From Calidifontibacter indicus (lineage in GTDB: Bacteria; Actinomycetota; Actinomycetes; Actinomycetales; Dermatophilaceae), in the NCBI RefSeq assembly GCF_003386865.1, contig NZ_QTUA01000001.1, positions 124,001 through 188,000 on the forward strand: a DNA stretch of 64,000 nucleotides. The letters are read 5' to 3'. A program made the translations under genes and the position numbers. This document shows, piece by piece, positions 1 to 64,000 of the stretch; positions within the stretch are counted from its first letter, which is position 1, and each line of letters begins with the position of its first letter. The notes below the pieces were generated by a model that ran no database searches, was not told where the DNA came from, and saw nothing but the letters and a program-made list of their open reading frames with translations.

Positions 1-2084
1 GCCTCGGCAACGTCCAGATCGGCCCACGACACGAAGGAACCAAGCCGCGAGAAGGCCTCCTGCCGCACCTGGATCTCGTCGCGCTGCGCCGTCAGCCTTG
101 CAAGCTCGGCTTCCAGCTCGACGTGACGACCCTCCAACTGCTCCAGGTCACCGCGCAGCGCCGCAATCTTGCGCTCGTTGGCCCAACCGAGCACCCATCG
201 ACGCGGGTCGTCGACCCGGTGCCGGTCGTCTTTCTCATGCCGGTCGCCCGAGCGCACTTGCCCCTGCCGGGTGACCGCACGATCGGCGGCGCGGAACTCC
301 TCCAGGCTCCAGGCACACAGGTGATCAGCTCGTCGGATCAACTGGTTACGCAGGTAGCCCTCGAACGCCCCTTCCCGGATCTCCAGGCAATCACCGAGCA
401 ACAGTTGTTCGCCGCTGCGGCGCTGCAACGGCACCTGCCGGGTTGGCACCCGCTCGTACACCAGCCGTGCGCCCCGCGCCTGTCTCCCGCGTCCGGCGAA
501 GGTCAGTCGGCGCCCGTTGACCCAACGGGTCACGTCGTCGTAGTGCTCGGTGGGCACCAGCAGCGAAAGTGCGAAGCCCCGCAGCACTCGTTCGGCGGCG
601 CCGCGCCACTCGCTGTGCTCCTCGAGCACGTCGAGCAATTCCCCGGCGTAGGGCAGGTCGTGTTCGGTGAGGCCGAGATCGGCGCACAATTGAGCGCGCA
701 GCTGGAACTGCTCGGTCGGCAGGTTGCTGGTGCGCCCCTGCAGGTCGTCGAGCTCGGCACGCACCGCGGCGGCCTGTGCGGTGATCTCCCGATCAGCGCT
801 GATCGCGTCGGCGACGGCCGCATCGAGCTCACGCTTCTGGGTCGCCAACTCTGGTCGGCGCTGCGCCAGAAGTGTTGTCAGCTGCGAAAATTCATCCCTC
901 GAATTGATCGGGTCGAGCCCCGCTTCGGCCACGGCGCCGTCGAACTGCCCCCGGGAGCGCTGTCGAGTCTCTGCTTGGGCTCGCGCTTCTCGAGCGAGCC
1001 GCTCCAGCTCACCGATCCGGTCGCCTCCGGCCCGCGCACGTTCCTCGATCAATTCCTCGCGTGCGGAAGCCAGGCTCGACTGCTGGGCTTTCGCGTCGTC
1101 ATGTTCGCCCGACAACCGCTGACCGTCGGCATCGAGCCGTTGGATCTCAACAGTGAGGAGGTCGCAGCGCAGTCGGGCCATGAACAGTCCCACCGCATCG
1201 CGCTCACGCTCCAGCTCGGCGCGATCAGCCTGTGTCTTGTCGTACCGCGCAGTCGTATTGGCCACCGGCTCGAGCGCTTCCAGCTGAAGCCGCGCGCGGC
1301 GCACCGCGTCATGGGCCTTGGTCAGGTCGCCGAAGTGATCGATGATGTCGCGCAGGTGAGCGCTCGCGTCGCTGGGTTCGAGCATGTGGTCACGCACGAA
1401 GTCGTTGAGGTTGCCGACCGACTTCATCGACACCGTCTGGTGGAACAACTCCAGTGCCTGGTCCGACGGGATGCCGAGCAACCGGCGTAGGGCGGTCGCG
1501 TATTTGGGGAAGTCGTCCCACACGTCCGCACCGCCGGCCCGCAAGCGCTTGCGCAGATCGCGCAGGTCAGAGCCGAAGTCGGTGAAATCGGTAGCGATCG
1601 ACAGCGCCTTGGTGGCGGTCACATAGAAGCGGTAGGGCTGCCCACTGCTCTCGCGCTGCTGAAACACCTGCGCCAGGGTGACAGTCTCGTCGTAGCCCTC
1701 GTTGGTGAAGACCGCCAACACCACGGAAAAGCTGCGACGGCCCTCGCGCAGTCCCTTGGCCCGGGTGTGACCGGTGCTCTCGATCCGCTCCGACTTGTAA
1801 TGGCCCTCGACGTACGAACGCAGCGTGCGTTCCTTCGACTCGGCGCCGGCCGCCTTGTTGTAGGCCACCTTATGCGCCGGCATGAGCAGCGTGGTCAGCC
1901 CGTCGACCAGCGTCGACTTGCCGGAGCCGATGTCACCGGTCAGCAAGGAGGTCTCGCCGCCGGGTGTCAGGCGCCACACCTGTCGATCGAAGGTGCCCCA
2001 GTTGAGTACTTCGAGCTGGCGCAAGCGATAACCGGCGCCCTCGCTCGACGAGAGTTCGAGCGTGGAGAAGAGCGCGTCACTCAT
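1..2084 (-). CDS. jetC: Wadjet JetC, SMC-like ATPase (partial, cut by left edge)
   Basis: The frame starts at an ATG overlapping the jetB stop by 8 nt and stays open to base 1, giving about 694 residues. A Walker A motif GDIGSGKST lies near residue 45. After it come long charged, heptad-like stretches typical of a coiled coil, and a conserved block RRWVLGWANERKIAAL near the visible end. This is the arrangement of JetC/MksF-like SMC ATPases (about 1,100 residues), so the second coiled-coil half and the signature/Walker B region lie outside the window. In the family, JetC dimers with JetA and JetB extrude loops on small circular DNA so that the JetD nuclease can cut it. Family call strong; function is by family. 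Confidence 0.88.
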   Translation of the reverse strand, partial: MSDALFSTLELSSSEGAGYRLRQLEVLNWGTFDRQVWRLTPGGETSLLTGDIGSGKSTLVDGLTTLLMPAHKVAYNKAAGAESKERTLRSYVEGHYKSERIESTGHTRAKGLREGRRSFSVVLAVFTNEGYDETVTLAQVFQQRESSGQPYRFYVTATKALSIATDFTDFGSDLRDLRKRLRAGGADVWDDFPKYATALRRLLGIPSDQALELFHQTVSMKSVGNLNDFVRDHMLEPSDASAHLRDIIDHFGDLTKAHDAVRRARLQLEALEPVANTTARYDKTQADRAELERERDAVGLFMARLRCDLLTVEIQRLDADGQRLSGEHDDAKAQQSSLASAREELIEERARAGGDRIGELERLAREARAQAETRQRSRGQFDGAVAEAGLDPINSRDEFSQLTTLLAQRRPELATQKRELDAAVADAISADREITAQAAAVRAELDDLQGRTSNLPTEQFQLRAQLCADLGLTEHDLPYAGELLDVLEEHSEWRGAAERVLRGFALSLLVPTEHYDDVTRWVNGRRLTFAGRGRQARGARLVYERVPTRQVPLQRRSGEQLLLGDCLEIREGAFEGYLRNQLIRRADHLCAWSLEEFRAADRAVTRQGQVRSGDRHEKDDRHRVDDPRRWVLGWANERKIAALRGDLEQLEGRHVELEAELARLTAQRDEIQVRQEAFSRLGSFVSWADLDVAE

Positions 2085-2655
2085 CGTCGTCACGTTTGCC
2101 TGCGTACTCGCGAAGCTTGCCGGCGAAATCGGACATGGTCTGCGCGTCGACGTACGCCTTGAGAATGCGTCGCACCTCCCATTGGTCGCGCTGCCCGCGT
2201 AACGGCCGCAGGAATCCGAGCTCGGCGGCTTTGCGGATCGTCGTCTCGGCCTGGTCGACCAGCCGCGCCTCGTTGGTGGATTCGGTGCCGAACACGCGCA
2301 GCAGGTCGACCAATTGGTCGGTGGTCAGCACCAGTCGGGCGTCGGAACTGCTGGTCTCGAACTCGATGAGCCGTTTGCGCAGCAGCACCAGCAACAGGCT
2401 GACCTGGTAGGTCAGTGCGCGTCGACGCACCAGGCGCGGCAACGGGTCTTCGCCTTCCTGGTCGGGTCGCGACACGAGGTAGGCGAAACCCTCGTTGTCG
2501 TCGATCACCACGTCGAGGCCGATGGTTGCGAAGTGATCCCGCACCGCGGGGCCGAAGCGTCCGAGAGCCTGCCAGGTCGACTCGTCGGACTCCTTGTAGA
2601 CAACGCCTTGCATGAGCCGAATGATCGCGGCGCCGGTGTCGTATTCGTCGGTCAT
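2077..2655 (-). CDS. jetB: Wadjet JetB, DUF4194 protein (MksE-like)
   Basis: A 192-residue acidic protein matching the DUF4194 family in size and character. It has a YLVSRPDQEGEDPLPRL stretch, a hydrophobic helix around YQVSLLLVLLRKRL (about residues 83-96), and a C-terminal winged-helix-like region containing AAELGFLRPL and WEVRRILKAYVDA. Its ATG overlaps the jetA stop by 4 nt and its own stop overlaps jetC, so the three genes are translationally coupled. In Wadjet and MksBEF complexes this subunit is the KITE-like partner bridging the kleisin-like JetA and the ATPase heads. Confidence 0.87.
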   Translation of the reverse strand: MTDEYDTGAAIIRLMQGVVYKESDESTWQALGRFGPAVRDHFATIGLDVVIDDNEGFAYLVSRPDQEGEDPLPRLVRRRALTYQVSLLLVLLRKRLIEFETSSSDARLVLTTDQLVDLLRVFGTESTNEARLVDQAETTIRKAAELGFLRPLRGQRDQWEVRRILKAYVDAQTMSDFAGKLREYAGKRDDDE

Positions 2656-4094
2656 CGACGCCTCACCGTGACCTGGGGTAGCCGGACTCGCCGCATGACA
2701 CTCGAGTCATCGGGGTCGGGGTAAACAAGAGTCGTCTCCTGCGCAAGGTCCATCTCGATCGTCACCTCATCATCCTGCAGTGCCAGGTAGCCGACGATCT
2801 CGGCGATGCCTTGCTCGATCGGATGCGCCGCGACGATATCGGCGAGCAGAGCCGACGAACGCGGCGGGATCTCGTCACGCACGTTGGCCAGCAGCCGCGC
2901 ACTGTCGACGTAGGTCTGCGCGAACAAGAGGGTCGGGTCGACATCTTCCGTAGCGGTGGTGACCGAAGAGTCGACCTCGACGGCGACGGGCGGTTGGTAC
3001 AACGGGCGCTCGAACGGCAGGAGGATGTCGATGCCCGGCACGGTGACCTCCAGGCCCACCGCGGGCGGGCGCTCACGCACATCGAGGGCTGCCGCTTCGA
3101 TCGAGCGGACGAGGTCGAGCACCCTGCGGTTCTCCAGCCACACCTGATCGTCGAGAAACCTGCGCAGTTGCTCGGAGAGCCGCCGCACCGTGCGCTGGGT
3201 GCGCTCGGCCGCTTCGGACCAGTCGTGATGGACGCCGGAGATGCGCGCGTCGGCGTCGGCAATGTCGAGCGCGGACACCTTGGACAGCAGCTCACCGAGT
3301 TCCTCCTGGCGCTGCGCAGAGAGCAGGAACTCATAGAACGCCTGAAAGCTGCGCCCCTGATCGGAACCGCTGATCTGCGATCTGGTGCCGATGAGTTCCC
3401 CCAACAACTCGCCCTTGGAGCCGTCCCACGCCGCGATCTTCTCCCGAGCTGCCCGGTCGAGCTGGCGGAAGTTGTCTTCGACCTCGCGGAAGTCGGCCAG
3501 CAGGTCGCGCGCAGTGGCGGCCAACTGCTGGTACCGGTCGCGCACACCAGCACTGTCGAGCACCTCGACCCGTCCCGCTTCGACATCGGCGATCTCGGCG
3601 TCGATCTCGGCGCGGCGGCGCTGGAGCTCGGCGAGCCGCGCCTGCGGGTCGGCCTCGGTGCCGTGCACGATCTGCCGCAAGAGATCCACGACCGTGTGCA
3701 GACGCGATTCGGTGCCGACGAATGCGCGGCGGCCCAGCGATGTCACCCACGAGTAGGCCTTCTCGAACGCCGGCGTCACCTCGTAATGGATCTCGTCGTC
3801 GTCGGGCGGGTAGAAGCGGCGCAGGTAACCAGCTGCGGGAGCGGACCAGTCTTCCAGGTAGGAGACCGGGTCTTTGGGAAAACGCACGCCGTCGCCCTCC
3901 GCGGCGACGGTGGCGTTGAGGGCGTAGAGGCGGTCGTCCAACGCACTGGCAACCTCGCCGGCCGGGGTGGCACCACGATTGCCGTCGGCGAAGAATTCAC
4001 CGAGAAACGACAGCGCGAGGCTCGCGTTGCCGGCTCGCAGCAACCGCCACGCGGCGTGCCGCTCGCGTAGTGCCTCGATCTCCTCGTAGTCCAC
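2652..4094 (-). CDS. jetA: Wadjet JetA, DUF3375 protein (MksF/kleisin-like)
   Basis: 480 residues from a GTG start (VDYEEIEALRERHAAWRLL). The frame is open further upstream, but the DUF3375 family begins with just such an ALRxxHPAWRLL block and is about 480-500 residues long, so the GTG is preferred. No good ribosome-binding site is visible before it. Residues 1-120 look like a winged-helix/N-terminal domain, about 140-330 are charged helices, and the C-terminus carries hydrophobic beta segments ending RVRLPQVTVRRR. It is first in the jetABC operon. In the family it acts as the kleisin-like subunit of the complex. Confidence 0.87.
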   Translation of the reverse strand: MDYEEIEALRERHAAWRLLRAGNASLALSFLGEFFADGNRGATPAGEVASALDDRLYALNATVAAEGDGVRFPKDPVSYLEDWSAPAAGYLRRFYPPDDDEIHYEVTPAFEKAYSWVTSLGRRAFVGTESRLHTVVDLLRQIVHGTEADPQARLAELQRRRAEIDAEIADVEAGRVEVLDSAGVRDRYQQLAATARDLLADFREVEDNFRQLDRAAREKIAAWDGSKGELLGELIGTRSQISGSDQGRSFQAFYEFLLSAQRQEELGELLSKVSALDIADADARISGVHHDWSEAAERTQRTVRRLSEQLRRFLDDQVWLENRRVLDLVRSIEAAALDVRERPPAVGLEVTVPGIDILLPFERPLYQPPVAVEVDSSVTTATEDVDPTLLFAQTYVDSARLLANVRDEIPPRSSALLADIVAAHPIEQGIAEIVGYLALQDDEVTIEMDLAQETTLVYPDPDDSSVMRRVRLPQVTVRRR

Positions 4095-4140
4095 GGCGCG
4101 ATCGTACGTGCGTGGTGCGACAAGGCCCGCTCGACTGTGG

Positions 4141-5061
4141 CTACGGGGCGGCGTCGACCCCCACGGCTCGCGCCGGCGTGCTGCTCGCCGCTTCGAACAC
4201 GTCGTCGACCGGGAGCCCGACCTGCTCGATGCACCAGTCGACGCAACCGGAAAGCGTGGTGGTGCTGCCGGCGATCGAGCCGCCCTCGGTGAGCCGGGCG
4301 ACGTTGTCGATGACCTCGACCGCGAGTTCGCCGATGCGGTAGGGGCCATCGGCGAGACCGGTGGCCGACATCGCGTCCGACACCAGCACGATGGCCTGCG
4401 GGCCGACCGTCTCGAAGACCATCCGCACCACCTCGGCATGGACGTGCACGCCGTCGGCGATGAGTTCGACCAGCGCTTCACCGCGTGCCGCCGACGTGAG
4501 CGCCGCGGCGACCGGGCCGCCGGCGCGGTGGTGCATCGGCGGCATTCCGTTGAACAGGTGGGTCACCAGTGCGGGTCGGCCGCTGCGCTCCACGACGTGG
4601 CCGATGGTCGCGGTCACGGTGGCGGCGTCGGCATCGGTGTGTCCGATCGCGGGGGTGATGTCGTGTGCGACGAGGGCATCGACCAGAACCTGCGCACCCG
4701 GACGTTCGGGCGCAAAAGTCATCTGCCGCAACACTCCCGGTGCGCCGGCGACGTCGACGAGGCGGTCGATCAGAGCCGGGTCGGGGTCGGTCAGCACGCC
4801 CGGGTCGTGGGCGCCGCGGCGTTCGTGCGACAGGAACGGGCCCTCCAGGTGGATGCCGGCGACGGTGCCGTCGGCCACCAGCGGTGCGAGCGAGCGCACG
4901 GAGCGTTCCATCATGTCGGGGGTCCCCGAGACGAGGCTGGCCAACATCGTCGTCGTGCCCGCGTCGCGGTGGTGGGCGGCCGCGATCCGATTGCCCTCGA
5001 CGCTGCCACCGAACTCGTGGCCCAACGCGCCGTGGCAGTGGATGTCGAACAGGGGCCTCAT
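4141..5061 (-). CDS. nagA: N-acetylglucosamine-6-phosphate deacetylase, short form
   Basis: 306 residues, amidohydrolase fold. The metal-site motif FDIHCHGALG is at residues 6-15, HLEGPFLS near 98-105, an IGHTDADA block in the middle and VTHLFNGMPPMHHR (substrate and metal ligands) near 170. It would remove the acetyl group of GlcNAc-6-phosphate to give glucosamine-6-phosphate. It lacks the roughly 50-residue N-terminal beta-sandwich strands of the usual 380-residue NagA, and no upstream in-frame extension is apparent. It lies 21 nt after the thiamine ATPase gene and may share its transcript, though no functional link is evident. Confidence 0.85.
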   Translation of the reverse strand: MRPLFDIHCHGALGHEFGGSVEGNRIAAAHHRDAGTTTMLASLVSGTPDMMERSVRSLAPLVADGTVAGIHLEGPFLSHERRGAHDPGVLTDPDPALIDRLVDVAGAPGVLRQMTFAPERPGAQVLVDALVAHDITPAIGHTDADAATVTATIGHVVERSGRPALVTHLFNGMPPMHHRAGGPVAAALTSAARGEALVELIADGVHVHAEVVRMVFETVGPQAIVLVSDAMSATGLADGPYRIGELAVEVIDNVARLTEGGSIAGSTTTLSGCVDWCIEQVGLPVDDVFEAASSTPARAVGVDAAP

Positions 5062-5082
5062 CGCACGATCACGGCGGCCATC

Positions 5083-6108
5083 CTATGCGCCGAGGTCGGC
5101 CGTGGTGCTCTGCTCGACGGGGAGCCGGGCCGAGGCGTGCGGGTTGAACACGAGCCGCACCCGCTGCCCGACGGCGAGTCCTGCGGGGTCGTCGGCGACG
5201 GCCGACACGACGCCGACGCCCTCCATGTCCACCCGCAACGCAGCACCGCTGCTGCGCACTGCCGACTCCTTCACCTGCGCGCTGAGCGGCCCGTCGGCAT
5301 CGACCCGGAAAGCGTTGTCGCGCAGCATGATCGAGCCTTCCCCCACCAGCTGTGGCAGGCCGGCCGCCGACCACGACGCCGCGTCGACCTCGTCGCGGTA
5401 GCCCAGCAGGCGGGCGGTGGTGCGGTCGACCGGGGCGTGCCACACCTTGTCGGCCGGGCCGGTGGTGACGATGCGGCCGGCCACCATGAGCGCCAAGCGG
5501 TCGGCGACCGTGAGCGCCTCGTCGTGGTCGTGCGTGACCAGCAGCGCGGTGGTGCCGGTAGCCACCAGAATCGTCCGCAGATCGGCCGCGAGGCGCTCGC
5601 GCAGGTCGCGGTCGAGCGCCGACAGCGGCTCGTCGAGCAGCAACAACCGCGGACGCGGCGCCAGGGCTCGCGCCAGCGCAACGCGCTGCTGCTGGCCACC
5701 GGACAACGTGCTGACCCGACGCTTCGCATAGCCGCCGAGCCCGACGAGATCGAGCAGTTCGGCCACCCGCGCCGCCCGGTCGCCGCGCGAAACTCCTTGC
5801 CGGCGTAGCGGATAGGCGATGTTGCCGGCCACGTCGAGGTGGTCGAAGAGTTGGCCGTCCTGGAACATCAGGCCGAACCCGCGCTTGTGGGTCGGCACCG
5901 CGGTGACGTCCGCGCCGGCGAACCGCACCGTGCCCGACTGCACCGTCTGCAGGCCCGCGATGACCCGCAACAGGGTCGACTTGCCGCACCCCGACGGGCC
6001 GAGCACCGACAACACCTGCCCGACGGCGAGATCGAGATCGACCGCGTCGACGGCGACCTGCTCGCCGAACCGCACGGTCACGTCGTCGACCACCAGACCT
6101 TGCGTCAT
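5083..6108 (-). CDS. Thiamine ABC transporter ATP-binding protein
   Basis: 341 residues. Walker A GPSGCGKST, Q-loop FQDGQLF, signature LSGGQQQR, Walker B LLLLDEP with the D-loop SALD, and the switch histidine VTHDHDEA are all intact; about 100 C-terminal residues form a TOBE-like regulatory domain. The ATG at 6108 has a GAGG ribosome-binding site and follows the permease stop by one base; an ATG at 6132 inside the permease gene is less likely. It energises the adjacent fused permease. The upstream TPP riboswitch points to thiamine or a thiamine precursor as substrate. Confidence 0.85.
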   Translation of the reverse strand: MTQGLVVDDVTVRFGEQVAVDAVDLDLAVGQVLSVLGPSGCGKSTLLRVIAGLQTVQSGTVRFAGADVTAVPTHKRGFGLMFQDGQLFDHLDVAGNIAYPLRRQGVSRGDRAARVAELLDLVGLGGYAKRRVSTLSGGQQQRVALARALAPRPRLLLLDEPLSALDRDLRERLAADLRTILVATGTTALLVTHDHDEALTVADRLALMVAGRIVTTGPADKVWHAPVDRTTARLLGYRDEVDAASWSAAGLPQLVGEGSIMLRDNAFRVDADGPLSAQVKESAVRSSGAALRVDMEGVGVVSAVADDPAGLAVGQRVRLVFNPHASARLPVEQSTTADLGA

Positions 6109-6109
6109 C

Positions 6110-7750
6110 TCACCAACCTCCCGAGCGACCACGCAGCCGCTCCACCACGGTCATGATCACGGCCGTCACCGTCGCCAGGATGACGGACGCCGCCAGCGCC
6201 ATCCCGAAGTAGTCCTCACCGGGGTGCCCGATGAGTTGGTAGATGACGACGGGCAGCGTCGGATTCGTCGGCCGCGCAAGGAAACTCGTGGCGCCGAACT
6301 CCCCCAGAGCGACCGCGTACGCGAAGCCGATCGCGGCCAGCAGCGGACGCAGCAACACCCGGCGGTCGACGTCCCAGAACACCCGCCACGGCCCCGCGCC
6401 GAGAGCGGCCGCGGCCTCGCGTTGCCGCGGGTCGACCGATCGCAACGCGGGCGCCACCACCCGCACGACGAGCGGCAGGGCGACCAGCGCCTGCGCGATC
6501 GGCACCAGCAGCGGCGCCGACCGCAGGTCGAGTGGGGGCTCGTCGAGCGCGATGAGGAAGCCGAAGCCGACGGTGACCGCGGAGATGCCCAGCGGCAGCA
6601 TGAAGGTGGCGTCGAGCGCGGCCAGTACGCGCCGTCCGCCGGCGGAGTCGGCGCGCCGGGTGATGACGAAGCTGACCAGCAGCCCGAGCAGCACCGCGAT
6701 GAGCGTCGCGTCGACGGCCGCCCGGATCGAGGTGAGCAGCGCCTGCCAGACCGTCACCTGCAGGGTCGGCACCGAGCCCACCTCGGTGAGCCGCCGGTAG
6801 TGGTCGAGGCCCCACCCGTCGCCGACCTGCAGCGAGCGCAGCACCAGCGTGACCAGCGGCGCGAGCACGAACAGGCAGGCGGCGGTGGTGATGAGCAGGT
6901 GGGGCAGGTCGGCGCGGCGGACGCGTTGACGGGCGCCGTTGCCACGCAGGCGATTCGGGCTGCCGGCGGTGAGTCGCTCGGTGAGGAGCAGCAGCGTGAT
7001 CACGACGGCGGCCTGCAACAGGCTGAGCACCGCCGCGGCCTGCAGGTCGAGGAAGTTGGTGGTGAGCAGGTAGATCTCGGTCTCGACGGTCGAGTAGCGC
7101 ACGCCGCCGAGTGTCAGCACCACGCCGAACGACCCGGCGCAGAACAGGAAGACCACCATCGCGGCCGACACGATCGCCGGACGCAGCGCGGGCAGCGTCA
7201 CCGTGCGCAGCACCGTCCAGGGACCCGCGCCGAGCGCGGCCGCGGCCTCGGCCTGGCGCGGGTCGAGCGACTGCCAACGTCCGCCGACGGTGCGCACGAC
7301 GACCGCGATGTTGAAGAAGACCAGCGCGGCGAGGATGGCCTGCCAGGAGCCGTCCCAGCCGAGGAACCCCAGCGGCCCGGACTTCGCGAGCAGGCTGCGG
7401 AAGGCAATGCCGACGACCACGGTCGGAAGCACGAACGGCATCACCAACAGCCCGCGCACCAGCCCGGTGAGCGGCAGCGCGAGGCGGTAGGTCACGTAGG
7501 CGATCGGCACCCCGAGCAGCACGGTGATCGCGGTGCCGAGCGTGCTGATCCAGAGCGTGAACCACAGCACCCGACCGGTGCGCGGGCGGCTCAGCACCTC
7601 CAGCGCGGGGCCGAGGGTCCACCGGCCGTCGGGGTGGAGGCCCCGGGCGATCATCGCGGCCACGGGCAGCAGGAAGAACACCGCCAGGAAGGCGAGTGGG
7701 ATCAGTGCTGCGAGCGCCGGGAGGAGCGTTCGCCCGGGGCGTCGACGCAT
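6110..7750 (-). CDS. thiP: Thiamine ABC transporter permease, fused two-domain (ThiP-like)
   Basis: 546 residues with about 12 hydrophobic helices. Two binding-protein-dependent permease domains occur in tandem, each with its own EAA loop: AEAAAALGAGPWTVLRTV in the first half and REAAAALGAGPWRVFWDV in the second. The repeated EAA loop shows internal duplication, as in ThiP and iron-type permeases, so one chain replaces a permease dimer. The ATG at 7750 directly follows the substrate-binding gene (1 nt gap). Confidence 0.87.
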   Translation of the reverse strand: MRRRPGRTLLPALAALIPLAFLAVFFLLPVAAMIARGLHPDGRWTLGPALEVLSRPRTGRVLWFTLWISTLGTAITVLLGVPIAYVTYRLALPLTGLVRGLLVMPFVLPTVVVGIAFRSLLAKSGPLGFLGWDGSWQAILAALVFFNIAVVVRTVGGRWQSLDPRQAEAAAALGAGPWTVLRTVTLPALRPAIVSAAMVVFLFCAGSFGVVLTLGGVRYSTVETEIYLLTTNFLDLQAAAVLSLLQAAVVITLLLLTERLTAGSPNRLRGNGARQRVRRADLPHLLITTAACLFVLAPLVTLVLRSLQVGDGWGLDHYRRLTEVGSVPTLQVTVWQALLTSIRAAVDATLIAVLLGLLVSFVITRRADSAGGRRVLAALDATFMLPLGISAVTVGFGFLIALDEPPLDLRSAPLLVPIAQALVALPLVVRVVAPALRSVDPRQREAAAALGAGPWRVFWDVDRRVLLRPLLAAIGFAYAVALGEFGATSFLARPTNPTLPVVIYQLIGHPGEDYFGMALAASVILATVTAVIMTVVERLRGRSGGW

Positions 7751-7751
7751 G

Positions 7752-8861
7752 TCAGCCGGAGACGGTGTCCTGCCACTCGCGCAGCCACTTGTCGCGATTG
7801 GCGGTGATCTTGGCCGGGTCGACCTCGAGGGTCTTGTCCGGCACGGTGACGGCCGCCTTCCACTGCGCCGGGATCGCGACCGCCGGGTCGACCGGGAAGA
7901 CGTACATGTTGGCCGGCATCGAGGCCTGGAAGGTCTTGCCGAGCAGGAAGTCGATGAACGCCTGCGCACCGGGCTCGTTCTTCGCGCCCTTCAGCACGCC
8001 GGCGTACTCGACCTGACGGAAGCACGAGTCGGTCATCGCCGAGGTGGTGGCCTTGCCGTCCTTGACGGTGTCGGCCGGAGACGTGTTGTAGGACAACACG
8101 ATCGGACGGCTGCCCTTGCCACCGCCGGCGGTGTAATCGACGCTCCACGCGTCGCTCCAGCCGCTGGTCACCTTCACCCCGTTGGCCTTGAGCTTCTTCC
8201 AGTAGTCCTGCCACCCGTTGTCGCCGTACTTCGCGATCGTGGCCAGCAGGAAGGCCATGCCGGGCGACGAGGTGGCCGCGCCGGGGGTGACGAAGAGATC
8301 CTTGTACTCGGGCTTGGTGAGGTCGTCGAGCGAGTTGGGCTTCGCCTTCTTGTGGGCGGCGAACCACGCGTCGTCGACGTTGACGCACACGTCGCCGAAG
8401 TCGATCGGGGTCAGCGATTTGGCCGCCTCACCGGTGAGCGCGTACTTGTCGGCGCCCTGTGGCAGCTTCGCCGAGGTGTACGGCGTGAGCGCGCCGGCGT
8501 CCACGACACGCGAGGCGAAGGTGTTGTCGATACCGAAGACGACGTCGCCGGTGGGGTTGCCCTTGGCGAGCACGACCGAGTTGGCCAGCTTGCCGGCGTC
8601 ACCCGATGCGAGCACCTGCACCTGGTAGCCGGTCTCCTTGGTGAACTGGGCGAGCAGTTCCTTGGGCGCGACGAACGAGTCGTGCGTGACCAGTCGGACG
8701 GTGGTCTGCTTCGGCGCGCTCGACCCACCGGCCGAGCTGCCGGACGAGCTCGCGGACGAGGTGTCGGAGCCGGAGTCGCCGGTCGTCGAACATGACGCGA
8801 GCGAGACGGAGAGCACGCCGGCCACGGCGGCGACGAGAACTGTGCGGGACGTTCGGAACAA
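7752..8861 (-). CDS. thiB: Thiamine ABC transporter substrate-binding lipoprotein (ThiB-like)
   Basis: 369 residues from a TTG start chosen because GAGGAGG lies 5 nt upstream; an ATG 21 nt further upstream has no such site. The N-terminus is a lipoprotein signal with lipobox LASC, then a Ser/Gly-rich linker and a periplasmic-binding fold (VRLVTHDSF, DVVFGIDNTFASR, a TIAKYG hinge region). It ends in a conserved WLREWQDTVSG tail. The family binds thiamine or its phosphates outside the membrane and passes them to ThiP. It is first in its operon behind a TPP riboswitch. Confidence 0.87.
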   Translation of the reverse strand: MFRTSRTVLVAAVAGVLSVSLASCSTTGDSGSDTSSASSSGSSAGGSSAPKQTTVRLVTHDSFVAPKELLAQFTKETGYQVQVLASGDAGKLANSVVLAKGNPTGDVVFGIDNTFASRVVDAGALTPYTSAKLPQGADKYALTGEAAKSLTPIDFGDVCVNVDDAWFAAHKKAKPNSLDDLTKPEYKDLFVTPGAATSSPGMAFLLATIAKYGDNGWQDYWKKLKANGVKVTSGWSDAWSVDYTAGGGKGSRPIVLSYNTSPADTVKDGKATTSAMTDSCFRQVEYAGVLKGAKNEPGAQAFIDFLLGKTFQASMPANMYVFPVDPAVAIPAQWKAAVTVPDKTLEVDPAKITANRDKWLREWQDTVSG

Positions 8862-8892
8862 CGGATCCTCCTCGGGATGCAAGGAGGGGCTC

Positions 8893-8985
8893 GACTTCCT
8901 ACACCGGTACTAACCGGATCAGGTTCGAGGGTCTGCGGCCCTCTGCCGCACTCTCAGCGCACCGTGCGCTCCCCTGTCGTTTCCA
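8893..8985 (-). promoter_or_regulatory. TPP riboswitch (THI element)
   Basis: Read on the minus strand, the segment has the hallmark TPP aptamer blocks in order: GGGGAGCGC, then CTGAGAGTGCGG, then ACCCT, then GAACCTGATCCGGTTAGTACCGG and GTAGGAAG at the 3' end (quoted in parts). It lies about 30 nt before the TTG start of the binding-protein gene. TPP binding would reduce expression of the uptake operon. The ribosome-binding site is close enough for translational sequestration; I see no clear separate terminator. Confidence 0.95.
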
Positions 8986-9082
8986 CCACAGACGCTACAC
9001 GGTCACGCCCGCGGCAAAACATGGCAGGCTCGGAGGTGAAGAAATGACGACCGGCCATCGGGGCCGCTGACAGGAGGAACGA

Positions 9083-9391
9083 ATGGGATCCGTGGTGTGG
9101 AAGGTGATCGCCGCCGTCGCAGGTGTCGCGGCGACGAAGGTCGCGTCGAAGGCGACGACGGCCGGCTGGCAGGCGGCCACCGGCAACCCGGCACCGGTCG
9201 GCAAGCACGACCCCAACTACAACGCCAAGCAGATCGCGGTCTTCACGCTCGTGTCGGCCGCCGTGGCGCAGGGTCTGCGTGCCCTCGCCGAGCGCAAGGC
9301 TGCCGACTACTACACCAAGTCGGCCGGCCACCCGCCGCAGGTCGTGGCCAAGGAGCGCGAGAAGGCGGTGGCGAAGGCCGCCAAGGCCTGA
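9083..9391 (+). CDS. DUF4235 small membrane-associated protein
   Basis: 102 residues, start ATG with AGGAGG 7 nt upstream. Residues 1-20 are a hydrophobic helix (WKVIAAVAGVAATKVA), and a second one lies around IAVFTLVSAAVAQGLRAL (residues 50-68); the tail is Lys/Ala-rich. This matches the DUF4235 family of actinobacterial two-helix membrane proteins of unknown role. Monocistronic, divergent from the thiamine operon and followed by a long hairpin. Confidence 0.75.
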   Translation: MGSVVWKVIAAVAGVAATKVASKATTAGWQAATGNPAPVGKHDPNYNAKQIAVFTLVSAAVAQGLRALAERKAADYYTKSAGHPPQVVAKEREKAVAKAAKA

Positions 9392-9453
9392 ACGCCGTCC
9401 GCCCGGTCGAAGGGCGCTCCTGCATCGGCGGGAGCGTCCTTCGCGCAAGCCGC

Positions 9454-9503
9454 CCCCAGTGAAAGATCGCTGCTGTCCTGACAACAGCAATCTTTCACTG
9501 GGG
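9454..9503. repeat. Long inverted repeat at convergent gene ends
   Basis: Arms at 9454-9476 and 9481-9503 are complementary at 21 of 23 positions around a 4-nt loop. It sits between the convergent ends of the DUF4235 gene and the Lrp gene, so a bidirectional terminator role is plausible. There is no T-run on either side. Part of the set of long palindromes described in the findings. Confidence 0.8.
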
Positions 9504-9529
9504 CCGCCCGGCGTCTGCGGGGAAGTCGC

Positions 9530-10054
9530 TCAGTCGGCCCAGCTGCGCCCGCGGCCGGGGATCTCGTCGAAGACCAGCCAGGTGCGGGTGCCGATGACGC
9601 CCGGGATCGCCTGGATGCGTTCGAGCACGAGGGTGCGCAACGCGGCGTTGTCGGGGGCGTGCACCTGCACCAGCACGTCGAACTCCGAACCCATGAGCGA
9701 GATCCGATCGAGGTACGCAAGCTCGGCCAGGGCCGCGCTCACGGCCCGCCAGGTGTTCTGCTCGATGTTGATCGCGACATAGGCGGTGGTGGTGAGGCCC
9801 GCGGTCGCCGGGTCGATCGAGATCGTGAACCCGGTGATCACCCCGCGTTCGCGCAGCCGCTCGATGCGGGCGTACGCGCCGGCTCGGCTCAGGTGCAGCC
9901 GCTCGGCGAGGGCGCGCACCGAGATGCGGGAGTCTTCGGCGAGGGCGGCGAGGATGCGTCGGTCGACCGCGTCGAGGTCGGCTGCCGAACGTCCAGCCGA
10001 CCCAGTCGTGGCAACCTCACCCCTGGACGATCTGCCCTCTGCCGCTGGATTCAT
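9530..10054 (-). CDS. Lrp/AsnC family regulator of the adjacent dehydrogenase operon
   Basis: 174 residues. After a 25-residue disordered leader comes an AsnC-type helix-turn-helix (LDAVDRRILAALAEDSRISV, then ALAERLHLSRAGAYARIERL), then an RAM ligand domain (TAYVAINIEQNTW to GTRTWLVFDEIPG). It is divergent from bkdABC, with 66 nt between starts. Lrp-type BkdR/PdhR proteins regulate such operons in response to amino acids; this role is inferred from position. Start is the ATG at 10054; a start near LDAVDRR is possible. Confidence 0.88.
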   Translation of the reverse strand: MNPAAEGRSSRGEVATTGSAGRSAADLDAVDRRILAALAEDSRISVRALAERLHLSRAGAYARIERLRERGVITGFTISIDPATAGLTTTAYVAINIEQNTWRAVSAALAELAYLDRISLMGSEFDVLVQVHAPDNAALRTLVLERIQAIPGVIGTRTWLVFDEIPGRGRSWAD

Positions 10055-10059
10055 GAACC

Positions 10060-10074
10060 GATTGTCCACCAATC
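10060..10074. promoter_or_regulatory. Possible operator in the lrp-bkd gap
   Basis: A short inverted repeat GATTG-N5-CAATC lies in the 66-bp gap between the divergent regulator and the E1 alpha gene. Such half-sites suit an Lrp-type dimer, but the arms are only 5 bp, so chance cannot be excluded. Confidence 0.3.
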
Positions 10075-10120
10075 TGCGACAAACTTGAGCCAATCGCCAC
10101 GACTGGAAGACGATGGTGTG

Positions 10121-11257
10121 ATGCGGGACACACTCCATGAGACGTCGGTCGAGGCGCTGCTGCCCTCGCCCCGCCCGGTGCAACTGCTCGATCCGACGGG
10201 TGCGCCGGTCGAGCAATCGGGCACCCGTCGCCCCTACGCGATGCCGTCGGCCGACCGACTGCAGGACGTCTGGCGGCACATGGTGCTCGGACGCCGGTTC
10301 GACCTGCAGGCGACCGCGCTCACCAAGCAGGGGCGGCTGGCCGTCTACCCCTCCTCGCGCGGTCAGGAAGCCTGCCAGGTGGGCGCGATCCGCAGCCTCA
10401 CCGCCCGCGACTGGGTGTTTCCGACCTACCGCGAGTCGATGGCCCTGGTCACCCGCGGCATCGACCCGGCCGAGGTGCTCGCCCTGCTGCGCGGCAGCGC
10501 GCACTGCGGCTACGACCCGTTGGCGCAGCGCACCGCGGCCCAGTGCACACCGCTGGCCACTCAGTTGGTGCATGCCGCCGGCACCGCCTACGGCCTGAAG
10601 CGGCGCGGCGAAGACTGCGTCGCGCTCGGATTCATCGGCGACGGCGCGACCAGCGAGGGCGACTTCCACGAAGCGCTCAACTTCGCCGCGGTGTTCGACG
10701 CGCCGGCGATCTTCTTCGTGCAGAACAACAAGTACGCGATCAGCGTGCCGCTGTCGAAGCAGACCAAGGCACCGTCGTTGGCCTACAAGGCAATTGGCTA
10801 CGGCGTGGCCTGCGAGCAGGTCGACGGCAACGACCCCGCCGCCGTCATGGCCGTGATGGACGCGGCGCTCGACCACTGCCGCTCGGGCCGCGGACCGTTC
10901 CTCATCGAGGCGCACACCTACCGCCTCGACGCGCACACCAACGCCGACGACGCGAGCCGCTACCGCTCCGGCGACGAGGTGACCGCGTGGCTCGAACGCG
11001 ACCCGATCGCCCGACTGGAGGCCTACCTGCGCGCGTCCGGCCTGCTCAACGACGACCAGGCGAACGCCGTGCGGCAGGAGGCCGAGGCGCTTGCCACCGA
11101 CCTGCGCGATCGGATGAACACCGACCCCGAGGTCGACCCGATGTCGTTGTTCGACAACGTTTTCGCGTCGCCCACACCGCAGGTCGCCGAGGCCCGCGCG
11201 ATGGTCGAGGCAGAGATGCATGCCGAGATGCAGGCAGCCGAAGAGGTGACCCGATGA
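10121..11257 (+). CDS. bkdA: 2-oxoacid dehydrogenase E1 component, alpha subunit (branched-chain type)
   Basis: 378 residues. The thiamine diphosphate motif runs from GDGATSEGDFHEALNFAA to FVQNNKYAIS (about residues 170-205), and the phosphorylation-loop-like region is RLDAHTNADDASRYR. It decarboxylates 2-oxoacids and, with E1 beta, loads the acyl group onto E2 lipoyl. The ATG at 10121 is chosen; a GTG one codon upstream is equally possible. The split E1 plus E2 and divergent Lrp regulator match BkdA of actinobacteria, where the complex degrades branched-chain amino acids and supplies branched acyl-CoA primers. A pyruvate dehydrogenase role cannot be excluded. Confidence 0.88.
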   Translation: MRDTLHETSVEALLPSPRPVQLLDPTGAPVEQSGTRRPYAMPSADRLQDVWRHMVLGRRFDLQATALTKQGRLAVYPSSRGQEACQVGAIRSLTARDWVFPTYRESMALVTRGIDPAEVLALLRGSAHCGYDPLAQRTAAQCTPLATQLVHAAGTAYGLKRRGEDCVALGFIGDGATSEGDFHEALNFAAVFDAPAIFFVQNNKYAISVPLSKQTKAPSLAYKAIGYGVACEQVDGNDPAAVMAVMDAALDHCRSGRGPFLIEAHTYRLDAHTNADDASRYRSGDEVTAWLERDPIARLEAYLRASGLLNDDQANAVRQEAEALATDLRDRMNTDPEVDPMSLFDNVFASPTPQVAEARAMVEAEMHAEMQAAEEVTR

Positions 11258-12306
11258 CCACGATCGACGCTCCCGCGCCCGCGGTGGCCGGCCCCACCAC
11301 CCTCACCTTCGCGAAGGCGATCAACCAGGCACTGCGCGATGCGATGACCGCCGACGACGACGTGCTCGTCTTCGGCGAAGACGTCGGCACCCTCGGCGGT
11401 GTCTTCCGCGTCACCGACGGCCTCACCCGCGACTTCGGCGAAGACCGCTGCTTCGACACCCCGCTGGCCGAGTCGGGCATCGTCGGCTTTGCGATCGGGC
11501 TCTGCTACACCGGTTTTCGGCCGGTGGTCGAGATGCAGTTCGACGCGTTCGCCTACCCGGCGTTCGAGCAGATCGCCTCGCACGTCGCGAAGATGCACAA
11601 CCGCACCGGCGGCAAGGTGACGCTGCCGATGGTCATCCGGGTGCCCTACGCCGGCGGCATCGGCGGAGTGGAGCACCACTGCGACTCCAGCGAGGGCTAC
11701 TACGCCCACACGCCCGGCCTGAAGGTCTACACGCCCGCCACCCCGCAGGACGCCTACTGGATGCTGCGCGAGGCGATCGCCGACCCCGACCCGGTGATCT
11801 TCATGGAGCCGAAGGCCCTCTACTGGAGCAAGGCCGAGGTCGACACCTCCAGCCCGGTCGAGCCGGTCGGCCGGGCGGCCGTCCGTCGCCCCGGCAAGGA
11901 GGTCACGCTCATCAGCTACGGACCGTCGGTTCCGTTGGCGCTCAAGGCCGCCGACGCGGCCGAGCAGGAGGGCTGGGACGTCGAGGTGATCGACCTGCGC
12001 AGCATCGTGCCGCTCGACGACGAGACCGTGCTGGCATCGGTGCGGCGCACCGGACGCTGCGTGGTCGTGAGCGAGGCCCAGGGGTTCGCCGGGGTGGCCG
12101 GCGAGCTCGCCTCGCGCATCTCCGAGCGCTGCTTCCACTCGCTCGAGGCACCCGTGTTGCGGGTGAGCGGCCTGCCGACGCCCTACCCGGCGCCGATGCT
12201 CGAGCACACCTACCTGCCCGGCGTCGACCGCATCCTCGACGCCATCGACCGGCTGCAGTTCGACGACCAGCCCGATACGACGTTCAGCGAGGGCGCCCGT
12301 GGCTGA
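11254..12306 (+). CDS. bkdB: 2-oxoacid dehydrogenase E1 component, beta subunit
   Basis: 350 residues, ATG overlapping the E1 alpha stop by 4 nt. Visible family blocks: FAKAINQALRDAM, GEDVGTLGGVFRVT, FDTPLAESGIVGFAIG, MQFDAFAYPAFEQI and the C-terminal transketolase domain (VTLISYG, LRSIVPLDDETVLASVRRTG, ERCFHSLEAPVLRVSG). It pairs with E1 alpha in a heterotetramer. The stop codon overlaps a GTGGCTGA string that looks like a relic of an earlier E2 start. Confidence 0.9.
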   Translation: MTTIDAPAPAVAGPTTLTFAKAINQALRDAMTADDDVLVFGEDVGTLGGVFRVTDGLTRDFGEDRCFDTPLAESGIVGFAIGLCYTGFRPVVEMQFDAFAYPAFEQIASHVAKMHNRTGGKVTLPMVIRVPYAGGIGGVEHHCDSSEGYYAHTPGLKVYTPATPQDAYWMLREAIADPDPVIFMEPKALYWSKAEVDTSSPVEPVGRAAVRRPGKEVTLISYGPSVPLALKAADAAEQEGWDVEVIDLRSIVPLDDETVLASVRRTGRCVVVSEAQGFAGVAGELASRISERCFHSLEAPVLRVSGLPTPYPAPMLEHTYLPGVDRILDAIDRLQFDDQPDTTFSEGARG

Positions 12307-12406
12307 GTTTGTCTTCACCCTCCCCGCCCTTGGTCCCACGAAGTTCTCCGCTCGTTCCTCGCTCCGATACGTCGCGGGGACCCCGAAGGCAGTGTGCTGT
12401 GGCTGA
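12299..12406 (+). pseudogene. Truncated duplicate of the E2 gene start
   Basis: A GTG overlapping the E1 beta stop opens a 35-codon frame that begins VAEFVFTLPALG, closely resembling the real E2 start VAERIFNLPDLGEGL 100 bp downstream. After 12 codons the similarity stops and about 65 bp of unrelated sequence follows; the frame terminates in the TGA inside the second GTGGCTGA. The two starts are 100 bp apart and out of frame, so the first cannot give a working E2. Confidence 0.6.
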
Positions 12407-13712
12407 ACGCATCTTCAACCTTCCCGATCTCGGCGAGGGCCTGACCGAGGCCGAGATCGTCGAGTGGCTGGTCGACGACCGCGCCGACGTGAGCATCGAC
12501 CAGAACGTCGTGGTCGTCGAAACCGCCAAGGCCACCGTCGAGGTGCCGATCCCCTACGCCGGCACCGTCGCCACCCGGCACGGTGCGCCCGGCGACACCG
12601 TTGCGGTCGGCGCACCCCTGATCACCGTGTCGAGCGGTGCACCGGCAATTTCCGGCGCGCCTGCCGACTCCGGCGCGCCGGCCGACGAAGGCTCGGGCGC
12701 CGTGCTCATCGGCTACGGCACCGGACACGGCCAGCAAACCCGCCGCCGACGAGGTTCCCGTCGACCAGCCGTCCCCACGATGGCAGCGCCGATGGAGGCG
12801 CCAGTGGAGGCGCCAGTGGCTGTTGCCGAAGCCGTTGCACCGCAGGTGATCTCACCGATCGTGCGGCGCCTCGCCCGAGACCACGGGCTCGACCTGCACC
12901 ACCTGCGACCGGCGACGGGCGCGGTGCTGCGGCGCAGCGACATCGAGGCGGCCATCGCCCGATCGGCGCCCGCTGCGACGGCGCCTGCGTCCGACGCAAC
13001 CACTGCGGCAACCACCGCAGCGACCACCCCGGCACTCGCCGACGAGCGCATCCCGCTCACCGGCGTCCGGAAGGTCATTGCCGACAAGCTCGCCACCTCG
13101 CGCCGCGAGATCCCCGATGCCACCACGTGGGTCGATGTCGACGCCACCGACTTCATGACCGTGCGCGACCAACTGCGCGATCACGGTGTCGGCCAGCTCG
13201 GCCTGCTCGGGCGCATCTGCGTGGCCGGTCTGCGCACGTTCCCCGAGCTCAACGCGTCGGTCGAGGGCGAGGAGATCGTGCGGCACGGCGGCATCAACCT
13301 CGGGTTCGCCGCGCAGTCACCGCGCGGTCTGGTGGTGCCGGTCGTCAAGGACGCCCACACCATGTCCGCCCGCCGACTGACGGACGCGATGGCCGACCTC
13401 ACCGCGCGGGCTCGCTCCGGTGAGCTCTCACCCGCGGAGCTCACCGGCGGCACCTTTACGCTCAACAACTACGGCGTGTTCGGGGTCGACGGGTCGACGC
13501 CGATCCTCAACCACCCCGAGGCGGCGATGCTCGGCGTCGGACGCATCATCGACCGTCCGTGGGTCGTCGACGGGCAGTTGGCGGTGCGAAAGGTGACCCA
13601 GCTCGGGTTCACCTTCGACCACCGCGTGTGCGACGGCGGGTCGGCCGGCGGGTTCCTGCGGTTCGTCGCCGACGCGGTGGAACAGCCGGTGCGACTGCTC
13701 GCCGAATGGTGA
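12399..13712 (+). CDS. bkdC: 2-oxoacid dehydrogenase E2, dihydrolipoyl acyltransferase
   Basis: 437 residues from GTG (VAERIFNLPDLGEGL). Order: one lipoyl domain with the lipoylated lysine in VVETAKATVEVP (about residues 40-51), an Ala/Pro/Gly linker, a peripheral-subunit-binding domain (ISPIVRRLARDHGLDLHHL), a second Ala/Thr linker and a catalytic acyltransferase domain ending FDHRVCDGGSAGGFLRFV, with catalytic His and Asp present (Cys replaces the common Val). It transfers the acyl group from lipoyl to CoA. No E3 gene is nearby, so the complex would use a dihydrolipoamide dehydrogenase encoded elsewhere. Upstream in-frame ATG-like starts encode unrelated sequence. Confidence 0.9.
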   Translation: MAERIFNLPDLGEGLTEAEIVEWLVDDRADVSIDQNVVVVETAKATVEVPIPYAGTVATRHGAPGDTVAVGAPLITVSSGAPAISGAPADSGAPADEGSGAVLIGYGTGHGQQTRRRRGSRRPAVPTMAAPMEAPVEAPVAVAEAVAPQVISPIVRRLARDHGLDLHHLRPATGAVLRRSDIEAAIARSAPAATAPASDATTAATTAATTPALADERIPLTGVRKVIADKLATSRREIPDATTWVDVDATDFMTVRDQLRDHGVGQLGLLGRICVAGLRTFPELNASVEGEEIVRHGGINLGFAAQSPRGLVVPVVKDAHTMSARRLTDAMADLTARARSGELSPAELTGGTFTLNNYGVFGVDGSTPILNHPEAAMLGVGRIIDRPWVVDGQLAVRKVTQLGFTFDHRVCDGGSAGGFLRFVADAVEQPVRLLAEW

Positions 13713-13792
13713 GCCACCGAACCGCACCGACCGGCCACGGCTGCGTAGGATCGCCGATGGGAATCCACGCATCCGTCCGGAGGGAACAGACA

Positions 13793-14095
13793 ATGACCAG
13801 CCGAGTCCGTCGCGGCGCCGCCGCCGCACTGACCAGCGCCCTGCTCATCGGGGGTGTCACCGCCTGCAGCAGCGAGGCTGCGGTGAAGAAGTCCGACGTC
13901 GAGAAGCAGATTGAGTCGCGGATCTCCAGCAGCGGCACCAACATCAAGGACGTCAAGTGCGACGACAACCTCAAGGCCAAGAAGGGCGCGACCACCGACT
14001 GCGAGGCGAAGGTGGACGGCACCACGCAGAAATTCAAGGCCACGGTCACCTCAGTGGACGGTAAGACCGTGCACTACTCAATCAGCAAGGGCTGA
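13793..14095 (+). CDS. DUF4333 lipoprotein
   Basis: 100 residues; ATG with GGAGGG upstream. The signal peptide ends in the lipobox VTAC (Cys about residue 23), followed by a single DUF4333-type domain: KKSDVEKQIESRI, a Cys pair (VKCDDNLKAKKGATTDC) likely forming a disulphide, and KVDGTTQKFKATVTSVDG. Function unknown; the family consists of secreted or anchored actinobacterial proteins. It converges with hutI. Confidence 0.8.
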   Translation: MTSRVRRGAAAALTSALLIGGVTACSSEAAVKKSDVEKQIESRISSSGTNIKDVKCDDNLKAKKGATTDCEAKVDGTTQKFKATVTSVDGKTVHYSISKG

Positions 14096-14113
14096 GCCGG
14101 GGCTACTTGTTCA

Positions 14114-14162
14114 CGACTGCACTGGTTGTGGCCAGTGCGCTCGTGGACAACCAGTGCAGTCG
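14114..14162. terminator. Perfect 16-bp inverted repeat between convergent genes
   Basis: Arms 14114-14129 and 14147-14162 are perfectly complementary around a 17-nt loop, between the DUF4333 gene and the hutI stop (14164). Position suits a two-way terminator; no T-run is seen. Counted among the long palindromes in the findings. Confidence 0.7.
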
Positions 14163-14163
14163 G

Positions 14164-15315
14164 TCAGAGCGCCGACGCGATCGGCACCCCCGGGCGGTAG
14201 GCCAGGTGCAGGTAGCTCGGCGCGTCGAGCACCGCGAGGTCGGCCCGGGCGCCCACGCGAACGACCCCGATATCGCTGCGCTGCAACGACTTCGCGGCGC
14301 CCCGGGTCGCGGCCCAGACCGCCTCGGCCGGAGTCAGGCGCATTTCGCGGACGGCGAGTGCGATGACGAACGGGATCGAGTTGGAGTAGCAGGTGCCCGG
14401 GTTGCAGTCGCTGGCCAGCGCCACCGTGGCTCCGGCGTCGATGAGGTCGCGCGCCCGCGGGTAGGGCATGCGGGTGGAGAACTCCACGCCCGGCAGCACC
14501 GTGGCCACGGTGTCGCTCCCGGCCACCGCCTCGACGTCGTCGTCGGACAGGAAGGTGCAGTGATCGACGCTCGCCGCGCCGAGCTCGACCGCGAGCTGCA
14601 CGCCGGGGCCGGGTCCGAGCTGGTTGCCGTGCACCCGCAGGCCGAGACCCTTCGCGGCACCGGCCTCGAGCACCCGCCGCGACTCCTCGCCGGTGAACGC
14701 GTAGGTGCTGTTCGGTTCGCAGAACACGTCGATCCACTTCGCGTGCGGGGCGCACGCCTCGAGCATCTCGCCGGCGACCAGGTCGACGTACGCCGCACGA
14801 TCCTCGCGCGCCTCCGGCGGCACCACGTGGGCGCCGAGGAAGGTGGTTTCGTCGGTGAATTCCTTTGCGATGCGCAGAGATCGGGCTTCATGCTCGACGT
14901 TGAGCCCGTAACCCGACTTGATCTCCCACGAGGTCGTGCCCTGCGCGCGCATCTGCTCCAGCCGGGCGCCGATCAGTGAGCGCAACTCCTCGTCACTCGC
15001 GCCGCGAGTGGCCGCCATCGATACCGCGATGCCACCGCCGTCGTAGGGCTCGCCGGTCATCCGCGCGGTGAACTCCGCGCTGCGGTCGCCGGCGAAGACG
15101 AGGTGGGTGTGCGAGTCGACGAAGCCGGGCAGCACGGCGCGCCCGCCCAGGTCGCGGCGCTCATCGGCGTCGGGCGCCTGCGCGGCCGCGCCGACCCAGC
15201 GGATCTGTTCGCCGTCGACGACGACCGCGGCGTCGTGCACGATGCCGAGTTCGCCCTCACGCTCGTCGTCACAGGTGACGAGTTCGGCGATGCCGGTGAT
15301 CAGGGTGGTGCTCAC
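14164..15315 (-). CDS. hutI: Imidazolonepropionase
   Basis: 383 residues from GTG with GGGAGGA upstream; the GTGA overlaps the hutF stop. Amidohydrolase features: [17 protein letters not shown] (metal histidines), [60 protein letters not shown]. It hydrolyses 4-imidazolone-5-propanoate to N-formimidoyl-glutamate, the third step of histidine breakdown. Last gene of the hut transcript. Confidence 0.93.
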
Positions 15316-16655
15316 TTGTCCTCCCACAGGGGTGCGATGGCTTCGGTCAACAGGGCGCCGATGTCGCCGAGACGATGCAGCCCTTCGGAGACGATCGTCT
15401 CGCCTGCGCGCACCACCGTGTGCACGTCGGCGGCCGTGGCGCTCAACATGATCTGCGCCGGGTCGGACCCGGCAGTGCGCACCGAGTCGAGACCGACGGT
15501 GACGAAGTCGGCGCGCAGACCCGCTTCCAGGCGTCCGGTGTCGGCCCAGCCGATGCCGGCGTGCTCGGTCGCCATGCCGAGCAGTTGCGCCGGGGTGAAC
15601 CGGCCGCGCTCGTTCGTCACCAGGCGTTCGTGCATCTCGACCGCGCGGGCGTCCTCGATGAGATCGATCACGGCGTGCTGGTCGCTGCCGAGCGAGATGC
15701 GGACGCCGTTGTCGCGCAGCGCTTTCGCCGGCCCGATGCCGTCGGCGAGGTCGCGCTCGGTGGTCGGGCAGAAGCTCGCCCACGCACCGGCGTCGCCGAG
15801 CAGACGGATGTCGTCGTCGGTCAGGTGCGTGGCGTGCACCGCCGACAGGTTGCCGTCGAGCAGTCCGGCATCGGCGAGCAGGCGCACCGGGGTGCGTCCG
15901 TAGAAGTCGAGGCAGGCTTGGTTCTCGGCCGGTTGCTCGCTCACGTGCACGTGCAACGGGTCGATCGAGAACGGCGCGTCGCAGACCTGCCGAGCCACCG
16001 CCGACGCCTCCTTGAGTTGCTCGAAGGGCACAGCGCGCACCGAGTGCATCGCCGTGCCCACCCGGAACCCGTCGGTGTGGTGCAGGTCGGCCACCCGCTT
16101 GCCCCACGCCGCCACGTCGCCGTCGCCGAATCGCAGCTGCTCGTCGTTCAGCGGGGTGTGTCCGTCCTTGCCGAGTCCGCCGGCGAGGTAGCAGGTGTCG
16201 AGCAGCGTGATGCCGATGCCGGCCTCCGCGGCGGCCTGCTGCAGCGCCTTGCCCATCTCGTTCGGGTCGGCGTACGGCGTGCCACCGGGCTGGTGGTGCA
16301 CGTAGTGGAACTCCCCGACGGTGGTGATGCCGGCCAGTGCCATCTCGGCGTACGTCGCCCGGGCGAGGGCGAGGTAGTTGTCCGGGTTCAGTTGCGCCGC
16401 AACGTGATACATCCGCTCGCGCCAGGTCCAGAAGGTGCCGCCGTTGTCATGCGTGCGGCCGCGGAGCGCGCGGTGGAAGGCGTGGCTGTGGGTGTTGGCG
16501 AAGCCGGGCATCGTGACGCCGCGCAGGATCGAGTCGCCGTCCTGGCGATCGCCCTGGCCGACCAGCGCGAAACGACCGGTGTCGTCGACGGTCAACCGGA
16601 CGCCGGCGACCAGGCCGCCGGGCAGGATGGCGTACTCGCACCAGAACCTGCTCAT
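15312..16655 (-). CDS. hutF: Formimidoylglutamate deiminase
   Basis: 447 residues. Amidohydrolase with [18 protein letters not shown] (metal ligands), [26 protein letters not shown] and [12 protein letters not shown]. HutF converts formimidoylglutamate to N-formylglutamate plus ammonia, marking the two-step (deiminase) branch of the pathway rather than the HutG/FTCD routes. It overlaps the upstream amidohydrolase and downstream hutI by 4 nt each. Confidence 0.92.
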
Positions 16656-17869
16656 CGCGACCCTCCTGCCAGGTCGCGCACGACCGCGGTGAGGGCCTCG
16701 ACACCGGCATGGCAGTCGTCGGCCTCCGCGAACTCCTCGGGGGTGTGCGACGAGCCGGTCGGGTTGCGCACGAACAGCATCGTCGTCGGCACGCCCGCAT
16801 TGGCCAGGATGCCCGCGTCGTGGCCGGCGCCGGTGCCGAGCATCGGGGTGTCGGGGCCGAGCACGTCGCGCACGCGCAGCGTGAGCGCCTCGTCGAAGCG
16901 GGTCGTGGGCGTCCACGACTCCTCGCGCAGGGCGTCCGGGAAGAGGCCCTCGAGGTCTTCGATGACCCCGAGCACGAGCGACTCGTCGGACGAGCGCGCG
17001 TCGAGCCAGGCCGTGACGTGCGACGGGATCGCGTTGACCCCACCCGGCACCACGTCGAGCTTGCCGACCGTTGCGACACAACGCTGTTCACCGTCGCGCC
17101 GGGCTGCCGCCTCGCGGGCCGCGAGTGCGAACCGAGCCGCGTCGAGCATTGCGTCCGACCGATCGGCGAGGGCGGTGGTGCCCGCGTGGTCGGCGCGCCC
17201 GGCGAAGTCGGCCCGCCACCGTCCGTGCGGCCAGATGTCGGTGCCGACGGCGACCGCCGAGGTCGCCGGGTCCATCAGCGCGAGCGCCTTGCCCTGCTCG
17301 ACGTGCAGTTCGACGAACGCCCCGATGCGGCGTAGCGTCTGCGGGTCGGCGCCGATGTCGGTGGAGCGGCCCGCCTTCTCCAACGCCTGCGCCATCGTCA
17401 CCCCGTCGGCGTCGGTGAGGCCGAGCGCGCGCTCGGCGGTCATGGCCCCGCTGATCACCCGCGAACCCGCACAGGCCACGCCGAACCGCGCACCCTCCTC
17501 GTCGCCGAAGTTCACGACACCGATCGGCGTGCTCGGATGAAAGCCGCTGTCCTGCAACGCCTTCACCGTGGCGAGCGCGGACACGACGCCGAGCGGACCG
17601 TCGTACGCACCGCCGTCCGGCACCGAGTCGAGGTGCGACCCGATGACCACACCCGGGGTCTCGTCGGAGTTGCCCCACCAGGCCCACTGGTTTCCCATCC
17701 GGTCGAGCGTGAGGTCGAGCCCGAGCGCCGCGCACTCGCCGGCGAACCACTCGCGCAGGGTGTGGTCCTCACGCGTCCAGGCGAACCGGCGGTAGCCCCC
17801 GGACCCGCCGTCACGGCCGACCGGGAGCAGTTCGGCCCACCGGGTGTCGAAATAGTCGGACTCGGTCAT
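16652..17869 (-). CDS. M20-family amidohydrolase (allantoate/N-carbamoyl amino acid hydrolase-like), probable N-formylglutamate step
   Basis: 405 residues from an ATG with GGAG 6 nt upstream; an ATG 12 nt earlier lacks a site. Motifs: VIGSHLDSVPDGGAYDGPLGV (first metal block, quoted loosely), NFGDEEGARFG, ELHVEQGKAL, AGRADHAGTT, MLGTGAGHDAGILA. These place it in the AllC/hydantoinase-carbamoylase family of two-metal hydrolases. Its overlap with hutF and the absence of a HutG-type deformylase suggest it removes the formyl group from N-formylglutamate; this substrate is inferred from context only. Confidence 0.83.
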   Translation of the reverse strand: MTESDYFDTRWAELLPVGRDGGSGGYRRFAWTREDHTLREWFAGECAALGLDLTLDRMGNQWAWWGNSDETPGVVIGSHLDSVPDGGAYDGPLGVVSALATVKALQDSGFHPSTPIGVVNFGDEEGARFGVACAGSRVISGAMTAERALGLTDADGVTMAQALEKAGRSTDIGADPQTLRRIGAFVELHVEQGKALALMDPATSAVAVGTDIWPHGRWRADFAGRADHAGTTALADRSDAMLDAARFALAAREAAARRDGEQRCVATVGKLDVVPGGVNAIPSHVTAWLDARSSDESLVLGVIEDLEGLFPDALREESWTPTTRFDEALTLRVRDVLGPDTPMLGTGAGHDAGILANAGVPTTMLFVRNPTGSSHTPEEFAEADDCHAGVEALTAVVRDLAGGSR

Positions 17870-17883
17870 CGGTTGCTCCATTC

Positions 17884-18351
17884 ATGGTTGAGCAGGTCAC
17901 GACAGCGGCGATCGAAGCGGTGCAGGCGGCGGGCATCGCCCACGAGGTCACCCGGGACGGCAAGGTGTCGAGCCTGGAGGAGGCGGCAGCGGCCCGCGGC
18001 ATCGAGCCGCGCGACCTCATCAAGACGCTGGTGGTGCGGGTGAGCGACGACCAGTACGTCTTCGTGCTCGTGCCGGGCGACCGGCAGTTCGCCTGGCCGA
18101 AGGTGCGGGCGCTGCTCGGCACCAACCGGCTCTCGATGCCCGACGCCGCGACCGCTCGCGAGGTCACCGGCTACGAGCGCGGCACGATCACCCCGTTCGG
18201 GTCGCAGCGTGCGCTGCCGGTCTACGCCGACGAGCACCTGCGCGGCCGCCGCATCTCGCTCGGTGGGGGCGCCCACGGCGTCGGCCTGACGGTCGGCGGC
18301 GACGACGTCATCGCACACTTCGACGCCACCGTCGCCGACCTGTCGGAGTAA
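17884..18351 (+). CDS. ybaK: YbaK/EbsC-type aminoacyl-tRNA deacylase
   Basis: 155 residues: AGIAHEVTRDGK, a conserved Lys in DLIKTLVVRV, PGDRQFAWPKVRALLG, EVTGYERGTITPFG, and RRISLGGGAHGVGLTVGGDD. The family hydrolyses mischarged tRNAs such as Cys-tRNA(Pro). It is divergent from the amidohydrolase (14 nt between starts) and runs tail-to-tail into the permease gene, so it interrupts the hut operon. Nothing ties it to histidine metabolism. Confidence 0.88.
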   Translation: MVEQVTTAAIEAVQAAGIAHEVTRDGKVSSLEEAAAARGIEPRDLIKTLVVRVSDDQYVFVLVPGDRQFAWPKVRALLGTNRLSMPDAATAREVTGYERGTITPFGSQRALPVYADEHLRGRRISLGGGAHGVGLTVGGDDVIAHFDATVADLSE

Positions 18352-18365
18352 CTGCTGCACCCACG

Positions 18366-19796
18366 TCACCGCTCGCCGACCGCCCCCGGCTCGGCGAGAT
18401 CGGCGTCGGCCGGGTAGATCGTGTGCTCCGGTGCTCGGTTGGTCGCCCGACCCCAGCAGTAGTAGATGACTCCCGGCACGACGAGGCCGATGATCCAGCT
18501 GATGTCGGCGCCGCCGAGCTTGTCTGTCAGCGGACCGGTGTACATGCTCTGCGCGAGGAACGGGATCTGCACGACGATGCCGATCACGTAGGTCGCGAGC
18601 GCCGGCACGTTGAACCTGCCGTACCGACCGTCCGGGTCGTAGAGCGCGGGAATGTCGACCCGCTCCTTGGAAACCAGGTAGAAGTCGATCAGGTTGATCG
18701 CACTCCACGGGGTGAAGACCATCAGCAGCAACAGCACGAAGTTGCGGAAGTTGTCGAGGAAGTCGGCCGACGCGGCGAGCGCCACGATCACCGACAGCGC
18801 CAGGAAGACGAAGACGAACGTCATGCGCATCGCCGGCTTCACGACGGCCTTCTTGGAGAAGCCGGTGACGGTGGTGAGCATCGTCATCGAACCGCCGTAC
18901 GCGTTGAGGGTGTTGACGGTGAGCTTGCCGACCACGATCACGAAGTAGAGGACGATCGCGATCGCCCCGCCGCCGGCGAGGGTGCCGACGAAGCCGACCT
19001 GGTTGCCGAGGAAGCCCGACTTCGGGATCGAGGCGATGAGCGCTCCGAGCGTCATCGACCACATCGAGCCGAGCACCGAACCCCAGAGTGTGGCGTTGAA
19101 GGTGCGCGTCGCCGGGGTTTCCTCGGGCAGGTAGCGGGAGTAGTCGGCGACGTACGGGCCGAACGTCAGCTGCCACCCGGCGCCGAGCGACACGGCGAGC
19201 AGGAACGGCACGAAACCGAAGGTGGGGTTGGCCAGCAGGTCGGCGCCGTTGTACTCGGTGAAGATGCGGAAGGTGATCCACGCCCACCCGAGAATGCCGA
19301 TGACGGTCGCGACGCGTCCGAGCCGGTGGATCCACCGGTAGCCGAAGGCCGCGACGACGAAGGTCAGCAGACCGAAGATGACGATGCCGACCCACGTGGC
19401 GTCGACATGCAGGATCTTGTTGATCGCCTGCCCCGACAGCACGGTGCCGGTGGCGGCGAAGCCGAGGTACATCAGGATGACCAGCACGAGCGGCAGCGCG
19501 GCACCGAAGACGCCGAACTGCGCGCGGCTGGAGATCATCTGCGGCAGACCGAGTTTCGGACCCTGCGCGGAGTGCAGCGCCATGACCGCCCCACCCGCGA
19601 GGTTGCCGATGAAAAGGCCGACGATCGCCCACAGCGCGTGCGCGCCGAAGACCACGGCGAGGGCGCCGTCGACGACCGCGGTGATCTGCATGTTGGCGCC
19701 GAACCACAGGGTGAACTGGCTGGACGGGGTGCCGTGTCGCTCGCTGCGCGGCACGTAGTCGATGCTGCGCTGCTCGACACCGGAGGCGGAGGCCAT
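18366..19796 (-). CDS. NCS1-family purine/cytosine permease-like transporter
   Basis: 476 residues, about 12 membrane helices. Family blocks: WFGANMQITAVVDGALAV in helix 1, GAALPLVLVILMYLGFAATG, TFGPYVADYSRYLP (the NCS1 helix motif), NTLNAYGGSM and MVFTPWSAINLIDFYLV. ATG with GAGAGGGG upstream. Its place between hutU and hutF suggests uptake of histidine, urocanate or a related heterocycle rather than a nucleobase; that substrate is inferred. Confidence 0.85.
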   Translation of the reverse strand: MASASGVEQRSIDYVPRSERHGTPSSQFTLWFGANMQITAVVDGALAVVFGAHALWAIVGLFIGNLAGGAVMALHSAQGPKLGLPQMISSRAQFGVFGAALPLVLVILMYLGFAATGTVLSGQAINKILHVDATWVGIVIFGLLTFVVAAFGYRWIHRLGRVATVIGILGWAWITFRIFTEYNGADLLANPTFGFVPFLLAVSLGAGWQLTFGPYVADYSRYLPEETPATRTFNATLWGSVLGSMWSMTLGALIASIPKSGFLGNQVGFVGTLAGGGAIAIVLYFVIVVGKLTVNTLNAYGGSMTMLTTVTGFSKKAVVKPAMRMTFVFVFLALSVIVALAASADFLDNFRNFVLLLLMVFTPWSAINLIDFYLVSKERVDIPALYDPDGRYGRFNVPALATYVIGIVVQIPFLAQSMYTGPLTDKLGGADISWIIGLVVPGVIYYCWGRATNRAPEHTIYPADADLAEPGAVGER

Positions 19797-19947
19797 GTGC
19801 TGAGCCCCTCTCGTTCGTGGACCCGGAGGTCCTGTCAGAAACGCGCCGTCGGCGCGGCGGTGATCGGTCGGCCGGACGCGTTCGTCCGGCGCCGAAGCGG
19901 GAAGGTCGGGGCCGGCTGCCGCCGACCTTCCCCGGTGCAACGGTCTG

Positions 19948-21699
<1,752 letters not shown>

Positions 21700-21724
21700 G
21701 ATGATCTCCTTCGGTTGAGCGAGT

Positions 21725-23374
21725 TCAGTTGAGGTCGAGGCCGGTTGCGCCGATCGCGCCACCGGCGGTGATGAGGTCGAAAGCGGCCTGGATCTCGGGA
21801 GCCAGGAAGCGGTCGGGGCCCGGCACACCCGCGTCCAGCGCGTCGAGCACTCCGCGGACGGCGGGCGACGGCTGCAGCGGTGCGCGCAAGCGGATCGCCC
21901 GGGCGGCGGTGAGCAGTTCGACGGCCAGCACCCGCTGGAGTCCGTCGACGCTGCGGCGCAGCTTGCGGCCGGCGGCCCACCCCATCGACACGTGGTCTTC
22001 CTGCATCGCGCTGCTCGGGATCGAGTCGACGCTTGCCGGGGCGGCCAGTCGCTTCATCTCCGAGACGATGCCGGCGGCGGTGTACTGCGCGATCATGTGG
22101 CCGGAGTCGGTGCCGGGGTCGTGCGCGAGGAACGGCGGCAACCCGTGGTTGCGGGCGACGTCGAGGGCGCGGTCGGTGCGCCGCTCACTGATGCTGGCGA
22201 CGTCGGCGGTGACGATCGCGAGGAAATCGAGCACGTAGGCGACCGGCGCGCCGTGGAAGTTTCCGTTGCTCTCCACGCGTCCGTCGAGGGTGATCACGGG
22301 GTTGTCGACGGCGGCCGCGAGTTCGCGCTCGGCCACCTGCACCGCGTGGGCGAGGGTGTCGCGGGCGGCACCGTTGACCTGCGGGGTGCAGCGCATCGAG
22401 TAGGCGTCCTGCACCCGGGTGCAGGCGTGCGGGTCGCGGTGGCTCTCCCGAATACCGCTGTCCTTCATGAGGTTCCGCAGGTTCTCGGCCGACAGGGCCT
22501 GGCCGGGGTGCGGGCGCAGCGCCTGCAGGTCGGCCGCGAACACGTCGTCGGTGCCGAGCAGTCCGTCGATGCTCATCGCGCAGGTGAGGTCGGCGGTGGT
22601 CAGCAGCATCCGCAGGTCGTGGATCGCGAGGCAGAGCATGCCGAGCATGCCGTCGGTGCCGTTGATGAGGGCCAGGCCCTCCTTCTCCTGCAACACGACG
22701 GGTGCGATGCCGTGCTGCTCGAAGGCTTCGGCCGCGCAGACGAGCGTGCCGTCGGCGAGCGCGACATCGCCCTCCCCCATGAGCGCGAGCGCGCAGTGGG
22801 CCAGCGGGGCCAGGTCGCCGGAGCACCCGAGTGAGCCGTACTCGCGCACGCACGGCGTGATGCCGGCGTTGAGCATCGACACGTAGGTGTCGAGGGTCTC
22901 GGGGCGGATGCCGGTGCGGCCGGTGGCCAACGTCGAGATGCGCAGCAGCATCAGCGCGCGGACGACCTCGCGCTCGACCAGTGGGCCCGACCCGGCGGCG
23001 TGGGACGCGACCAGCGAACGCTGCAGTTGCTGGCGCTTCTGCGGCGGGATACTCGTATTGGCGAGCGCCCCGAACCCGGTGCTCACGCCGTAGTGGGCGA
23101 CGGTGTCGCCGGCGAGACCCTCGATGATCGTGCGCGACTTGGCCACCTCGGCCCGCGAGTCGTCGGTGAGCGCGATCGGCGCGTCGTACCGGGCCACCGC
23201 GACGACGTCGTCGATCGTCACGGCGCCGATGCCGACCTGCACCGTGCGCACGACGTACTGGTCGCCGTCCTGCACGAACAGGTCGCGCGGCGCGCGCTGC
23301 GGCAGCGATGCGTGGGAGGACACTGCGACCGATTCGCCCGGCTGCGGGTGCTGCGTGGTTGCCATGTGATCCAT
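21725..23374 (-). CDS. hutH: Histidine ammonia-lyase
   Basis: 549 residues. It deaminates histidine to urocanate. The MIO-forming tripeptide lies in [15 protein letters not shown], so the prosthetic group would form from Cys-Ser-Gly instead of the textbook Ala-Ser-Gly; the catalytic Ser and Gly are intact. Also visible: [14 protein letters not shown] (catalytic Tyr), [26 protein letters not shown] and [14 protein letters not shown]. Start uncertain: ATG at 23374, or 23365 three codons later; no strong ribosome-binding site. First gene of the hut run. Confidence 0.93.
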
Positions 23375-23470
23375 TGCACTGCCGACGTGGGGGTGCGGAA
23401 AACCATTCGGGTATCGATTCCGTCCCAGATTTGAGACAGTTCATCCATGAAAATCGCCTACCCCCTCGCG

Positions 23471-23534
23471 AACGCTGCGCTTGCCTGCAGACGCTGCTGT
23501 TGCGACGGCAGCGTCTGCAGGCAAGCGCAGCGTT
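23471..23534. repeat. Perfect 27-bp inverted repeat between hutH and the IclR gene
   Basis: Arms 23471-23497 and 23508-23534 match over 27 bp around a 10-nt loop. Unlike most of its kind it lies between two divergent genes, about 100 bp from the hutH start and 30 bp from the IclR start, where a terminator is not expected. Its arm is closely related to that of the palindrome at 37748-37820. Confidence 0.85.
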
Positions 23535-23564
23535 TGCGGGTTGGGGGTGTGGGGGTGGGGCGTC

Positions 23565-24311
23565 GTGTCGGGGGCGAGTGACGCGATCGCCCTGTTGCAG
23601 TTGCTGGCGACCAAGGCGACGCCGCAGCCGGGCGCGAACCTCGCCCGCGAACTCGGGCTCCCCCGGTCGACCACCTACCGGCTGCTCGGGGTGCTCGCCG
23701 ACGCCGGCCTGGTCAGCCACGACGCCGAGGACCGCCGCTTCGGACTCGGCCCGGCGGCGTACGAACTCGGCTCGGCCTACACCCGGCAGGCGCCGCTGCA
23801 GCGCGTTGCGCTGCCCGCCGTCCGATCGTTCGTCGACCGCACCGGCCAGAACGCACACCTCGCGGTGCTGCACGGGCGCGACGTGCTCTATGTCATCGAG
23901 GAGCGCGCGCCTGAGCGCCCGATGCTGGTGACGGACGTCGGGGTGCGACTGCCCGCGACCCTCACCGCGTCGGGCTTGGTGATGCTGGCATATCTACCGT
24001 CCGCCCAGGTGCGTGCGCTCTTCCCCGGACGCGACGACTTCGTGCAGCGCAACGGCGCCGGCCCGACGTCGCTCACCGTGCTGCGCTCCGAGCTGGCACA
24101 GGTGAGAGCGCGCGGCTATGCACAGGAGAACGGCACTGTCACAAAGGGATTGGCGTCGGTGGCTGCCTGCGTGCTCGACCACACCGGCCTCCCCGCAGCC
24201 GGCCTCGCCTGCACCTTCACCGACGACCTCGACGCAGCCACCCGCGCCGAGTTGGCCCGCGAGGTGACCGCCAGCGCGGCCACGCTCAGCCGCCGCCTCG
24301 GCCACCACTGA
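23565..24311 (+). CDS. IclR-family regulator, probable hut regulator
   Basis: 248 residues from GTG with a G-rich stretch just upstream; the frame is open further back but into the palindrome. N-terminal winged helix (AIALLQLLATKATPQPGANL, then ARELGLPRSTTYRLLGVLAD), linker, and C-terminal effector domain (HLAVLHGRDVLYVIEERAP, LPATLTASGLVMLAYLP, RARGYAQENGTVTKGLASVAA). Divergent from hutH, so control of histidine use is likely; the effector may be urocanate or histidine, which is inference. Confidence 0.86.
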   Translation: MSGASDAIALLQLLATKATPQPGANLARELGLPRSTTYRLLGVLADAGLVSHDAEDRRFGLGPAAYELGSAYTRQAPLQRVALPAVRSFVDRTGQNAHLAVLHGRDVLYVIEERAPERPMLVTDVGVRLPATLTASGLVMLAYLPSAQVRALFPGRDDFVQRNGAGPTSLTVLRSELAQVRARGYAQENGTVTKGLASVAACVLDHTGLPAAGLACTFTDDLDAATRAELAREVTASAATLSRRLGHH

Positions 24312-24316
24312 CCGTA

Positions 24317-24374
24317 CCCGCGAAAGTTTGCGCGACACGCGACCCACGCGCACAGATCCGCAAACATTGGCGGG
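24317..24374. repeat. Imperfect long inverted repeat at convergent ends
   Basis: Arms 24317-24332 and 24359-24374 pair at 14 of 16 positions around a 26-nt GC-rich spacer, between the stop of the IclR gene and that of the quinone oxidoreductase. Its outer CCCGC-AAA-GTTTGCG motif resembles the outer ends of the palindromes at 23.5 and 37.8 kb. Confidence 0.65.
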
Positions 24375-24377
24375 AGG

Positions 24378-25355
24378 TCAGAGGGTCAACAGCACCTTGC
24401 CCACGTGGGTCGACTGGTCTAGCAGGCGGTGCGCGTCGGCCACCTGGTCGAGCGGGAGGGTGCGGTCGATGATCGGGGTGATCCTGCCGGCCTCGACGAG
24501 CGGCCAGACGTTGTCGCGCACGGCGGCGACGATGCGGGCCTTGTCGGCCTTGTCGCGGCCGCGCAGCGAGGTGGCGATCACCGAGCCGCGCTTGCCGAGC
24601 AGCTTGGCGATGTCGAGTTCGGCCTTCACCCCGCCCTGCATGCCGATGATCACCAGCCGTCCGTCGGGCGCGAGCGCGTCGACATTGCGGTTGAGGTATT
24701 TCGCGCCGATCACGTCGAGGATGACGTCGGCGCCGCGGCCGCCGGTCGCCTCGCGGATCTGCGCGACGAAGTCCTGCTGCTTGTAGTCGATGAGGATCTG
24801 CGCGCCGAGTTCGCGGCAGCGCTCGAGCTTCTCGGCCGACCCGGCGGTCACCGCGACGGTGGCGCCGAGGCTGCGGGCCACCTGGATCGCCATCGTGCCG
24901 ATGCCGCTGCTGCCGCCGTGCTGCAGGAACACCTCGCCGTCGGCCAGGTGGGCGGTCATGACGATGTTCGACCACACCGTGCACGCCACCTCCGGCAGGC
25001 CCGCGGCCTCCACCAGCGACACGCCCTGCGGGATCGGCAGGAGTTGGCCGGCCGGCACCGCGACAAGTTCGGCGTAGCCGCCGCCGGCGAGCACCGCACA
25101 CACCTCGTCGCCGACCTTCCAGCCCTCGACCCCGTCGGCGAGCGCCTCGACGGTGCCGCTCACCTCCAGCCCCGGAATCTCCGACTCGCCCTTCGGCGGC
25201 GGGTAGACGCCGATCCGCTGCATCAGGTCGGCCCGGTTGACCCCGGCCGCCGCGACGCGCACGAGCACCTCGCCGTCGCGCAACTCGGGGTCGGGCACCT
25301 CCGCCACCGTCAGCACCGACTCGTCACCGAACTTCGGAAGTGTCACAGCACGCAT
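24378..25355 (-). CDS. NAD(P)H:quinone oxidoreductase, zinc-independent MDR family (PIG3/QOR-like)
   Basis: 325 residues: GroES-like N-terminal domain (DGEVLVRVAAAGVNRADLMQ, then YPPPKGESEIPGLEVSG), then a Rossmann domain with HGGSSGIGTMAIQVARSLGATV for NADPH. Catalytic zinc ligands are absent, as in quinone oxidoreductases. The Pro/Gly pattern YPPPKG and PGLEVSGTV match the TP53I3/PIG3 subgroup, which reduces quinones by one electron. Stand-alone gene, divergent from the AEC carrier. Confidence 0.88.
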   Translation of the reverse strand: MRAVTLPKFGDESVLTVAEVPDPELRDGEVLVRVAAAGVNRADLMQRIGVYPPPKGESEIPGLEVSGTVEALADGVEGWKVGDEVCAVLAGGGYAELVAVPAGQLLPIPQGVSLVEAAGLPEVACTVWSNIVMTAHLADGEVFLQHGGSSGIGTMAIQVARSLGATVAVTAGSAEKLERCRELGAQILIDYKQQDFVAQIREATGGRGADVILDVIGAKYLNRNVDALAPDGRLVIIGMQGGVKAELDIAKLLGKRGSVIATSLRGRDKADKARIVAAVRDNVWPLVEAGRITPIIDRTLPLDQVADAHRLLDQSTHVGKVLLTL

Positions 25356-25407
25356 GGATCCGACCCTACGGTGCCGACCTCGGCAGCGGGAATGCCAGGA
25401 TCGATCC

Positions 25408-26334
25408 GTGGCCGGCGTGCTCGAAGGTTTCTCGATCATCGCGACCGTCGTCGCCGTCGGCTGGCTGCTGGCCCACCTCAAGGTGCTTGGCATCGAGGCG
25501 CAGAACGTGCTGTCGAAGGTGGCGTTCTATGTCGCCTCCCCGGCTCTGCTGCTCAGCGTCATGCAACGAACCCCGCTCGACGCGGTGCTCTCCCCCAACC
25601 TGGCAACGGCGGCGGTCGGCGCCATCGGTGTCGGCGTCATCTACCTGCTGATCACCCGCGCGAAGTGGCGGGATTCGTTGGGCGCCAGCATGATCGGTGC
25701 CCTGTGTGCCGGCTACGTCAACGCCGGAAATCTCGGCATCCCGATCGCCCAGTACGTGCTCGGCGACGTCGCGTGGGTCGCGCCGACGCTGCTGCTGCAG
25801 TTGCTGATCCTCACCCCGGTGGCGATGGCGGTGCTCGACGCCGATGCCCGCGGCGAGCGTCCGACCCCGCTGCGCAGCCTCGGCCGGATGGGCAGCAACC
25901 CGATCACGCTCGGCGCGATCGCCGGCCTCCTGCTCACCCTCACCGACACGACACTGCCGACCGTGCTCGCCCGCCCGATCGACCTGCTCGGCAGCATGGC
26001 CGTGCCGTCGATGCTCATCGCGTTCGGCGTGTCGTTGCGCCTCGGTCCCAAACCCGCCACCGGCGGCTCGGCGCCGCAGGTCTGGACGCTGGTGGCTCTG
26101 AAGACGACGGCGCAACCGTTGCTCGCGTGGCTGGTCGGCGCGTTCGTGTTCGGTCTCGACGGACCGCACCTGTTCGCGGTCGTCGTGCTCGCCGCCCTGC
26201 CGACGGCGCAGAACGTGTTCACGTACGCGGTGAGGTACAACCGCGCGGTCACGCTCAGCCGCGACGTGGTGTTCATCAGCACCTTCGTGTCGGTGCCGGT
26301 GATCATCGTGATCTCGGCGTTGTTCCACCTGTAG
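25408..26334 (+). CDS. AEC (auxin efflux carrier) family transporter
   Basis: 308 residues, about 10 membrane helices, starting at GTG (VAGVLEGFSIIATVV). Hallmarks: VSSP-like SPALLLSVM, the intramembrane motif GYVNAGNLGIPIAQYVLG, and ALPTAQNVFTYAVRY near the C-terminus. Family members export organic anions or malonate-like acids; substrate unknown here. 52 nt from the divergent oxidoreductase start. Confidence 0.85.
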   Translation: MAGVLEGFSIIATVVAVGWLLAHLKVLGIEAQNVLSKVAFYVASPALLLSVMQRTPLDAVLSPNLATAAVGAIGVGVIYLLITRAKWRDSLGASMIGALCAGYVNAGNLGIPIAQYVLGDVAWVAPTLLLQLLILTPVAMAVLDADARGERPTPLRSLGRMGSNPITLGAIAGLLLTLTDTTLPTVLARPIDLLGSMAVPSMLIAFGVSLRLGPKPATGGSAPQVWTLVALKTTAQPLLAWLVGAFVFGLDGPHLFAVVVLAALPTAQNVFTYAVRYNRAVTLSRDVVFISTFVSVPVIIVISALFHL

Positions 26335-26399
26335 GGCCGACTTCGACCCAGATACCAACAACCTCGGCCGGTTGGAGCGCGACGGACTCGTCAGCACGG

Positions 26400-26582
26400 G
26401 TGAGGCCGACCTGGCCGTTGACGACAGGCACGGACGCCTCAGCCGACACCACCGGTCCGGTGATCGCCATCCCGTGGGCGTTCCTGGCACCGGCACTCAT
26501 CGGCGTGCCGCTGGTGGCAGCGGTGGCAGCGATGGCGGTCACCCGCTCCAACCCGTCGGTCATCCGCCGGGAGGCAACCTGA
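26400..26582 (+). pseudogene. Remnant of an FtsX-type ABC permease C-terminus
   Basis: In the 319-bp gap after the AEC gene one frame reads ASADTTGPVIAIPWAFLAPAL, then IGVPLVAAVAAMAVTRS, and ends in a stop at 26582. The pattern IPW-x3-AP-x3-GVPLVA followed by TRS resembles the last helix of FtsX/MacB-like permeases. No start or upstream domain exists, so it would be a decayed fragment. The rest of the gap (26335-26399, 26583-26653) shows nothing recognisable. Confidence 0.45.
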
Positions 26583-26653
26583 GGCGCGGCTCCCGGTGAT
26601 CGGCCGACGGTTCCCCCGTCGTCCGATCACCGTGCTGGGGCAGGATGGGGAAC

Positions 26654-27214
26654 ATGAGCGACGACTCCAACCCGACTGCCGCATCCGACGAACACGGCCG
26701 CTTCGTCGTGATCACGCCCGAGGGCATGGGCGTGGCCGATCCGACGTCGGCGGAAGCTGGGGCCGAGGGGTCGAAGCCGCAACGCCGCACCGAGAACCCC
26801 ACCGAACTCGTCGAGCAACCGGCGAAGGTGATGCGCATCGGGTCGATGGTGAAGCAACTGTTGGAGGAGGTGCGAGCCGCCGGACTCGACGAGCAAGGCC
26901 GCAAGCGGCTCGCCGACATCCACGCCCGATCGATCGCCGAGCTCAAGGACGGCATCGCTCCCGAACTCGCCGAGGAACTCGACCGCATCACGCTCCCGTT
27001 CGGTGACGAGGCGCCCAGCGACGCGGAGTTGCGCATCGCGCAGGCCCAACTCGTGGGCTGGCTCGAGGGGTTGTTCCACGGCATCCAGACCGCGATCGTC
27101 GCGCAACAGATGGCGTCGCAGGCGCAGTTGCAGGCCGTGCGTCGCGGGCTCCCCCAGCGGGCCGAGCAACCCTCCGGGCACGACGACGAGCACCCGACGG
27201 GGCAGTACCTCTAG
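26654..27214 (+). CDS. bpa: Bacterial proteasome activator Bpa (DUF2587)
   Basis: 186 residues from the second of two close ATGs (26645 and 26654). Features: GRFVVITPEGMGV, NPTELVEQPAKVMRIGSMVKQLLEEVR, LADIHARSIAELKDG, ELAEELDRITLPFG, ELRIAQAQLVGWLEGLFHGIQ, and a C-terminal GQYL tail. In Mycobacterium the same GQYL end docks into the 20S proteasome alpha-ring and opens it without ATP. Its presence implies a 20S proteasome elsewhere in the genome. Disordered termini and a four-helix core fit the family (174 residues in M. tuberculosis). Confidence 0.93.
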   Translation: MSDDSNPTAASDEHGRFVVITPEGMGVADPTSAEAGAEGSKPQRRTENPTELVEQPAKVMRIGSMVKQLLEEVRAAGLDEQGRKRLADIHARSIAELKDGIAPELAEELDRITLPFGDEAPSDAELRIAQAQLVGWLEGLFHGIQTAIVAQQMASQAQLQAVRRGLPQRAEQPSGHDDEHPTGQYL

Positions 27215-27218
27215 TTCT

Positions 27219-27296
27219 CCGCCGACGGAACTCCTCGTCACCGAGGGAACTCCTCCCGCGGCGTTCCCTCGGTGACGAGGAGTGGCCTCGTCGGCG
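27219..27296. repeat. Long inverted repeat at convergent ends
   Basis: Arms at about 27220-27250 and 27263-27296 pair over some 30 bp with a short bulge, lying directly after the bpa stop and before the stop of the convergent lipoprotein gene. Likely two-way terminator or member of the palindrome set; no T-run. Confidence 0.75.
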
Positions 27297-27304
27297 CGGT
27301 CCTG

Positions 27305-28294
27305 CTACTCGTACATCACGTAGTCGGGCTTGGGCGTCAGCGCCAGCACCTCGGCCGGCTGCATCAACGGACCCCCGCCGGCGGTGTCCTCGGAGTAGAA
27401 GATCTTGAACCCGGCGTGGATGTGCGGCGGGGTGTCCTTCATGACGATGTCGTAGGCCTTGATCTTGTCCTGCGGCACGCCGATGCCGTCGACAGACTTG
27501 ATCACTGCGACGCCGGGGTGGTCCTTCAACCCGTCTTCGGCGGTGAAGATCGAGCGACGCAGCACGTGCACCACGAGCGCCTTCTGCGGCAGGTCGTGCT
27601 CGGCGACCAGGTCGGCCAGGTATTTCGCGACCTCGTCGACGGCGGCGCCGGTGGTCGTGCCGAAGTGCTTGCCCGGGGTCTGCCCGGCCAGGATCGCCCA
27701 CTCGGGGTCGAGCGCGAGCCCGACGTGCGGTTCGAGCAGCCACTTCTCGAAGGCCTTGGCCTCGTCGAGGAACGAGGCACGGCCGGGCTGGATGTCGAGC
27801 AACAGGATCGACCCGTTGTCCTTGGCAGCCTTGGTCCACTCGTCGAGCACCGCGGCCGGCATCCGCTCGCGGTACATGCCGTCCTTGCCCGGGTAGGGGT
27901 GCACGACGGTGGCGATGAGTTCCATCACCGGCAGCGGCTTCGCGGTGCCGTCGTCGTAGTCCTTCACGACCTTGAGCATCTTGTCGATCTGCGCCTGCAG
28001 GTCATTGCCGACTCCGAGCTCGCCGAGCGCGGGTGCGCCCGGCATCCCGCAGTAGCCGACCAGGCGACGTCCGGGAAGGATGGTGCGGCCGCCGCCGGGC
28101 AGGGTCGCCTGCGTCGCTGTAGGCATCGGCGTGGGAGCCGATGTCGAGGTGGTCCCGACCGGCGTCGCGCCCTTCGTGCTGCCGGTCGTCGACGTGCTGT
28201 CGCCACCGCTGCCGCTGCACGCGCTCACCCCGGCCGCCGCAGCGGCGACCAGGAAGGCGCGTCGTCCGATCTTCGTTCCCCCGAGCCTCATCAC
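27305..28294 (-). CDS. Tat-type lipoprotein, unknown function
   Basis: 329 residues. The signal has twin arginines (KIGRRAFLVAAAAAG) followed by the lipobox VSAC, so export by Tat and lipid anchoring are likely. A Ser/Thr/Pro-rich linker spans about residues 26-65. The rest (VGYCGMPGAPALGELG, MELIATVVHPYPGKDGMYR, SILLLDIQPGRASF, VGLALDPEWAI, ALVVHVLRR, GFKIFYSED) alternates strands and helices with acidic residues at strand ends, like a TIM-barrel hydrolase. I do not recognise a named family. It ends near bpa, convergent. Confidence 0.75.
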   Translation of the reverse strand: MMRLGGTKIGRRAFLVAAAAAGVSACSGSGGDSTSTTGSTKGATPVGTTSTSAPTPMPTATQATLPGGGRTILPGRRLVGYCGMPGAPALGELGVGNDLQAQIDKMLKVVKDYDDGTAKPLPVMELIATVVHPYPGKDGMYRERMPAAVLDEWTKAAKDNGSILLLDIQPGRASFLDEAKAFEKWLLEPHVGLALDPEWAILAGQTPGKHFGTTTGAAVDEVAKYLADLVAEHDLPQKALVVHVLRRSIFTAEDGLKDHPGVAVIKSVDGIGVPQDKIKAYDIVMKDTPPHIHAGFKIFYSEDTAGGGPLMQPAEVLALTPKPDYVMYE

Positions 28295-28321
28295 CCATTC
28301 ACAGTATGCCGACGCGTCCGG

Positions 28322-29005
28322 TCAGCGGGCGACCGGCTCGCTGATCCGGCCGTCGACGATGCGCACGACCTCGTCGTGCTCGCCCAGGGTGGCGAGGTCG
28401 TGGGTGACCACGACGGTGCCGACGCCGCGCTCGACGGTGAGGCCGCGCAGCAGGTCGATGATCGCCAGCCCCCGGTCGTGGTCGAGCGCCGACGTCGGTT
28501 CGTCGACCAGCAGCAGCTGCGGCTGGTTCATCAGGGCCCGGGCGATGCCCACCCGCTGGCGCTGACCACCCGACAACGCCGCCGGACGCCGGTCGGCCAC
28601 GGCCGACAACCCCACCTCGTCCAGCAGCGACAGTGCGCGCTTCTTGGCAGCGGCCGAACGGTCACCCGACAGCCGGGCCACCATCTCCAGTTGCTCACGG
28701 GCGGTGAGCGACCCGAGCAGGTGCGGTTGCTGGAAGACGAAGCCGATCCGGTTGCGGCGCAGATCGGTTCGGGTCGATCGCCGCTTCCCGGTGACCTCGC
28801 GTCCGTCGAGCAGCACCCGCCCCGAGGTGGGGGTGAGCAGCAGACCGGCCACGGCCAGTAGGGTCGACTTGCCCGACCCGCTCGGGCCGGTCACCGCGAC
28901 GAACTCACCGCCGTCGACCGTGAACGAGACATCGTCGAGCGCCATGACGACACCGTCGCCGTCGGGGAACTCCATTGAGACGTGGTCGAGTTCGAGCACC
29001 TTCAT
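28322..29005 (-). CDS. ABC exporter ATP-binding protein (MacB/LolD type)
   Basis: 227 residues. Walker A GPSGSGKST, Q-loop FVFQQPHL, signature LSGGQRQR, Walker B LLLVDEPTSALD, switch VVVTHD. MacB/LolD-type length with no extra domain. The ATG overlaps the permease stop (ATGA). It works with the FtsX-type permease, possibly as a mechanotransmission or export complex; cargo unknown. Confidence 0.87.
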   Translation of the reverse strand: MKVLELDHVSMEFPDGDGVVMALDDVSFTVDGGEFVAVTGPSGSGKSTLLAVAGLLLTPTSGRVLLDGREVTGKRRSTRTDLRRNRIGFVFQQPHLLGSLTAREQLEMVARLSGDRSAAAKKRALSLLDEVGLSAVADRRPAALSGGQRQRVGIARALMNQPQLLLVDEPTSALDHDRGLAIIDLLRGLTVERGVGTVVVTHDLATLGEHDEVVRIVDGRISEPVAR

Positions 29006-30066
29006 CGCGCACCTGCCAGAGCGTTCATCGGGTCGACGGTGATGACGCGGCGCAGCGCGGCGGCCGCGCCGATCAGCCCGACGACGAGTAAGAGGATCAA
29101 CGGGTTGAGCACGGTCGCCACCTCGATGACGACCGGCACGGTGCCGGCCACCGCGAGGCCGGCGGCGACCGCCACCGTCGCCCCGATCAGCCCGCCGATG
29201 AGGAGGGTGAGCAGGGCCTGTCCCAGGGCGTCGCCGACCAAGTAGGAGGTCTTCGCCCCGATCGCCTTGAGCACCGCGAGGTCGGTCTCGCGCTGCACCG
29301 TCCAGACGGTGAAAAACGCGCCGATCACCAGGGCGCTGATCGCGATCAGCAGCACCCGGATCATCGTCAGCGAACCGTTCTCGGCCGAGTACGACCCGAT
29401 CGCCGACAGCGACTCCTTCGGGGTCTGCGCCGACAAGCCGGTGGCCGCGTCGAAGGCCGCCCGGTCGAACCCGGACGCGGTGTCGACCAGCAGCACCGAA
29501 CCGGCGCCGGAGGCTCCGCCGGTCGCCGCCCAGACCGTGCGCGGAACCCACAGCACCGGCAGGTGGCTGAAGGAGGCGTTGTCGGCCAACGCGGCCACCC
29601 GCAGCGTCGCATCGCCGACGGTCACCTGGTCGCCGACCCGCAGCCCGTGCTCCTCGGCGAAGTCGCGGCAGACGACGGTGTTGCCGGCGAGGAGTTCGCG
29701 CGGGGCCGCCGCGCTGCCCGGGTCGACCCCGAAAATCGTCACCTGGGTGGCCGAGCCGCCGACGGTCGCCCGGGTCGTGGCGATGCCGAGCGGGTCGGCC
29801 GAGGTGACTCCCGACTGGGCGCGTGCCGTCTGCACCTGCTGCGGCGTCACCCGGCTGGAGTTGAACGACAGACTCTGCCCGTCGCCCGGCCGCTCGAACG
29901 CGATCTGCGCCGAGGGCAACGACGTCACCGCCGAAATCGACTGTCGCGAAAGTCCTTCGGTGAGCCCGCTGAGCATCACCACCAGCGCGGTGATCAACGA
30001 CACCGCCGTCACCATGAGCGCAAACCTGCCCCGCGCCCACCACAGGTCCCGGATCGCCAGGAACAC
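29002..30066 (-). CDS. ABC exporter permease, FtsX/MacB-like
   Basis: 354 residues from a GTG (VFLAIRDLWWARGRFALMV) with AGAGGAG 8 nt upstream; an ATG 39 nt earlier is possible. One helix at residues 15-35, a large extracellular MacB-like domain (about 40-225: SAQIAFERPGDGQ, VTIFGVDPGS, VVCRDFAEEHGLRVGDQV), then three helices (ALVIGAFFTVWTVQRETDLAVLKAIGA and two more). This is the standard 1+3 topology. Divergent, by 176 bp, from a two-component system that probably controls it. Confidence 0.85.
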   Translation of the reverse strand: MFLAIRDLWWARGRFALMVTAVSLITALVVMLSGLTEGLSRQSISAVTSLPSAQIAFERPGDGQSLSFNSSRVTPQQVQTARAQSGVTSADPLGIATTRATVGGSATQVTIFGVDPGSAAAPRELLAGNTVVCRDFAEEHGLRVGDQVTVGDATLRVAALADNASFSHLPVLWVPRTVWAATGGASGAGSVLLVDTASGFDRAAFDAATGLSAQTPKESLSAIGSYSAENGSLTMIRVLLIAISALVIGAFFTVWTVQRETDLAVLKAIGAKTSYLVGDALGQALLTLLIGGLIGATVAVAAGLAVAGTVPVVIEVATVLNPLILLLVVGLIGAAAALRRVITVDPMNALAGAR

Positions 30067-30242
30067 CTCGTCAACTCCTCTACGTCTCGTGCGGGCACCG
30101 GACACGGTGCGCCGTCAACTACTCCAGTGCACCGCGCAGCACCCCCTTTCGACATCGCGCAGGAAGTTGGTTCGGACATCAACCATTCGATGGATGTCCG
30201 CGGCTGTCGCGGGGGCCACCGCCCGCAGTACCGTCGGTGTCG

Positions 30243-31487
30243 ATGCCTGAGTCCGATCCCGCCGTCACCTTCGACCGCACGACCCACGACCACGAGGTGC
30301 CCCGCGACAGCCCCGTCGTCGCCGCCATGAAATGGGCGATGCACGCGCTGTTCGCATTGCTGCTGGTAGTCGGCACGATCCGCGGCGCGCAGGAGGCCAC
30401 CCACCCGGTTCCGTTGGTGATCGGGTGTGTGCTGCTCGGCGCCTGGTACCTGCTCGGTCTCGTCGCCGAGGGTCGTTCCCGATCGCTCGGAGTCGCCTGG
30501 TTCGCAGTGCTTTTCATCGGTTGGGTCGGGCTGGTCGCGGCGAGCACCGAGCTGTCCTGGGTGGCGTTCGCGCTGTTCTTCCTGGCGCTGCACCTGCTGC
30601 CCAAACCGTTCGGGCTGCTCGCGGTGGCCGCCGGCACGGCGGTCGTGGTGACCGCCCAGTTTCGCAGCCCGGGCACCGCCGCGGTGCCGAGCGTGCTCGG
30701 CCCGTGCATGGGCGCGATCGTCGCCGTCGGCATGTCGTGGCTCTACCGACAGTTGCGCGCCAAGAGCGAGCAGCGACGGCAACTCAACGCCGAACTCGTT
30801 GCGGCGCAAGGCGATCTGATCGCTACCCATGACGCACTCTCCGGCGCGCAACGCGAGGCCGGACGGCTCGACGAACGCACCCGGGTGGCCCGCGACATCC
30901 ACGACACGCTCGCGCAGGGGTTCTCCAGCATCGTGCTGCTCTCGCGCGCGGGGCTGTCCGGCAACGCCGACGCCGAACGGCTGCGCGACATCCTCACCCG
31001 GATCGAGCAGACCGCGTCCGAAGGTCTGGGCGACGCCCGCACCGTGGTGCACGCGCTCACTCCGCCCCAACTCGACCACGCACCGCTGGTCGCGGCGCTC
31101 GGACGGCTGGTCGAGCGGCAGACCGGACGCACCCGGGTCGAGTTCGTCACCGACGGCGCGGTGGCGAGCCTGCCGACCACCACCGAGGTGGCGTTGCTGC
31201 GCATCGCGCAGGGCGCCTTGGCCAACGTCCGTCAGCACGCGAACGCGCAGCGGGCGGTCGTCACGCTCACCGCCGACGGTCTCGCGGTGCGCCTCGACGT
31301 GCGCGACGACGGCGACGGGTTCGATCCCGACCGGCCGATCGTGCCCAGCCAGCAGGGCGGCTACGGCATCGCCGCGATGCGTGCTCGCACCGAGGAGGCG
31401 GGCGGGTTGTTCGACATCGTCTCGGCGCCCGGCGAGGGCACCACGGTGCACGCCGAGATCCCGCTGCCGCGCGGAGGCGCCCGATGA
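30243..31487 (+). CDS. NarL-type sensor histidine kinase
   Basis: 414 residues; ATG at 30243, or GTG two codons earlier. About five hydrophobic helices (residues 30-170) with little extracellular sequence, a short coiled coil, then HisKA_3 with [18 protein letters not shown] (phospho-acceptor His) and an HATPase domain ([46 protein letters not shown]). An intramembrane-sensing kinase of the LiaS/DesK sort, which often responds to envelope stress. It overlaps the regulator gene. Confidence 0.88.
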
Positions 31488-32104
31488 CCCGCGTGCTGGT
31501 GACCGACGACCACCCGGTGGTGCGGGCCGGGCTGCGGATGTTGCTCGAGGCGTCGGGCATCGACGTCGTCGCTGAGGCGGCCTCGGGCGCCGAGGCGATC
31601 GCGCTTGCCCGCGACCTGCGCCCCGATCTGGTGCTGATGGATCTGCAACTCGGCGACGGCATGGACGGTGTCGCTGCCACCAGCGCGCTGCTGGCTCTGC
31701 CCACGCCGCCGCAGGTGTTGATCGTCACCACCTACGACACCGACGCCGACATCCTGCGGGCGGTCGAGGCCGGCGCCGCCGGCTATCTGCTCAAGGACGC
31801 ACCCGCGGCCGACCTCGTCGACGCCGTCGAGCGCGCGGCCCGCGGTGAGACCGTGCTGGCGCCGGCGGTGGCCGATCGGCTGCTGGCGCGGCTGCGGCGT
31901 CCGGCACCCAGGCTCAGCGCGCGCGAAACCGAGGTGCTGAGGCTCGTCGCCGACGGCGCGTCGAACAGGGAGGTCGCCCGCGCGCTGTTCCTGTCGGAGG
32001 CCACGGTGAAGTCGCACCTCGTGCACATCTTCGACAAGCTCGACGTCGACTCGCGCACGGCCGCGGTCGCCCGCGCCCGCGAGGTCGGGCTGCTGCGCGG
32101 GTAA
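31484..32104 (+). CDS. NarL/LuxR-family response regulator
   Basis: 206 residues, overlapping the kinase gene by 4 nt. Intact receiver: acidic pair in VTDDHP, phospho-Asp in [13 protein letters not shown], Thr in IVTTYDT, Lys in YLLKDAP. C-terminal LuxR helix-turn-helix ([20 protein letters not shown], then [20 protein letters not shown]). Partner of the preceding kinase; the divergent ABC exporter is the likeliest target. Confidence 0.92.
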
Positions 32105-32178
32105 CGGGCAGGGCTCACCGGGCGTAGTCACCGGCCTGGTCAGCGGGCCCGGTCAGCGGGCCCGGTCACCGGAGGTCT

Positions 32179-33069
32179 TCAGCGCACGCTCTGCGGCGCG
32201 GCCCGGTCGGCCTCGTCCCGTTCCATCTGTGCGTTGAAGTCACGCTTGCCGGCCTGCCACGCATCCTCGTTCTGGCCCGAGCGCCAGTAGCCGGAGATCG
32301 ATGCCCGCTCGCGCGGCACCTGCCGCTCGAGGAACAGGTAGCGACGTAGGTCGCGGATCATGTCGGCGTTGCCGTGCACGAATGCCTCGACCACGCCGTC
32401 CGGCCAGTCGGCCGCACGCACCGCGGACACCAGACCGCGACCGTACGCACTGCCGTGCCCTGCGCCGTTCCCCTTGCTGTCGGCCGCCGGGACCTCGTCG
32501 CGGTGCACCCACTGCACCTCCACCCCGGGCATGACCCGCAGCGGCACGTGCGCGGAGGCGTCGGCGACCTCCGCGAACACCAGGGCCCGGGCGCCGTCGG
32601 GCAGTTGCTCCAGCGCGGCGGCGATCGCCGGCAGCGCCGACTCGTCGCCGACCAGCAGGTGCACATCGGCGTCCGGGTTGGGGCGCCACCCTCCGCCCGG
32701 GCCGAGGAAGCCGATCGACTCCCCGGGCTGCACCGTCGCCGCCCACGGGCCGGCGAGCCCGGAGTCGCCGTGCACGACGAAGTCGATGGCGAGTTCGCCA
32801 CGCGCGGGGTCGTACGAACGGATGGTGTACGTGCGGGTGACCGGCCACTGCTCCCGCGGCAGCGTCTCGCGCAGTTCCTCCGGGTCGAACGGCCATCGGT
32901 AGTCGGCACCGGCCGGCGGGAACAGGATCTTCACGTAGTGATCGGTGTAGGCCAGCGGCTCCAGTTCGGCGCCGGAGAAGTGGACCCGCACCAGGTCGCG
33001 GGTGATCGACTCGGTTCGGGCAACCGTGACGGTCTTGGGCACACGGCGCGGCCGGGGAGAATCAGACAT
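32179..33069 (-). CDS. Siderophore-interacting protein, NAD(P)H-dependent ferric-siderophore reductase
   Basis: 296 residues. FAD-binding 9 / SIP architecture: VTRTYTIRSYDPARGELAIDFVVHGDSG for flavin contact (quoted in part), GPWAATVQPGESIGFLGPGG, then a C-terminal NAD(P)H-like domain (LLVGDESALPAIAAALEQLP) and a C-terminal helix ending WRSGQNEDAW. It releases iron by reducing ferric siderophores in the cytoplasm. An iron-box-like sequence overlaps the start, so iron repression is likely. Confidence 0.9.
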   Translation of the reverse strand: MSDSPRPRRVPKTVTVARTESITRDLVRVHFSGAELEPLAYTDHYVKILFPPAGADYRWPFDPEELRETLPREQWPVTRTYTIRSYDPARGELAIDFVVHGDSGLAGPWAATVQPGESIGFLGPGGGWRPNPDADVHLLVGDESALPAIAAALEQLPDGARALVFAEVADASAHVPLRVMPGVEVQWVHRDEVPAADSKGNGAGHGSAYGRGLVSAVRAADWPDGVVEAFVHGNADMIRDLRRYLFLERQVPRERASISGYWRSGQNEDAWQAGKRDFNAQMERDEADRAAPQSVR

Positions 33070-33084
33070 AAGGCAAGCCTAACC
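33067..33084 (-). promoter_or_regulatory. Possible DtxR/IdeR iron box
   Basis: On the minus strand GGTTAGGCTTGCCTTATG resembles the actinobacterial DtxR/IdeR box (TTAGGTTAGGCTAACC type), with AGGC-N2-GCCT as symmetric core. It runs into the ATG of the siderophore-interacting gene, which would suit repression of a leaderless or short-leader transcript when iron is plentiful. Confidence 0.6.
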
Positions 33085-33111
33085 ACCCTCGAAGGTGAGC
33101 CCGGCCGACCT

Positions 33112-33309
33112 CAGGTCACCGAGTCGGGTTCGGCGTATCCCAGCTTCCTTCCGGCGCCGCTGGTGGCGGTGTTCGAGTCGACCGGTGGCACGATCTGCCC
33201 GACCGGCTACGACGGAGCGATCGGACCGGCGCTGCTGACCGGTGCAGTCGCGGTCGGGATCGGCACGATCGTCGCCGCGTTCGCACCGGGGCGGGTCAGC
33301 CCCCGCTGA
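33112..33309 (+). pseudogene. Short plus-strand coding remnant (transporter-like end)
   Basis: In the gap upstream of the siderophore-reductase gene, one frame reads FLPAPLVAVFESTGG, then PTGYDGAIGPALLTGAV, then AVGIGTIVAAFAPGRV and stops at 33309. The hydrophobic end looks like a last membrane helix. There is no credible start or ribosome-binding site and it overlaps the NUDIX stop, so it may be a decayed transporter gene or chance. No other gene is visible in 33070-33295. Confidence 0.25.
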
Positions 33310-33802
33310 GCAGTCGGCCGGGTTGGGGCGTCGCGTGCGCGGCTCGCACCGCGCGCAGGATGCGGGCGGTCGCCCGGTCGCCGTCGGTCCAGCCCGACAG
33401 GTCGAGCCAGTGGTGCGCGAACGCCTCGCTGGCCGGACGCACCTGCGGCTCGGCGTCGCAGATCACCCGGAAGATCACGTCGGCGTGCCGGATCCGCGGG
33501 TCGAACACGACGGTGACGATGTCGCCCGGGTCGATGACCAACCCGGTCTCCTCCAGCACCTCCCGGCGGACGGCGTCGGCGGGCTGCTCGCCGCGGTCGA
33601 CCAGCCCGCCGGGCAGAGAGTGCCCGCGGCGGTGCGACTGGCGCAGGGCCAGCACCTTGCCGTCCCACTCGATGAGCGCGATCGCACCCAACGCGTACGT
33701 CGGTTTCGCCGCCCGCACCAACCGGTGACTGAGCCCCGGTGGCAGGGCCTTGAAGACCCGCAGGCCGGCCCGGCGCACCTTGCCGGGCTTGCGTGCGCTC
33801 AC
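33296..33802 (-). CDS. NUDIX hydrolase
   Basis: 168 residues from a GTG that overlaps the stop of the AI-2E gene. A complete Nudix box is present: GLVDRGEQPADAVRREVLEETGL, i.e. G-x5-E-x7-REVxEETG, about residues 64-86 (quoted across its length). It would hydrolyse a nucleoside-diphosphate-linked compound; the substrate cannot be told. A basic 30-residue leader precedes the domain. Confidence 0.85.
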   Translation of the reverse strand: MSARKPGKVRRAGLRVFKALPPGLSHRLVRAAKPTYALGAIALIEWDGKVLALRQSHRRGHSLPGGLVDRGEQPADAVRREVLEETGLVIDPGDIVTVVFDPRIRHADVIFRVICDAEPQVRPASEAFAHHWLDLSGWTDGDRATARILRAVRAAHATPQPGRLLSGG

Positions 33803-34974
33803 GCTGTCGCCGAACCTTCGGTCGGGTCGTCGAACAGATCGTCCGATCCCCCCGACGACCGCGACCCGTGATGCTCGCGCACCGCCCGGATCGCGTTGTT
33901 GACCACCGCGACGAAGGGCACGGCCACGAACGCACCGAAGATGCCGGCCACCAGCGTGCCGCCGGTGACGCCGACGAGGATCGCCAACGGATGGATGTCG
34001 ACGGCCTTGCCCAGGATGATCGGGTTGAGCAGGTTGCCGAACAACTGCACGATGAGCACCAACGCGATCGCCACCACGATGGCCGTCGTCAGCCCCTGGC
34101 TGACGAATGCGATCAGACACACGACCACGCCGGCGACCAGCACCCCGATCAGCGGCACCAACGAGCCGAGGAACAGCAGCACCGCCAACGGCACCACCAA
34201 CGGCATGTCGGCGATCATCATCACCGGCACCATCGCGACGGCGTTGATCGCGGCGAGCAACACCAGGCTGCGCATGTACGCGGTGAGCGTGCGCCAGCCG
34301 GCCTGCCCGGCTTCCTGCACGTGGTCGTGGATGTGGTCGGGGAACATCGAGACGACCCAACCCCAGATGCGTCCGTTGTCGAACAGCATGAACAGCGTTG
34401 CGAACAAACAGAACACGCCACCCGACAGCACACCGATGGCCCCGGTGGCCCGGTCCAGAGCGGCCGACGACCCGCCGAACTGCTCCTGCAGCGTCTGCCC
34501 GAGCTGCACCGAGTAGCGGTCGGCCTGCTTCGGCGTCATCTTCAACGGCCCGTTGACCAGCCAGTCGCGGATGGAGGCGAGACCGCCGTCCAACTGCGAC
34601 AGCAGGTTGTCCTTGGAGTAGGCGATCTGGCTGATGACGAACCACATCAGCCAACTGATCACCGCGATGCCGCCGAGGAAGACGATGAGCACGGCGAGCG
34701 TGCGCGGCACCTTGAACCGCACCAGCAGCGCCACCAGCGGCTGCAGCAGCGCGCAGATCATGATCGCGACGGTGACGGTGATCGTGACCAGGCTGATCCG
34801 GTCGAGCAGCCACGCGAGGGTGACGACCCCGCCGATGATCAGCACGAAACACAGCGACCACCAGGCGGCCACCTGCACGCCGAAACTGACGTCGTCGAGC
34901 GGACGCTTGGGGCGTTGCGTCTCGACGACCTTGATGGCCGTCGGCTGTTGCTCGGGACGGTGGGAGTCACGCAC
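33799..34974 (-). CDS. AI-2E/PerM-family membrane protein
   Basis: 391 residues. Eight or so hydrophobic helices with the family blocks VPRTLAVLIVFLGGIAVIS, a long periplasmic amphipathic section (about 110-190), DHIHDHVQEAGQ and the C-terminal set GSLVPLIGVLVAGVVVCL and NPIILGKAVDIHPLAILVGV. Members include Na+/H+ antiporters and the autoinducer-2 exporter TqsA; substrate unknown. It is cotranscribed with the NUDIX gene. Confidence 0.87.
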   Translation of the reverse strand: MRDSHRPEQQPTAIKVVETQRPKRPLDDVSFGVQVAAWWSLCFVLIIGGVVTLAWLLDRISLVTITVTVAIMICALLQPLVALLVRFKVPRTLAVLIVFLGGIAVISWLMWFVISQIAYSKDNLLSQLDGGLASIRDWLVNGPLKMTPKQADRYSVQLGQTLQEQFGGSSAALDRATGAIGVLSGGVFCLFATLFMLFDNGRIWGWVVSMFPDHIHDHVQEAGQAGWRTLTAYMRSLVLLAAINAVAMVPVMMIADMPLVVPLAVLLFLGSLVPLIGVLVAGVVVCLIAFVSQGLTTAIVVAIALVLIVQLFGNLLNPIILGKAVDIHPLAILVGVTGGTLVAGIFGAFVAVPFVAVVNNAIRAVREHHGSRSSGGSDDLFDDPTEGSATA

Positions 34975-35007
34975 GGTGACAGCCTGCCACCTCGGGCGGC
35001 CGCCCGG

Positions 35008-36696
35008 TCAGAGGGCGGCCTTGGCCAGCGAGAGGCCGGCGGCCCGACCCGAGAAGATGCAGCCGCCGAGGAAGGTGCCCTCGAGGGCGTTCTTGCCGTG
35101 CACCCCGCCGCCGCCGAAGCCGGCCGCCTCACCCGCGGCGTACAGCCCCTCGACCGGCGCGCCGTCGGCGCCGAGCACCCGCGACTCCAGGTCGGTCTGG
35201 ATGCCGCCGAGCGTCTTGCGGGTGAGCACGTTGAGGCGCACACCGATCAACGGACCGTGTTTGGAGTCGAGCATGCGGTGCGGCGCCGAGACCCGACCGA
35301 TCCGGTCGCCGCGGTAGCGACGGGCGTTGTGGATCGCGTTGACCGCGAAGTCCTTGGAGTAGGCGTTGGCGATCTCCCGGTCGCGGGCCTCGATCTGCCG
35401 GCGCATCAGGTCGACGTCGAGCAGCGGTTCGTCGGTGAGCGCATTCATCTTCGCCACCAGGTCGAGCAGGGTGTCGGCCACGACGAAGTCCTCGCCGTGG
35501 TCGACGAAGGCCTGCACCTCACGGGGCGCGCCCTTGCCGATGCGCGACCTCAGCACCGCCTTCACGTCGTGGTCGGTGAGGTCGAGGTTCTGCTCCGATC
35601 CCGACAGCGCGAACTCCTTGGCGAGCATCGTGCTGGTGAGCACGAACCAGGAGTGGTCGTACTGCTCGATGTCCGGCGTAGTGCGCAGGTAGCGCAGCGT
35701 GCCGAGGGTGTCGTACGACGGGAGGTAGGGCGCGGGCAACTGCCGGCCCAGCGCGTCGAACCACATCGGCGAGGGCGCCGACAGGATACGGATGGCGTGG
35801 CCGGGCCAGACGGGGTTCCAGTTGTGGATGCCCTCGACGTAGTGCCACATGCGGTCGCGGTTGACCAGGCGGCCACCGGCTGCGGCGGTGATGTCGATCA
35901 TCCGCCCGTCGACGTACGCCGGCACGCCGGTGATCATGTGCTTCGGCGGGGTGCCGAGGTGGTCGGGCCAGTGCTTGCGGACGAGGTCGTGGTTGCCCCC
36001 GATGCCGCCGGACGAGACGACGACCGCCGACGCGGTGAACTCGAAATCGCCGACCTCGTCGCGGTTGCTGGCGACGCCGCGGGCGGACGCGTCGGGTGCG
36101 AGCACGCGTCCGCGGACGCCGGTGACGGCGCCGCCGCCGCGCACCAGCTCGTCGACGCGGTGCCGGTGGGCGAAGGTCACCAGACCCTTGGCGGCACCCT
36201 CGCGAGCGGCCTGGACGAACGGCTCGGCGATGCCCGTGCCGGTGCCCCAGGGCACGTGGAAGCGGGGCACGGAATTGCCGTGACCGAGGGCCCGGCCGTC
36301 GCCACGTTCGGCCCAGCCGACCAGCGGGGTGAACTTCACCCCGCGGGACAGGAGGTAGTCGCGCTTGATCGACGCCGCGAACTCGACGTAGGCCCGACCC
36401 CACTGCTTCGCCCAGTGGTCTTCGTCGGATTCGCCTGCGAAACGGTCCCATTGGGCACTGCCCTGCCAGTCCTGCCAGGCGAGGTCGAGCGAATCCTTCA
36501 CCCCCATCCGGCGTTGCTCCGGGGAGTCGACAAGGAAAATCCCGCCGAACGACCACCACGCCTGACCGCCGAGGTTGGCCTCGTTCTCCTGGTCGATCAC
36601 CAACACCTTGCGACCGGCCGCGACCAGTTCGGTGGTGGCGACCAGGCCGGCGAGACCGGCTCCGACGACGATGACGTCCGCGTCCATGCGCTGCAC
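35008..36696 (-). CDS. FAD-binding dehydrogenase (ketosteroid-dehydrogenase/fumarate reductase superfamily)
   Basis: 562 residues (or 559 from a second ATG). N-terminal dinucleotide motif DVIVVGAGLAGLVATTELVAAG with ENEANLGGQAWWSFGG, a mid-protein SGGIGGNHDLV, and a C-terminal FAD block GLYAAGEAAGFGGGGVHGKNALEGTFLGGC (quoted in pieces). Length and these blocks match the stand-alone COG3573 flavoproteins related to 3-ketosteroid 1-dehydrogenase. Substrate unknown; no steroid genes surround it. Confidence 0.83.
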   Translation of the reverse strand: MQRMDADVIVVGAGLAGLVATTELVAAGRKVLVIDQENEANLGGQAWWSFGGIFLVDSPEQRRMGVKDSLDLAWQDWQGSAQWDRFAGESDEDHWAKQWGRAYVEFAASIKRDYLLSRGVKFTPLVGWAERGDGRALGHGNSVPRFHVPWGTGTGIAEPFVQAAREGAAKGLVTFAHRHRVDELVRGGGAVTGVRGRVLAPDASARGVASNRDEVGDFEFTASAVVVSSGGIGGNHDLVRKHWPDHLGTPPKHMITGVPAYVDGRMIDITAAAGGRLVNRDRMWHYVEGIHNWNPVWPGHAIRILSAPSPMWFDALGRQLPAPYLPSYDTLGTLRYLRTTPDIEQYDHSWFVLTSTMLAKEFALSGSEQNLDLTDHDVKAVLRSRIGKGAPREVQAFVDHGEDFVVADTLLDLVAKMNALTDEPLLDVDLMRRQIEARDREIANAYSKDFAVNAIHNARRYRGDRIGRVSAPHRMLDSKHGPLIGVRLNVLTRKTLGGIQTDLESRVLGADGAPVEGLYAAGEAAGFGGGGVHGKNALEGTFLGGCIFSGRAAGLSLAKAAL

Positions 36697-36815
36697 TCCT
36701 GCACTCGGTCCTACAGTTCTTGCCCTGGGTGGCCCCGACGCTATCCCGCCCCGAACGCCTGCGGACGGCTTCCGGGCGATGTCCCGCCCTTCGACCCCCC
36801 TCTACATTGAGTCGC

Positions 36816-37733
36816 ATGGACGAGGTCACCCTGGGCGACGCGATCGACGAGCTCTACGCCGGCGATCCGGCCGAGTTCGTCGCGACCCGCAAACGCCTGG
36901 TGGCTGCCGCTCGCAAACAGGCCGACAAGGAGTTGCCGAAGACGATCGGCGCTCTGCGCAAGCCTTCAGCGGCTGCGGCTGCGATCAATCAGCTTGCCCG
37001 ACAAGAAGATCCGCCTGACATCCCCGCGCTTTGCGAACTCGGTGAACGGATGCGCGATGCCGCCGCCCGGATGGACACGGCTGCGCTCAAGGAGCTGGGC
37101 GCCGAGCGCAGCTCACTCATCCGCGAGTTGCTCGCCGAGACCGAGTCGTTCGGTGCGACCGGCGCCGCAGCCAAGGACCAATTGACCCAGACCTTCACCG
37201 CCGCCCTCGCATCGGCCGAGGCCGAAGACGCCGTGTGCAGCGGGCACCTGGTGAATCCGTTGTCGTACAGCGGTTTCGGCGAGGTCGAGGTGGCCGAGGC
37301 GGTGGCGGTGCCGCTACGTGAGCTGCAGGAGGCGAGGCTCGCGCAGCTCGCCGAACGTGAGGCCCAGCGCGCCGCCAAGCCCACCCGTGGACACGACGAC
37401 TCGTCGGGCGGGCGGCAGGAGTCAAAGCCGGAGCCCGCCGCGAAACCGGAGCCCGCCCCGGCGCCTGCGCGCAGCGAGCCTGCCGCTGGGCCCGTCAGCG
37501 CGCCGAGCGCGGCGCCGTCCGCCTCACCGAGCGCAGCGCCGTCCGCATCACCGAGCAATGCGCCGGACCCGGCGAACGCGCGCGCCGTCTACGAGCAGTG
37601 CGTGGCGCTGGAGCAGCAGGCGCAGGCCGCGGTCGAAGCAGCACGCGCCGCGTTGGCCACCGCCAAGGAGCATGCCGCCGCGGCGGGACGAGCCCGCCAG
37701 GCCGCCGAAGACCTGCTCGACTCGCTCACCTGA
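36816..37733 (+). CDS. Uncharacterised actinobacterial protein with Ala/Pro/Ser-rich linker
   Basis: 305 residues. Residues 1-180 are helical and charged (IDELYAGDPAEFVATRKRL, VAAARKQADKELPKTIGALR, KPSAAAAAINQLAR, NPLSYSGFGEVEVAEAVAVPL). The N-terminal half, with its Lys/Arg pattern and KPSxAAWxxN-like motif, is a recurrent actinobacterial unknown. Residues 200-255 are a low-complexity linker with APSAAPSASPS-type repeats, followed by an Ala-rich coiled-coil (ALEQQAQAAVEAARAALATA). No signal peptide. Divergent from the flavin dehydrogenase. Confidence 0.7.
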   Translation: MDEVTLGDAIDELYAGDPAEFVATRKRLVAAARKQADKELPKTIGALRKPSAAAAAINQLARQEDPPDIPALCELGERMRDAAARMDTAALKELGAERSSLIRELLAETESFGATGAAAKDQLTQTFTAALASAEAEDAVCSGHLVNPLSYSGFGEVEVAEAVAVPLRELQEARLAQLAEREAQRAAKPTRGHDDSSGGRQESKPEPAAKPEPAPAPARSEPAAGPVSAPSAAPSASPSAAPSASPSNAPDPANARAVYEQCVALEQQAQAAVEAARAALATAKEHAAAAGRARQAAEDLLDSLT

Positions 37734-37747
37734 ACACCCACGACCCC

Positions 37748-37820
37748 CGCAAACGCTGCGCTTGCCGGCACACGCTGCAGCTGCAACAGCAGCGTGTGCC
37801 GAGAACTGCAGCGTCTGCGG
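37748..37820. repeat. Imperfect long inverted repeat related to that at 23.5 kb
   Basis: Arms of about 32 bp pair with several mismatches around a short centre, between convergent gene ends. The left arm shares AACGCTGCGCTTGCC and ACGCTGC in the same order and spacing with the arm of the 23,471-23,534 palindrome, 14 kb away. Confidence 0.75.
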
Positions 37821-37872
37821 ACTTGGGGGCGGCGAAGTTCGGGTGCGGCGGGTGTCGGTGCGCGCAGTGGGA

Positions 37873-38547
37873 TCAGGCCGAGATCTTGGTGGTGCAGTAC
37901 TGACGCAGCTTCTGCGCGTCGGTGTTGTACGTGGAGGTCGAGACCGTACGGCGAGCCTTGCGGGCGTCGGCCATGTCGTCGAAGTCCTTGGCCACCTTCC
38001 ACACCAGGGGCGTGAACTGCTTGTCGCCCGGCTCCTTGGTGAGCGTGCGCAAGTACGTGGCGGTGGAGCGGAAATTGTTCGCAGCGCTGTCGAGGTCGGC
38101 CGCCTTCTGCGAGCGAACCGCGTTGTTCCAGATCGTCACCGCGCTGTTCGACCGCGAGTTGGCGTTGACACACGAGTTGATGAGCGCCTGCGACGCGCCG
38201 GCCTTCTTCGTGGTCGGTGCGGCCGGGGTCGAGGTCGCACTGGTCGACGATGTGGTCGAGGTCGCTCGCGACGTCGCGGTCGAAGTGCTGGACGCCGCGG
38301 TGGTGCTCGAGGTCGCGGTGGCCGACGACGAAGTGGCCGGGGTTGCAGATGAGCTGCCCGACTCGGTCGCGACCGACGTCGGGTCAGTTGTGCTGCTCGC
38401 GTTGCTCGGGCCGCTCGTCGTGCTGCTGGTGGACGGCTGCGAGCTGGTGGACGTGCCACCGCCACCGGTGCACGCCGCGAGCGCGAGCGTCGCGGCCAGG
38501 GCGATGCTCGTGGTTGCCGCGCGCCGGGGGTCGTGCTTCAAGAACAT
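37873..38547 (-). CDS. Secreted lipoprotein with Ser/Thr-rich linker
   Basis: 224 residues from MFLKHDPRRAATTSIALA. The signal peptide ends in lipobox LAAC. About 85 residues of Ser/Thr/Ala-rich low-complexity spacer follow, then a helical C-terminal domain of about 100 residues (LINSCVNANSRSNSAVTIWN, NNFRSTATYLRTLTKEPGD, LRQYCTTKISA) with two cysteines that may form a disulphide. No family recognised. The spacer suggests a domain held beyond the cell wall. Confidence 0.75.
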   Translation of the reverse strand: MFLKHDPRRAATTSIALAATLALAACTGGGGTSTSSQPSTSSTTSGPSNASSTTDPTSVATESGSSSATPATSSSATATSSTTAASSTSTATSRATSTTSSTSATSTPAAPTTKKAGASQALINSCVNANSRSNSAVTIWNNAVRSQKAADLDSAANNFRSTATYLRTLTKEPGDKQFTPLVWKVAKDFDDMADARKARRTVSTSTYNTDAQKLRQYCTTKISA

Positions 38548-38634
38548 CCGTCCACCATGCAACGCGCTGGTGGCGCGCACAAAATCGGCGTGCAGCATCT
38601 GCAACCGGCCATCAGCACCACCCTGACGTGAGGG

Positions 38635-39300
38635 TCAGTCCTCGAACGGGTGACCGGTCGGGCCGTCGTACGGGTCGGGGTCGTCGGGACCGGTGCCCGC
38701 GAGGGCCGTGCCGAGCCACGACACGACGGTCCAGCCGGAGTCCGAATCTCCTTCGAGCACAACGATGCCGGTGTTGGGCAAAGGCTGGGCGTGGAGATCG
38801 GAGTCCTTGATGTTGTCGGCCCGCTGGTAGGTCCAGAAGCGGATGATCGCGCCGTGGCTGACCAACACCGCGGTGTCGACGCCCGACGCCTCGATCTCGC
38901 GGACGCTCTCGTCATAACGGGCGAGCACCTCGTGGCCGGACTCACCACCGGGCACCCGCCGATCGAGTTCGCCGTCGGCCCAGTCGCCCATCAGAGTCAG
39001 GTAGGCGTGGACGCTGTCGGGATCGGTGCGCTTCTCCAACTCGCCCGCTTGGATCTCGTGTGCGCCGACAAGAGCCTGCGGCTGCAGACCGAGGTGGTAG
39101 GCCAGCGGCGCGACGGTCTCCTGGGTGCGCTGAGCACGACTGGTCCACAGCGCGTCGATCTGCTCGCCGTGCAGGGCCGCAGGGATCGCCTCGGCCTGCT
39201 CGATGCCTCGGTCGGTGAGCCCCGGACCAGGCAGGGTGGTGTCGAGGGAACCTTGCACGTTGGCCGGGGTCTCCCCGTGCCGGATCAGGATCAACCGCAT
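38635..39300 (-). CDS. Histidine phosphatase family protein (phosphoglycerate mutase-like)
   Basis: 221 residues. Catalytic LILIRHGETPANVQG at the N-terminus (RHG with phospho-His), WTSRAQRTQETV, ELEKR acid region, and the second His in VLVSHGAIIRF (about residue 150). All residues for phosphoryl transfer are present; substrate is unknown, phosphatase more likely than mutase. Confidence 0.87.
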   Translation of the reverse strand: MRLILIRHGETPANVQGSLDTTLPGPGLTDRGIEQAEAIPAALHGEQIDALWTSRAQRTQETVAPLAYHLGLQPQALVGAHEIQAGELEKRTDPDSVHAYLTLMGDWADGELDRRVPGGESGHEVLARYDESVREIEASGVDTAVLVSHGAIIRFWTYQRADNIKDSDLHAQPLPNTGIVVLEGDSDSGWTVVSWLGTALAGTGPDDPDPYDGPTGHPFED

Positions 39301-39350
39301 GCCCCCATTGTCCCTACCCAGGTGAACGGCAGGTGCCCCGGCACGGTGTC

Positions 39351-39448
39351 CGCTCGGCCGACACCGCATCTTGCCAACTGGTGCGCTTCTTGCCACGGGC
39401 CCGCACCCAGATGCGCACCAGTTGGCAAGATGCGGTGCCGGCCGAGCG
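39351..39448. repeat. Long inverted repeat with 36-bp arms
   Basis: Arms 39351-39386 and 39413-39448 match at 35 of 36 positions (the one difference still allows a G-U pair in RNA) around a 26-nt spacer. It lies downstream of the PucR-type gene and upstream of the phosphatase gene, which run in the same direction, so it would terminate the first and could form in the leader of the second. Confidence 0.85.
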
Positions 39449-39457
39449 GGGAAGCAC

Positions 39458-40639
39458 TCACGCGCGGGCGCGCAGCACCAGCTCCAGCTCGAACCGCGCC
39501 TTCGGGTCCTCCAGCACCTCGCCGAACAGTTCGCGCAACTGACCGAGGCGGTAACCGATGGTCTGCGGGTGCACGTGCAACTCGTCGGCGATCTTCTTGC
39601 GCTCACCGCGCCAGCGCAGCCACGACTCGAGTGTTTCCAGCAGCCGTTCGCGCTGTCCCTCGCCCAGATCGTCGAGCGGGGCGAGTCGTCGCCGGGCGAG
39701 TTCGGAGACGAGGTCACGCTGCGCCGCCACCATCACTTCGACGGTGTGCTCCACCACCCACCGCGGTTCGGCTACCGGCGGCACACCGACCGCCGCCATC
39801 GTCGCCTTGAGCGACTCCGACACCGCGGTCCACGGGCGCCCCGGGCCGAGCCACGCGCTGCGTCCGGCGAGAGCGAGTTCGAGCTCGCGTCGGGCGCGCG
39901 CCGACTGCGGCTCGGGCGCGACGGCGACCGCCTGACCACCCCGCGCGGCGCCGAGCGACCGCTCGCCGAGCCGCAACCGCAAGCCCTCCGCGTTGTCCAA
40001 CGGCAGCACGATCGCGATCAGCCGGTCGGGAATCGTCCACCCCGCGCGCGCCGCGAGCTGACGCACCTCCACCTCGTCCGAGCGGGGCGCCAGCAACGCG
40101 TTGAGCAGCGCGGCACGAGCCCTGTCACGTTGCCCGACCTGCCGCGACTGCTCCTCGGCGTAGCCCTCGACGCTGGCCGCCGAGATCTCGTCGAAGTAGA
40201 TGAACAGCGCCTCACCGAGGTGCATCAGCACGCGCGAGTCGACTCCGGCCTCGATGGCCGCCTCGGACACGATGCGCAGCGAGAGCCGCGAGCCGAGCCG
40301 GTACGCCGACAACAGTGCTTCGAGCGATCGGCCGGTGCGCGCCTCGCCGATGCCGAGCGCGCGGTAGACCGCCTGTGCCTCCGGGGTGAAGGCAGGCTGG
40401 TCGGTGCCGGGTAGTTCGAGCAGCAGGCGTTGCAACGCGACCTCGACCCCGCGCCGGACGGCGGCGCCGAACTCGCCGTCGAGCGGCCGGGCATACTCCA
40501 CGATCTCGCGCGGGATGTTGTCGACGATCGTCTCGACCAGATCGGGAAGCACCGGTCCGATGATGTCGCTGATCGCGGCAGGCAGTTGCGCCCACGGCTG
40601 GGGGCGCCCGGCGGGGGAAACTGTGACAGTTGTGGTCAT
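39458..40639 (-). CDS. PucR/CdaR-type helix-turn-helix regulator
   Basis: 393 residues. N-terminal helical ligand-type domain (PREIVEYARPLDGEFGAAV, RGVEVALQRLLLEL, EALLSAYRLGSRLSLRIVSE) and a C-terminal PucR HTH_30 (LLETLESWLRWRGERKKIAD, then ELHVHPQTIGYRLGQLREL). Divergent from the oxidoreductase-desaturase operon. In mycobacterial relatives of this operon a nearby TetR-type repressor is used instead; PucR control here is inferred from position. Confidence 0.82.
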   Translation of the reverse strand: MTTTVTVSPAGRPQPWAQLPAAISDIIGPVLPDLVETIVDNIPREIVEYARPLDGEFGAAVRRGVEVALQRLLLELPGTDQPAFTPEAQAVYRALGIGEARTGRSLEALLSAYRLGSRLSLRIVSEAAIEAGVDSRVLMHLGEALFIYFDEISAASVEGYAEEQSRQVGQRDRARAALLNALLAPRSDEVEVRQLAARAGWTIPDRLIAIVLPLDNAEGLRLRLGERSLGAARGGQAVAVAPEPQSARARRELELALAGRSAWLGPGRPWTAVSESLKATMAAVGVPPVAEPRWVVEHTVEVMVAAQRDLVSELARRRLAPLDDLGEGQRERLLETLESWLRWRGERKKIADELHVHPQTIGYRLGQLRELFGEVLEDPKARFELELVLRARA

Positions 40640-40766
40640 CAGCTGCCTTCGCGGTAAATGTGGGGTGACGATTGGCTCCATTTTATCGCGAGAGCACAAA
40701 TTTCACTCCGAGATTCTGCTTTCCAACTCACCGCTTCAGCCGCCCGCGCCAACCACACTGGAAAGC

Positions 40767-41822
40767 ATGGGAGTTCGAAAGGCGATCCACCGCGCCGTCT
40801 CGGTGCTGACGTCACCGGCGACCCCGGAGGACTACCTGCAGGTCATCAACCCGTTGTCCTCCGCTCGCCAGCTGCGCGGCGTCGTCACGGCCGTGCGCCG
40901 CGAGGGCACCCGCTCGGCCACCATCTCTATCCGCCCCGGACGCGGCTGGGCACCACACCTGGCCGGCCAGTGGGCGCGCATAGGTGTCGAGATCAACGGC
41001 GTGCGCCAGTGGCGCTCCTACTCCCTGTCTGCGCCCGAAGGGCACGACCCGGAGATCACGGTGACGGCCATCGGACGCGTCTCCAGCCACCTGGTGCAGC
41101 ACACCAAGGTCGGCGACATCCTCTTCCTCGCTCCGCCGCAGGGCGAGTTCGTGTTGCCGACCGGCCCACGTCCGCTCTTGATGATCACCGCGGGCAGCGG
41201 CATCACCCCGGTGATGTCGATGCTGCGCACGCTCGTGCCGAAGCGACGCGACGCCGACGTGGTGCTCGTGCACTCCGCCCGCACCGAAGGCGAGGCCCTC
41301 TTCCTCGACGAGCTGCGCGCGATGCAGCGCGACTACCCGGGCCTGCACGTCGTCACCCGATTCACCGCCACCCAGGGACGTCTCGACTTCTCCGACGCCG
41401 CCCAGGTGGATGCGGTCTGCCCCGATTGGCGCTCACGCAAGGCCTACGTGTGCGGCCCGATCGAACTGCTCGACGACACCGAGAAGTTCTGGGCCAACGC
41501 CGGCCTGCCGCACGGCCTGCAAGTGGAGCGCTTCGCGCCTGCCCAGCTTGTGCCGTCCGACACCGACGGCGGACGCATCACCTTCGCCCGCTCCGACAAG
41601 GAGGCCGTCGCCGACGGCTCCACCCCGATCCTCGAGGTCGGCGAGGAAGCGGGCGTCATCATGCCGAGCGGTTGCCGCATGGGCATCTGCCGCACCTGCC
41701 TCACCCCACTGGTCTCCGGCCAGGTGCGCGACCTGCGCACCGGCGAGATCCACGCCGACGAGGGTGAGCTCATCCAGACCTGCATCACCGCCGCCGTCGG
41801 ACCCGTGCACCTGGAGATCTGA
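40767..41822 (+). CDS. Flavin/2Fe-2S oxidoreductase, electron donor to the desaturase
   Basis: 351 residues. FAD domain (GQWARIGVEINGVRQWRSYSLS), NAD(P) domain (LLMITAGSGITPVMSMLRTL, CGPIELLDD), and a C-terminal plant-type ferredoxin domain with MPSGCRMGICRTCLTPL and LIQTCITAAVG supplying four cysteines. Same order as M. tuberculosis Rv3230c, which feeds electrons to the DesA3 stearoyl-CoA desaturase. Followed by the desaturase. Confidence 0.9.
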   Translation: MGVRKAIHRAVSVLTSPATPEDYLQVINPLSSARQLRGVVTAVRREGTRSATISIRPGRGWAPHLAGQWARIGVEINGVRQWRSYSLSAPEGHDPEITVTAIGRVSSHLVQHTKVGDILFLAPPQGEFVLPTGPRPLLMITAGSGITPVMSMLRTLVPKRRDADVVLVHSARTEGEALFLDELRAMQRDYPGLHVVTRFTATQGRLDFSDAAQVDAVCPDWRSRKAYVCGPIELLDDTEKFWANAGLPHGLQVERFAPAQLVPSDTDGGRITFARSDKEAVADGSTPILEVGEEAGVIMPSGCRMGICRTCLTPLVSGQVRDLRTGEIHADEGELIQTCITAAVGPVHLEI

Positions 41823-41824
41823 CG

Positions 41825-41881
41825 ATGACCACGACCGACCTGCACCCCACGAATCACCCTGAGAGTCAGGAGCTTTCATGA
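41825..41881 (+). CDS. 18-residue leader peptide overlapping the desaturase start
   Basis: Three nt after the oxidoreductase stop, an ATG opens a frame MTTTDLHPTNHPESQELS whose TGA overlaps the desaturase ATG. The ribosome-binding site for the desaturase (CAGGAG) lies inside it. It may couple translation of the two genes, or be a chance frame. No own ribosome-binding site is clear. Confidence 0.35.
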   Translation: MTTTDLHPTNHPESQELS

Positions 41882-43137
41882 CGATCACCAACGCCAGCGT
41901 CGTCGAGCGACGCACCGCGATCTACACCGATTCGGAGAAGAAGCGGACCGGTGTGCTGCCCACCGAGGGCGGCACCACCACCCGTCCGAAGGCGGCCGCG
42001 CACCTCACCGACGAGCAGGTGGCCGAGCTCGGTCGCGAGCTCGACGCGATCCGCGACGAGGTGCTCGCCAAGCGCGGCGCGAGCGACGCCGCCTACATCC
42101 GCAAGGTCATCAAGATCGCGCGCACCTTCGACATCGCGGGCCGCACCGCGCTGATCTTCGGCAAGCACAAGCCGATGTTCGCGCTCGGGGTCGCCGGGGT
42201 CTCCCTCGGCAAGATCCTGGAGAACATGGAGATCGGGCACAACGTGCTGCACGGCCAGTGGGACTGGATGCGCGACCCTGACATCCACTCGACCACCTGG
42301 GAGTGGGACTTCGTTGCCCCGGCCCGCGGCTGGCAGCACACCCACAACGACCTGCACCACACGTACACGAACGTGATGGGCAAGGACCGCGACGTGGGCT
42401 ACAACATCCTGCGTATCAGCGACGAGCAGCCCTGGCAGAAGCGCGATGTCTTCAACGTGCTCGTCAACGGTGTTCTGGCGCCGGCCTTCGAGTGGGGCAT
42501 CGCCTCCTACGACCTCGAGTGGGACCAGGTGCAGACCGGTGCCAAGTCGCGCGAGCAGCTCAACGAGGACGTCGAGGCGCTCAAGGCGAAGGCCGTGCGT
42601 CAGGTGCTCAAGGACTACATCGCCACGCCGCTCGTCGCCAGCCTGACCGGCTCCGGCAAGTGGTCGCTCGCCGGAATGGTCGCCGGCAACATGGTGCGCA
42701 ACGTGTGGGCCCACTCGGTGATCTTCTGCGGTCACTTCCCCGACGAGGTCGACGTGTTCACCGAGGACGTGCTCGACGGCGAGACCCGCGGCGACTGGTA
42801 CATCCGCCAGATGCTCGGATCGGCGAACCTGTCGGGCAGCCCGCTGTTCCACATCCTCACCGGCAACCTGAGCCACCAGATCGAACACCACCTGTTCCCC
42901 GACCTTCCCTCGAACCGCTACATCGAGGTGGCGCCGAAGGTGCGCGAGATCTGCGACCGGTACAACCTGCACTACACGACGGGCCCGCTCGGCACCCAGC
43001 TCGCCCAGACCTGGAAGAAGATCGCCAAGCTGTCGCTGCCGGACGAGTTCTGGGAGCGCCATGAGTCGGGCAAGCCCGGCAAGTGGCAGGTGCTGCGCGA
43101 CGCGTGGAAGGGCCGCACCACCCCCGAGACCGCCTGA
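41878..43137 (+). CDS. Membrane fatty-acyl-CoA desaturase (DesA3-like)
   Basis: 419 residues; CAGGAG 6 nt before the ATG. Three histidine boxes for the di-iron centre: HNVLHG (about residues 124-129), HTHNDLHH (about 157-164), and HQIEHH (about 337-342). A Gly-Lys-rich hydrophobic part around FALGVAGVSLGKILENMEIG. Members insert a delta-9 double bond into stearoyl-CoA. With the reductase next door it makes a complete two-gene membrane-lipid desaturation unit, possibly the source of oleate for the hydratase encoded further on. Confidence 0.9.
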   Translation: MTITNASVVERRTAIYTDSEKKRTGVLPTEGGTTTRPKAAAHLTDEQVAELGRELDAIRDEVLAKRGASDAAYIRKVIKIARTFDIAGRTALIFGKHKPMFALGVAGVSLGKILENMEIGHNVLHGQWDWMRDPDIHSTTWEWDFVAPARGWQHTHNDLHHTYTNVMGKDRDVGYNILRISDEQPWQKRDVFNVLVNGVLAPAFEWGIASYDLEWDQVQTGAKSREQLNEDVEALKAKAVRQVLKDYIATPLVASLTGSGKWSLAGMVAGNMVRNVWAHSVIFCGHFPDEVDVFTEDVLDGETRGDWYIRQMLGSANLSGSPLFHILTGNLSHQIEHHLFPDLPSNRYIEVAPKVREICDRYNLHYTTGPLGTQLAQTWKKIAKLSLPDEFWERHESGKPGKWQVLRDAWKGRTTPETA

Positions 43138-43384
43138 GCGACTGGATCGCCAGCGGTAGACCTGAGCGGACGACTGGATGTCCTTTGGCTCCACGCCCTT
43201 GATCTTCGGTAGGGGACCGGCACCGACGAGTTCGGTTGAGGCCGACCACTCCCGGCCGGTCCCCACGCTGCTCACCGGAAGCGAGGAGGACCGGCGTCGG
43301 GAGCACGAGGGCGAGATCCGGCGCCAGCACCGGCTCGCGCGGCGGGTCGCCACCGAGGCGGGCCGCACGATCGGCGCCTGGCGC

Positions 43385-45148
43385 TCAGCCGCGCAGGAGC
43401 CCGGCCTGCTCGAGGAGGCGTCCGATCTGGTTGTCGTCGAGCCGGTCGACGAGCTTGGAGCGCACCCGCGCGGGGCCAGGGACCTTGATCGGGTCGCCGT
43501 CGCGGAGTCGGGCTGAGGCGTCGAGCAGCGCCCGCACGTCGTAGGTCGACCCCCACACCTCGGGGACGGCTCGCTCGATGCCGAGTAGCGAATAGGCCGC
43601 CTCCATCCCGGTGCGGACGGAGTACTCGGTCGTGAAGATGCAGTCCCGGCTCGTCTCCGCGAACTGGCCGATGAAGGCGAAGTTCTGCGCCCCCTCGGGG
43701 ACGACGTCGGGGCGGTCGCCGGCCTTGCGAGGCATGAAGAAGCTCGTGACGTAGGGCATCATGACGGGCACGCAGGTCGCGCCGTCGGCCGCCAGCTCGG
43801 GGATCTCCTCGACGGGGACACCCATGTGGTAGAGCCACTCCTGGACGATCTCCTCGCCCGTGCACTCCTGGATCGACTTCTTCACGTAGTCGCCGGGGAC
43901 GTCGCTGAAGAGAGCGTAGACCCAGACGACGACCTGACCGGGGTCCTGGGCCCTGAACTGCGGCTGACGGTTGACCGTCCACGACAGGAGCCACGAGGAG
44001 TCGCGCGCCGTGACGATCCCGCCGGTCACGGTGCGGCCGGAGAGTGGGTCACGGCCGCAGATCCGGCGGATGTGCTCGGGGATCCGCTCATCGAGGGTCG
44101 TGACCGTCGCCGACTCCCACTTCGTCTCGGGAATGCTGCTGCAGAAGACCTCCGGGCGGCCGAATGCCGGGTCCTTGCGGGCGACCTTCTTCCACAGGTC
44201 CCACGCCGCCGCCGGGCCCTCGTCGAGCCGGGCCGGCGTGTGGTGGTCGCCGTCATCGGAGTTGTCGACGAGGGAGCCGATCGTCATGAGGACCAGGTCG
44301 TCGGGACCGAGGTCGACGCCACCCTCGACGCCCTCACGGACCCAGTGGATCCTCGTCGCGCGCTTGCGGGCCGCCGTGATGTCGAAGTCGACGTCGGTCA
44401 CCTCGGTGTCGAACTGGAAGGTGACCCCCTGGTCGATGAGCCACCGCGTCATCGGCAGGACGAGGGACTCGTACTGGTTGAAGCGGGTGAACTTCAGCGC
44501 GGAGAAGTCCGGCAGGCCACCGACGTGGTGGATGAAGCGGTGCAGGTAGAGCTTCATCTCCAGGGCGCTGTGCCACTCCTCGAAGGCGAACATCGTGCGC
44601 CAGTAGAGCCAGAAGTTGCTCACGAGGAAGTCCTTGCCGAAGACCTCGTTGATCCGTTTGCCCTCCATCTCCTCCCGCGTCGCGAGGAAGACGCGGGTCA
44701 GGTCCTTCTGTGCCTGCGCGGAGAGGGTGAACTTGCCGTCGCTCTCGACGGGTCGGCCCTGCTTCTCGGTCTGGCGACGGAGGCTGTAGTTGGGGTCGTC
44801 CTTGTTGAGCCAGTAGAACTCGTCGAGGACCGAGGCGCCCTCGACCTCGAGACTCGGGATCGAGCGGAAGCAGTCCCACAGGCATTCCATGTGGTCCTCC
44901 ATCTCGCGACCACCGCGCAGGACGAAGCCCTTCTTCGGCTTGCGGATGCCGTCGAGCGCTCCGCCGGGGAGGCTGATCCGCTCGAGGATCGTGATGTTCT
45001 CGCCCTTCATCTGGCCGTCGCGGATCATGAAGACCGCCGAGGACAGCGAGGCGAGGCCGGCGCCGACGAAGTAGGCGCGCTTGGCGTCGACTCCCTCCGG
45101 CTTGCGCGGGCGGGCGAAGGCCTCGTAGTTGCCACTTGCGTAGTACAT
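43385..45148 (-). CDS. ohyA: Oleate hydratase (MCRA family)
   Basis: 587 residues from MYYASGNYEAFARPRKP. FAD fold: AYFVGAGLASLSSAVFMIRDG and ITILERISLPGGALDG, then MCRA signature blocks GFVLRGGREMEDHMECLWDC, NQYESLVLPMTRWL, SSWLLSWTVNRQPQFRAQ, and FAFIGQFAE. It adds water across the cis-9 double bond of oleate, giving 10-hydroxystearate; FAD plays a structural role. It sits with a secondary alcohol dehydrogenase and a TetR regulator. The 247-bp gap downstream (43138-43384) holds no gene I recognise. Confidence 0.92.
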   Translation of the reverse strand: MYYASGNYEAFARPRKPEGVDAKRAYFVGAGLASLSSAVFMIRDGQMKGENITILERISLPGGALDGIRKPKKGFVLRGGREMEDHMECLWDCFRSIPSLEVEGASVLDEFYWLNKDDPNYSLRRQTEKQGRPVESDGKFTLSAQAQKDLTRVFLATREEMEGKRINEVFGKDFLVSNFWLYWRTMFAFEEWHSALEMKLYLHRFIHHVGGLPDFSALKFTRFNQYESLVLPMTRWLIDQGVTFQFDTEVTDVDFDITAARKRATRIHWVREGVEGGVDLGPDDLVLMTIGSLVDNSDDGDHHTPARLDEGPAAAWDLWKKVARKDPAFGRPEVFCSSIPETKWESATVTTLDERIPEHIRRICGRDPLSGRTVTGGIVTARDSSWLLSWTVNRQPQFRAQDPGQVVVWVYALFSDVPGDYVKKSIQECTGEEIVQEWLYHMGVPVEEIPELAADGATCVPVMMPYVTSFFMPRKAGDRPDVVPEGAQNFAFIGQFAETSRDCIFTTEYSVRTGMEAAYSLLGIERAVPEVWGSTYDVRALLDASARLRDGDPIKVPGPARVRSKLVDRLDDNQIGRLLEQAGLLRG

Positions 45149-45215
45149 GGTTGTCCTTCCGTGTGCGAATGCCGTCGTGCGGTTGCGGGTCCGGATGCGT
45201 CTGCCGAGGCAGGGC

Positions 45216-46220
45216 TCAGGGGATGAGGACGAAGCGGATCGGGTTGCCCTCCTTGCGCTCGAGCCGGTCGATGACCTCGGGCGCCTGGTCGAGGGGGAAG
45301 GTCTGGGTGACGCTCGTCGAGAAGTCCAGCCGCTGGTGCTCGAGGAGGTGGACGAGCTCGAGGACGTGCTTGCCCTCGCTGCCGTAGTGGCCGAGGACGG
45401 CCTGGCCCTTGCAGGCGAACGCGGTGTCACTCTCGATCTCGAAGCCCTTGCCGGCGAGACCGACGACGACGAGCCGGCCGTGCACCCCGAGGGCGCGCAG
45501 CGCCTGGGTCCGGACCGGGCCGACTCCGGCGAAGTCGAAGGCTGCGTCGAGGCCGGCCGGGGCGAGGCGTGCGATGACCTCGGGCGCCTCGTCCGGGGAG
45601 GCGACGGCGTCGGCTCCGAGGGCGACGGCGCGGTCGCGCGCGGCCTCGATCGGGTCGACGGCGATGATCGGGGCGGCCCCGCTCATCCGGAGCAGCTGGA
45701 CGGCGTGCGTGCCGAGTCCGCCGAGACCCCAGACGCCGACGGCCTCACCGGCGTGGACGTGCGCAGTCGTTCTCACCGCTGCCCAGGGCGTCGAGATCGC
45801 GTCCGGGATGATCGCGGCCTGCTCGAAGGGGAGGCTGTCCGGGATCGGGACGACCGTCTCGGCGCGGGCCACGGCGTAGTCGGCATAGCCGCCGTCGTAG
45901 TCGACGCCGCGGGTGAGGACGCGTCCCTCGCGGGTCCGGTGCCCGCCCTGGAGGAGCACTCGGCTGCCGACCTCCGGGCCGTGCGTGTCGGGCCCGAGCG
46001 CGTCGACGACGCCGGCGACCTCGTGGCCGAGGGTCACCACGTGCCCGTCGAGGAAGAGCGGCGAGATGGTTCCCTCGACGAGGTGGACGTCCGAGAGGCA
46101 GACGCCGGCGGCCTTGACGGCGATGCGGATCTCACCGGGGCCGGGCGTGGGGACGGGCACCTCCTCGACGGAGACGGTGTGTGCCTGGAGGTCGGCGCGG
46201 ACAGCGGTCATCGTGGCCAT
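45216..46220 (-). CDS. Zinc-type medium-chain alcohol dehydrogenase, probable hydroxy-fatty-acid dehydrogenase
   Basis: 334 residues. Catalytic-zinc region AAGVCLSDVHLVEG and GHEVAGVVDALG, NAD-binding GVWGLGGLGTHAVQLLRMSG, then AFDFAGVG. The four-cysteine structural-zinc lobe is missing (positions 90-110 read LLQGGHRTREGRVLTRG), as in secondary alcohol dehydrogenases of the Micrococcus type. A Micrococcus luteus homologue is known to oxidise 10-hydroxystearate to 10-oxostearate; the neighbouring oleate hydratase makes the same reaction likely here. 67 nt upstream of ohyA. Confidence 0.87.
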   Translation of the reverse strand: MATMTAVRADLQAHTVSVEEVPVPTPGPGEIRIAVKAAGVCLSDVHLVEGTISPLFLDGHVVTLGHEVAGVVDALGPDTHGPEVGSRVLLQGGHRTREGRVLTRGVDYDGGYADYAVARAETVVPIPDSLPFEQAAIIPDAISTPWAAVRTTAHVHAGEAVGVWGLGGLGTHAVQLLRMSGAAPIIAVDPIEAARDRAVALGADAVASPDEAPEVIARLAPAGLDAAFDFAGVGPVRTQALRALGVHGRLVVVGLAGKGFEIESDTAFACKGQAVLGHYGSEGKHVLELVHLLEHQRLDFSTSVTQTFPLDQAPEVIDRLERKEGNPIRFVLIP

Positions 46221-46246
46221 GGAGTGCTCCTTGTCGATTCGTGTAA

Positions 46247-46262
46247 TTCATTCAAACATGAA
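46247..46262. promoter_or_regulatory. Possible TetR operator in the divergent gap
   Basis: Inverted repeat TTCAT-N6-ATGAA, with a further TTCAAA half-site about 17 bp on, within the 77-bp gap between the alcohol dehydrogenase and TetR starts. Suits a dimeric TetR controlling both directions. Confidence 0.45.
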
Positions 46263-46297
46263 CGCCCTTCAAATTTGTACCCCGCTACGATGAAGGG

Positions 46298-46930
46298 ATG
46301 CCGAAGATCACATCCGCCGACCCTGACCGGGCGCAGTCGCCGGCCCTCGGACGGCGGGAGCGGGCGAAGGCGGACAAGCGCGCCCGCATCCTGGGAGCCG
46401 CCCGAGAATTGTTGCGCGAGAACGGCTTCGAGCGCATGACCGTCGTGCAGGTCGCCGACCGCGCCGACGTGGCCGTCGGTACCGTCTTCCAGTACGCCGC
46501 CTCGAAGGCCGAGCTGCTCATGATGGTCGTCGCCGACGAGTACGCCGACACGATCCCCGCGGTGCTGCGCTCCCGGACCGGCCGGCAGGCCCCGGCCGCG
46601 CGTGTCCGCCAGCTCCTCGAGCCGCTAGCGACCCGGGCCTTGCAGGACCCCGACACGAGCGCGGCCATCGCCCGTGAGCTCCTCTTCGGCACCGAGGGTC
46701 CCCACCGCGGCGAGGTCATCGAGCTCGTCGCGAGCCTCGAGCGGGAGATCGCACGGACCCTGCACGAGGACGCCGGCGCCGAGCGCGCCGAGGCGGCGGC
46801 CCGGCTCATCGTCGCCGGGGCGATCCTCGAGCTGAACCGGACCCGGACGGCGCGGGCAAGCCGCGGGACCGTCGAGCGGCGGCTCGTCGAGCTCGTCGAC
46901 CTCGCGATCGCCGGGGCTACGGGCGGGTGA
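46298..46930 (+). CDS. TetR-family regulator of the oleate hydratase module
   Basis: 210 residues. N-terminal helix-turn-helix (ILGAARELLRENGFERMTVV, then VADRADVAVGTVFQYAASKAEL) and a helical ligand domain (LATRALQDPDTSAAIARELLFG, EVIELVASLEREIARTL). Divergent from adh-ohyA by 77 bp; a fatty acid or acyl-CoA effector is plausible but unproven. Confidence 0.88.
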   Translation: MPKITSADPDRAQSPALGRRERAKADKRARILGAARELLRENGFERMTVVQVADRADVAVGTVFQYAASKAELLMMVVADEYADTIPAVLRSRTGRQAPAARVRQLLEPLATRALQDPDTSAAIARELLFGTEGPHRGEVIELVASLEREIARTLHEDAGAERAEAAARLIVAGAILELNRTRTARASRGTVERRLVELVDLAIAGATGG

Positions 46931-47012
46931 CACGGGCCGCGTTGGAACACTGGCGCCTGGGTAAGGAGTCCGGTGTGGCTCCGTCAACGCAGTGGCGATC
47001 GTTCAGATGAAG

Positions 47013-47348
47013 TCAGGCCTGCTCACTCGCGCCGGTCGGTTGCCTCGGGGTCCGCTCACGCAACCAGGTAGTAGTTCCGACGGCCATGCCCCGCGACTTG
47101 GGCGTCTGGTGCACGGGGACCACGATGAGCGAAGCCTCACGTCGTAGGGACCACTTGATGGCGTGATATACGGCTGACAGCGATTCAGTGCTGTCCACGG
47201 CGATAAGTCCCGGGGCAATGAGCATCCCTTCATGCCACGGCCCCTCCAGGTCGGCTAGGTCGGCCAGGTCTTCCGAGGTCCAAGCGAGGTAGACGGTCAT
47301 GTTGTCATCCTTGTCGACGTGCCCAGCGGCGACCGCAGTTAGCTTCAT
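47013..47348 (-). CDS. Small uncharacterised protein
   Basis: 111 residues, start ATG chosen at MKLTAVAAGHVDKDDNMTVY; another start at 47300 (MTVYLAWTSEDLADLADLEG) is equally possible. Contents: YLAWTSEDLADLADLEGPWH, APGLIAVDSTESLSAVYHAI, KWSLRREASLIVVPVHQTPK. The last part, VPVHQ then basic residues, resembles the nucleotide-loop ending of universal-stress-like folds, but I do not claim the family. Relatives may be decayed: a short similar stretch occurs at about 49,716-49,770. Confidence 0.6.
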   Translation of the reverse strand: MKLTAVAAGHVDKDDNMTVYLAWTSEDLADLADLEGPWHEGMLIAPGLIAVDSTESLSAVYHAIKWSLRREASLIVVPVHQTPKSRGMAVGTTTWLRERTPRQPTGASEQA

Positions 47349-47472
47349 GTCCGCGCGAGGTAGGGCGCGGTCACGTCGGCCTGCGCGATGCCGGCCGGCG
47401 TCCCGGTCGCGACGACCCGACCGCCGAGCGCGAGGTGGCCGTGCCCGCTCTCGGTTTGCTCTACAACAACGT

Positions 47473-47805
47473 GGGCTGATCATCATCATCGCGCTGGGTG
47501 AGGCGATCGTCGGGGTAGACGCTGGCGCCGAAGCCGCTCTTGCGCGGCCGAGCGTTGTGACGGCCGTCGCCCTCACCGGTGGCGTCGCGATGTTCTACGT
47601 CGGCGACGTCGCCTACCGATGGCGCGACCACCACCAGCTCGCCACCAGTCGCCTGGTGGCCGCAGTGGGGGCTGCTTCGCTGATCCCGGTCGCGGTGGTG
47701 GCGCCAGCTTTGGCGGCGCTCGCCGGGCTGACCCTCGTCTGCTTGCTGCACACCAGCTGGGAACTCTGGCACCACCCGGCGATCGGCCCGGTCGACGACT
47801 CCTGA
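47473..47805 (+). pseudogene. LtrA-like membrane protein, C-terminal fragment
   Basis: The frame reads GLIIIIALGEAIVGVDAGAE, then VALTGGVAMFYVGDVAYRWR, then AAVGAASLIPVAVVAPALAALAG and HTSWELWHHPAIGP. The IALGEAIVG helix and order fit the last third of low-temperature-requirement A (LtrA) proteins, normally about 400 residues. Upstream, the frame becomes Arg-rich and non-membrane, and no start is found, so this is a 5'-truncated remnant. The rest of the gap 47349-47472 and 47806-47857 shows nothing. Confidence 0.65.
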
Positions 47806-47857
47806 TCGTCCGGTGCCATCGCCGCGCAGACTCTCGCAACTACGGCTTGGGACTACC

Positions 47858-49507
47858 TCACCGGACGGCGTTTCGCGGGGGCTCGCCGACGGAGGCACGG
47901 CGCAGTCGCCACGCGCGTGTCGCCAGGTGGAGGTTGAGTTGTGTCTCGACGTCGTTGAGGTCGTGGCCCGAGATCTCGGTGATGCGGCTGATTCGGTAGC
48001 GCAGTGTGTTGCGGTGGATGGTGAGCGTCGTTGCCGTGTCGGCGTACTTGCCCCCGTGGTCAAGGTAGGCCGCCAGCGTGGGGACGAGCTCGGTGCCGTG
48101 GCGACGGTCGTAGATCAATAGGTCGCCGAGCCAGTCCCTGATGAGGCGCTCGACTTCCTCAGCGTTGCCGTCGAGGGCGAGCAGCCGATCTACTCCCAAG
48201 TCGGCGTAGGCGATGAAGCCATACGGACTGTGGGACTGCTGACGAGCCCTGAGAGCTCGTTGGGCTTGCTCATACGCACGTGGGATCTGTTCCGGCGAGT
48301 TGGCCGGCTCCCCCTTGGCGATCACACCGTTGGTGTCGCCGTAGGCGCGCGACAAGTCGTTGAACAAGCGGCCCATGTCGACACCTCGATGGGCGAGGGC
48401 GACGACCAGTCCCCGGTTCCAGACGACCAAGCAGGGCAGTCCCTGACGAGCCATGGCCATCCGGAGGTGATCGACGTCGCGGTCGTGCCCGCCGTGACCC
48501 CGCTCGGAGGACCACGCGCACACGATCAGGTCGTGCGGAACGCCAAGGTCGTGGCCCTGAGCGGAAGCCCGGTCCACGGCAACGGCGGCCGGGAGCCCTC
48601 CAAGAAGGTCGTCGAGGAGGTCTCGACTCAGTCGGTTCTCCAGTTCATTCATCGCTGCGGCCTTAGCCCTCAGCAGCCCCAGTGCGACGCCCGCGTACCG
48701 CAGAGCGAATGATGCGTCGCCTCGGTCTTTGTCCGGTGGTACCTCCAGTTCGATCGTGCCGAGTTCGGGGCGTCCGCCGATGACCTCCTCGAGCGAGGTT
48801 CGCTCGAGGACCGGTTGGTACCGGCCGGCAACCGTGATCCGGGTCGTCTCGTGCCCGAATCTGTCCCGCAGCACGACAGCGGAGCCTGTGAGCCGGCTGA
48901 GTGAGGTGGCCACGTCGAGCTCAGTCCCGGTCGTGGACAGTCGGGCGAACTCCTCAAGCACCCCCTCACGGTGCTGCAGCGCCGCGACGGTGCGCGCCAT
49001 CTCGTTATTGGCTGCATCGAGTTCGTGGGCGCGTCGGCGGTGGCGCTCGTGCACCTGCGCGTCCGCGAGCGCCGTCCCGAGGAGATCGCCCAACCGTTCG
49101 ATGACGAACATTTGTTCGGAGTCGGGCCGGGCGAAGCTGCGAAGGACCAGTTGGCCCGGGGCGCCGTTCACGACCGCCACAGCCGTCGTCGACGTCCAGG
49201 AGTCGCCGTTGTCCTGCACGAATACCCGTTCACCGGTTGAGGGGCTCGGTTCCGCCGGCTTCGTTGGCTCCCCGGGGGGCAGGGTGATCCACTCCCGGTC
49301 CCGCTGGAAGGTGACGTGAACCAACTGGCAGCCGGTCACCGACTCGACCTCACCGTTCAGGACGTTGATGACCTCGTCCACGTCGTGACGTTGCATCATC
49401 GCCATGGACATCACCAGCAGCCCCTCGAGGCCGGTGAGGGCACGCCGCAGATCCAGCTCACCGGTTGACACAACGGTTCCGGTTGTGGCGGGCTCGCAGA
49501 CGGTCAT
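47858..49507 (-). CDS. GAF/PucR-type transcriptional activator
   Basis: 549 residues. Helical leader, GAF-like sensor (about 55-170: TGCQLVHVTFQRDREWITLP, GAPGQLVLRSFARPDSEQMF), coiled coil (LDAANNEMARTVAALQHREG), CdaR-type GGDEF-like domain (about 280-420) and a PucR HTH at the C-terminus (TLAAYLDHGGKYADTATTLT, then IHRNTLRYRISRITEISG). Faces away from the formaldehyde-dehydrogenase operon, 329 bp apart, and is its likely regulator. Low-complexity-free and intact. Confidence 0.85.
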   Translation of the reverse strand: MTVCEPATTGTVVSTGELDLRRALTGLEGLLVMSMAMMQRHDVDEVINVLNGEVESVTGCQLVHVTFQRDREWITLPPGEPTKPAEPSPSTGERVFVQDNGDSWTSTTAVAVVNGAPGQLVLRSFARPDSEQMFVIERLGDLLGTALADAQVHERHRRRAHELDAANNEMARTVAALQHREGVLEEFARLSTTGTELDVATSLSRLTGSAVVLRDRFGHETTRITVAGRYQPVLERTSLEEVIGGRPELGTIELEVPPDKDRGDASFALRYAGVALGLLRAKAAAMNELENRLSRDLLDDLLGGLPAAVAVDRASAQGHDLGVPHDLIVCAWSSERGHGGHDRDVDHLRMAMARQGLPCLVVWNRGLVVALAHRGVDMGRLFNDLSRAYGDTNGVIAKGEPANSPEQIPRAYEQAQRALRARQQSHSPYGFIAYADLGVDRLLALDGNAEEVERLIRDWLGDLLIYDRRHGTELVPTLAAYLDHGGKYADTATTLTIHRNTLRYRISRITEISGHDLNDVETQLNLHLATRAWRLRRASVGEPPRNAVR

Positions 49508-49836
49508 CTCTTGATCCCTGGCCGGCCCGCCCGGGATCCCCCTGTTCCGTACTTACCCCACAGGTCGTCGCGCTGAGCCGCGACGCCTCGGTACATGCAG
49601 CACGGATGTATCCCGGGATCCAGTCCGAATCCGTGCGAGCTCATCGGTCCTCATCAACTCTCGGGGGCAGCGTCGCGCTCACCGTACCCCTCGCCCAGCA
49701 CACCCACCCGCGGGGAGTTGTGCACTCGACCCAAACCGTGCCCCGGGACTTTGGCCTGGTGCGCCCATGACTTCCCGGTGGTCGGCGACGAGTGTGGACA
49801 GGTCGGAGTCACCGACACAACGATTGGAGATTCGCC
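49508..49836. other. Gap between divergent regulator and dehydrogenase operon
   Basis: No complete gene seen in these 329 bases. It should hold promoters for both directions. On the minus strand around 49,716-49,770 a short stretch resembles the C-terminal coding sequence of the small protein at 47,013-47,348, probably a decayed copy. Confidence 0.5.
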
Positions 49837-50982
49837 ATGAAGGCTGTCGTCTATCAGGGACCCAAAGATGTCGCGGTCACGGACGTTCCGGACGCCGAGA
49901 TCGAACGGCCCACCGATGTGCTGGTCAAGATCACAACGACCAACATCTGCGGCTCGGACCTGCACATGTACGAGGGGCGCACCTCCTTCGAGAAGGGCCG
50001 GACGTTCGGCCACGAAAACATGGGAGAGGTGGTGGAGATCGGCAAGGGAGTAGAGAAGATCAAGGTGGGCGACCGGGTCGTGCTGCCCTTCAACATCTCG
50101 TGCGGGTTCTGCAAGAACTGCGAGCGCGGGCTCACGAACTACTGCCTGACAACGCAACCTGACCCGTCGGCCGCCGGTGCGGCCTACGGCTTCGCCGAAA
50201 TGGGCCCGTACGGCGGCGGGCAGGCAGAACTGCTCCGGGTGCCCTTCGGCGACCACAACGCGCTGCGCCTGGGTGAAGACGCGCAGGACAAGGAGAACGA
50301 CTACGTCATGCTCTCCGACATCTTCCCCACCGGCTACCACGCCACCGAGATGGCCGGCGTGATCCCGGGCGACAGCGTCGTGATCGCCGGGGCCGGCCCC
50401 GTGGGACTCATGGCCGCCCTGTCCGCGACGATCAAGGGCGCCGCAAAGGTGATGGTGGTCGATCGCCACCCTGACCGCCTCGCGCTGGCCGAGCAGATCG
50501 GAGCGATCGCCATCGACGACTCCAAGGTCGACCCCGTGCAGGCTGTGCTGGACGAGACCATGGGGCTCGGAGCCGACCGTGGCTGCGAGTGTGTCGGCTA
50601 CCAGGCCCACGACCCTGAGGGCAACGAAGACCCGGCTGCCACCTTGAACATGCTCATCAACTCGGTCCGGTTCACCGGCGGGATCGGCACCGTCGGCGTG
50701 TTCGTCCCCGAGGACCCGGGGGCCAAGAGCGAATTGGCCAAGCAGGGCAAGGCGGCCATCGACTTCGGCACCCACTGGTTCAAGGGACAGACCATGGGCA
50801 ACGGCCAGTGCCCGGTCAAGAGGTACAACCGCCGGCTGCGAGACCTCATCGCGGCTGACAAGGCGAAGCCGTCCTGGATCGTCTCCCACGAGATCTCCCT
50901 GGACCAGGCTGCCGACGCCTACAGGAACTTCGACTCCAGGTCCAAGGGTTGGACCAAGGTCGTCATCAAGCCCGGCATGTGA
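49837..50982 (+). CDS. Zinc-dependent dehydrogenase, glutathione-independent formaldehyde dehydrogenase type
   Basis: 381 residues. Catalytic zinc: TTNICGSDLHMYEGR (Cys, Asp) and GHENMGEVVEIG; structural zinc: CGFCKNCERGLTNYC, four cysteines intact. NAD motif VIAGAGPVGLMAALSATIKGA. The long C-terminal insert (GCECVGYQAHDPEGNEDPAA, then ATLNMLINSVRFTGGIGTVG) is typical of the FdhA/dismutating formaldehyde dehydrogenase group. Probably an aldehyde-detoxifying enzyme. First of a three-gene run with DJ-1 and ABM genes. Confidence 0.87.
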   Translation: MKAVVYQGPKDVAVTDVPDAEIERPTDVLVKITTTNICGSDLHMYEGRTSFEKGRTFGHENMGEVVEIGKGVEKIKVGDRVVLPFNISCGFCKNCERGLTNYCLTTQPDPSAAGAAYGFAEMGPYGGGQAELLRVPFGDHNALRLGEDAQDKENDYVMLSDIFPTGYHATEMAGVIPGDSVVIAGAGPVGLMAALSATIKGAAKVMVVDRHPDRLALAEQIGAIAIDDSKVDPVQAVLDETMGLGADRGCECVGYQAHDPEGNEDPAATLNMLINSVRFTGGIGTVGVFVPEDPGAKSELAKQGKAAIDFGTHWFKGQTMGNGQCPVKRYNRRLRDLIAADKAKPSWIVSHEISLDQAADAYRNFDSRSKGWTKVVIKPGM

Positions 50983-51003
50983 AACGGAAGAAGGCAAACT
51001 GAT

Positions 51004-51570
51004 ATGGCAGTAGATCTTCAGGGCAAGAGGGTCGCGATCCTCGCCGCCGACGGCGTCGAACGCGTTGAGCTCGAGCAACCCCGCGAAGTACTGGACCGCG
51101 CGGGCGCTCAGACCGAGGTCCTCTCGATCCACGACGGCGAGATCAAGGCCCGTGAGAACGACTTGGATGAAGCGGGCACATTCACCGTCGACGGGCTGGT
51201 CGCCGACGCCTCGGTGGGCGACTACGACGCCCTGCTGCTTCCCGGCGGCACGGTGAACCCCGACCAGCTCCGGGTCGACGAGGACGCCGTTTCCTTCGTC
51301 CGCGACTTCGTCGAGAGCGGCAAGCCAGTGGCGGCGATCTGTCACGGGCCGTGGACGTTGATCGAGGCCGGCGTGGCCGCGGGTCGCACCCTGACGTCGT
51401 ACCCGAGCATTCGCACCGACCTGCGCAACGCCGGAGCCGACGTCGTCGACCAGGACGTGGTGATCGACAAGAATCTCATCACCAGCCGCTCACCGGAGGA
51501 CCTGTCGGCGTTCTCCGAGGCGATCGTGTCCCAACTCGCAGGCACCACAAAGGAAGAGGAGAAGTCATGA
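51004..51570 (+). CDS. DJ-1/PfpI-family protein (YfkM/Gsp18-like)
   Basis: 188 residues. Blocks: RVAILAADGVERVELEQPRE, DLDEAGTFTVDGLVADASVG, YDALLLPGGTVNPDQLRVDE and the nucleophile elbow AAICHGPWTLIEAG with Cys and His. The family includes general-stress and deglycase proteins. 21 nt after the dehydrogenase and overlapping the ABM gene, which supports a reactive-carbonyl detoxification unit (inference). Confidence 0.88.
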   Translation: MAVDLQGKRVAILAADGVERVELEQPREVLDRAGAQTEVLSIHDGEIKARENDLDEAGTFTVDGLVADASVGDYDALLLPGGTVNPDQLRVDEDAVSFVRDFVESGKPVAAICHGPWTLIEAGVAAGRTLTSYPSIRTDLRNAGADVVDQDVVIDKNLITSRSPEDLSAFSEAIVSQLAGTTKEEEKS

Positions 51571-51869
51571 GTGTGACCAAGGGATTGCTGGTCAGGTTTG
51601 ACGCGTTGCCCGGCAAGGAGGACGACGTGAAGGAGTTCCTTGACAGCGGCCGTGCGCTTGTCGAGGACGAGCAGGCGACCACCGCGTGGTTCGCGATCCG
51701 CCTCGGGCCGACCTCGTTCGGGATCTTCGACGTGTTCCCCGACGACGCCGGACGTGACGCCCACCTGTCCGGCCCTGTTGCGGTAGCTCTCGGCGAGCAG
51801 ACCGGCACGTTGTTCTCCGAACCGACGATCGAGAAGCTCGACGTACTGGGCTCCAAACTCCCCGCCTGA
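51567..51869 (+). CDS. Antibiotic-biosynthesis-monooxygenase (ABM) fold protein
   Basis: 100 residues, start overlapping the DJ-1 stop (ATGA), with GAGGAGA upstream. Ferredoxin-like alpha/beta fold pattern: KGLLVRFDALPGKEDDVKEF, EQATTAWFAIRLGPTSFGIF, DVFPDDAGRDAHLSGPVAVA. ABM/Dabb-like small proteins act as heme or quinone oxygenases or have unknown roles. Third gene of the aldehyde-stress operon. Confidence 0.75.
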   Translation: MSVTKGLLVRFDALPGKEDDVKEFLDSGRALVEDEQATTAWFAIRLGPTSFGIFDVFPDDAGRDAHLSGPVAVALGEQTGTLFSEPTIEKLDVLGSKLPA

Positions 51870-51902
51870 CACCACAGACCGGGAGTACCGGCCCAGACAG
51901 GA

Positions 51903-51966
51903 GGGGTCGCTGCACGCGGTGACTTCGGGCTTACACAGCCCGCTGACGTCGTGGCAGCGGCCCCTT
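51903..51966 (+). terminator. Nested hairpin after ABM, before the FAD oxidase
   Basis: Outer arms 51903-51914 and 51955-51966 pair at 11 of 12 positions, and enclose a perfect inner hairpin of 6 bp (51927-51943). A CT-rich run follows the right arm. Most simply the terminator of the upstream operon; it could also be a structured leader of the next gene, whose ATG is 45 nt on. Confidence 0.55.
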
Positions 51967-52010
51967 CTTCTGCGGCCTATCGCAAATCACCAATAGATCG
52001 AGGAACCGCG

Positions 52011-53141
52011 ATGACAGGAACTGACGACGGCGTTGCCACGACGCGTTCACCCGAGGTAGCAGTGATCGGGGGCGGGATCGTCGGTCTGTCGACGGCGTAC
52101 GCGCTGCGAGAGCAGGGCGTGCCGGTGCGCTTGTACGAGGCTGGTCTGCCCGGGACGGGTCAGTCCGCAGGCGAGTCGCGGATCTTCCGGCATGCTCACG
52201 ACGACCCCCGACTCGTCACTTTCGCGCGCGAAAGCCGCGGCGTATGGGATGAGTGGGCCGAACACTTCGACGTCGAGCTGGTCTCATCAGACGGTGTCGT
52301 GGCGATCGGAGACAGCGCCCTGGCGCGGCTGCGCGTGCTGGATCAGGTCGGCGGCGTAGAAGCACGCGAGATCGACGCGGCCGAGGTCGCCCAACGGATG
52401 CCGCTGCTCGCTGGGTACTCGGGGCCGGCGGTGCTTGACGACTCGGGCGGCGCGATCCGCACCCGCGCCGCGATCACGGCACTCACGGGTGCCCTCGCAG
52501 ATGCGATCACCACTGGTGAGGTCATCTCGATCGATCCCCGCGCCGACGGGACGGTCGAGGTGCGCAGCGTCACCGACCGGGCTGTCCACTCCAAGGTGGT
52601 CGTGTGCGCCGGCCGCGAAACCGCCCGCCTGGCCCGCAGCGTCGGCCTGTCGCTGCCGGTTCGCCTTGCCGCACACGTCCGGCTGACCTTCGACGTGAAA
52701 GCCGCCGCCCCGGCACGAGTCGCGTGCCTGCAGGACAGCAGCGGCGTCTTCGGCGAAGTCGGCGTCTACGCGACGCCGCTACCGGGCAACAGCAGCTATT
52801 CGGTCGGACTCAGCGACACCGTCGGCGTCCGCGACGACGGAACTTTCATCGACCCGGCGGCGATTCGATCGCTGGACGAACGCGCACGCGAATACGTGAC
52901 ACGGGCGCTGCTCGGTCTCCACCCAGAGCCGCGCGACTTCCTTCACTGCTGGGTGACCGACCTCCCCTGGAGTGAGGACGGCGTGGCCGTGTGGGAGGCA
53001 GGCTCTGTCTTCTTTGTGGCCGGTCACAATCTGTTCAAGCAGGCACCGGCGCTGGGTCGCGCTCTTGCCCGGGCTGCGACCGGCGGCGGTCTCCGCGCCG
53101 AGCTCACGCCCGAAGCGCGCCTCGGCGAAGCCCAGGATTAA
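52011..53141 (+). CDS. FAD-dependent amine oxidase (sarcosine oxidase/DAO family)
   Basis: 376 residues; ATG with AGGAACCG upstream. N-terminal VAVIGGGIVGLSTAYALREQG and VRLYEAGLPGTGQSAGESRI, including the conserved region for covalent or tight FAD contact; C-terminal WEAGSVFFVAGHNLFKQAPALGRALA (split in reading). Sequence and length match monomeric sarcosine/N-methyl amino acid oxidases. The substrate is not clear. Demethylation would release formaldehyde, which would fit the formaldehyde dehydrogenase operon just upstream, an inference. Confidence 0.82.
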   Translation: MTGTDDGVATTRSPEVAVIGGGIVGLSTAYALREQGVPVRLYEAGLPGTGQSAGESRIFRHAHDDPRLVTFARESRGVWDEWAEHFDVELVSSDGVVAIGDSALARLRVLDQVGGVEAREIDAAEVAQRMPLLAGYSGPAVLDDSGGAIRTRAAITALTGALADAITTGEVISIDPRADGTVEVRSVTDRAVHSKVVVCAGRETARLARSVGLSLPVRLAAHVRLTFDVKAAAPARVACLQDSSGVFGEVGVYATPLPGNSSYSVGLSDTVGVRDDGTFIDPAAIRSLDERAREYVTRALLGLHPEPRDFLHCWVTDLPWSEDGVAVWEAGSVFFVAGHNLFKQAPALGRALARAATGGGLRAELTPEARLGEAQD

Positions 53142-53315
53142 CGGGTCTGCGGCGCGGCAGGCGGCGAGCACCTCCCGGCGTCCGGGCACTTCGGGGTCGG
53201 CACCTGCCAGGCCATGGTCGACGTGCGCCTCGGATCACGCTGCCCGAAGCGCCATCGACAAGCGTCTGAGATCTAGTGTTTTTGTTGTCCAGTCATCCAC
53301 CATGAGGAGTAGTCC

Positions 53316-53789
53316 ATGAACCTGACACAGATGCCGCTGCGCGTCACCACCGGCGCCTTCATCCTCAACTCCGGGGTCGGCAAGCTGAAGGTCGACGAGG
53401 GTACGGCCGCGTTTCTGCACAACGGCGCGAAGACCGCCTACCCCGGCGTCTTCGACTCGATGGACCCGAAGACGTTCTCAAAGGTGCTGTCCTACAGCGA
53501 AATTGGAGTCGGTGCGCTGCTTCTTGCTCCGATGGTCTCCCCTGTTGTCGCCGGCGCGGCGCTTACCGGCTTCGGCGCGAGTCTGGTTCGGATGTACCTC
53601 AAGACCCCTGGCATGACCCAGTCCGACGGCATCCGTCCGACCCAGGAAGGTACCGGCGTGGCGAAGGACGTCTGGCTCGTCGGTGCCGGCCTGACCTTGC
53701 TCACCCAGGGCCTGACCTCAGCGACCAAGGCGGGCGCCAAATCGGTCGGCCGCGGTGTTCGGCAGGTCACCCCGTTCGTCGAGAGCTGA
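53316..53789 (+). CDS. DoxX-like membrane protein
   Basis: 157 residues with three or four hydrophobic segments (LRVTTGAFILNSGVGKL, SEIGVGALLLAPMVSPVVAG, ALTGFGASLVRMYLKTPGM, VWLVGAGLTLLTQGLTS) and the FxSGxxKL-like start of DoxX proteins. ATG with GAGGAG upstream. Role unknown; DoxX relatives take part in redox or thiol stress complexes. Monocistronic. Confidence 0.7.
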   Translation: MNLTQMPLRVTTGAFILNSGVGKLKVDEGTAAFLHNGAKTAYPGVFDSMDPKTFSKVLSYSEIGVGALLLAPMVSPVVAGAALTGFGASLVRMYLKTPGMTQSDGIRPTQEGTGVAKDVWLVGAGLTLLTQGLTSATKAGAKSVGRGVRQVTPFVES

Positions 53790-53895
53790 CTCCCCCGGCG
53801 AACTCGGACGCCGCGCAAGGACGCTGAAAACGCGCATCGCGCAGTCGTAGTCTTCGCACAGGAAGTGCATAGACACCGTCGGCAGTCTCTTCTTC

Positions 53896-54156
53896 ATGAA
53901 CACCGCAGCCACCAACTCACTGTCCACCTCGAAGCGCGTCTGGCGCGGTGTTCTTGCCGCGACCTCCGTCGCACTCGTCGGGGCGTCGGTCATGCCGGCC
54001 GCCCAGGCCGAGGCAGCCGGGGTGAAGACGACCAACTACGCAGTCGTCTCCCCGGCGCCCGCCGTCTCGGCCGTCTCCCCCATCGACCTGCCACGCCGTG
54101 ACGGGAGGTCGATCAGCTACCGGGTCGGTAGCGACGGCACTTTGCGCGCCGTCTGA
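53896..54156 (+). CDS. Small secreted protein, unknown function
   Basis: 86 residues. Signal peptide (VWRGVLAATSVALVGASVMPA, AQAEA cleavage about residue 38) followed by a 48-residue mature part: VKTTNYAVVSPAPAVSAVSP, IDLPRRDGRSISYRVGSDGT. No cysteines and no family recognised. It faces the orphan response regulator tail-to-tail; its upstream DNA shares a CAGGAAGT element with that of the Rpf-like gene. Confidence 0.65.
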   Translation: MNTAATNSLSTSKRVWRGVLAATSVALVGASVMPAAQAEAAGVKTTNYAVVSPAPAVSAVSPIDLPRRDGRSISYRVGSDGTLRAV

Positions 54157-54212
54157 CCCATAGCCACCGGCCGATGCCGTCTTCTCCTTCGGCTCCGTCC
54201 GGTCATCGAAAA

Positions 54213-54244
54213 TCAGGCCCCTCCGCCCCAGCAGGCGGAGGGGC
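54213..54244. terminator. Bidirectional terminator
   Basis: GGCCCCTCCGCC pairs with GGCGGAGGGGCC over 12 bp around a 6-nt loop, between convergent genes. On the minus strand it is followed by GATTTTC, giving a short T-run typical of an intrinsic terminator. Confidence 0.85.
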
Positions 54245-54253
54245 CTTCGATGT

Positions 54254-54925
54254 TCAGCTCGCCCGCAGGCGATACCCGGCACCGCGGACGGTCTGCAGAT
54301 CGTCGCGCCCGAACGGACGGTCGATCTTGCGGCGCACATGACTGACGCCCTGGTCGACCACGTTCGAGCGGCCCAGATAGGCGATGTCCCAGACGCCGTC
54401 GAGCAGGAACTCGCGGGTGAGCAACCTGCCGGGGTGTCGCATGAACACCTCGAGCAGGTCGAATTCCCTTGGTGAGAGCTCGAGTTCGTGGTCGTCGCGC
54501 CAGGCCCGGCGCTCCTGCGGTTCGAGGCGGAGGGTGCCCACCTCGAGCGACGGACCGGCCCGCGGAGTTGCCCGTCGCACGATCGCCCGCAGCCGCGCAT
54601 CGAACTCACGGGCGCTCACCGGCGAACACAACAGGTCGTCGGCGCCGGCGTCGAGCACCCGCACGACGTCGGTGTCGTCGGCGGCCGCAACGAGCACCAC
54701 GACGGGGATGCGGTCGGGGTTGCCGCCGAGCTCGGCGACCTTGGCGAGGTCGTCGAGTCCGGGTCGATCGCAGCAGATAACGACCGCATCGATATTCCCG
54801 ATTCCGCTGTGCCACAGCGCAATCGACGACTCGGAAGTGCTGTCGACCTCGTAGCCGCGATTCTCCAGCGAGGCGTGCAGGCGCGGGCCGACGGCGCCGG
54901 ATCGGTCCAGGACGAGCAGTTTCAT
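54254..54925 (-). CDS. Orphan OmpR-type response regulator with degenerate receiver
   Basis: 223 residues. The C-terminal winged helix is intact (ELSPREFDLLEVFMRHPGRL, NVVDQGVSHVRRKIDRPFG, TVRGAGYRLRAS). The receiver has the right fold pattern but not the chemistry: the usual DLVLLDxMLPG reads DAVVICCDRPG, putting Cys at the phospho-acceptor position (residue 51), the switch Thr is Val (PVVVLVA) and the conserved Lys is Ser (LLCSPVS). Only one of the acidic-pocket residues remains (LD7). No kinase gene is adjacent. It probably acts without aspartyl phosphorylation. Divergent from the Rpf-like gene by 151 bp. Confidence 0.83.
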   Translation of the reverse strand: MKLLVLDRSGAVGPRLHASLENRGYEVDSTSESSIALWHSGIGNIDAVVICCDRPGLDDLAKVAELGGNPDRIPVVVLVAAADDTDVVRVLDAGADDLLCSPVSAREFDARLRAIVRRATPRAGPSLEVGTLRLEPQERRAWRDDHELELSPREFDLLEVFMRHPGRLLTREFLLDGVWDIAYLGRSNVVDQGVSHVRRKIDRPFGRDDLQTVRGAGYRLRAS

Positions 54926-55076
54926 GGCCGCGACGGTAGGAAGACGGACTGTCCGATCACTGTGGACGCCGTTGGTGCCACGTGTACACCCGCGCAGGAA
55001 GTCATCAGAGAACGGACATCTGCGCGAGTGCACCCTCGTCACCGTCCCCAGAACCTACGAGAGTAAGGACACCACC

Positions 55077-55850
55077 ATGAAGGACACCACGAAGCGGACG
55101 CTCCCCTGGCGCCGCGCCGCGATCGGCGGCACCGTCGGCCTCGCCCTGCTCGGCGTCGCCGCAGCGGCAGCGCCCGCCCAGGCGGCCACCGTGCCCGACG
55201 TGCTCGCGAAGATCCGCTACTGCGAGAGCGGCAACAACTACCAGGCCCAGAACCCCAGCAGCTCCGCGTCGGGCGCCTACCAGTTCCTCACCAGCACCTG
55301 GCAGTCGCTGTCGGCAAGCGCCGGCTACGCCACAGCGAAGTCGGCGCCCGCGTCGGTGCAGGACGCCGCGGCGATCGAGCTCTACAACGCGCAGGGCACC
55401 GCACCGTGGGCCGCGTCGCAGTCGTGCTGGGCGTCCCTCGGCGCGGTGTCGACCACGTCGACGGGCTCGACCGGCTCGGCCGGCTCGACCGGGTCGACCG
55501 GTTCGACCGGCTCGACCGGCTCGACCGGTTCGACCGGCTCGACGGGGTCGGCCACCGGCACCTCGACGAGCACGGGCACGACGACAGCCGGCACCACGTC
55601 GACGGGTTCATCCACCCCGTCGACCACTCGCGACGCCGACCGGACGCACGGCGCACCGGCACGCAGCAGTTCACGCCCGGCTCCGCTCACCGCCAAGAAG
55701 GTGAACACCGCTGCGGCGCAGGGAAACCGGGCCGATCACGACGGTGACGGCAAGCGCGACTGCGGCTTGAAGCCAGCCGGCAAGTCGGTCTCCACGGCGA
55801 GCGCGCGCAGCACTGCACACCCCTTCGCACACACCGTCGCGGCGCGCTGA
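55077..55850 (+). CDS. Rpf-like secreted transglycosylase
   Basis: 257 residues. Signal peptide to AQAA (about residue 37), then a c-type-lysozyme-like Rpf domain: KIRYCESGNNYQAQNPSSS, SGAYQFLTSTWQSL, AAIELYNAQGTAPWAAS and SQSCW. The catalytic Glu of CESG and paired cysteines are present. A Ser-Thr-Gly repeat tract follows (about 130-165), then RADHDGDGKRDCGLKP, an Asp-rich loop like calcium-binding excalibur/EF-hand motifs. It would cleave peptidoglycan to aid growth or resuscitation. Encoded next to the atypical response regulator. Confidence 0.85.
   Translation: MKDTTKRTLPWRRAAIGGTVGLALLGVAAAAAPAQAATVPDVLAKIRYCESGNNYQAQNPSSSASGAYQFLTSTWQSLSASAGYATAKSAPASVQDAAAIELYNAQGTAPWAASQSCWASLGAVSTTSTGSTGSAGSTGSTGSTGSTGSTGSTGSTGSATGTSTSTGTTTAGTTSTGSSTPSTTRDADRTHGAPARSSSRPAPLTAKKVNTAAAQGNRADHDGDGKRDCGLKPAGKSVSTASARSTAHPFAHTVAAR
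55456..55575 (+). repeat. Tandem Ser-Thr-Gly codon repeats in the Rpf-like gene
   Basis: About 9 near-identical 9-bp units (tcgaccggc-type, encoding Ser-Thr-Gly) lie in direct tandem, giving a flexible spacer between catalytic domain and C-terminal tail. Such a run is prone to copy-number change. Confidence 0.85.
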
Positions 55851-55877
55851 CCCCTTCCGCTGCGACCGAAAACGGCA

Positions 55878-55905
55878 GCCGGCCCCGGGCGATCACCCGG
55901 GGCCG
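55878..55905. terminator. Bidirectional GC-rich terminator
   Basis: GCCGGCCCCGGG pairs with CCCGGGGCCGGC around a short loop, 28 nt after the Rpf-like gene stop and before the stop of the convergent acyl-CoA synthetase. Short T-containing tail on the plus side. Confidence 0.8.
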
Positions 55906-55927
55906 GCTTGTCGTGTCTCGAGTTCGG

Positions 55928-57694
55928 TCAGCCCGCGGTGCCGGCGACGATCTCGTCGACGTAGCCGTCGTAGGCGGGCACATACCCCTTGTCCTTGGTG
56001 AGCACGTGCACGGCCTCGTCGCCGGCGGCGAACCCGAGGTCACGCAGCTCGACCTTGCGCGACTTGAAGGTGGAGGTGTGTTCGAGGGCCTCCACCACCC
56101 GCACGAACAGCGGCCGGGCGTGTGCCGGCAACTCGCTGCGCACGTGGTCGGCGAGCACCGCACCGTCGAAGGTCTCGCTGTCGGCGAGCACGATCGCGGC
56201 CATGCCCGCCTTGCCGTCGCAACCCGGCACGTCGACGCCGTAGACGGTGGAGTCGGCCACCTGGGGTGCGCGGGCGAGCGCGGCCTCCACCTCGGTGGTG
56301 GCGACGTTCTCGCCCTTCCAGCGGAAGGTGTCGCCCAGCCGGTCGACGAACGCAACGTGCGTGAGCCCCTGATTGCGCACCAGATCACCGGTGTCGAACC
56401 AGCAGTCGCCGTCCTTGAATCCGTTGCGCAGCAGCTTCTTCTCGGTGGCGGCGTCGTCGGTGTAGCCGTCGAACGGCGCGCGGTCGGTGACCTTGCTGAT
56501 CAGCAGCCCGACCTCGCCCGTTTTCACCGTCGCGAGGCGTCCGGCGTCGTCGCGGGTGGCCGCACCGGTCTCGGGGTCGTAGGCCACGACCTTGTAGGGC
56601 AGCGGGCAGGTGCCGGCGGTCTGCCCGATGTTGAACGCGTTGATGAAGGCGATGTTGCACTCGGACGCGCCGTAGAACTCCGCGATACGACCGATGCCGA
56701 ACCGCTGCTGGAACTGGTCCCAGATGTCCGGCCGCAAGCCGTTGCCGACGATCACCCGGATGTTGTGGTCGCGGTCGTCCGACCGCTCGGGCTGGGCGAG
56801 CAGATAGCGGCACAGTTCGCCGATGTAGACGAACGCCGTGGCGTCGTAGGTGCGGCATTCGTCCCAGAACCTGCTGGCGGAGAACTTCGGCGCGACGGCC
56901 ATCGCAGCCCCCGCGGCGAGCACCGCACCGAGGGCGACGGTCACCGCGTTGTTGTGGTAGAGCGGAAGGGCGCAGTAGAGCGTGTCCGTCGGGCGCAGCC
57001 GCACCCCGAGCGCCCCTAGGCCGGAGTAGGACTTCAACCAGCGGTAGTGCGTCATCACCGACGCCTTGGGCATGCCGGTGGTGCCCGAGGTGAAGATCAG
57101 CAGGGCGCGTTCCTTCGCCCTCACCTGGTTCACGACGGCGGGGTCGTCGGCGGGGCGGCCCTGCACGAGCGAGGGCAGTTCGCTGTAGTGGATCACCTGC
57201 TGTTGCGTGGCGATCTCGCCGGAGCTCGCGAACTCCTCGTCGAGGTCGTCGGCCATCACCACGAGCGCGGCGTCGAGGGTTCGCAGGCTGTGCGCCAGCA
57301 CCTCCCCGCGCTGGTTGTAGTTGATAAGACCGGCGACGGCGCCGAGCTTCACGACGGCGAGCATGACCAGCACGTTCTCGACGTCGTTGGCGGAGTTGAT
57401 GCCGACGACGTCACCGCGCCCCACGCCACGCTCGCCGAACAGGTGGGCGTACTGGTTCACCAACTCGTTGGCCTCGCGGTAGGTGAGTTCCCGGCCGGCG
57501 CCCTTGAGGAACGCGCGATCGGCATAGCGGTGAGCCGTGCGCTGGAACTGCAGGCCGATCGAGGCGGTGTGGCTCGGCTTGCGCAGCACGAGCCCGGGCG
57601 CTTCCCGGGCGAGCAGCGGCAGGTCGGGCAGGAAGCCGACCAGCCCCTTCGCCACGTCGGTGACGCCGACCCGGCGGGGGACTGCACTACTCAT
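55928..57694 (-). CDS. Long-chain acyl-CoA synthetase (FadD6/FATP-type)
   Basis: 588 residues. AMP-binding motif LLIFTSGTTGMPKASVMTHYRW, substrate region NGLRPDIWDQF, EFYGASECNIAF, and the adenylation hinge FVDRLGDTFRWKGENVATTEVE. It activates fatty acids as acyl-CoA; length and YHNNAVTV, GDxFRWKGENVATTEV pattern match very-long-chain/FATP-type synthetases including mycobacterial FadD6. Likely works in the same lipid network as the desaturase and hydratase, though unlinked in position. Confidence 0.9.
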   Translation of the reverse strand: MSSAVPRRVGVTDVAKGLVGFLPDLPLLAREAPGLVLRKPSHTASIGLQFQRTAHRYADRAFLKGAGRELTYREANELVNQYAHLFGERGVGRGDVVGINSANDVENVLVMLAVVKLGAVAGLINYNQRGEVLAHSLRTLDAALVVMADDLDEEFASSGEIATQQQVIHYSELPSLVQGRPADDPAVVNQVRAKERALLIFTSGTTGMPKASVMTHYRWLKSYSGLGALGVRLRPTDTLYCALPLYHNNAVTVALGAVLAAGAAMAVAPKFSASRFWDECRTYDATAFVYIGELCRYLLAQPERSDDRDHNIRVIVGNGLRPDIWDQFQQRFGIGRIAEFYGASECNIAFINAFNIGQTAGTCPLPYKVVAYDPETGAATRDDAGRLATVKTGEVGLLISKVTDRAPFDGYTDDAATEKKLLRNGFKDGDCWFDTGDLVRNQGLTHVAFVDRLGDTFRWKGENVATTEVEAALARAPQVADSTVYGVDVPGCDGKAGMAAIVLADSETFDGAVLADHVRSELPAHARPLFVRVVEALEHTSTFKSRKVELRDLGFAAGDEAVHVLTKDKGYVPAYDGYVDEIVAGTAG

Positions 57695-57739
57695 GTGACT
57701 CTCCTCACGAACGTCCGGCCCAAGGCTAGCCAGCTTTGC

Positions 57740-57751
57740 TACCCACCGGTA
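57740..57751. promoter_or_regulatory. Possible operator upstream of the acyl-CoA synthetase
   Basis: A TACC-N4-GGTA palindrome lies about 45 nt before the synthetase ATG. It resembles binding sites of TetR-type lipid regulators, but no regulator is adjacent and it may be chance. Confidence 0.25.
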
Positions 57752-57892
57752 ACAACCGGCGCCGCCGAAAACCGGTTGGCTGCCTCCCGTCCCACCCTTC
57801 AGACTGGACGGGCCATGGAGAACTGATCGGATCATCGCCCCGCTCGCGGCCCTGCCCGGCGGCGCATCGTGCCGACCCCTTCACGAGGCTCC

Positions 57893-59479
57893 ATGACCAC
57901 CAGCTCTCCCACTCTCCTGCTCGACGACATCGCCGTCACCTACGACGGACGGTGGATCCTCGACGGCATCTCACTCACCGCGTCCGCCGGCAACCGCGTC
58001 GGGCTGGTCGGCGAGAACGGCTCGGGCAAGTCAACGCTGCTGCGCCTCGCCGCTGGTGTCGAGCCGCCGACCCGCGGCGCGGTGCACACACCGGCAGATC
58101 TGGGCTACGTCGCGCAGGACGGCGGACTCGATCCGGAGCACACGATCGCCCGGGTGTTGCACGACGCGCTCGCGCCGCTGCACGCCGCGGTGCGCAAACT
58201 CGAAGAGCTGGCAACCGGATTGGAGCAACCCGGCGCCGCCGATCGATATGACGAGGTGCTCGCGTGGGCCACCCGTCATGACGCCTGGACCGCGACCGCG
58301 CGGGCCGAGCGCGCCGCCGCGCTCCTCGGTCTCGAGCAGTTGCCCCACGACCGCCCCGTCGGGACGCTCTCGGGTGGGCAGCGTGGACGGCTCGCCCTTG
58401 CCGCGCTGCTCGCACGCCGGCCCGACTGCGTGCTGCTCGACGAACCGACCAACCACCTCGACGACGGCGCCCTCGCCTTCCTGGAGGAGGAGTTGCGATC
58501 GATGGGCGGCGTCGTGGTTGCCGCGAGCCACGACCGCACCTTCCTCGACACGGTGTGCACCTCGATCGTCGACCTCGACCGCACCCACTTCGGCACCGAC
58601 GGCGAAGGCGGCCGCACCTACACCGGCAACTACACCGACTACCTCGCCGAGAAGGCGCGGGCCCGGGCGCGCTGGCAGGAGGCCTTCGAGGCGCAACAGC
58701 AGGAGTTGAACGAACTTCGGGTCACCGCACGCACCACCGACCTCGACGTGGCCCACGACCGTCCGGCCAGTGACGGCGACAAGTTCATCTACGCGTTCAA
58801 GGGGTCGCGGGTGCAGGCCACGGTGTCGCGGCGTCGGCGCAACGCCGAGCAGCGCATCGCAGCGATCGAGCGGGCGCGCATCAGCAAGCCACCGAAGACC
58901 CTGCGGTTCGGCGGCACGTTCTCGGCCGACGGCGCGGGGTGGGTGTCGGCGCGTGACGCCGCCGTGGCCGGTCGCTTCCGGATCGGGCGGCTCGACGTGT
59001 GCGCCGGTGAACACTGGCTGATCACCGGGGCCAACGGCTCGGGCAAGTCGAGCCTGCTCGCGGCGATCGCGGGCGAGCTCGCCCTGGGTCACGGCACGCT
59101 CGAGGTGTCGGCCCGGCGAATCGGATTCCTTCGTCAGGAGATCAGCTTCGCCGAACCGCACCTCACCCCGCTGCAGGCGTACGGCGATGACGAGTCGCAG
59201 CCCGGCCTGAACGCCCTCGGGCTACTGCCGCCCCGCGACGCCCGCAGGCCGATCGGACAGCTCAGCCTCGGCCAGCAGCAGCGCCTCGCGCTGGCGATGC
59301 TCATCGCGGGGCGCCCCGACCTGGTGCTGCTCGACGAGCCGACCAACCACCTCTCGCTCGGGCTGGTCGAGGAACTGGAGGCGGCACTGCTCGACGCCCC
59401 GGCGACGGTGCTCGTGGCCAGCCACGATCGGTGGTTGCGGTCGCGGTGGAGCGGGCCGACGGTGCGACTGGGGTCGTGA
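57893..59479 (+). CDS. ABC-F ATPase
   Basis: 528 residues; ATG with GAGG upstream (an upstream GTG is possible). Two ATPase domains: Walker A GENGSGKST and GANGSGKSS, signatures LSGGQRGR and LSLGQQQR, Walker B CVLLDEPTNHLD and LVLLDEPTNHLS, separated by a charged linker (about 235-320). No membrane part, as in ABC-F proteins that bind ribosomes and protect against antibiotics or resolve stalling. The second signature is LSLGQ, a family variation. Confidence 0.88.
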   Translation: MTTSSPTLLLDDIAVTYDGRWILDGISLTASAGNRVGLVGENGSGKSTLLRLAAGVEPPTRGAVHTPADLGYVAQDGGLDPEHTIARVLHDALAPLHAAVRKLEELATGLEQPGAADRYDEVLAWATRHDAWTATARAERAAALLGLEQLPHDRPVGTLSGGQRGRLALAALLARRPDCVLLDEPTNHLDDGALAFLEEELRSMGGVVVAASHDRTFLDTVCTSIVDLDRTHFGTDGEGGRTYTGNYTDYLAEKARARARWQEAFEAQQQELNELRVTARTTDLDVAHDRPASDGDKFIYAFKGSRVQATVSRRRRNAEQRIAAIERARISKPPKTLRFGGTFSADGAGWVSARDAAVAGRFRIGRLDVCAGEHWLITGANGSGKSSLLAAIAGELALGHGTLEVSARRIGFLRQEISFAEPHLTPLQAYGDDESQPGLNALGLLPPRDARRPIGQLSLGQQQRLALAMLIAGRPDLVLLDEPTNHLSLGLVEELEAALLDAPATVLVASHDRWLRSRWSGPTVRLGS

Positions 59480-59561
59480 GTTGGTGCGGTAACGGGAGTT
59501 GGTCGTGCCTGCGGGAGTTCCATCTCCCGCTCGCCCAACCAACTCCCGCCGCCGCACCAAC
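59480..59561. repeat. Long inverted repeat with 38-bp arms
   Basis: Arms 59480-59517 and 59524-59561 pair with eight mismatches in small blocks around a 6-nt loop. It starts at the ABC-F stop codon and lies before the convergent glmS end. Longest of the palindromes seen here; no T-run. Confidence 0.8.
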
Positions 59562-59588
59562 TTCAGCTCACAGCAGCTCGACACCAAC

Positions 59589-61406
59589 TCACTCGACGGT
59601 GACCGATTTCGCCAGGTTGCGCGGCCGGTCGATGTCGCGACCCAGGCGGGTGGCCACCTGATGAGCCAGCAGTTGCAACGGCACGGTCATCAGCAGCGGG
59701 TCGAGTTCGCGCTCGTTCTTCGGCACGTCGATGCGGGCGACCTCGACGTCGATCTCGACGGCTTCGTGGGTGACCACCACCAGCGGGCCCTGTCGTGCCG
59801 AAACCTCGTGGAGCGCACCGATATTGCGGTCGACGAGTTCGTCGTCCGGAACGATCGCGACAGTCGGCATCTCGGCAGAGATCAGCGCCAACGGGCCGTG
59901 CTTCAGCTCGCTACTGGGGTAGGCCTCGGCGTGCAGGTACGAGATCTCCTTGAGCTTCTGCGCACCCTCGCGCGCGACCGGGTAGCCACGCACCCGTCCG
60001 ATGAAGAACACCGACGTCGCATCGGCAACGACATCGGCAACCGCACCGATCTCGGCCTCGCGGTCGAGGATCTCGCGCACCTGATCGGGGATGCGTTCCA
60101 ACCCGGCAAGGATGCGTGCGCCGTCGGAGTGCGAGAGGTCGCGAACACGTCCGAGCAACACGGCAAGCATTGCGAAGCCGACACCCATGTGCGTCAACAC
60201 CTTGGTCGAGGCGACGCTCACCTCGGGTCCGGCGTGCAGGTAGATGCCACCGCCGCAGGCGCGCGCGATCGACGAGCCGACGACATTCACCAGTCCGACG
60301 ACGTGGCCACCCTTGCGCTGGATCTCCTGCACGGCGAACAGCGTGTCGGCGGTCTCGCCCGACTGGCTCACCGCGACGTAGAGCGTGTCGGGCTCGATGA
60401 TCGGGTTGCGGTAGCGGAACTCGGACGCCGGTTCGGCGTCGGCCGGGATGCGCGCGAGGTCTTCGATCAGCGATGCCCCCAACTGGCCGATGTAGTAGGC
60501 CGACCCGCACCCGATGGCCTTCACCCGTTTGAACGATCGCAGGTCACGTGGGTCGAGGCCCAGACCGTCGAGGCGCACCGTCGCGAACCGATGGTCGAGG
60601 CGTCCGGAGAGCATGCGACGCAACGACTCCGGCTGCTCGAACATCTCCTTGTGCATGAACGAGGCGTGCTCGCCGATTTCAGCCGCGATCGCCTCGGCGT
60701 CGACCGTCTGCGGCTGCTTGCCCGTGTCGGACGACTCGGCGGTGAAGGTGCGGAAGCTGTCAGCCGTGACGACGGCGCACTCACCGTCGTCGAGGTGCAC
60801 CACGCTGGACGTGTGCCGCACGATCGCCGCCGGGTCGGAGGCAACGAACATCTCGTGGTCACCGACCCCGAGCACGAGCGGGGAGCCCCGGCGGGCCACG
60901 ACGATGCGGTCGGCCTGGGTGGAATCGACGACCGCGATGGCGAAGGTGCCGCTGACCTGGGAGAGGGCATCGAGCACCTGCTCCTCGAGGGTCGACGCTT
61001 GCGACCGGGCGATCAGGTGCGCGAGAGCTTCCGTGTCGGTGTCGCTCGCGAACTCGATGCCCTCAGCCACCAGACGTGCGCGCAGTTGTGCAGCGTTGTC
61101 GATGATGCCGTTGTGCACCAACAGAATCCGACCGTCGTCCGACTGGTGCGGGTGGGCGTTGGCCTGCGTGGCAGGACCGTGGGTGGCCCAGCGAGTGTGC
61201 CCGATGCCGATCGTCGACGACAGCCGTTTGGGCAGCTTCGCTTCGAGGTCGCGCACTCGCCCCACGGCGCGCACGATCTTCGGCCCGCGTGCGGTGAGCA
61301 CACCAAGACCGGCGGAGTCGTAGCCGCGGTACTCGAGTTGGGTGAGGCCTTCGACGATGACGGGCACCGCCTGGTCGGGGCCGACATAGCCCACGATTCC
61401 GCACAT
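59589..61406 (-). CDS. glmS: Glutamine-fructose-6-phosphate aminotransferase
   Basis: 605 residues. N-terminal nucleophile Cys2 after MCGIVGYVG with HTRWATHG and the GDHEMF glutaminase region; two SIS isomerase domains (SQSGETADTLFAVQEIQ, SFAEPASEF-type), ending with the GFDVDRPRNLAKSVTVE-like tail (PRNLAKSVTVE). It makes glucosamine-6-phosphate for cell-wall synthesis. No glmS ribozyme is seen upstream, as expected outside Firmicutes. NagA in this window is the opposing catabolic step. Confidence 0.94.
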   Translation of the reverse strand: MCGIVGYVGPDQAVPVIVEGLTQLEYRGYDSAGLGVLTARGPKIVRAVGRVRDLEAKLPKRLSSTIGIGHTRWATHGPATQANAHPHQSDDGRILLVHNGIIDNAAQLRARLVAEGIEFASDTDTEALAHLIARSQASTLEEQVLDALSQVSGTFAIAVVDSTQADRIVVARRGSPLVLGVGDHEMFVASDPAAIVRHTSSVVHLDDGECAVVTADSFRTFTAESSDTGKQPQTVDAEAIAAEIGEHASFMHKEMFEQPESLRRMLSGRLDHRFATVRLDGLGLDPRDLRSFKRVKAIGCGSAYYIGQLGASLIEDLARIPADAEPASEFRYRNPIIEPDTLYVAVSQSGETADTLFAVQEIQRKGGHVVGLVNVVGSSIARACGGGIYLHAGPEVSVASTKVLTHMGVGFAMLAVLLGRVRDLSHSDGARILAGLERIPDQVREILDREAEIGAVADVVADATSVFFIGRVRGYPVAREGAQKLKEISYLHAEAYPSSELKHGPLALISAEMPTVAIVPDDELVDRNIGALHEVSARQGPLVVVTHEAVEIDVEVARIDVPKNERELDPLLMTVPLQLLAHQVATRLGRDIDRPRNLAKSVTVE

Positions 61407-61419
61407 TCCTGTGTTCCCT

Positions 61420-61680
61420 TCAGCCGTAGACGATGCGCCGCAGCTGGCGCACGGTCAGTTCGGGGGCGGCGAACCGGGCGTGCCGTAGTTCGTCGCCGAT
61501 GAGTTCGAAGATCTCGTCGTTGCGTCTGCCGTAGGTCTGGTGATGTCGGTGGCGACGCCGCACGAAGTCCTCGACGGTCTCGTCGTGCCAGGCGAGAACG
61601 TCGTCGATCACGCGGGCCGCCTCCGCGGGCGACAGGCCGGTGGTCTGGGCGATCCGGCGGACGAGCTCTTGGTCGGGCAC
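61420..61680 (-). CDS. Small uncharacterised protein upstream of glmS
   Basis: 86 residues from a GTG (VPDQELVRRIAQTTGLSPAE); a TTG at 61716 or a GTG at 61695 would add up to 12 residues. Helical, basic and with a histidine-rich centre (RRRHRHHQTYGRRNDEIFEL), possibly a small DNA- or RNA-binding protein resembling a helix-loop-helix (SPAEAARVIDDVLAW). It lies 13 nt upstream of glmS and is probably cotranscribed. Confidence 0.65.
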   Translation of the reverse strand: MPDQELVRRIAQTTGLSPAEAARVIDDVLAWHDETVEDFVRRRHRHHQTYGRRNDEIFELIGDELRHARFAAPELTVRQLRRIVYG

Positions 61681-61796
61681 CGGACGATCGTGCACCCGTC
61701 TCGCACGGGAATCCAAGAATCTGCCCGCATTCGGGCAAACCTCACCTGATCTCTCCGTACGACATGTGGCAGCCGCCGCGACTTACCATCGAACCC

Positions 61797-62669
61797 ATGA
61801 GGCCAATGCCGAGAGGGACCGCGATCGCGTGGCGCGCGCCGATCGCGTCCGAGCTCGCAGACCTCGCCGGGCAGGGGCGCTTGCAGTTCACCGAGGTCGT
61901 CGCCGAGAACGTCGACCCCGACCGTCCTCCGGCCGCACTGATGAAGCTGGCCGAGCAGGTGACGGTGATCCCGCACGGCGTCACCCTCGGCCTAGCCGAC
62001 GCCTCCACTCCGGATCCGGCTCGACTGCAACGACTTTCGCAGCTCGCGACACTCTTCGACGCGCCACTCGTGAGCGAACACCTGGCGTTCGTGCGGGCCG
62101 CCGAGACGCCCGATTCGTTGCACGGCGACGTGCTCGAGGCAGGCCACCTGATGCCGCCGCCGCGCACCCGGCCGATGCTCGAGGTCGTCGTCGAGAACAT
62201 CGAGATCGCGCAGGAGCAGCTGTCCGTTCCGCTCGCGATCGAGAACATCGCAGCGCTGCTGAGCTGGCCCGAGGACGAGTTGGACGAGCCGGAGTTCCTC
62301 GGCGAGATCGTGCGCCGCACCGGCGTCCGGGTGGTGCTCGACGTGGCCAATCTGCACGCGAGCGCGGTCTCGCGTGGCACCGATGCCCACGAGGAACTGC
62401 TGCGATTCCCGCTCGACGCCGTCGCCTATGTGCACGTCGCCGGCGGCACCGAACGCGACGGTCTCTACATCGACACCCACGCCCACCCCGTGCCCGACGC
62501 GGTGTCGGAACTGCTGAGCGCCTACGTGGCACATCGAGTTTCGTGCGGCGCAACGGTGCCGGGGATCATGCTCGAACGGGACGCCGACGTGCGCGCCGAA
62601 GCGGTGCTGCACGACCTCGACCGGATCGACTGCGCCGTCGCCCGGGGAGTCGCCCGTGTCGGCTCGTGA
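61797..62669 (+). CDS. DUF692 multinuclear iron-type protein
   Basis: 290 residues (an ATG at 61764 would add 11). TIM-barrel pattern with metal-binding blocks: FTEVVAENVDPDRPPAALM, PHGVTLGLADASTPDP, VSEHLAFV, LAIENIAALLSW, DVANLHASAVSRG, VAYVHVAGGTERDGLYIDTH. The first block has the EN and H/D residues of DUF692 (MbnB/TglH-type) proteins, which modify cysteine in peptide precursors with an iron centre. Overlaps the partner gene by 14 nt. I see no obvious precursor peptide next to it. Confidence 0.82.
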   Translation: MRPMPRGTAIAWRAPIASELADLAGQGRLQFTEVVAENVDPDRPPAALMKLAEQVTVIPHGVTLGLADASTPDPARLQRLSQLATLFDAPLVSEHLAFVRAAETPDSLHGDVLEAGHLMPPPRTRPMLEVVVENIEIAQEQLSVPLAIENIAALLSWPEDELDEPEFLGEIVRRTGVRVVLDVANLHASAVSRGTDAHEELLRFPLDAVAYVHVAGGTERDGLYIDTHAHPVPDAVSELLSAYVAHRVSCGATVPGIMLERDADVRAEAVLHDLDRIDCAVARGVARVGS

Positions 62670-63084
62670 CGAACTGGCCGCGCGCCAGAGCGGGGTCGTC
62701 GGCGAACTGCTGCGCGGTCGCACGCCCGAGGGTTTCGACGAACTGCGCTCCCGCCACACCGGTCGCATCCTCGCGATGAAGCGGGTCGACGGCATGACCC
62801 ACGTGCGACCCGAGATCCGAATGCTGCCCGAATGGCGCACGCGCACAACGGAGTTCGCCATGGCGACGACCTCGGGGCAGAGCGCAAATTGGGACGCGCA
62901 GATGTTCGTCGAATGGGTGCGCGACCACCCGTATCCGGGCGACGACGACTGGGTCGTGCTCGACGACATCCGCAGCGGACGCTGCCGGCTGGCACGCGTC
63001 CGCATCACCGGCCACACCCATCTGATCTGGCATTACCGCCGGCGGGTGCACTCCTTGCCGTCGCTCTACGTGCCCTCGACCTGA
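62656..63084 (+). CDS. DUF692 partner protein
   Basis: 142 residues from GTG with GGGGAG 6 nt upstream. N-terminal ELLRGRTPEGFDELRSRHTG, then ILAMKRVDGMTHV, a tail MFVEWVRDHPYPGDDDWVVL, and HTHLIWHYRRRVHSLPSLYV. The G-x-P-x-GFD motif and size resemble SCO6045-like proteins found beside DUF692 genes in actinobacteria, playing a role like MbnC or HvfC in binding the peptide. Assignment by neighbourhood and motif; moderate certainty. Confidence 0.6.
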   Translation: MSARDELAARQSGVVGELLRGRTPEGFDELRSRHTGRILAMKRVDGMTHVRPEIRMLPEWRTRTTEFAMATTSGQSANWDAQMFVEWVRDHPYPGDDDWVVLDDIRSGRCRLARVRITGHTHLIWHYRRRVHSLPSLYVPST

Positions 63085-63341
63085 CCGGGCTCCGGCTCGT
63101 CGAGCAGGGCTTCCACCCGCACCGAGCGACGACGCACCATCCAGAACGCTGCCAGGCAGAGCAGGAAGCCGGCGAAGAAGCCGCCGGCGAGCGCCGGCAT
63201 GCCGTCGGCGTCCGACCCGCCCTTGGCCCAGACGATCGCGGCCAGCACGGTCACCACGAGGCACAGGCCCGCCACGACTGCCACCATCGCCGCCGCGACC
63301 CGCAGCGCGATGATCCGGAACATGCTCGGCTTCTCACTCAC
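63066..63341 (-). CDS. Small membrane protein
   Basis: 91 residues from GTG (VSEKPSMFRIIALRVAAAMV). Two hydrophobic helices (about 10-38 and 48-68: AALAGGFFAGFLLCLAAF in part), a short loop, and a charged C-terminal tail. It overlaps the DUF692 partner gene tail-to-tail by 19 nt and is divergent from the LigD-like gene. Function unknown. Confidence 0.65.
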   Translation of the reverse strand: MSEKPSMFRIIALRVAAAMVAVVAGLCLVVTVLAAIVWAKGGSDADGMPALAGGFFAGFLLCLAAFWMVRRRSVRVEALLDEPEPGQVEGT

Positions 63342-63371
63342 GGCGCCCAAGGGTACGCGTAGGTTCGGACC

Positions 63372-64000
63372 ATGGCAGCCTTACCGGGACGGCGCAGCAG
63401 CTCCCCCAAGGTCGAGATCGAGGTCGGCGAGCGCATCGTGTCGGTGTCGAACCCCGACCGGGTCTACTTCCCTGCTCGGGGCGAGACGAAGCTCGATCTC
63501 GTCAACTACTACCTGTCGGTCGGTGACGGCATCGTGCGCGCGCTGCGCGACCGTCCGTGCATGCTGCACCGCTTCCCGACCGGCGTTTCCGGGGAGAAGG
63601 TGCACCAGAAGCGGCTGCCGCACGGCGCGCCCGAGTGGATAGACACCGTGCGCGTCTTCTTCCCGCGCTACAAACGCACCGCCGACGAGCTCTGCGTCAC
63701 CGAGCTCGCACAGGTGATCTGGGCAGTGCAGATGTCGACGGTCGAGTTCCACCCCTGGAACTCCCGACGCCCGGAGATCGAGAAGCCCGACGAGTGGCGC
63801 ATCGACCTCGACCCGATGCCCGAGTGCGGGTTCGACCGGGTGCGACGCGTCGCCGACGTCTGCTGGGAACTCCTTGACGAGTTGGGAATTCGCGGCTTCC
63901 CCAAGACCAGCGGCGGGTCAGGGCTGCACATCTACGTGCGGATCGAGCAGGAGTGGGGATTCCAGGACGTTCGTCGCGCCGCGCTGGCGTTCGCCCGGGA
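63372..64000 (+). CDS. LigD-type polymerase/primase domain protein (partial, cut by right edge)
   Basis: 209 residues visible, frame open to the end. Blocks: SVSNPDRVYFPARGETKLDL, YYLSVGDGIVRALRDRPCML, HRFPTGVSGEKVHQKRLP, WRIDLDPMPECGFD (metal DLD), GIRGFPKTSGGSGLHIYVRI. This is the archaeo-eukaryotic-primase PolDom of LigD-type NHEJ proteins. It could be a stand-alone polymerase or the start of LigD; the missing part decides. Implies Ku and double-strand-break end joining elsewhere. Confidence 0.88.
   Translation, partial: MAALPGRRSSSPKVEIEVGERIVSVSNPDRVYFPARGETKLDLVNYYLSVGDGIVRALRDRPCMLHRFPTGVSGEKVHQKRLPHGAPEWIDTVRVFFPRYKRTADELCVTELAQVIWAVQMSTVEFHPWNSRRPEIEKPDEWRIDLDPMPECGFDRVRRVADVCWELLDELGIRGFPKTSGGSGLHIYVRIEQEWGFQDVRRAALAFAR

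Follow-up and report, generated by a model that had tools for sequence, protein, structure and literature searches.

Type I Wadjet systems extrude DNA loops and cut circular DNA below about 50-100 kb (PMC10586767), and in Clostridium a Wadjet system restricts conjugated plasmids (PMC12287153). Most work on them relies on recombinant expression in other hosts. In mycobacteria, the LexA-independent DNA-damage response acts through RecA-NDp/P1 promoters with the consensus tTGTCRgtg-8 nt-TannnT (PMC5656591), which are activated by PafBC (PMC6789036, PMC11804915). The activator of PafBC is single-stranded DNA (ssDNA) as short as 6 nt, with no need for free ends, and both PafBC binding and ssDNA activation at such promoters have been shown structurally in mycobacteria (PMC11804915).

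Here, the DNA analyzed is a 64-kb stretch (the window; G000:C1:124001-188000) of a complete two-contig actinobacterial genome. As judged from its sequence, jetABCD (= mksFEBG), which crosses the left edge of the window, is a complete type I Wadjet operon with protein machinery of a known kind. The features at the locus, in window coordinates unless another contig is named, are as follows:

G000:C1:121538-122689 (= L004:7538-8689), left of the window, minus strand: jetD, 383 aa, DUF3322 and JetD_C toprim nuclease
1..2084, cut by the window edge and ending at G000:C1:122686, minus strand: jetC, MukB/SMC-like ATPase
2077..2655, minus strand: jetB, 192 aa, DUF4194/MksE, KITE subunit
2652..4094, minus strand: jetA, 480 aa with a GTG start, DUF3375, MksF/MukF-like kleisin
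4101..4123, minus strand: PafBC-type (RecA-NDp/P1) promoter, TTGTCGCAC-CACGCACG-TACGAT, matching tTGTCRgtg-8 nt-TannnT
4141..5061, minus strand: nagA-like gene on the right flank, upstream of the cassette; syntenic in a genome of the same genus (G001), where it adjoins the thioesterase gene without jet genes

The original prediction, made from the window, had read three minus-strand frames as jetA-jetB-jetC in the type I order, with overlaps of 8 and 4 nt, and had expected jetD just past the left edge; each of these points is borne out. The frames give PADLOC scores far beyond chance (JetA1 E=1.9e-189, JetB1 3.7e-100, JetC1 0), as well as Pfam matches to DUF3375 for JetA (5e-136) and to DUF4194 for JetB (5e-43), the latter protein being also matched by Pfam MksE. 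The sequence to the left carries a gene with DUF3322 and JetD_C domains that overlaps jetC by 4 nt, and the predicted assignment to type I stands, with JetA1, JetB1, JetC1 and JetD1 as the best PADLOC models for all four proteins and the type II and III models far weaker or absent; NCBIfam yielded nothing useful for the jet proteins. In addition to the 4-nt overlap between jetA and jetB, there is one of 8 nt between jetB and jetC when ATG 2084 is taken as the start of jetC (1132 aa). The homologues favor this start, and L046 among them has the identical overlap; a GTG start at 2093 would give 1135 aa. The ATPase motifs of JetC are intact (Walker A GDIGSGKST, signature SGGQKEKLAYT, Walker B FRFAVIDEAFGRG), and so are the toprim residues of JetD, namely the metal-binding Glu (VVENE), the D-x-D (WGDIDTHG) and the E-x-E (LEQER), of which the LEQER pair is conserved in every aligned relative.

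The genomic surroundings point to a chromosomal acquisition. On the right, the nagA stop at window 4141 lies 46 bp upstream of jetA on the same strand; on the other flank, a distance of 69 bp separates the end of a thioesterase-like gene (L004:7469) from that of jetD. In G001 the nagA and thioesterase genes are adjacent without jet genes (L043 12607 and 12638), and at the corresponding site in a second genome of the same genus (G002) the thioesterase gene is accompanied by thi transporter genes, with nagA and jet both missing; the cassette, including jetD, is thus absent from both same-genus genomes checked. JetD occurs patchily in the family (28 of 186 genomes), and the nearest relatives, about 60-70% identical, carry the identical four-gene set at sites elsewhere, with none of the tested flanking genes beside their jet operons. 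These different sites point to horizontal movement of the cassette as a four-gene unit. Neither a tRNA nor an integrase nor any other mobile signature was detected next to the cassette, in agreement with the lack of a neighboring mobile element noted in the original prediction, and the genes on its flanks are chromosomal ones, conserved in both G001 and G002. A possible terminator hairpin in the gap separating jetD from the thioesterase gene was rejected, since it folds no better than shuffled sequences (z -0.17).

Several further observations concern the same region and its counterparts. The interval from the kinase gene to the thioesterase gene holds a copper-type P-ATPase and further genes in both same-genus genomes (L043 9483-11729, L044 8866-11091) but not here, so that the neighborhood of the jet site varies. 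Upstream of nagA, a TPP riboswitch (window 8879-8985, minus strand, 63.8 bits) precedes thiamine transporter genes. In a related genus, an insert splits the jet operon between jetB and jetC (G017, L047 1798-5270; G070, L073 6653-14331). The inserts carry a MazEF-like pair and a permease, to which that of G070 adds a HipA-like pair and a reverse transcriptase of a group II intron; the two share pieces at 87-94% identity, and neither genome has an unbroken jetC frame.

A common TTGTCG-N11-TANNNT emerged when the jetA upstream regions of the nearest relatives were compared. At the present locus it reads TTGTCG-N11-TACGAT, with the -10 element ending 6 nt before the jetA GTG, which is a leaderless layout; the site fits the tTGTCR and TAnnnT parts of the mycobacterial consensus, and the weaker gtg part reads CAC. 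It is the sole match of the relaxed pattern on the minus strand within the window. Scanning for standard sigma-70 promoters gave nothing ahead of jetA, because the -35/-10 spacing used in such a scan is unsuited to PafBC promoters. With a probability of roughly 0.8, we take jetABCD to have a PafBC-dependent (RecA-NDp) promoter and a leaderless mRNA, which would place the operon in the LexA-independent DNA-damage regulon.

The rest of the genome agrees with this reading. Within 3.6 Mb, the strict pattern TTGTCR-N11-TANNNT has 28 sites, the one at jetA included, and the reversed pattern has 3; for the relaxed pattern, the corresponding counts are 66 and 11. Directly behind strict sites, NCBIfam identifies recA, uvrA, uvrB, recR, radA, mfd, pcrA, polA, dnaE and dTMP kinase genes, to which reading of the frames adds rpsF, clpX, a DnaQ-like exonuclease and RecB-like nucleases. 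Neighboring genes at C1:2300930 and 2301901 encode PafC (PF19187 E=1.4e-41) and PafB (PDB 9fnd E=1.1e-56); next come tatA- and tatC-like genes, an arrangement shared with other actinobacteria. Because the motif marks the expected repair regulon, jetABCD is, on sequence grounds, a member of the LexA-independent DNA-damage set.

Among the other sites in this genome, five are nearly identical to one another (TGTCGGTGGTCG[CT]ACATATGTT; G000:C1:917431, 1083373, 1483628, 2250281 and 2782327). The gene behind one of them (L085) and that at 1706479 (L087) look like a repeated 13E12/HNH-type family, although the pieces tested had no Pfam match; a multicopy gene family controlled by damage would merit attention. 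Strict sites also precede an OLD/RecF-type AAA ATPase (L088, G000:C1:1764297), a DEAD/DEAH helicase (L086, 1639679) and a RecB-like nuclease (L092, 2280718), which are possible additional defense or repair genes of the PafBC regulon.

Across Actinobacteria, jetA upstream regions were gathered from the order, the class and named plasmid records; a query of named contigs with JetC as single protein had given only one named relative. After removal of duplicates and non-actinobacterial sequences, the sample comprised 165 distinct upstreams of 130 bp, 62 of which contain NTGTC-N12-TANNNT (36/121 in the order set, 27/49 in the class set) and 103 of which lack the strict motif. These 62 are sequences rather than independent events, and kinship within families inflates the counts; the specificity of the spacer and the spread over families are independent of relatedness and hence unaffected. 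Every spacer from 4 to 26 other than 12 gives 0 or 1 hit, Markov shuffles of the 165 upstreams give a mean of 0.24 and a maximum of 2, the opposite strand has the motif in 0/121 (order set), and other same-strand windows of the same loci have it in 4/4,241. Moreover, the columns not used for selection match the consensus, with a purine after TGTC in 50/62 and then G in 48/62 (p ~1e-11). One group of 20/62 sites lies at -29, -30 or -31, the leaderless position at which transcription would begin at the start codon.

Hits fall in at least 18 families, 10 in the order and 8 in other orders, a count that leaves out a further hit at -127 in one more family of the order. Plasmid-borne copies, two from Streptomyces and one from Arthrobacter, have the motif too, and it is kept where the genes upstream of jetA differ strongly. 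It is commoner where JetA shares at least 40% identity with the present one (38/54 operons) than below 40% (24/111). The motif is missing throughout one genus and in most members of two others, and it was not found before jetA of Nocardia farcinica; it is also absent from the copies of Thiodictyon, Sphaerotilus and Cupriavidus, three non-actinobacterial upstreams that are too few for a conclusion. The same switch before jetA in many actinobacteria suggests that plasmid defense would be wired to the DNA-damage alarm.

As PafBC is activated by ssDNA, DNA damage probably induces the Wadjet system, as incoming conjugative DNA may do too. In the scheme that we propose, PafBC would bind ssDNA that arises through damage, at resected breaks, during rolling-circle replication or by conjugative entry, the last being an attractive source, and would let the housekeeping RNA polymerase initiate at jetA and so raise JetABCD; JetABC would then extrude loops on DNA circles, and JetD would cut those small enough for full extrusion (below roughly 50-100 kb). 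The cut ends may, via resection, yield more ssDNA and thereby a positive feedback. Loop extrusion, cleavage and the activation of PafBC by ssDNA are carried over to this organism from published relatives, while induction of jet, conjugative ssDNA as a trigger and the feedback loop are proposed steps. We give about even odds to the broader proposal that actinobacterial type I Wadjet is an inducible defense under the ssDNA sensor PafBC, in which ssDNA from conjugation, plasmid replication or cutting raises JetABCD.

The second contig of the genome (G000:C2, L019-L022; 72,943 bp) is very probably a circular plasmid, since a short-chain dehydrogenase frame spans its joined ends. It carries a relaxase, a T4SS coupling protein, ParA, a ParB-like protein and a type I restriction system, and neither the strict nor the relaxed scan found a PafBC-type site on it. 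A circular plasmid of 73 kb, a size that borders on the limit of 50-100 kb reported for cutting (PMC10586767), thus coexists with a complete Wadjet operon, so that Wadjet activity in this organism stays putative.

Several alternatives were weighed. The operon could be an ordinary constitutive type I Wadjet whose TTGTC-N12-TANNNT is a housekeeping -10 with a chance TGTC upstream: expression is taken as given in most Wadjet literature, many sampled operons lack the strict motif, and the gtg part is missing at the jetA site itself. Such a coincidence would, however, have to recur at spacer 12 only (62 hits against 0-1, with 0.24 in shuffles), bring unselected columns into agreement with the PafBC consensus and mark recA, uvrA and uvrB in this same genome, and we regard it as improbable. 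Damage induction might instead run through another main regulator or signal, or through read-through from nagA, with ssDNA not being the trigger. ClgR has been reported to recognize and bind the P1 motif and affects repair genes (PMC5656591), and nagA lies just upstream on the same strand; yet it is PafBC whose binding and activation by ssDNA at this class of promoter have been seen structurally in mycobacteria (PMC11804915), and the motif persists next to quite different upstream neighbors, which leaves this alternative doubtful.

A housekeeping MksBEF condensin serving chromosome segregation rather than defense, a case to which the Pfam MksE match of JetB might be thought to speak, is hardly credible and was rejected; the original prediction had named it as a case that would refute the Wadjet reading. 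Here jetD is present with intact catalytic residues, the genome encodes a separate housekeeping Smc (C1:1696630-1700139), and jetD is missing from both same-genus genomes and scattered over the family. It is a tentative possibility, to be taken more seriously, that induction by damage mainly serves DNA repair or the clearing of excised circles (prophages, integrative elements), not incoming plasmids. The partners of jetABCD in the regulon are repair genes, and DNA damage is the time when integrated elements excise as circles. Against this, every type I system tested acts on plasmids (PMC10586767, PMC10123090, PMC12287153), and plasmid defense under PafBC control is the reading that we retain.

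The machinery was already known, whereas a PafBC-type promoter before Wadjet appears to be new. Within the open-licence part of the literature, we found no report linking PafBC to Wadjet/Mks, also among papers on Wadjet together with LexA/SOS, DNA damage or mitomycin, and one may exist elsewhere; the only paper there that names both PafBC and Wadjet has as its subject BrxR, a different WYL regulator. A conserved damage promoter before jetA in at least 18 families is concrete and can be tested cheaply. If the proposal is true, the innate anti-plasmid system and the DNA-damage response would form a single circuit in which ends made by JetD provide positive feedback; the damage promoter would also explain how a sequence-blind nuclease stays low until foreign or damaged DNA appears. 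By the same logic, the stress of electroporation or conjugation may itself trigger plasmid destruction when actinobacteria are transformed.

Compared with the type I JetABCD systems of E. coli GF4-3 and Pseudomonas (PDB 8as8, 8q72, 8dk2, 7til), the operon has the identical four-gene order, and JetC, JetA and JetD align with most of the length of the solved chains, with ATPase and nuclease motifs kept; solved relatives were matched for JetC, JetA, JetB and JetD (MksG). It differs from them in its distant sequence (JetC phmmer E about 1e-46 to 1e-52) and in its promoter, which is of the actinobacterial PafBC type. The best match of JetD is MksG of C. glutamicum MksBEFG (PDB 8b7f, PMC10123090; E=7.8e-28), both systems being actinobacterial type I. 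At the position of MksG Tyr258, the proposed nucleophile in C. glutamicum (PMC10123090), this JetD and its two nearest aligned relatives (L046, L047) have Phe, whereas others have Tyr; the residue would therefore be dispensable, or not the nucleophile, in this branch. Within the open-licence literature on the mycobacterial PafBC/RecA-NDp regulon (PMC5656591, PMC6789036, PMC11804915), no paper was found to list Wadjet or Mks among the regulon members; the promoter layout described there is the same as the one before jetA, in a genome that encodes both PafB and PafC and whose repair genes, including recA and uvrA, carry the motif.
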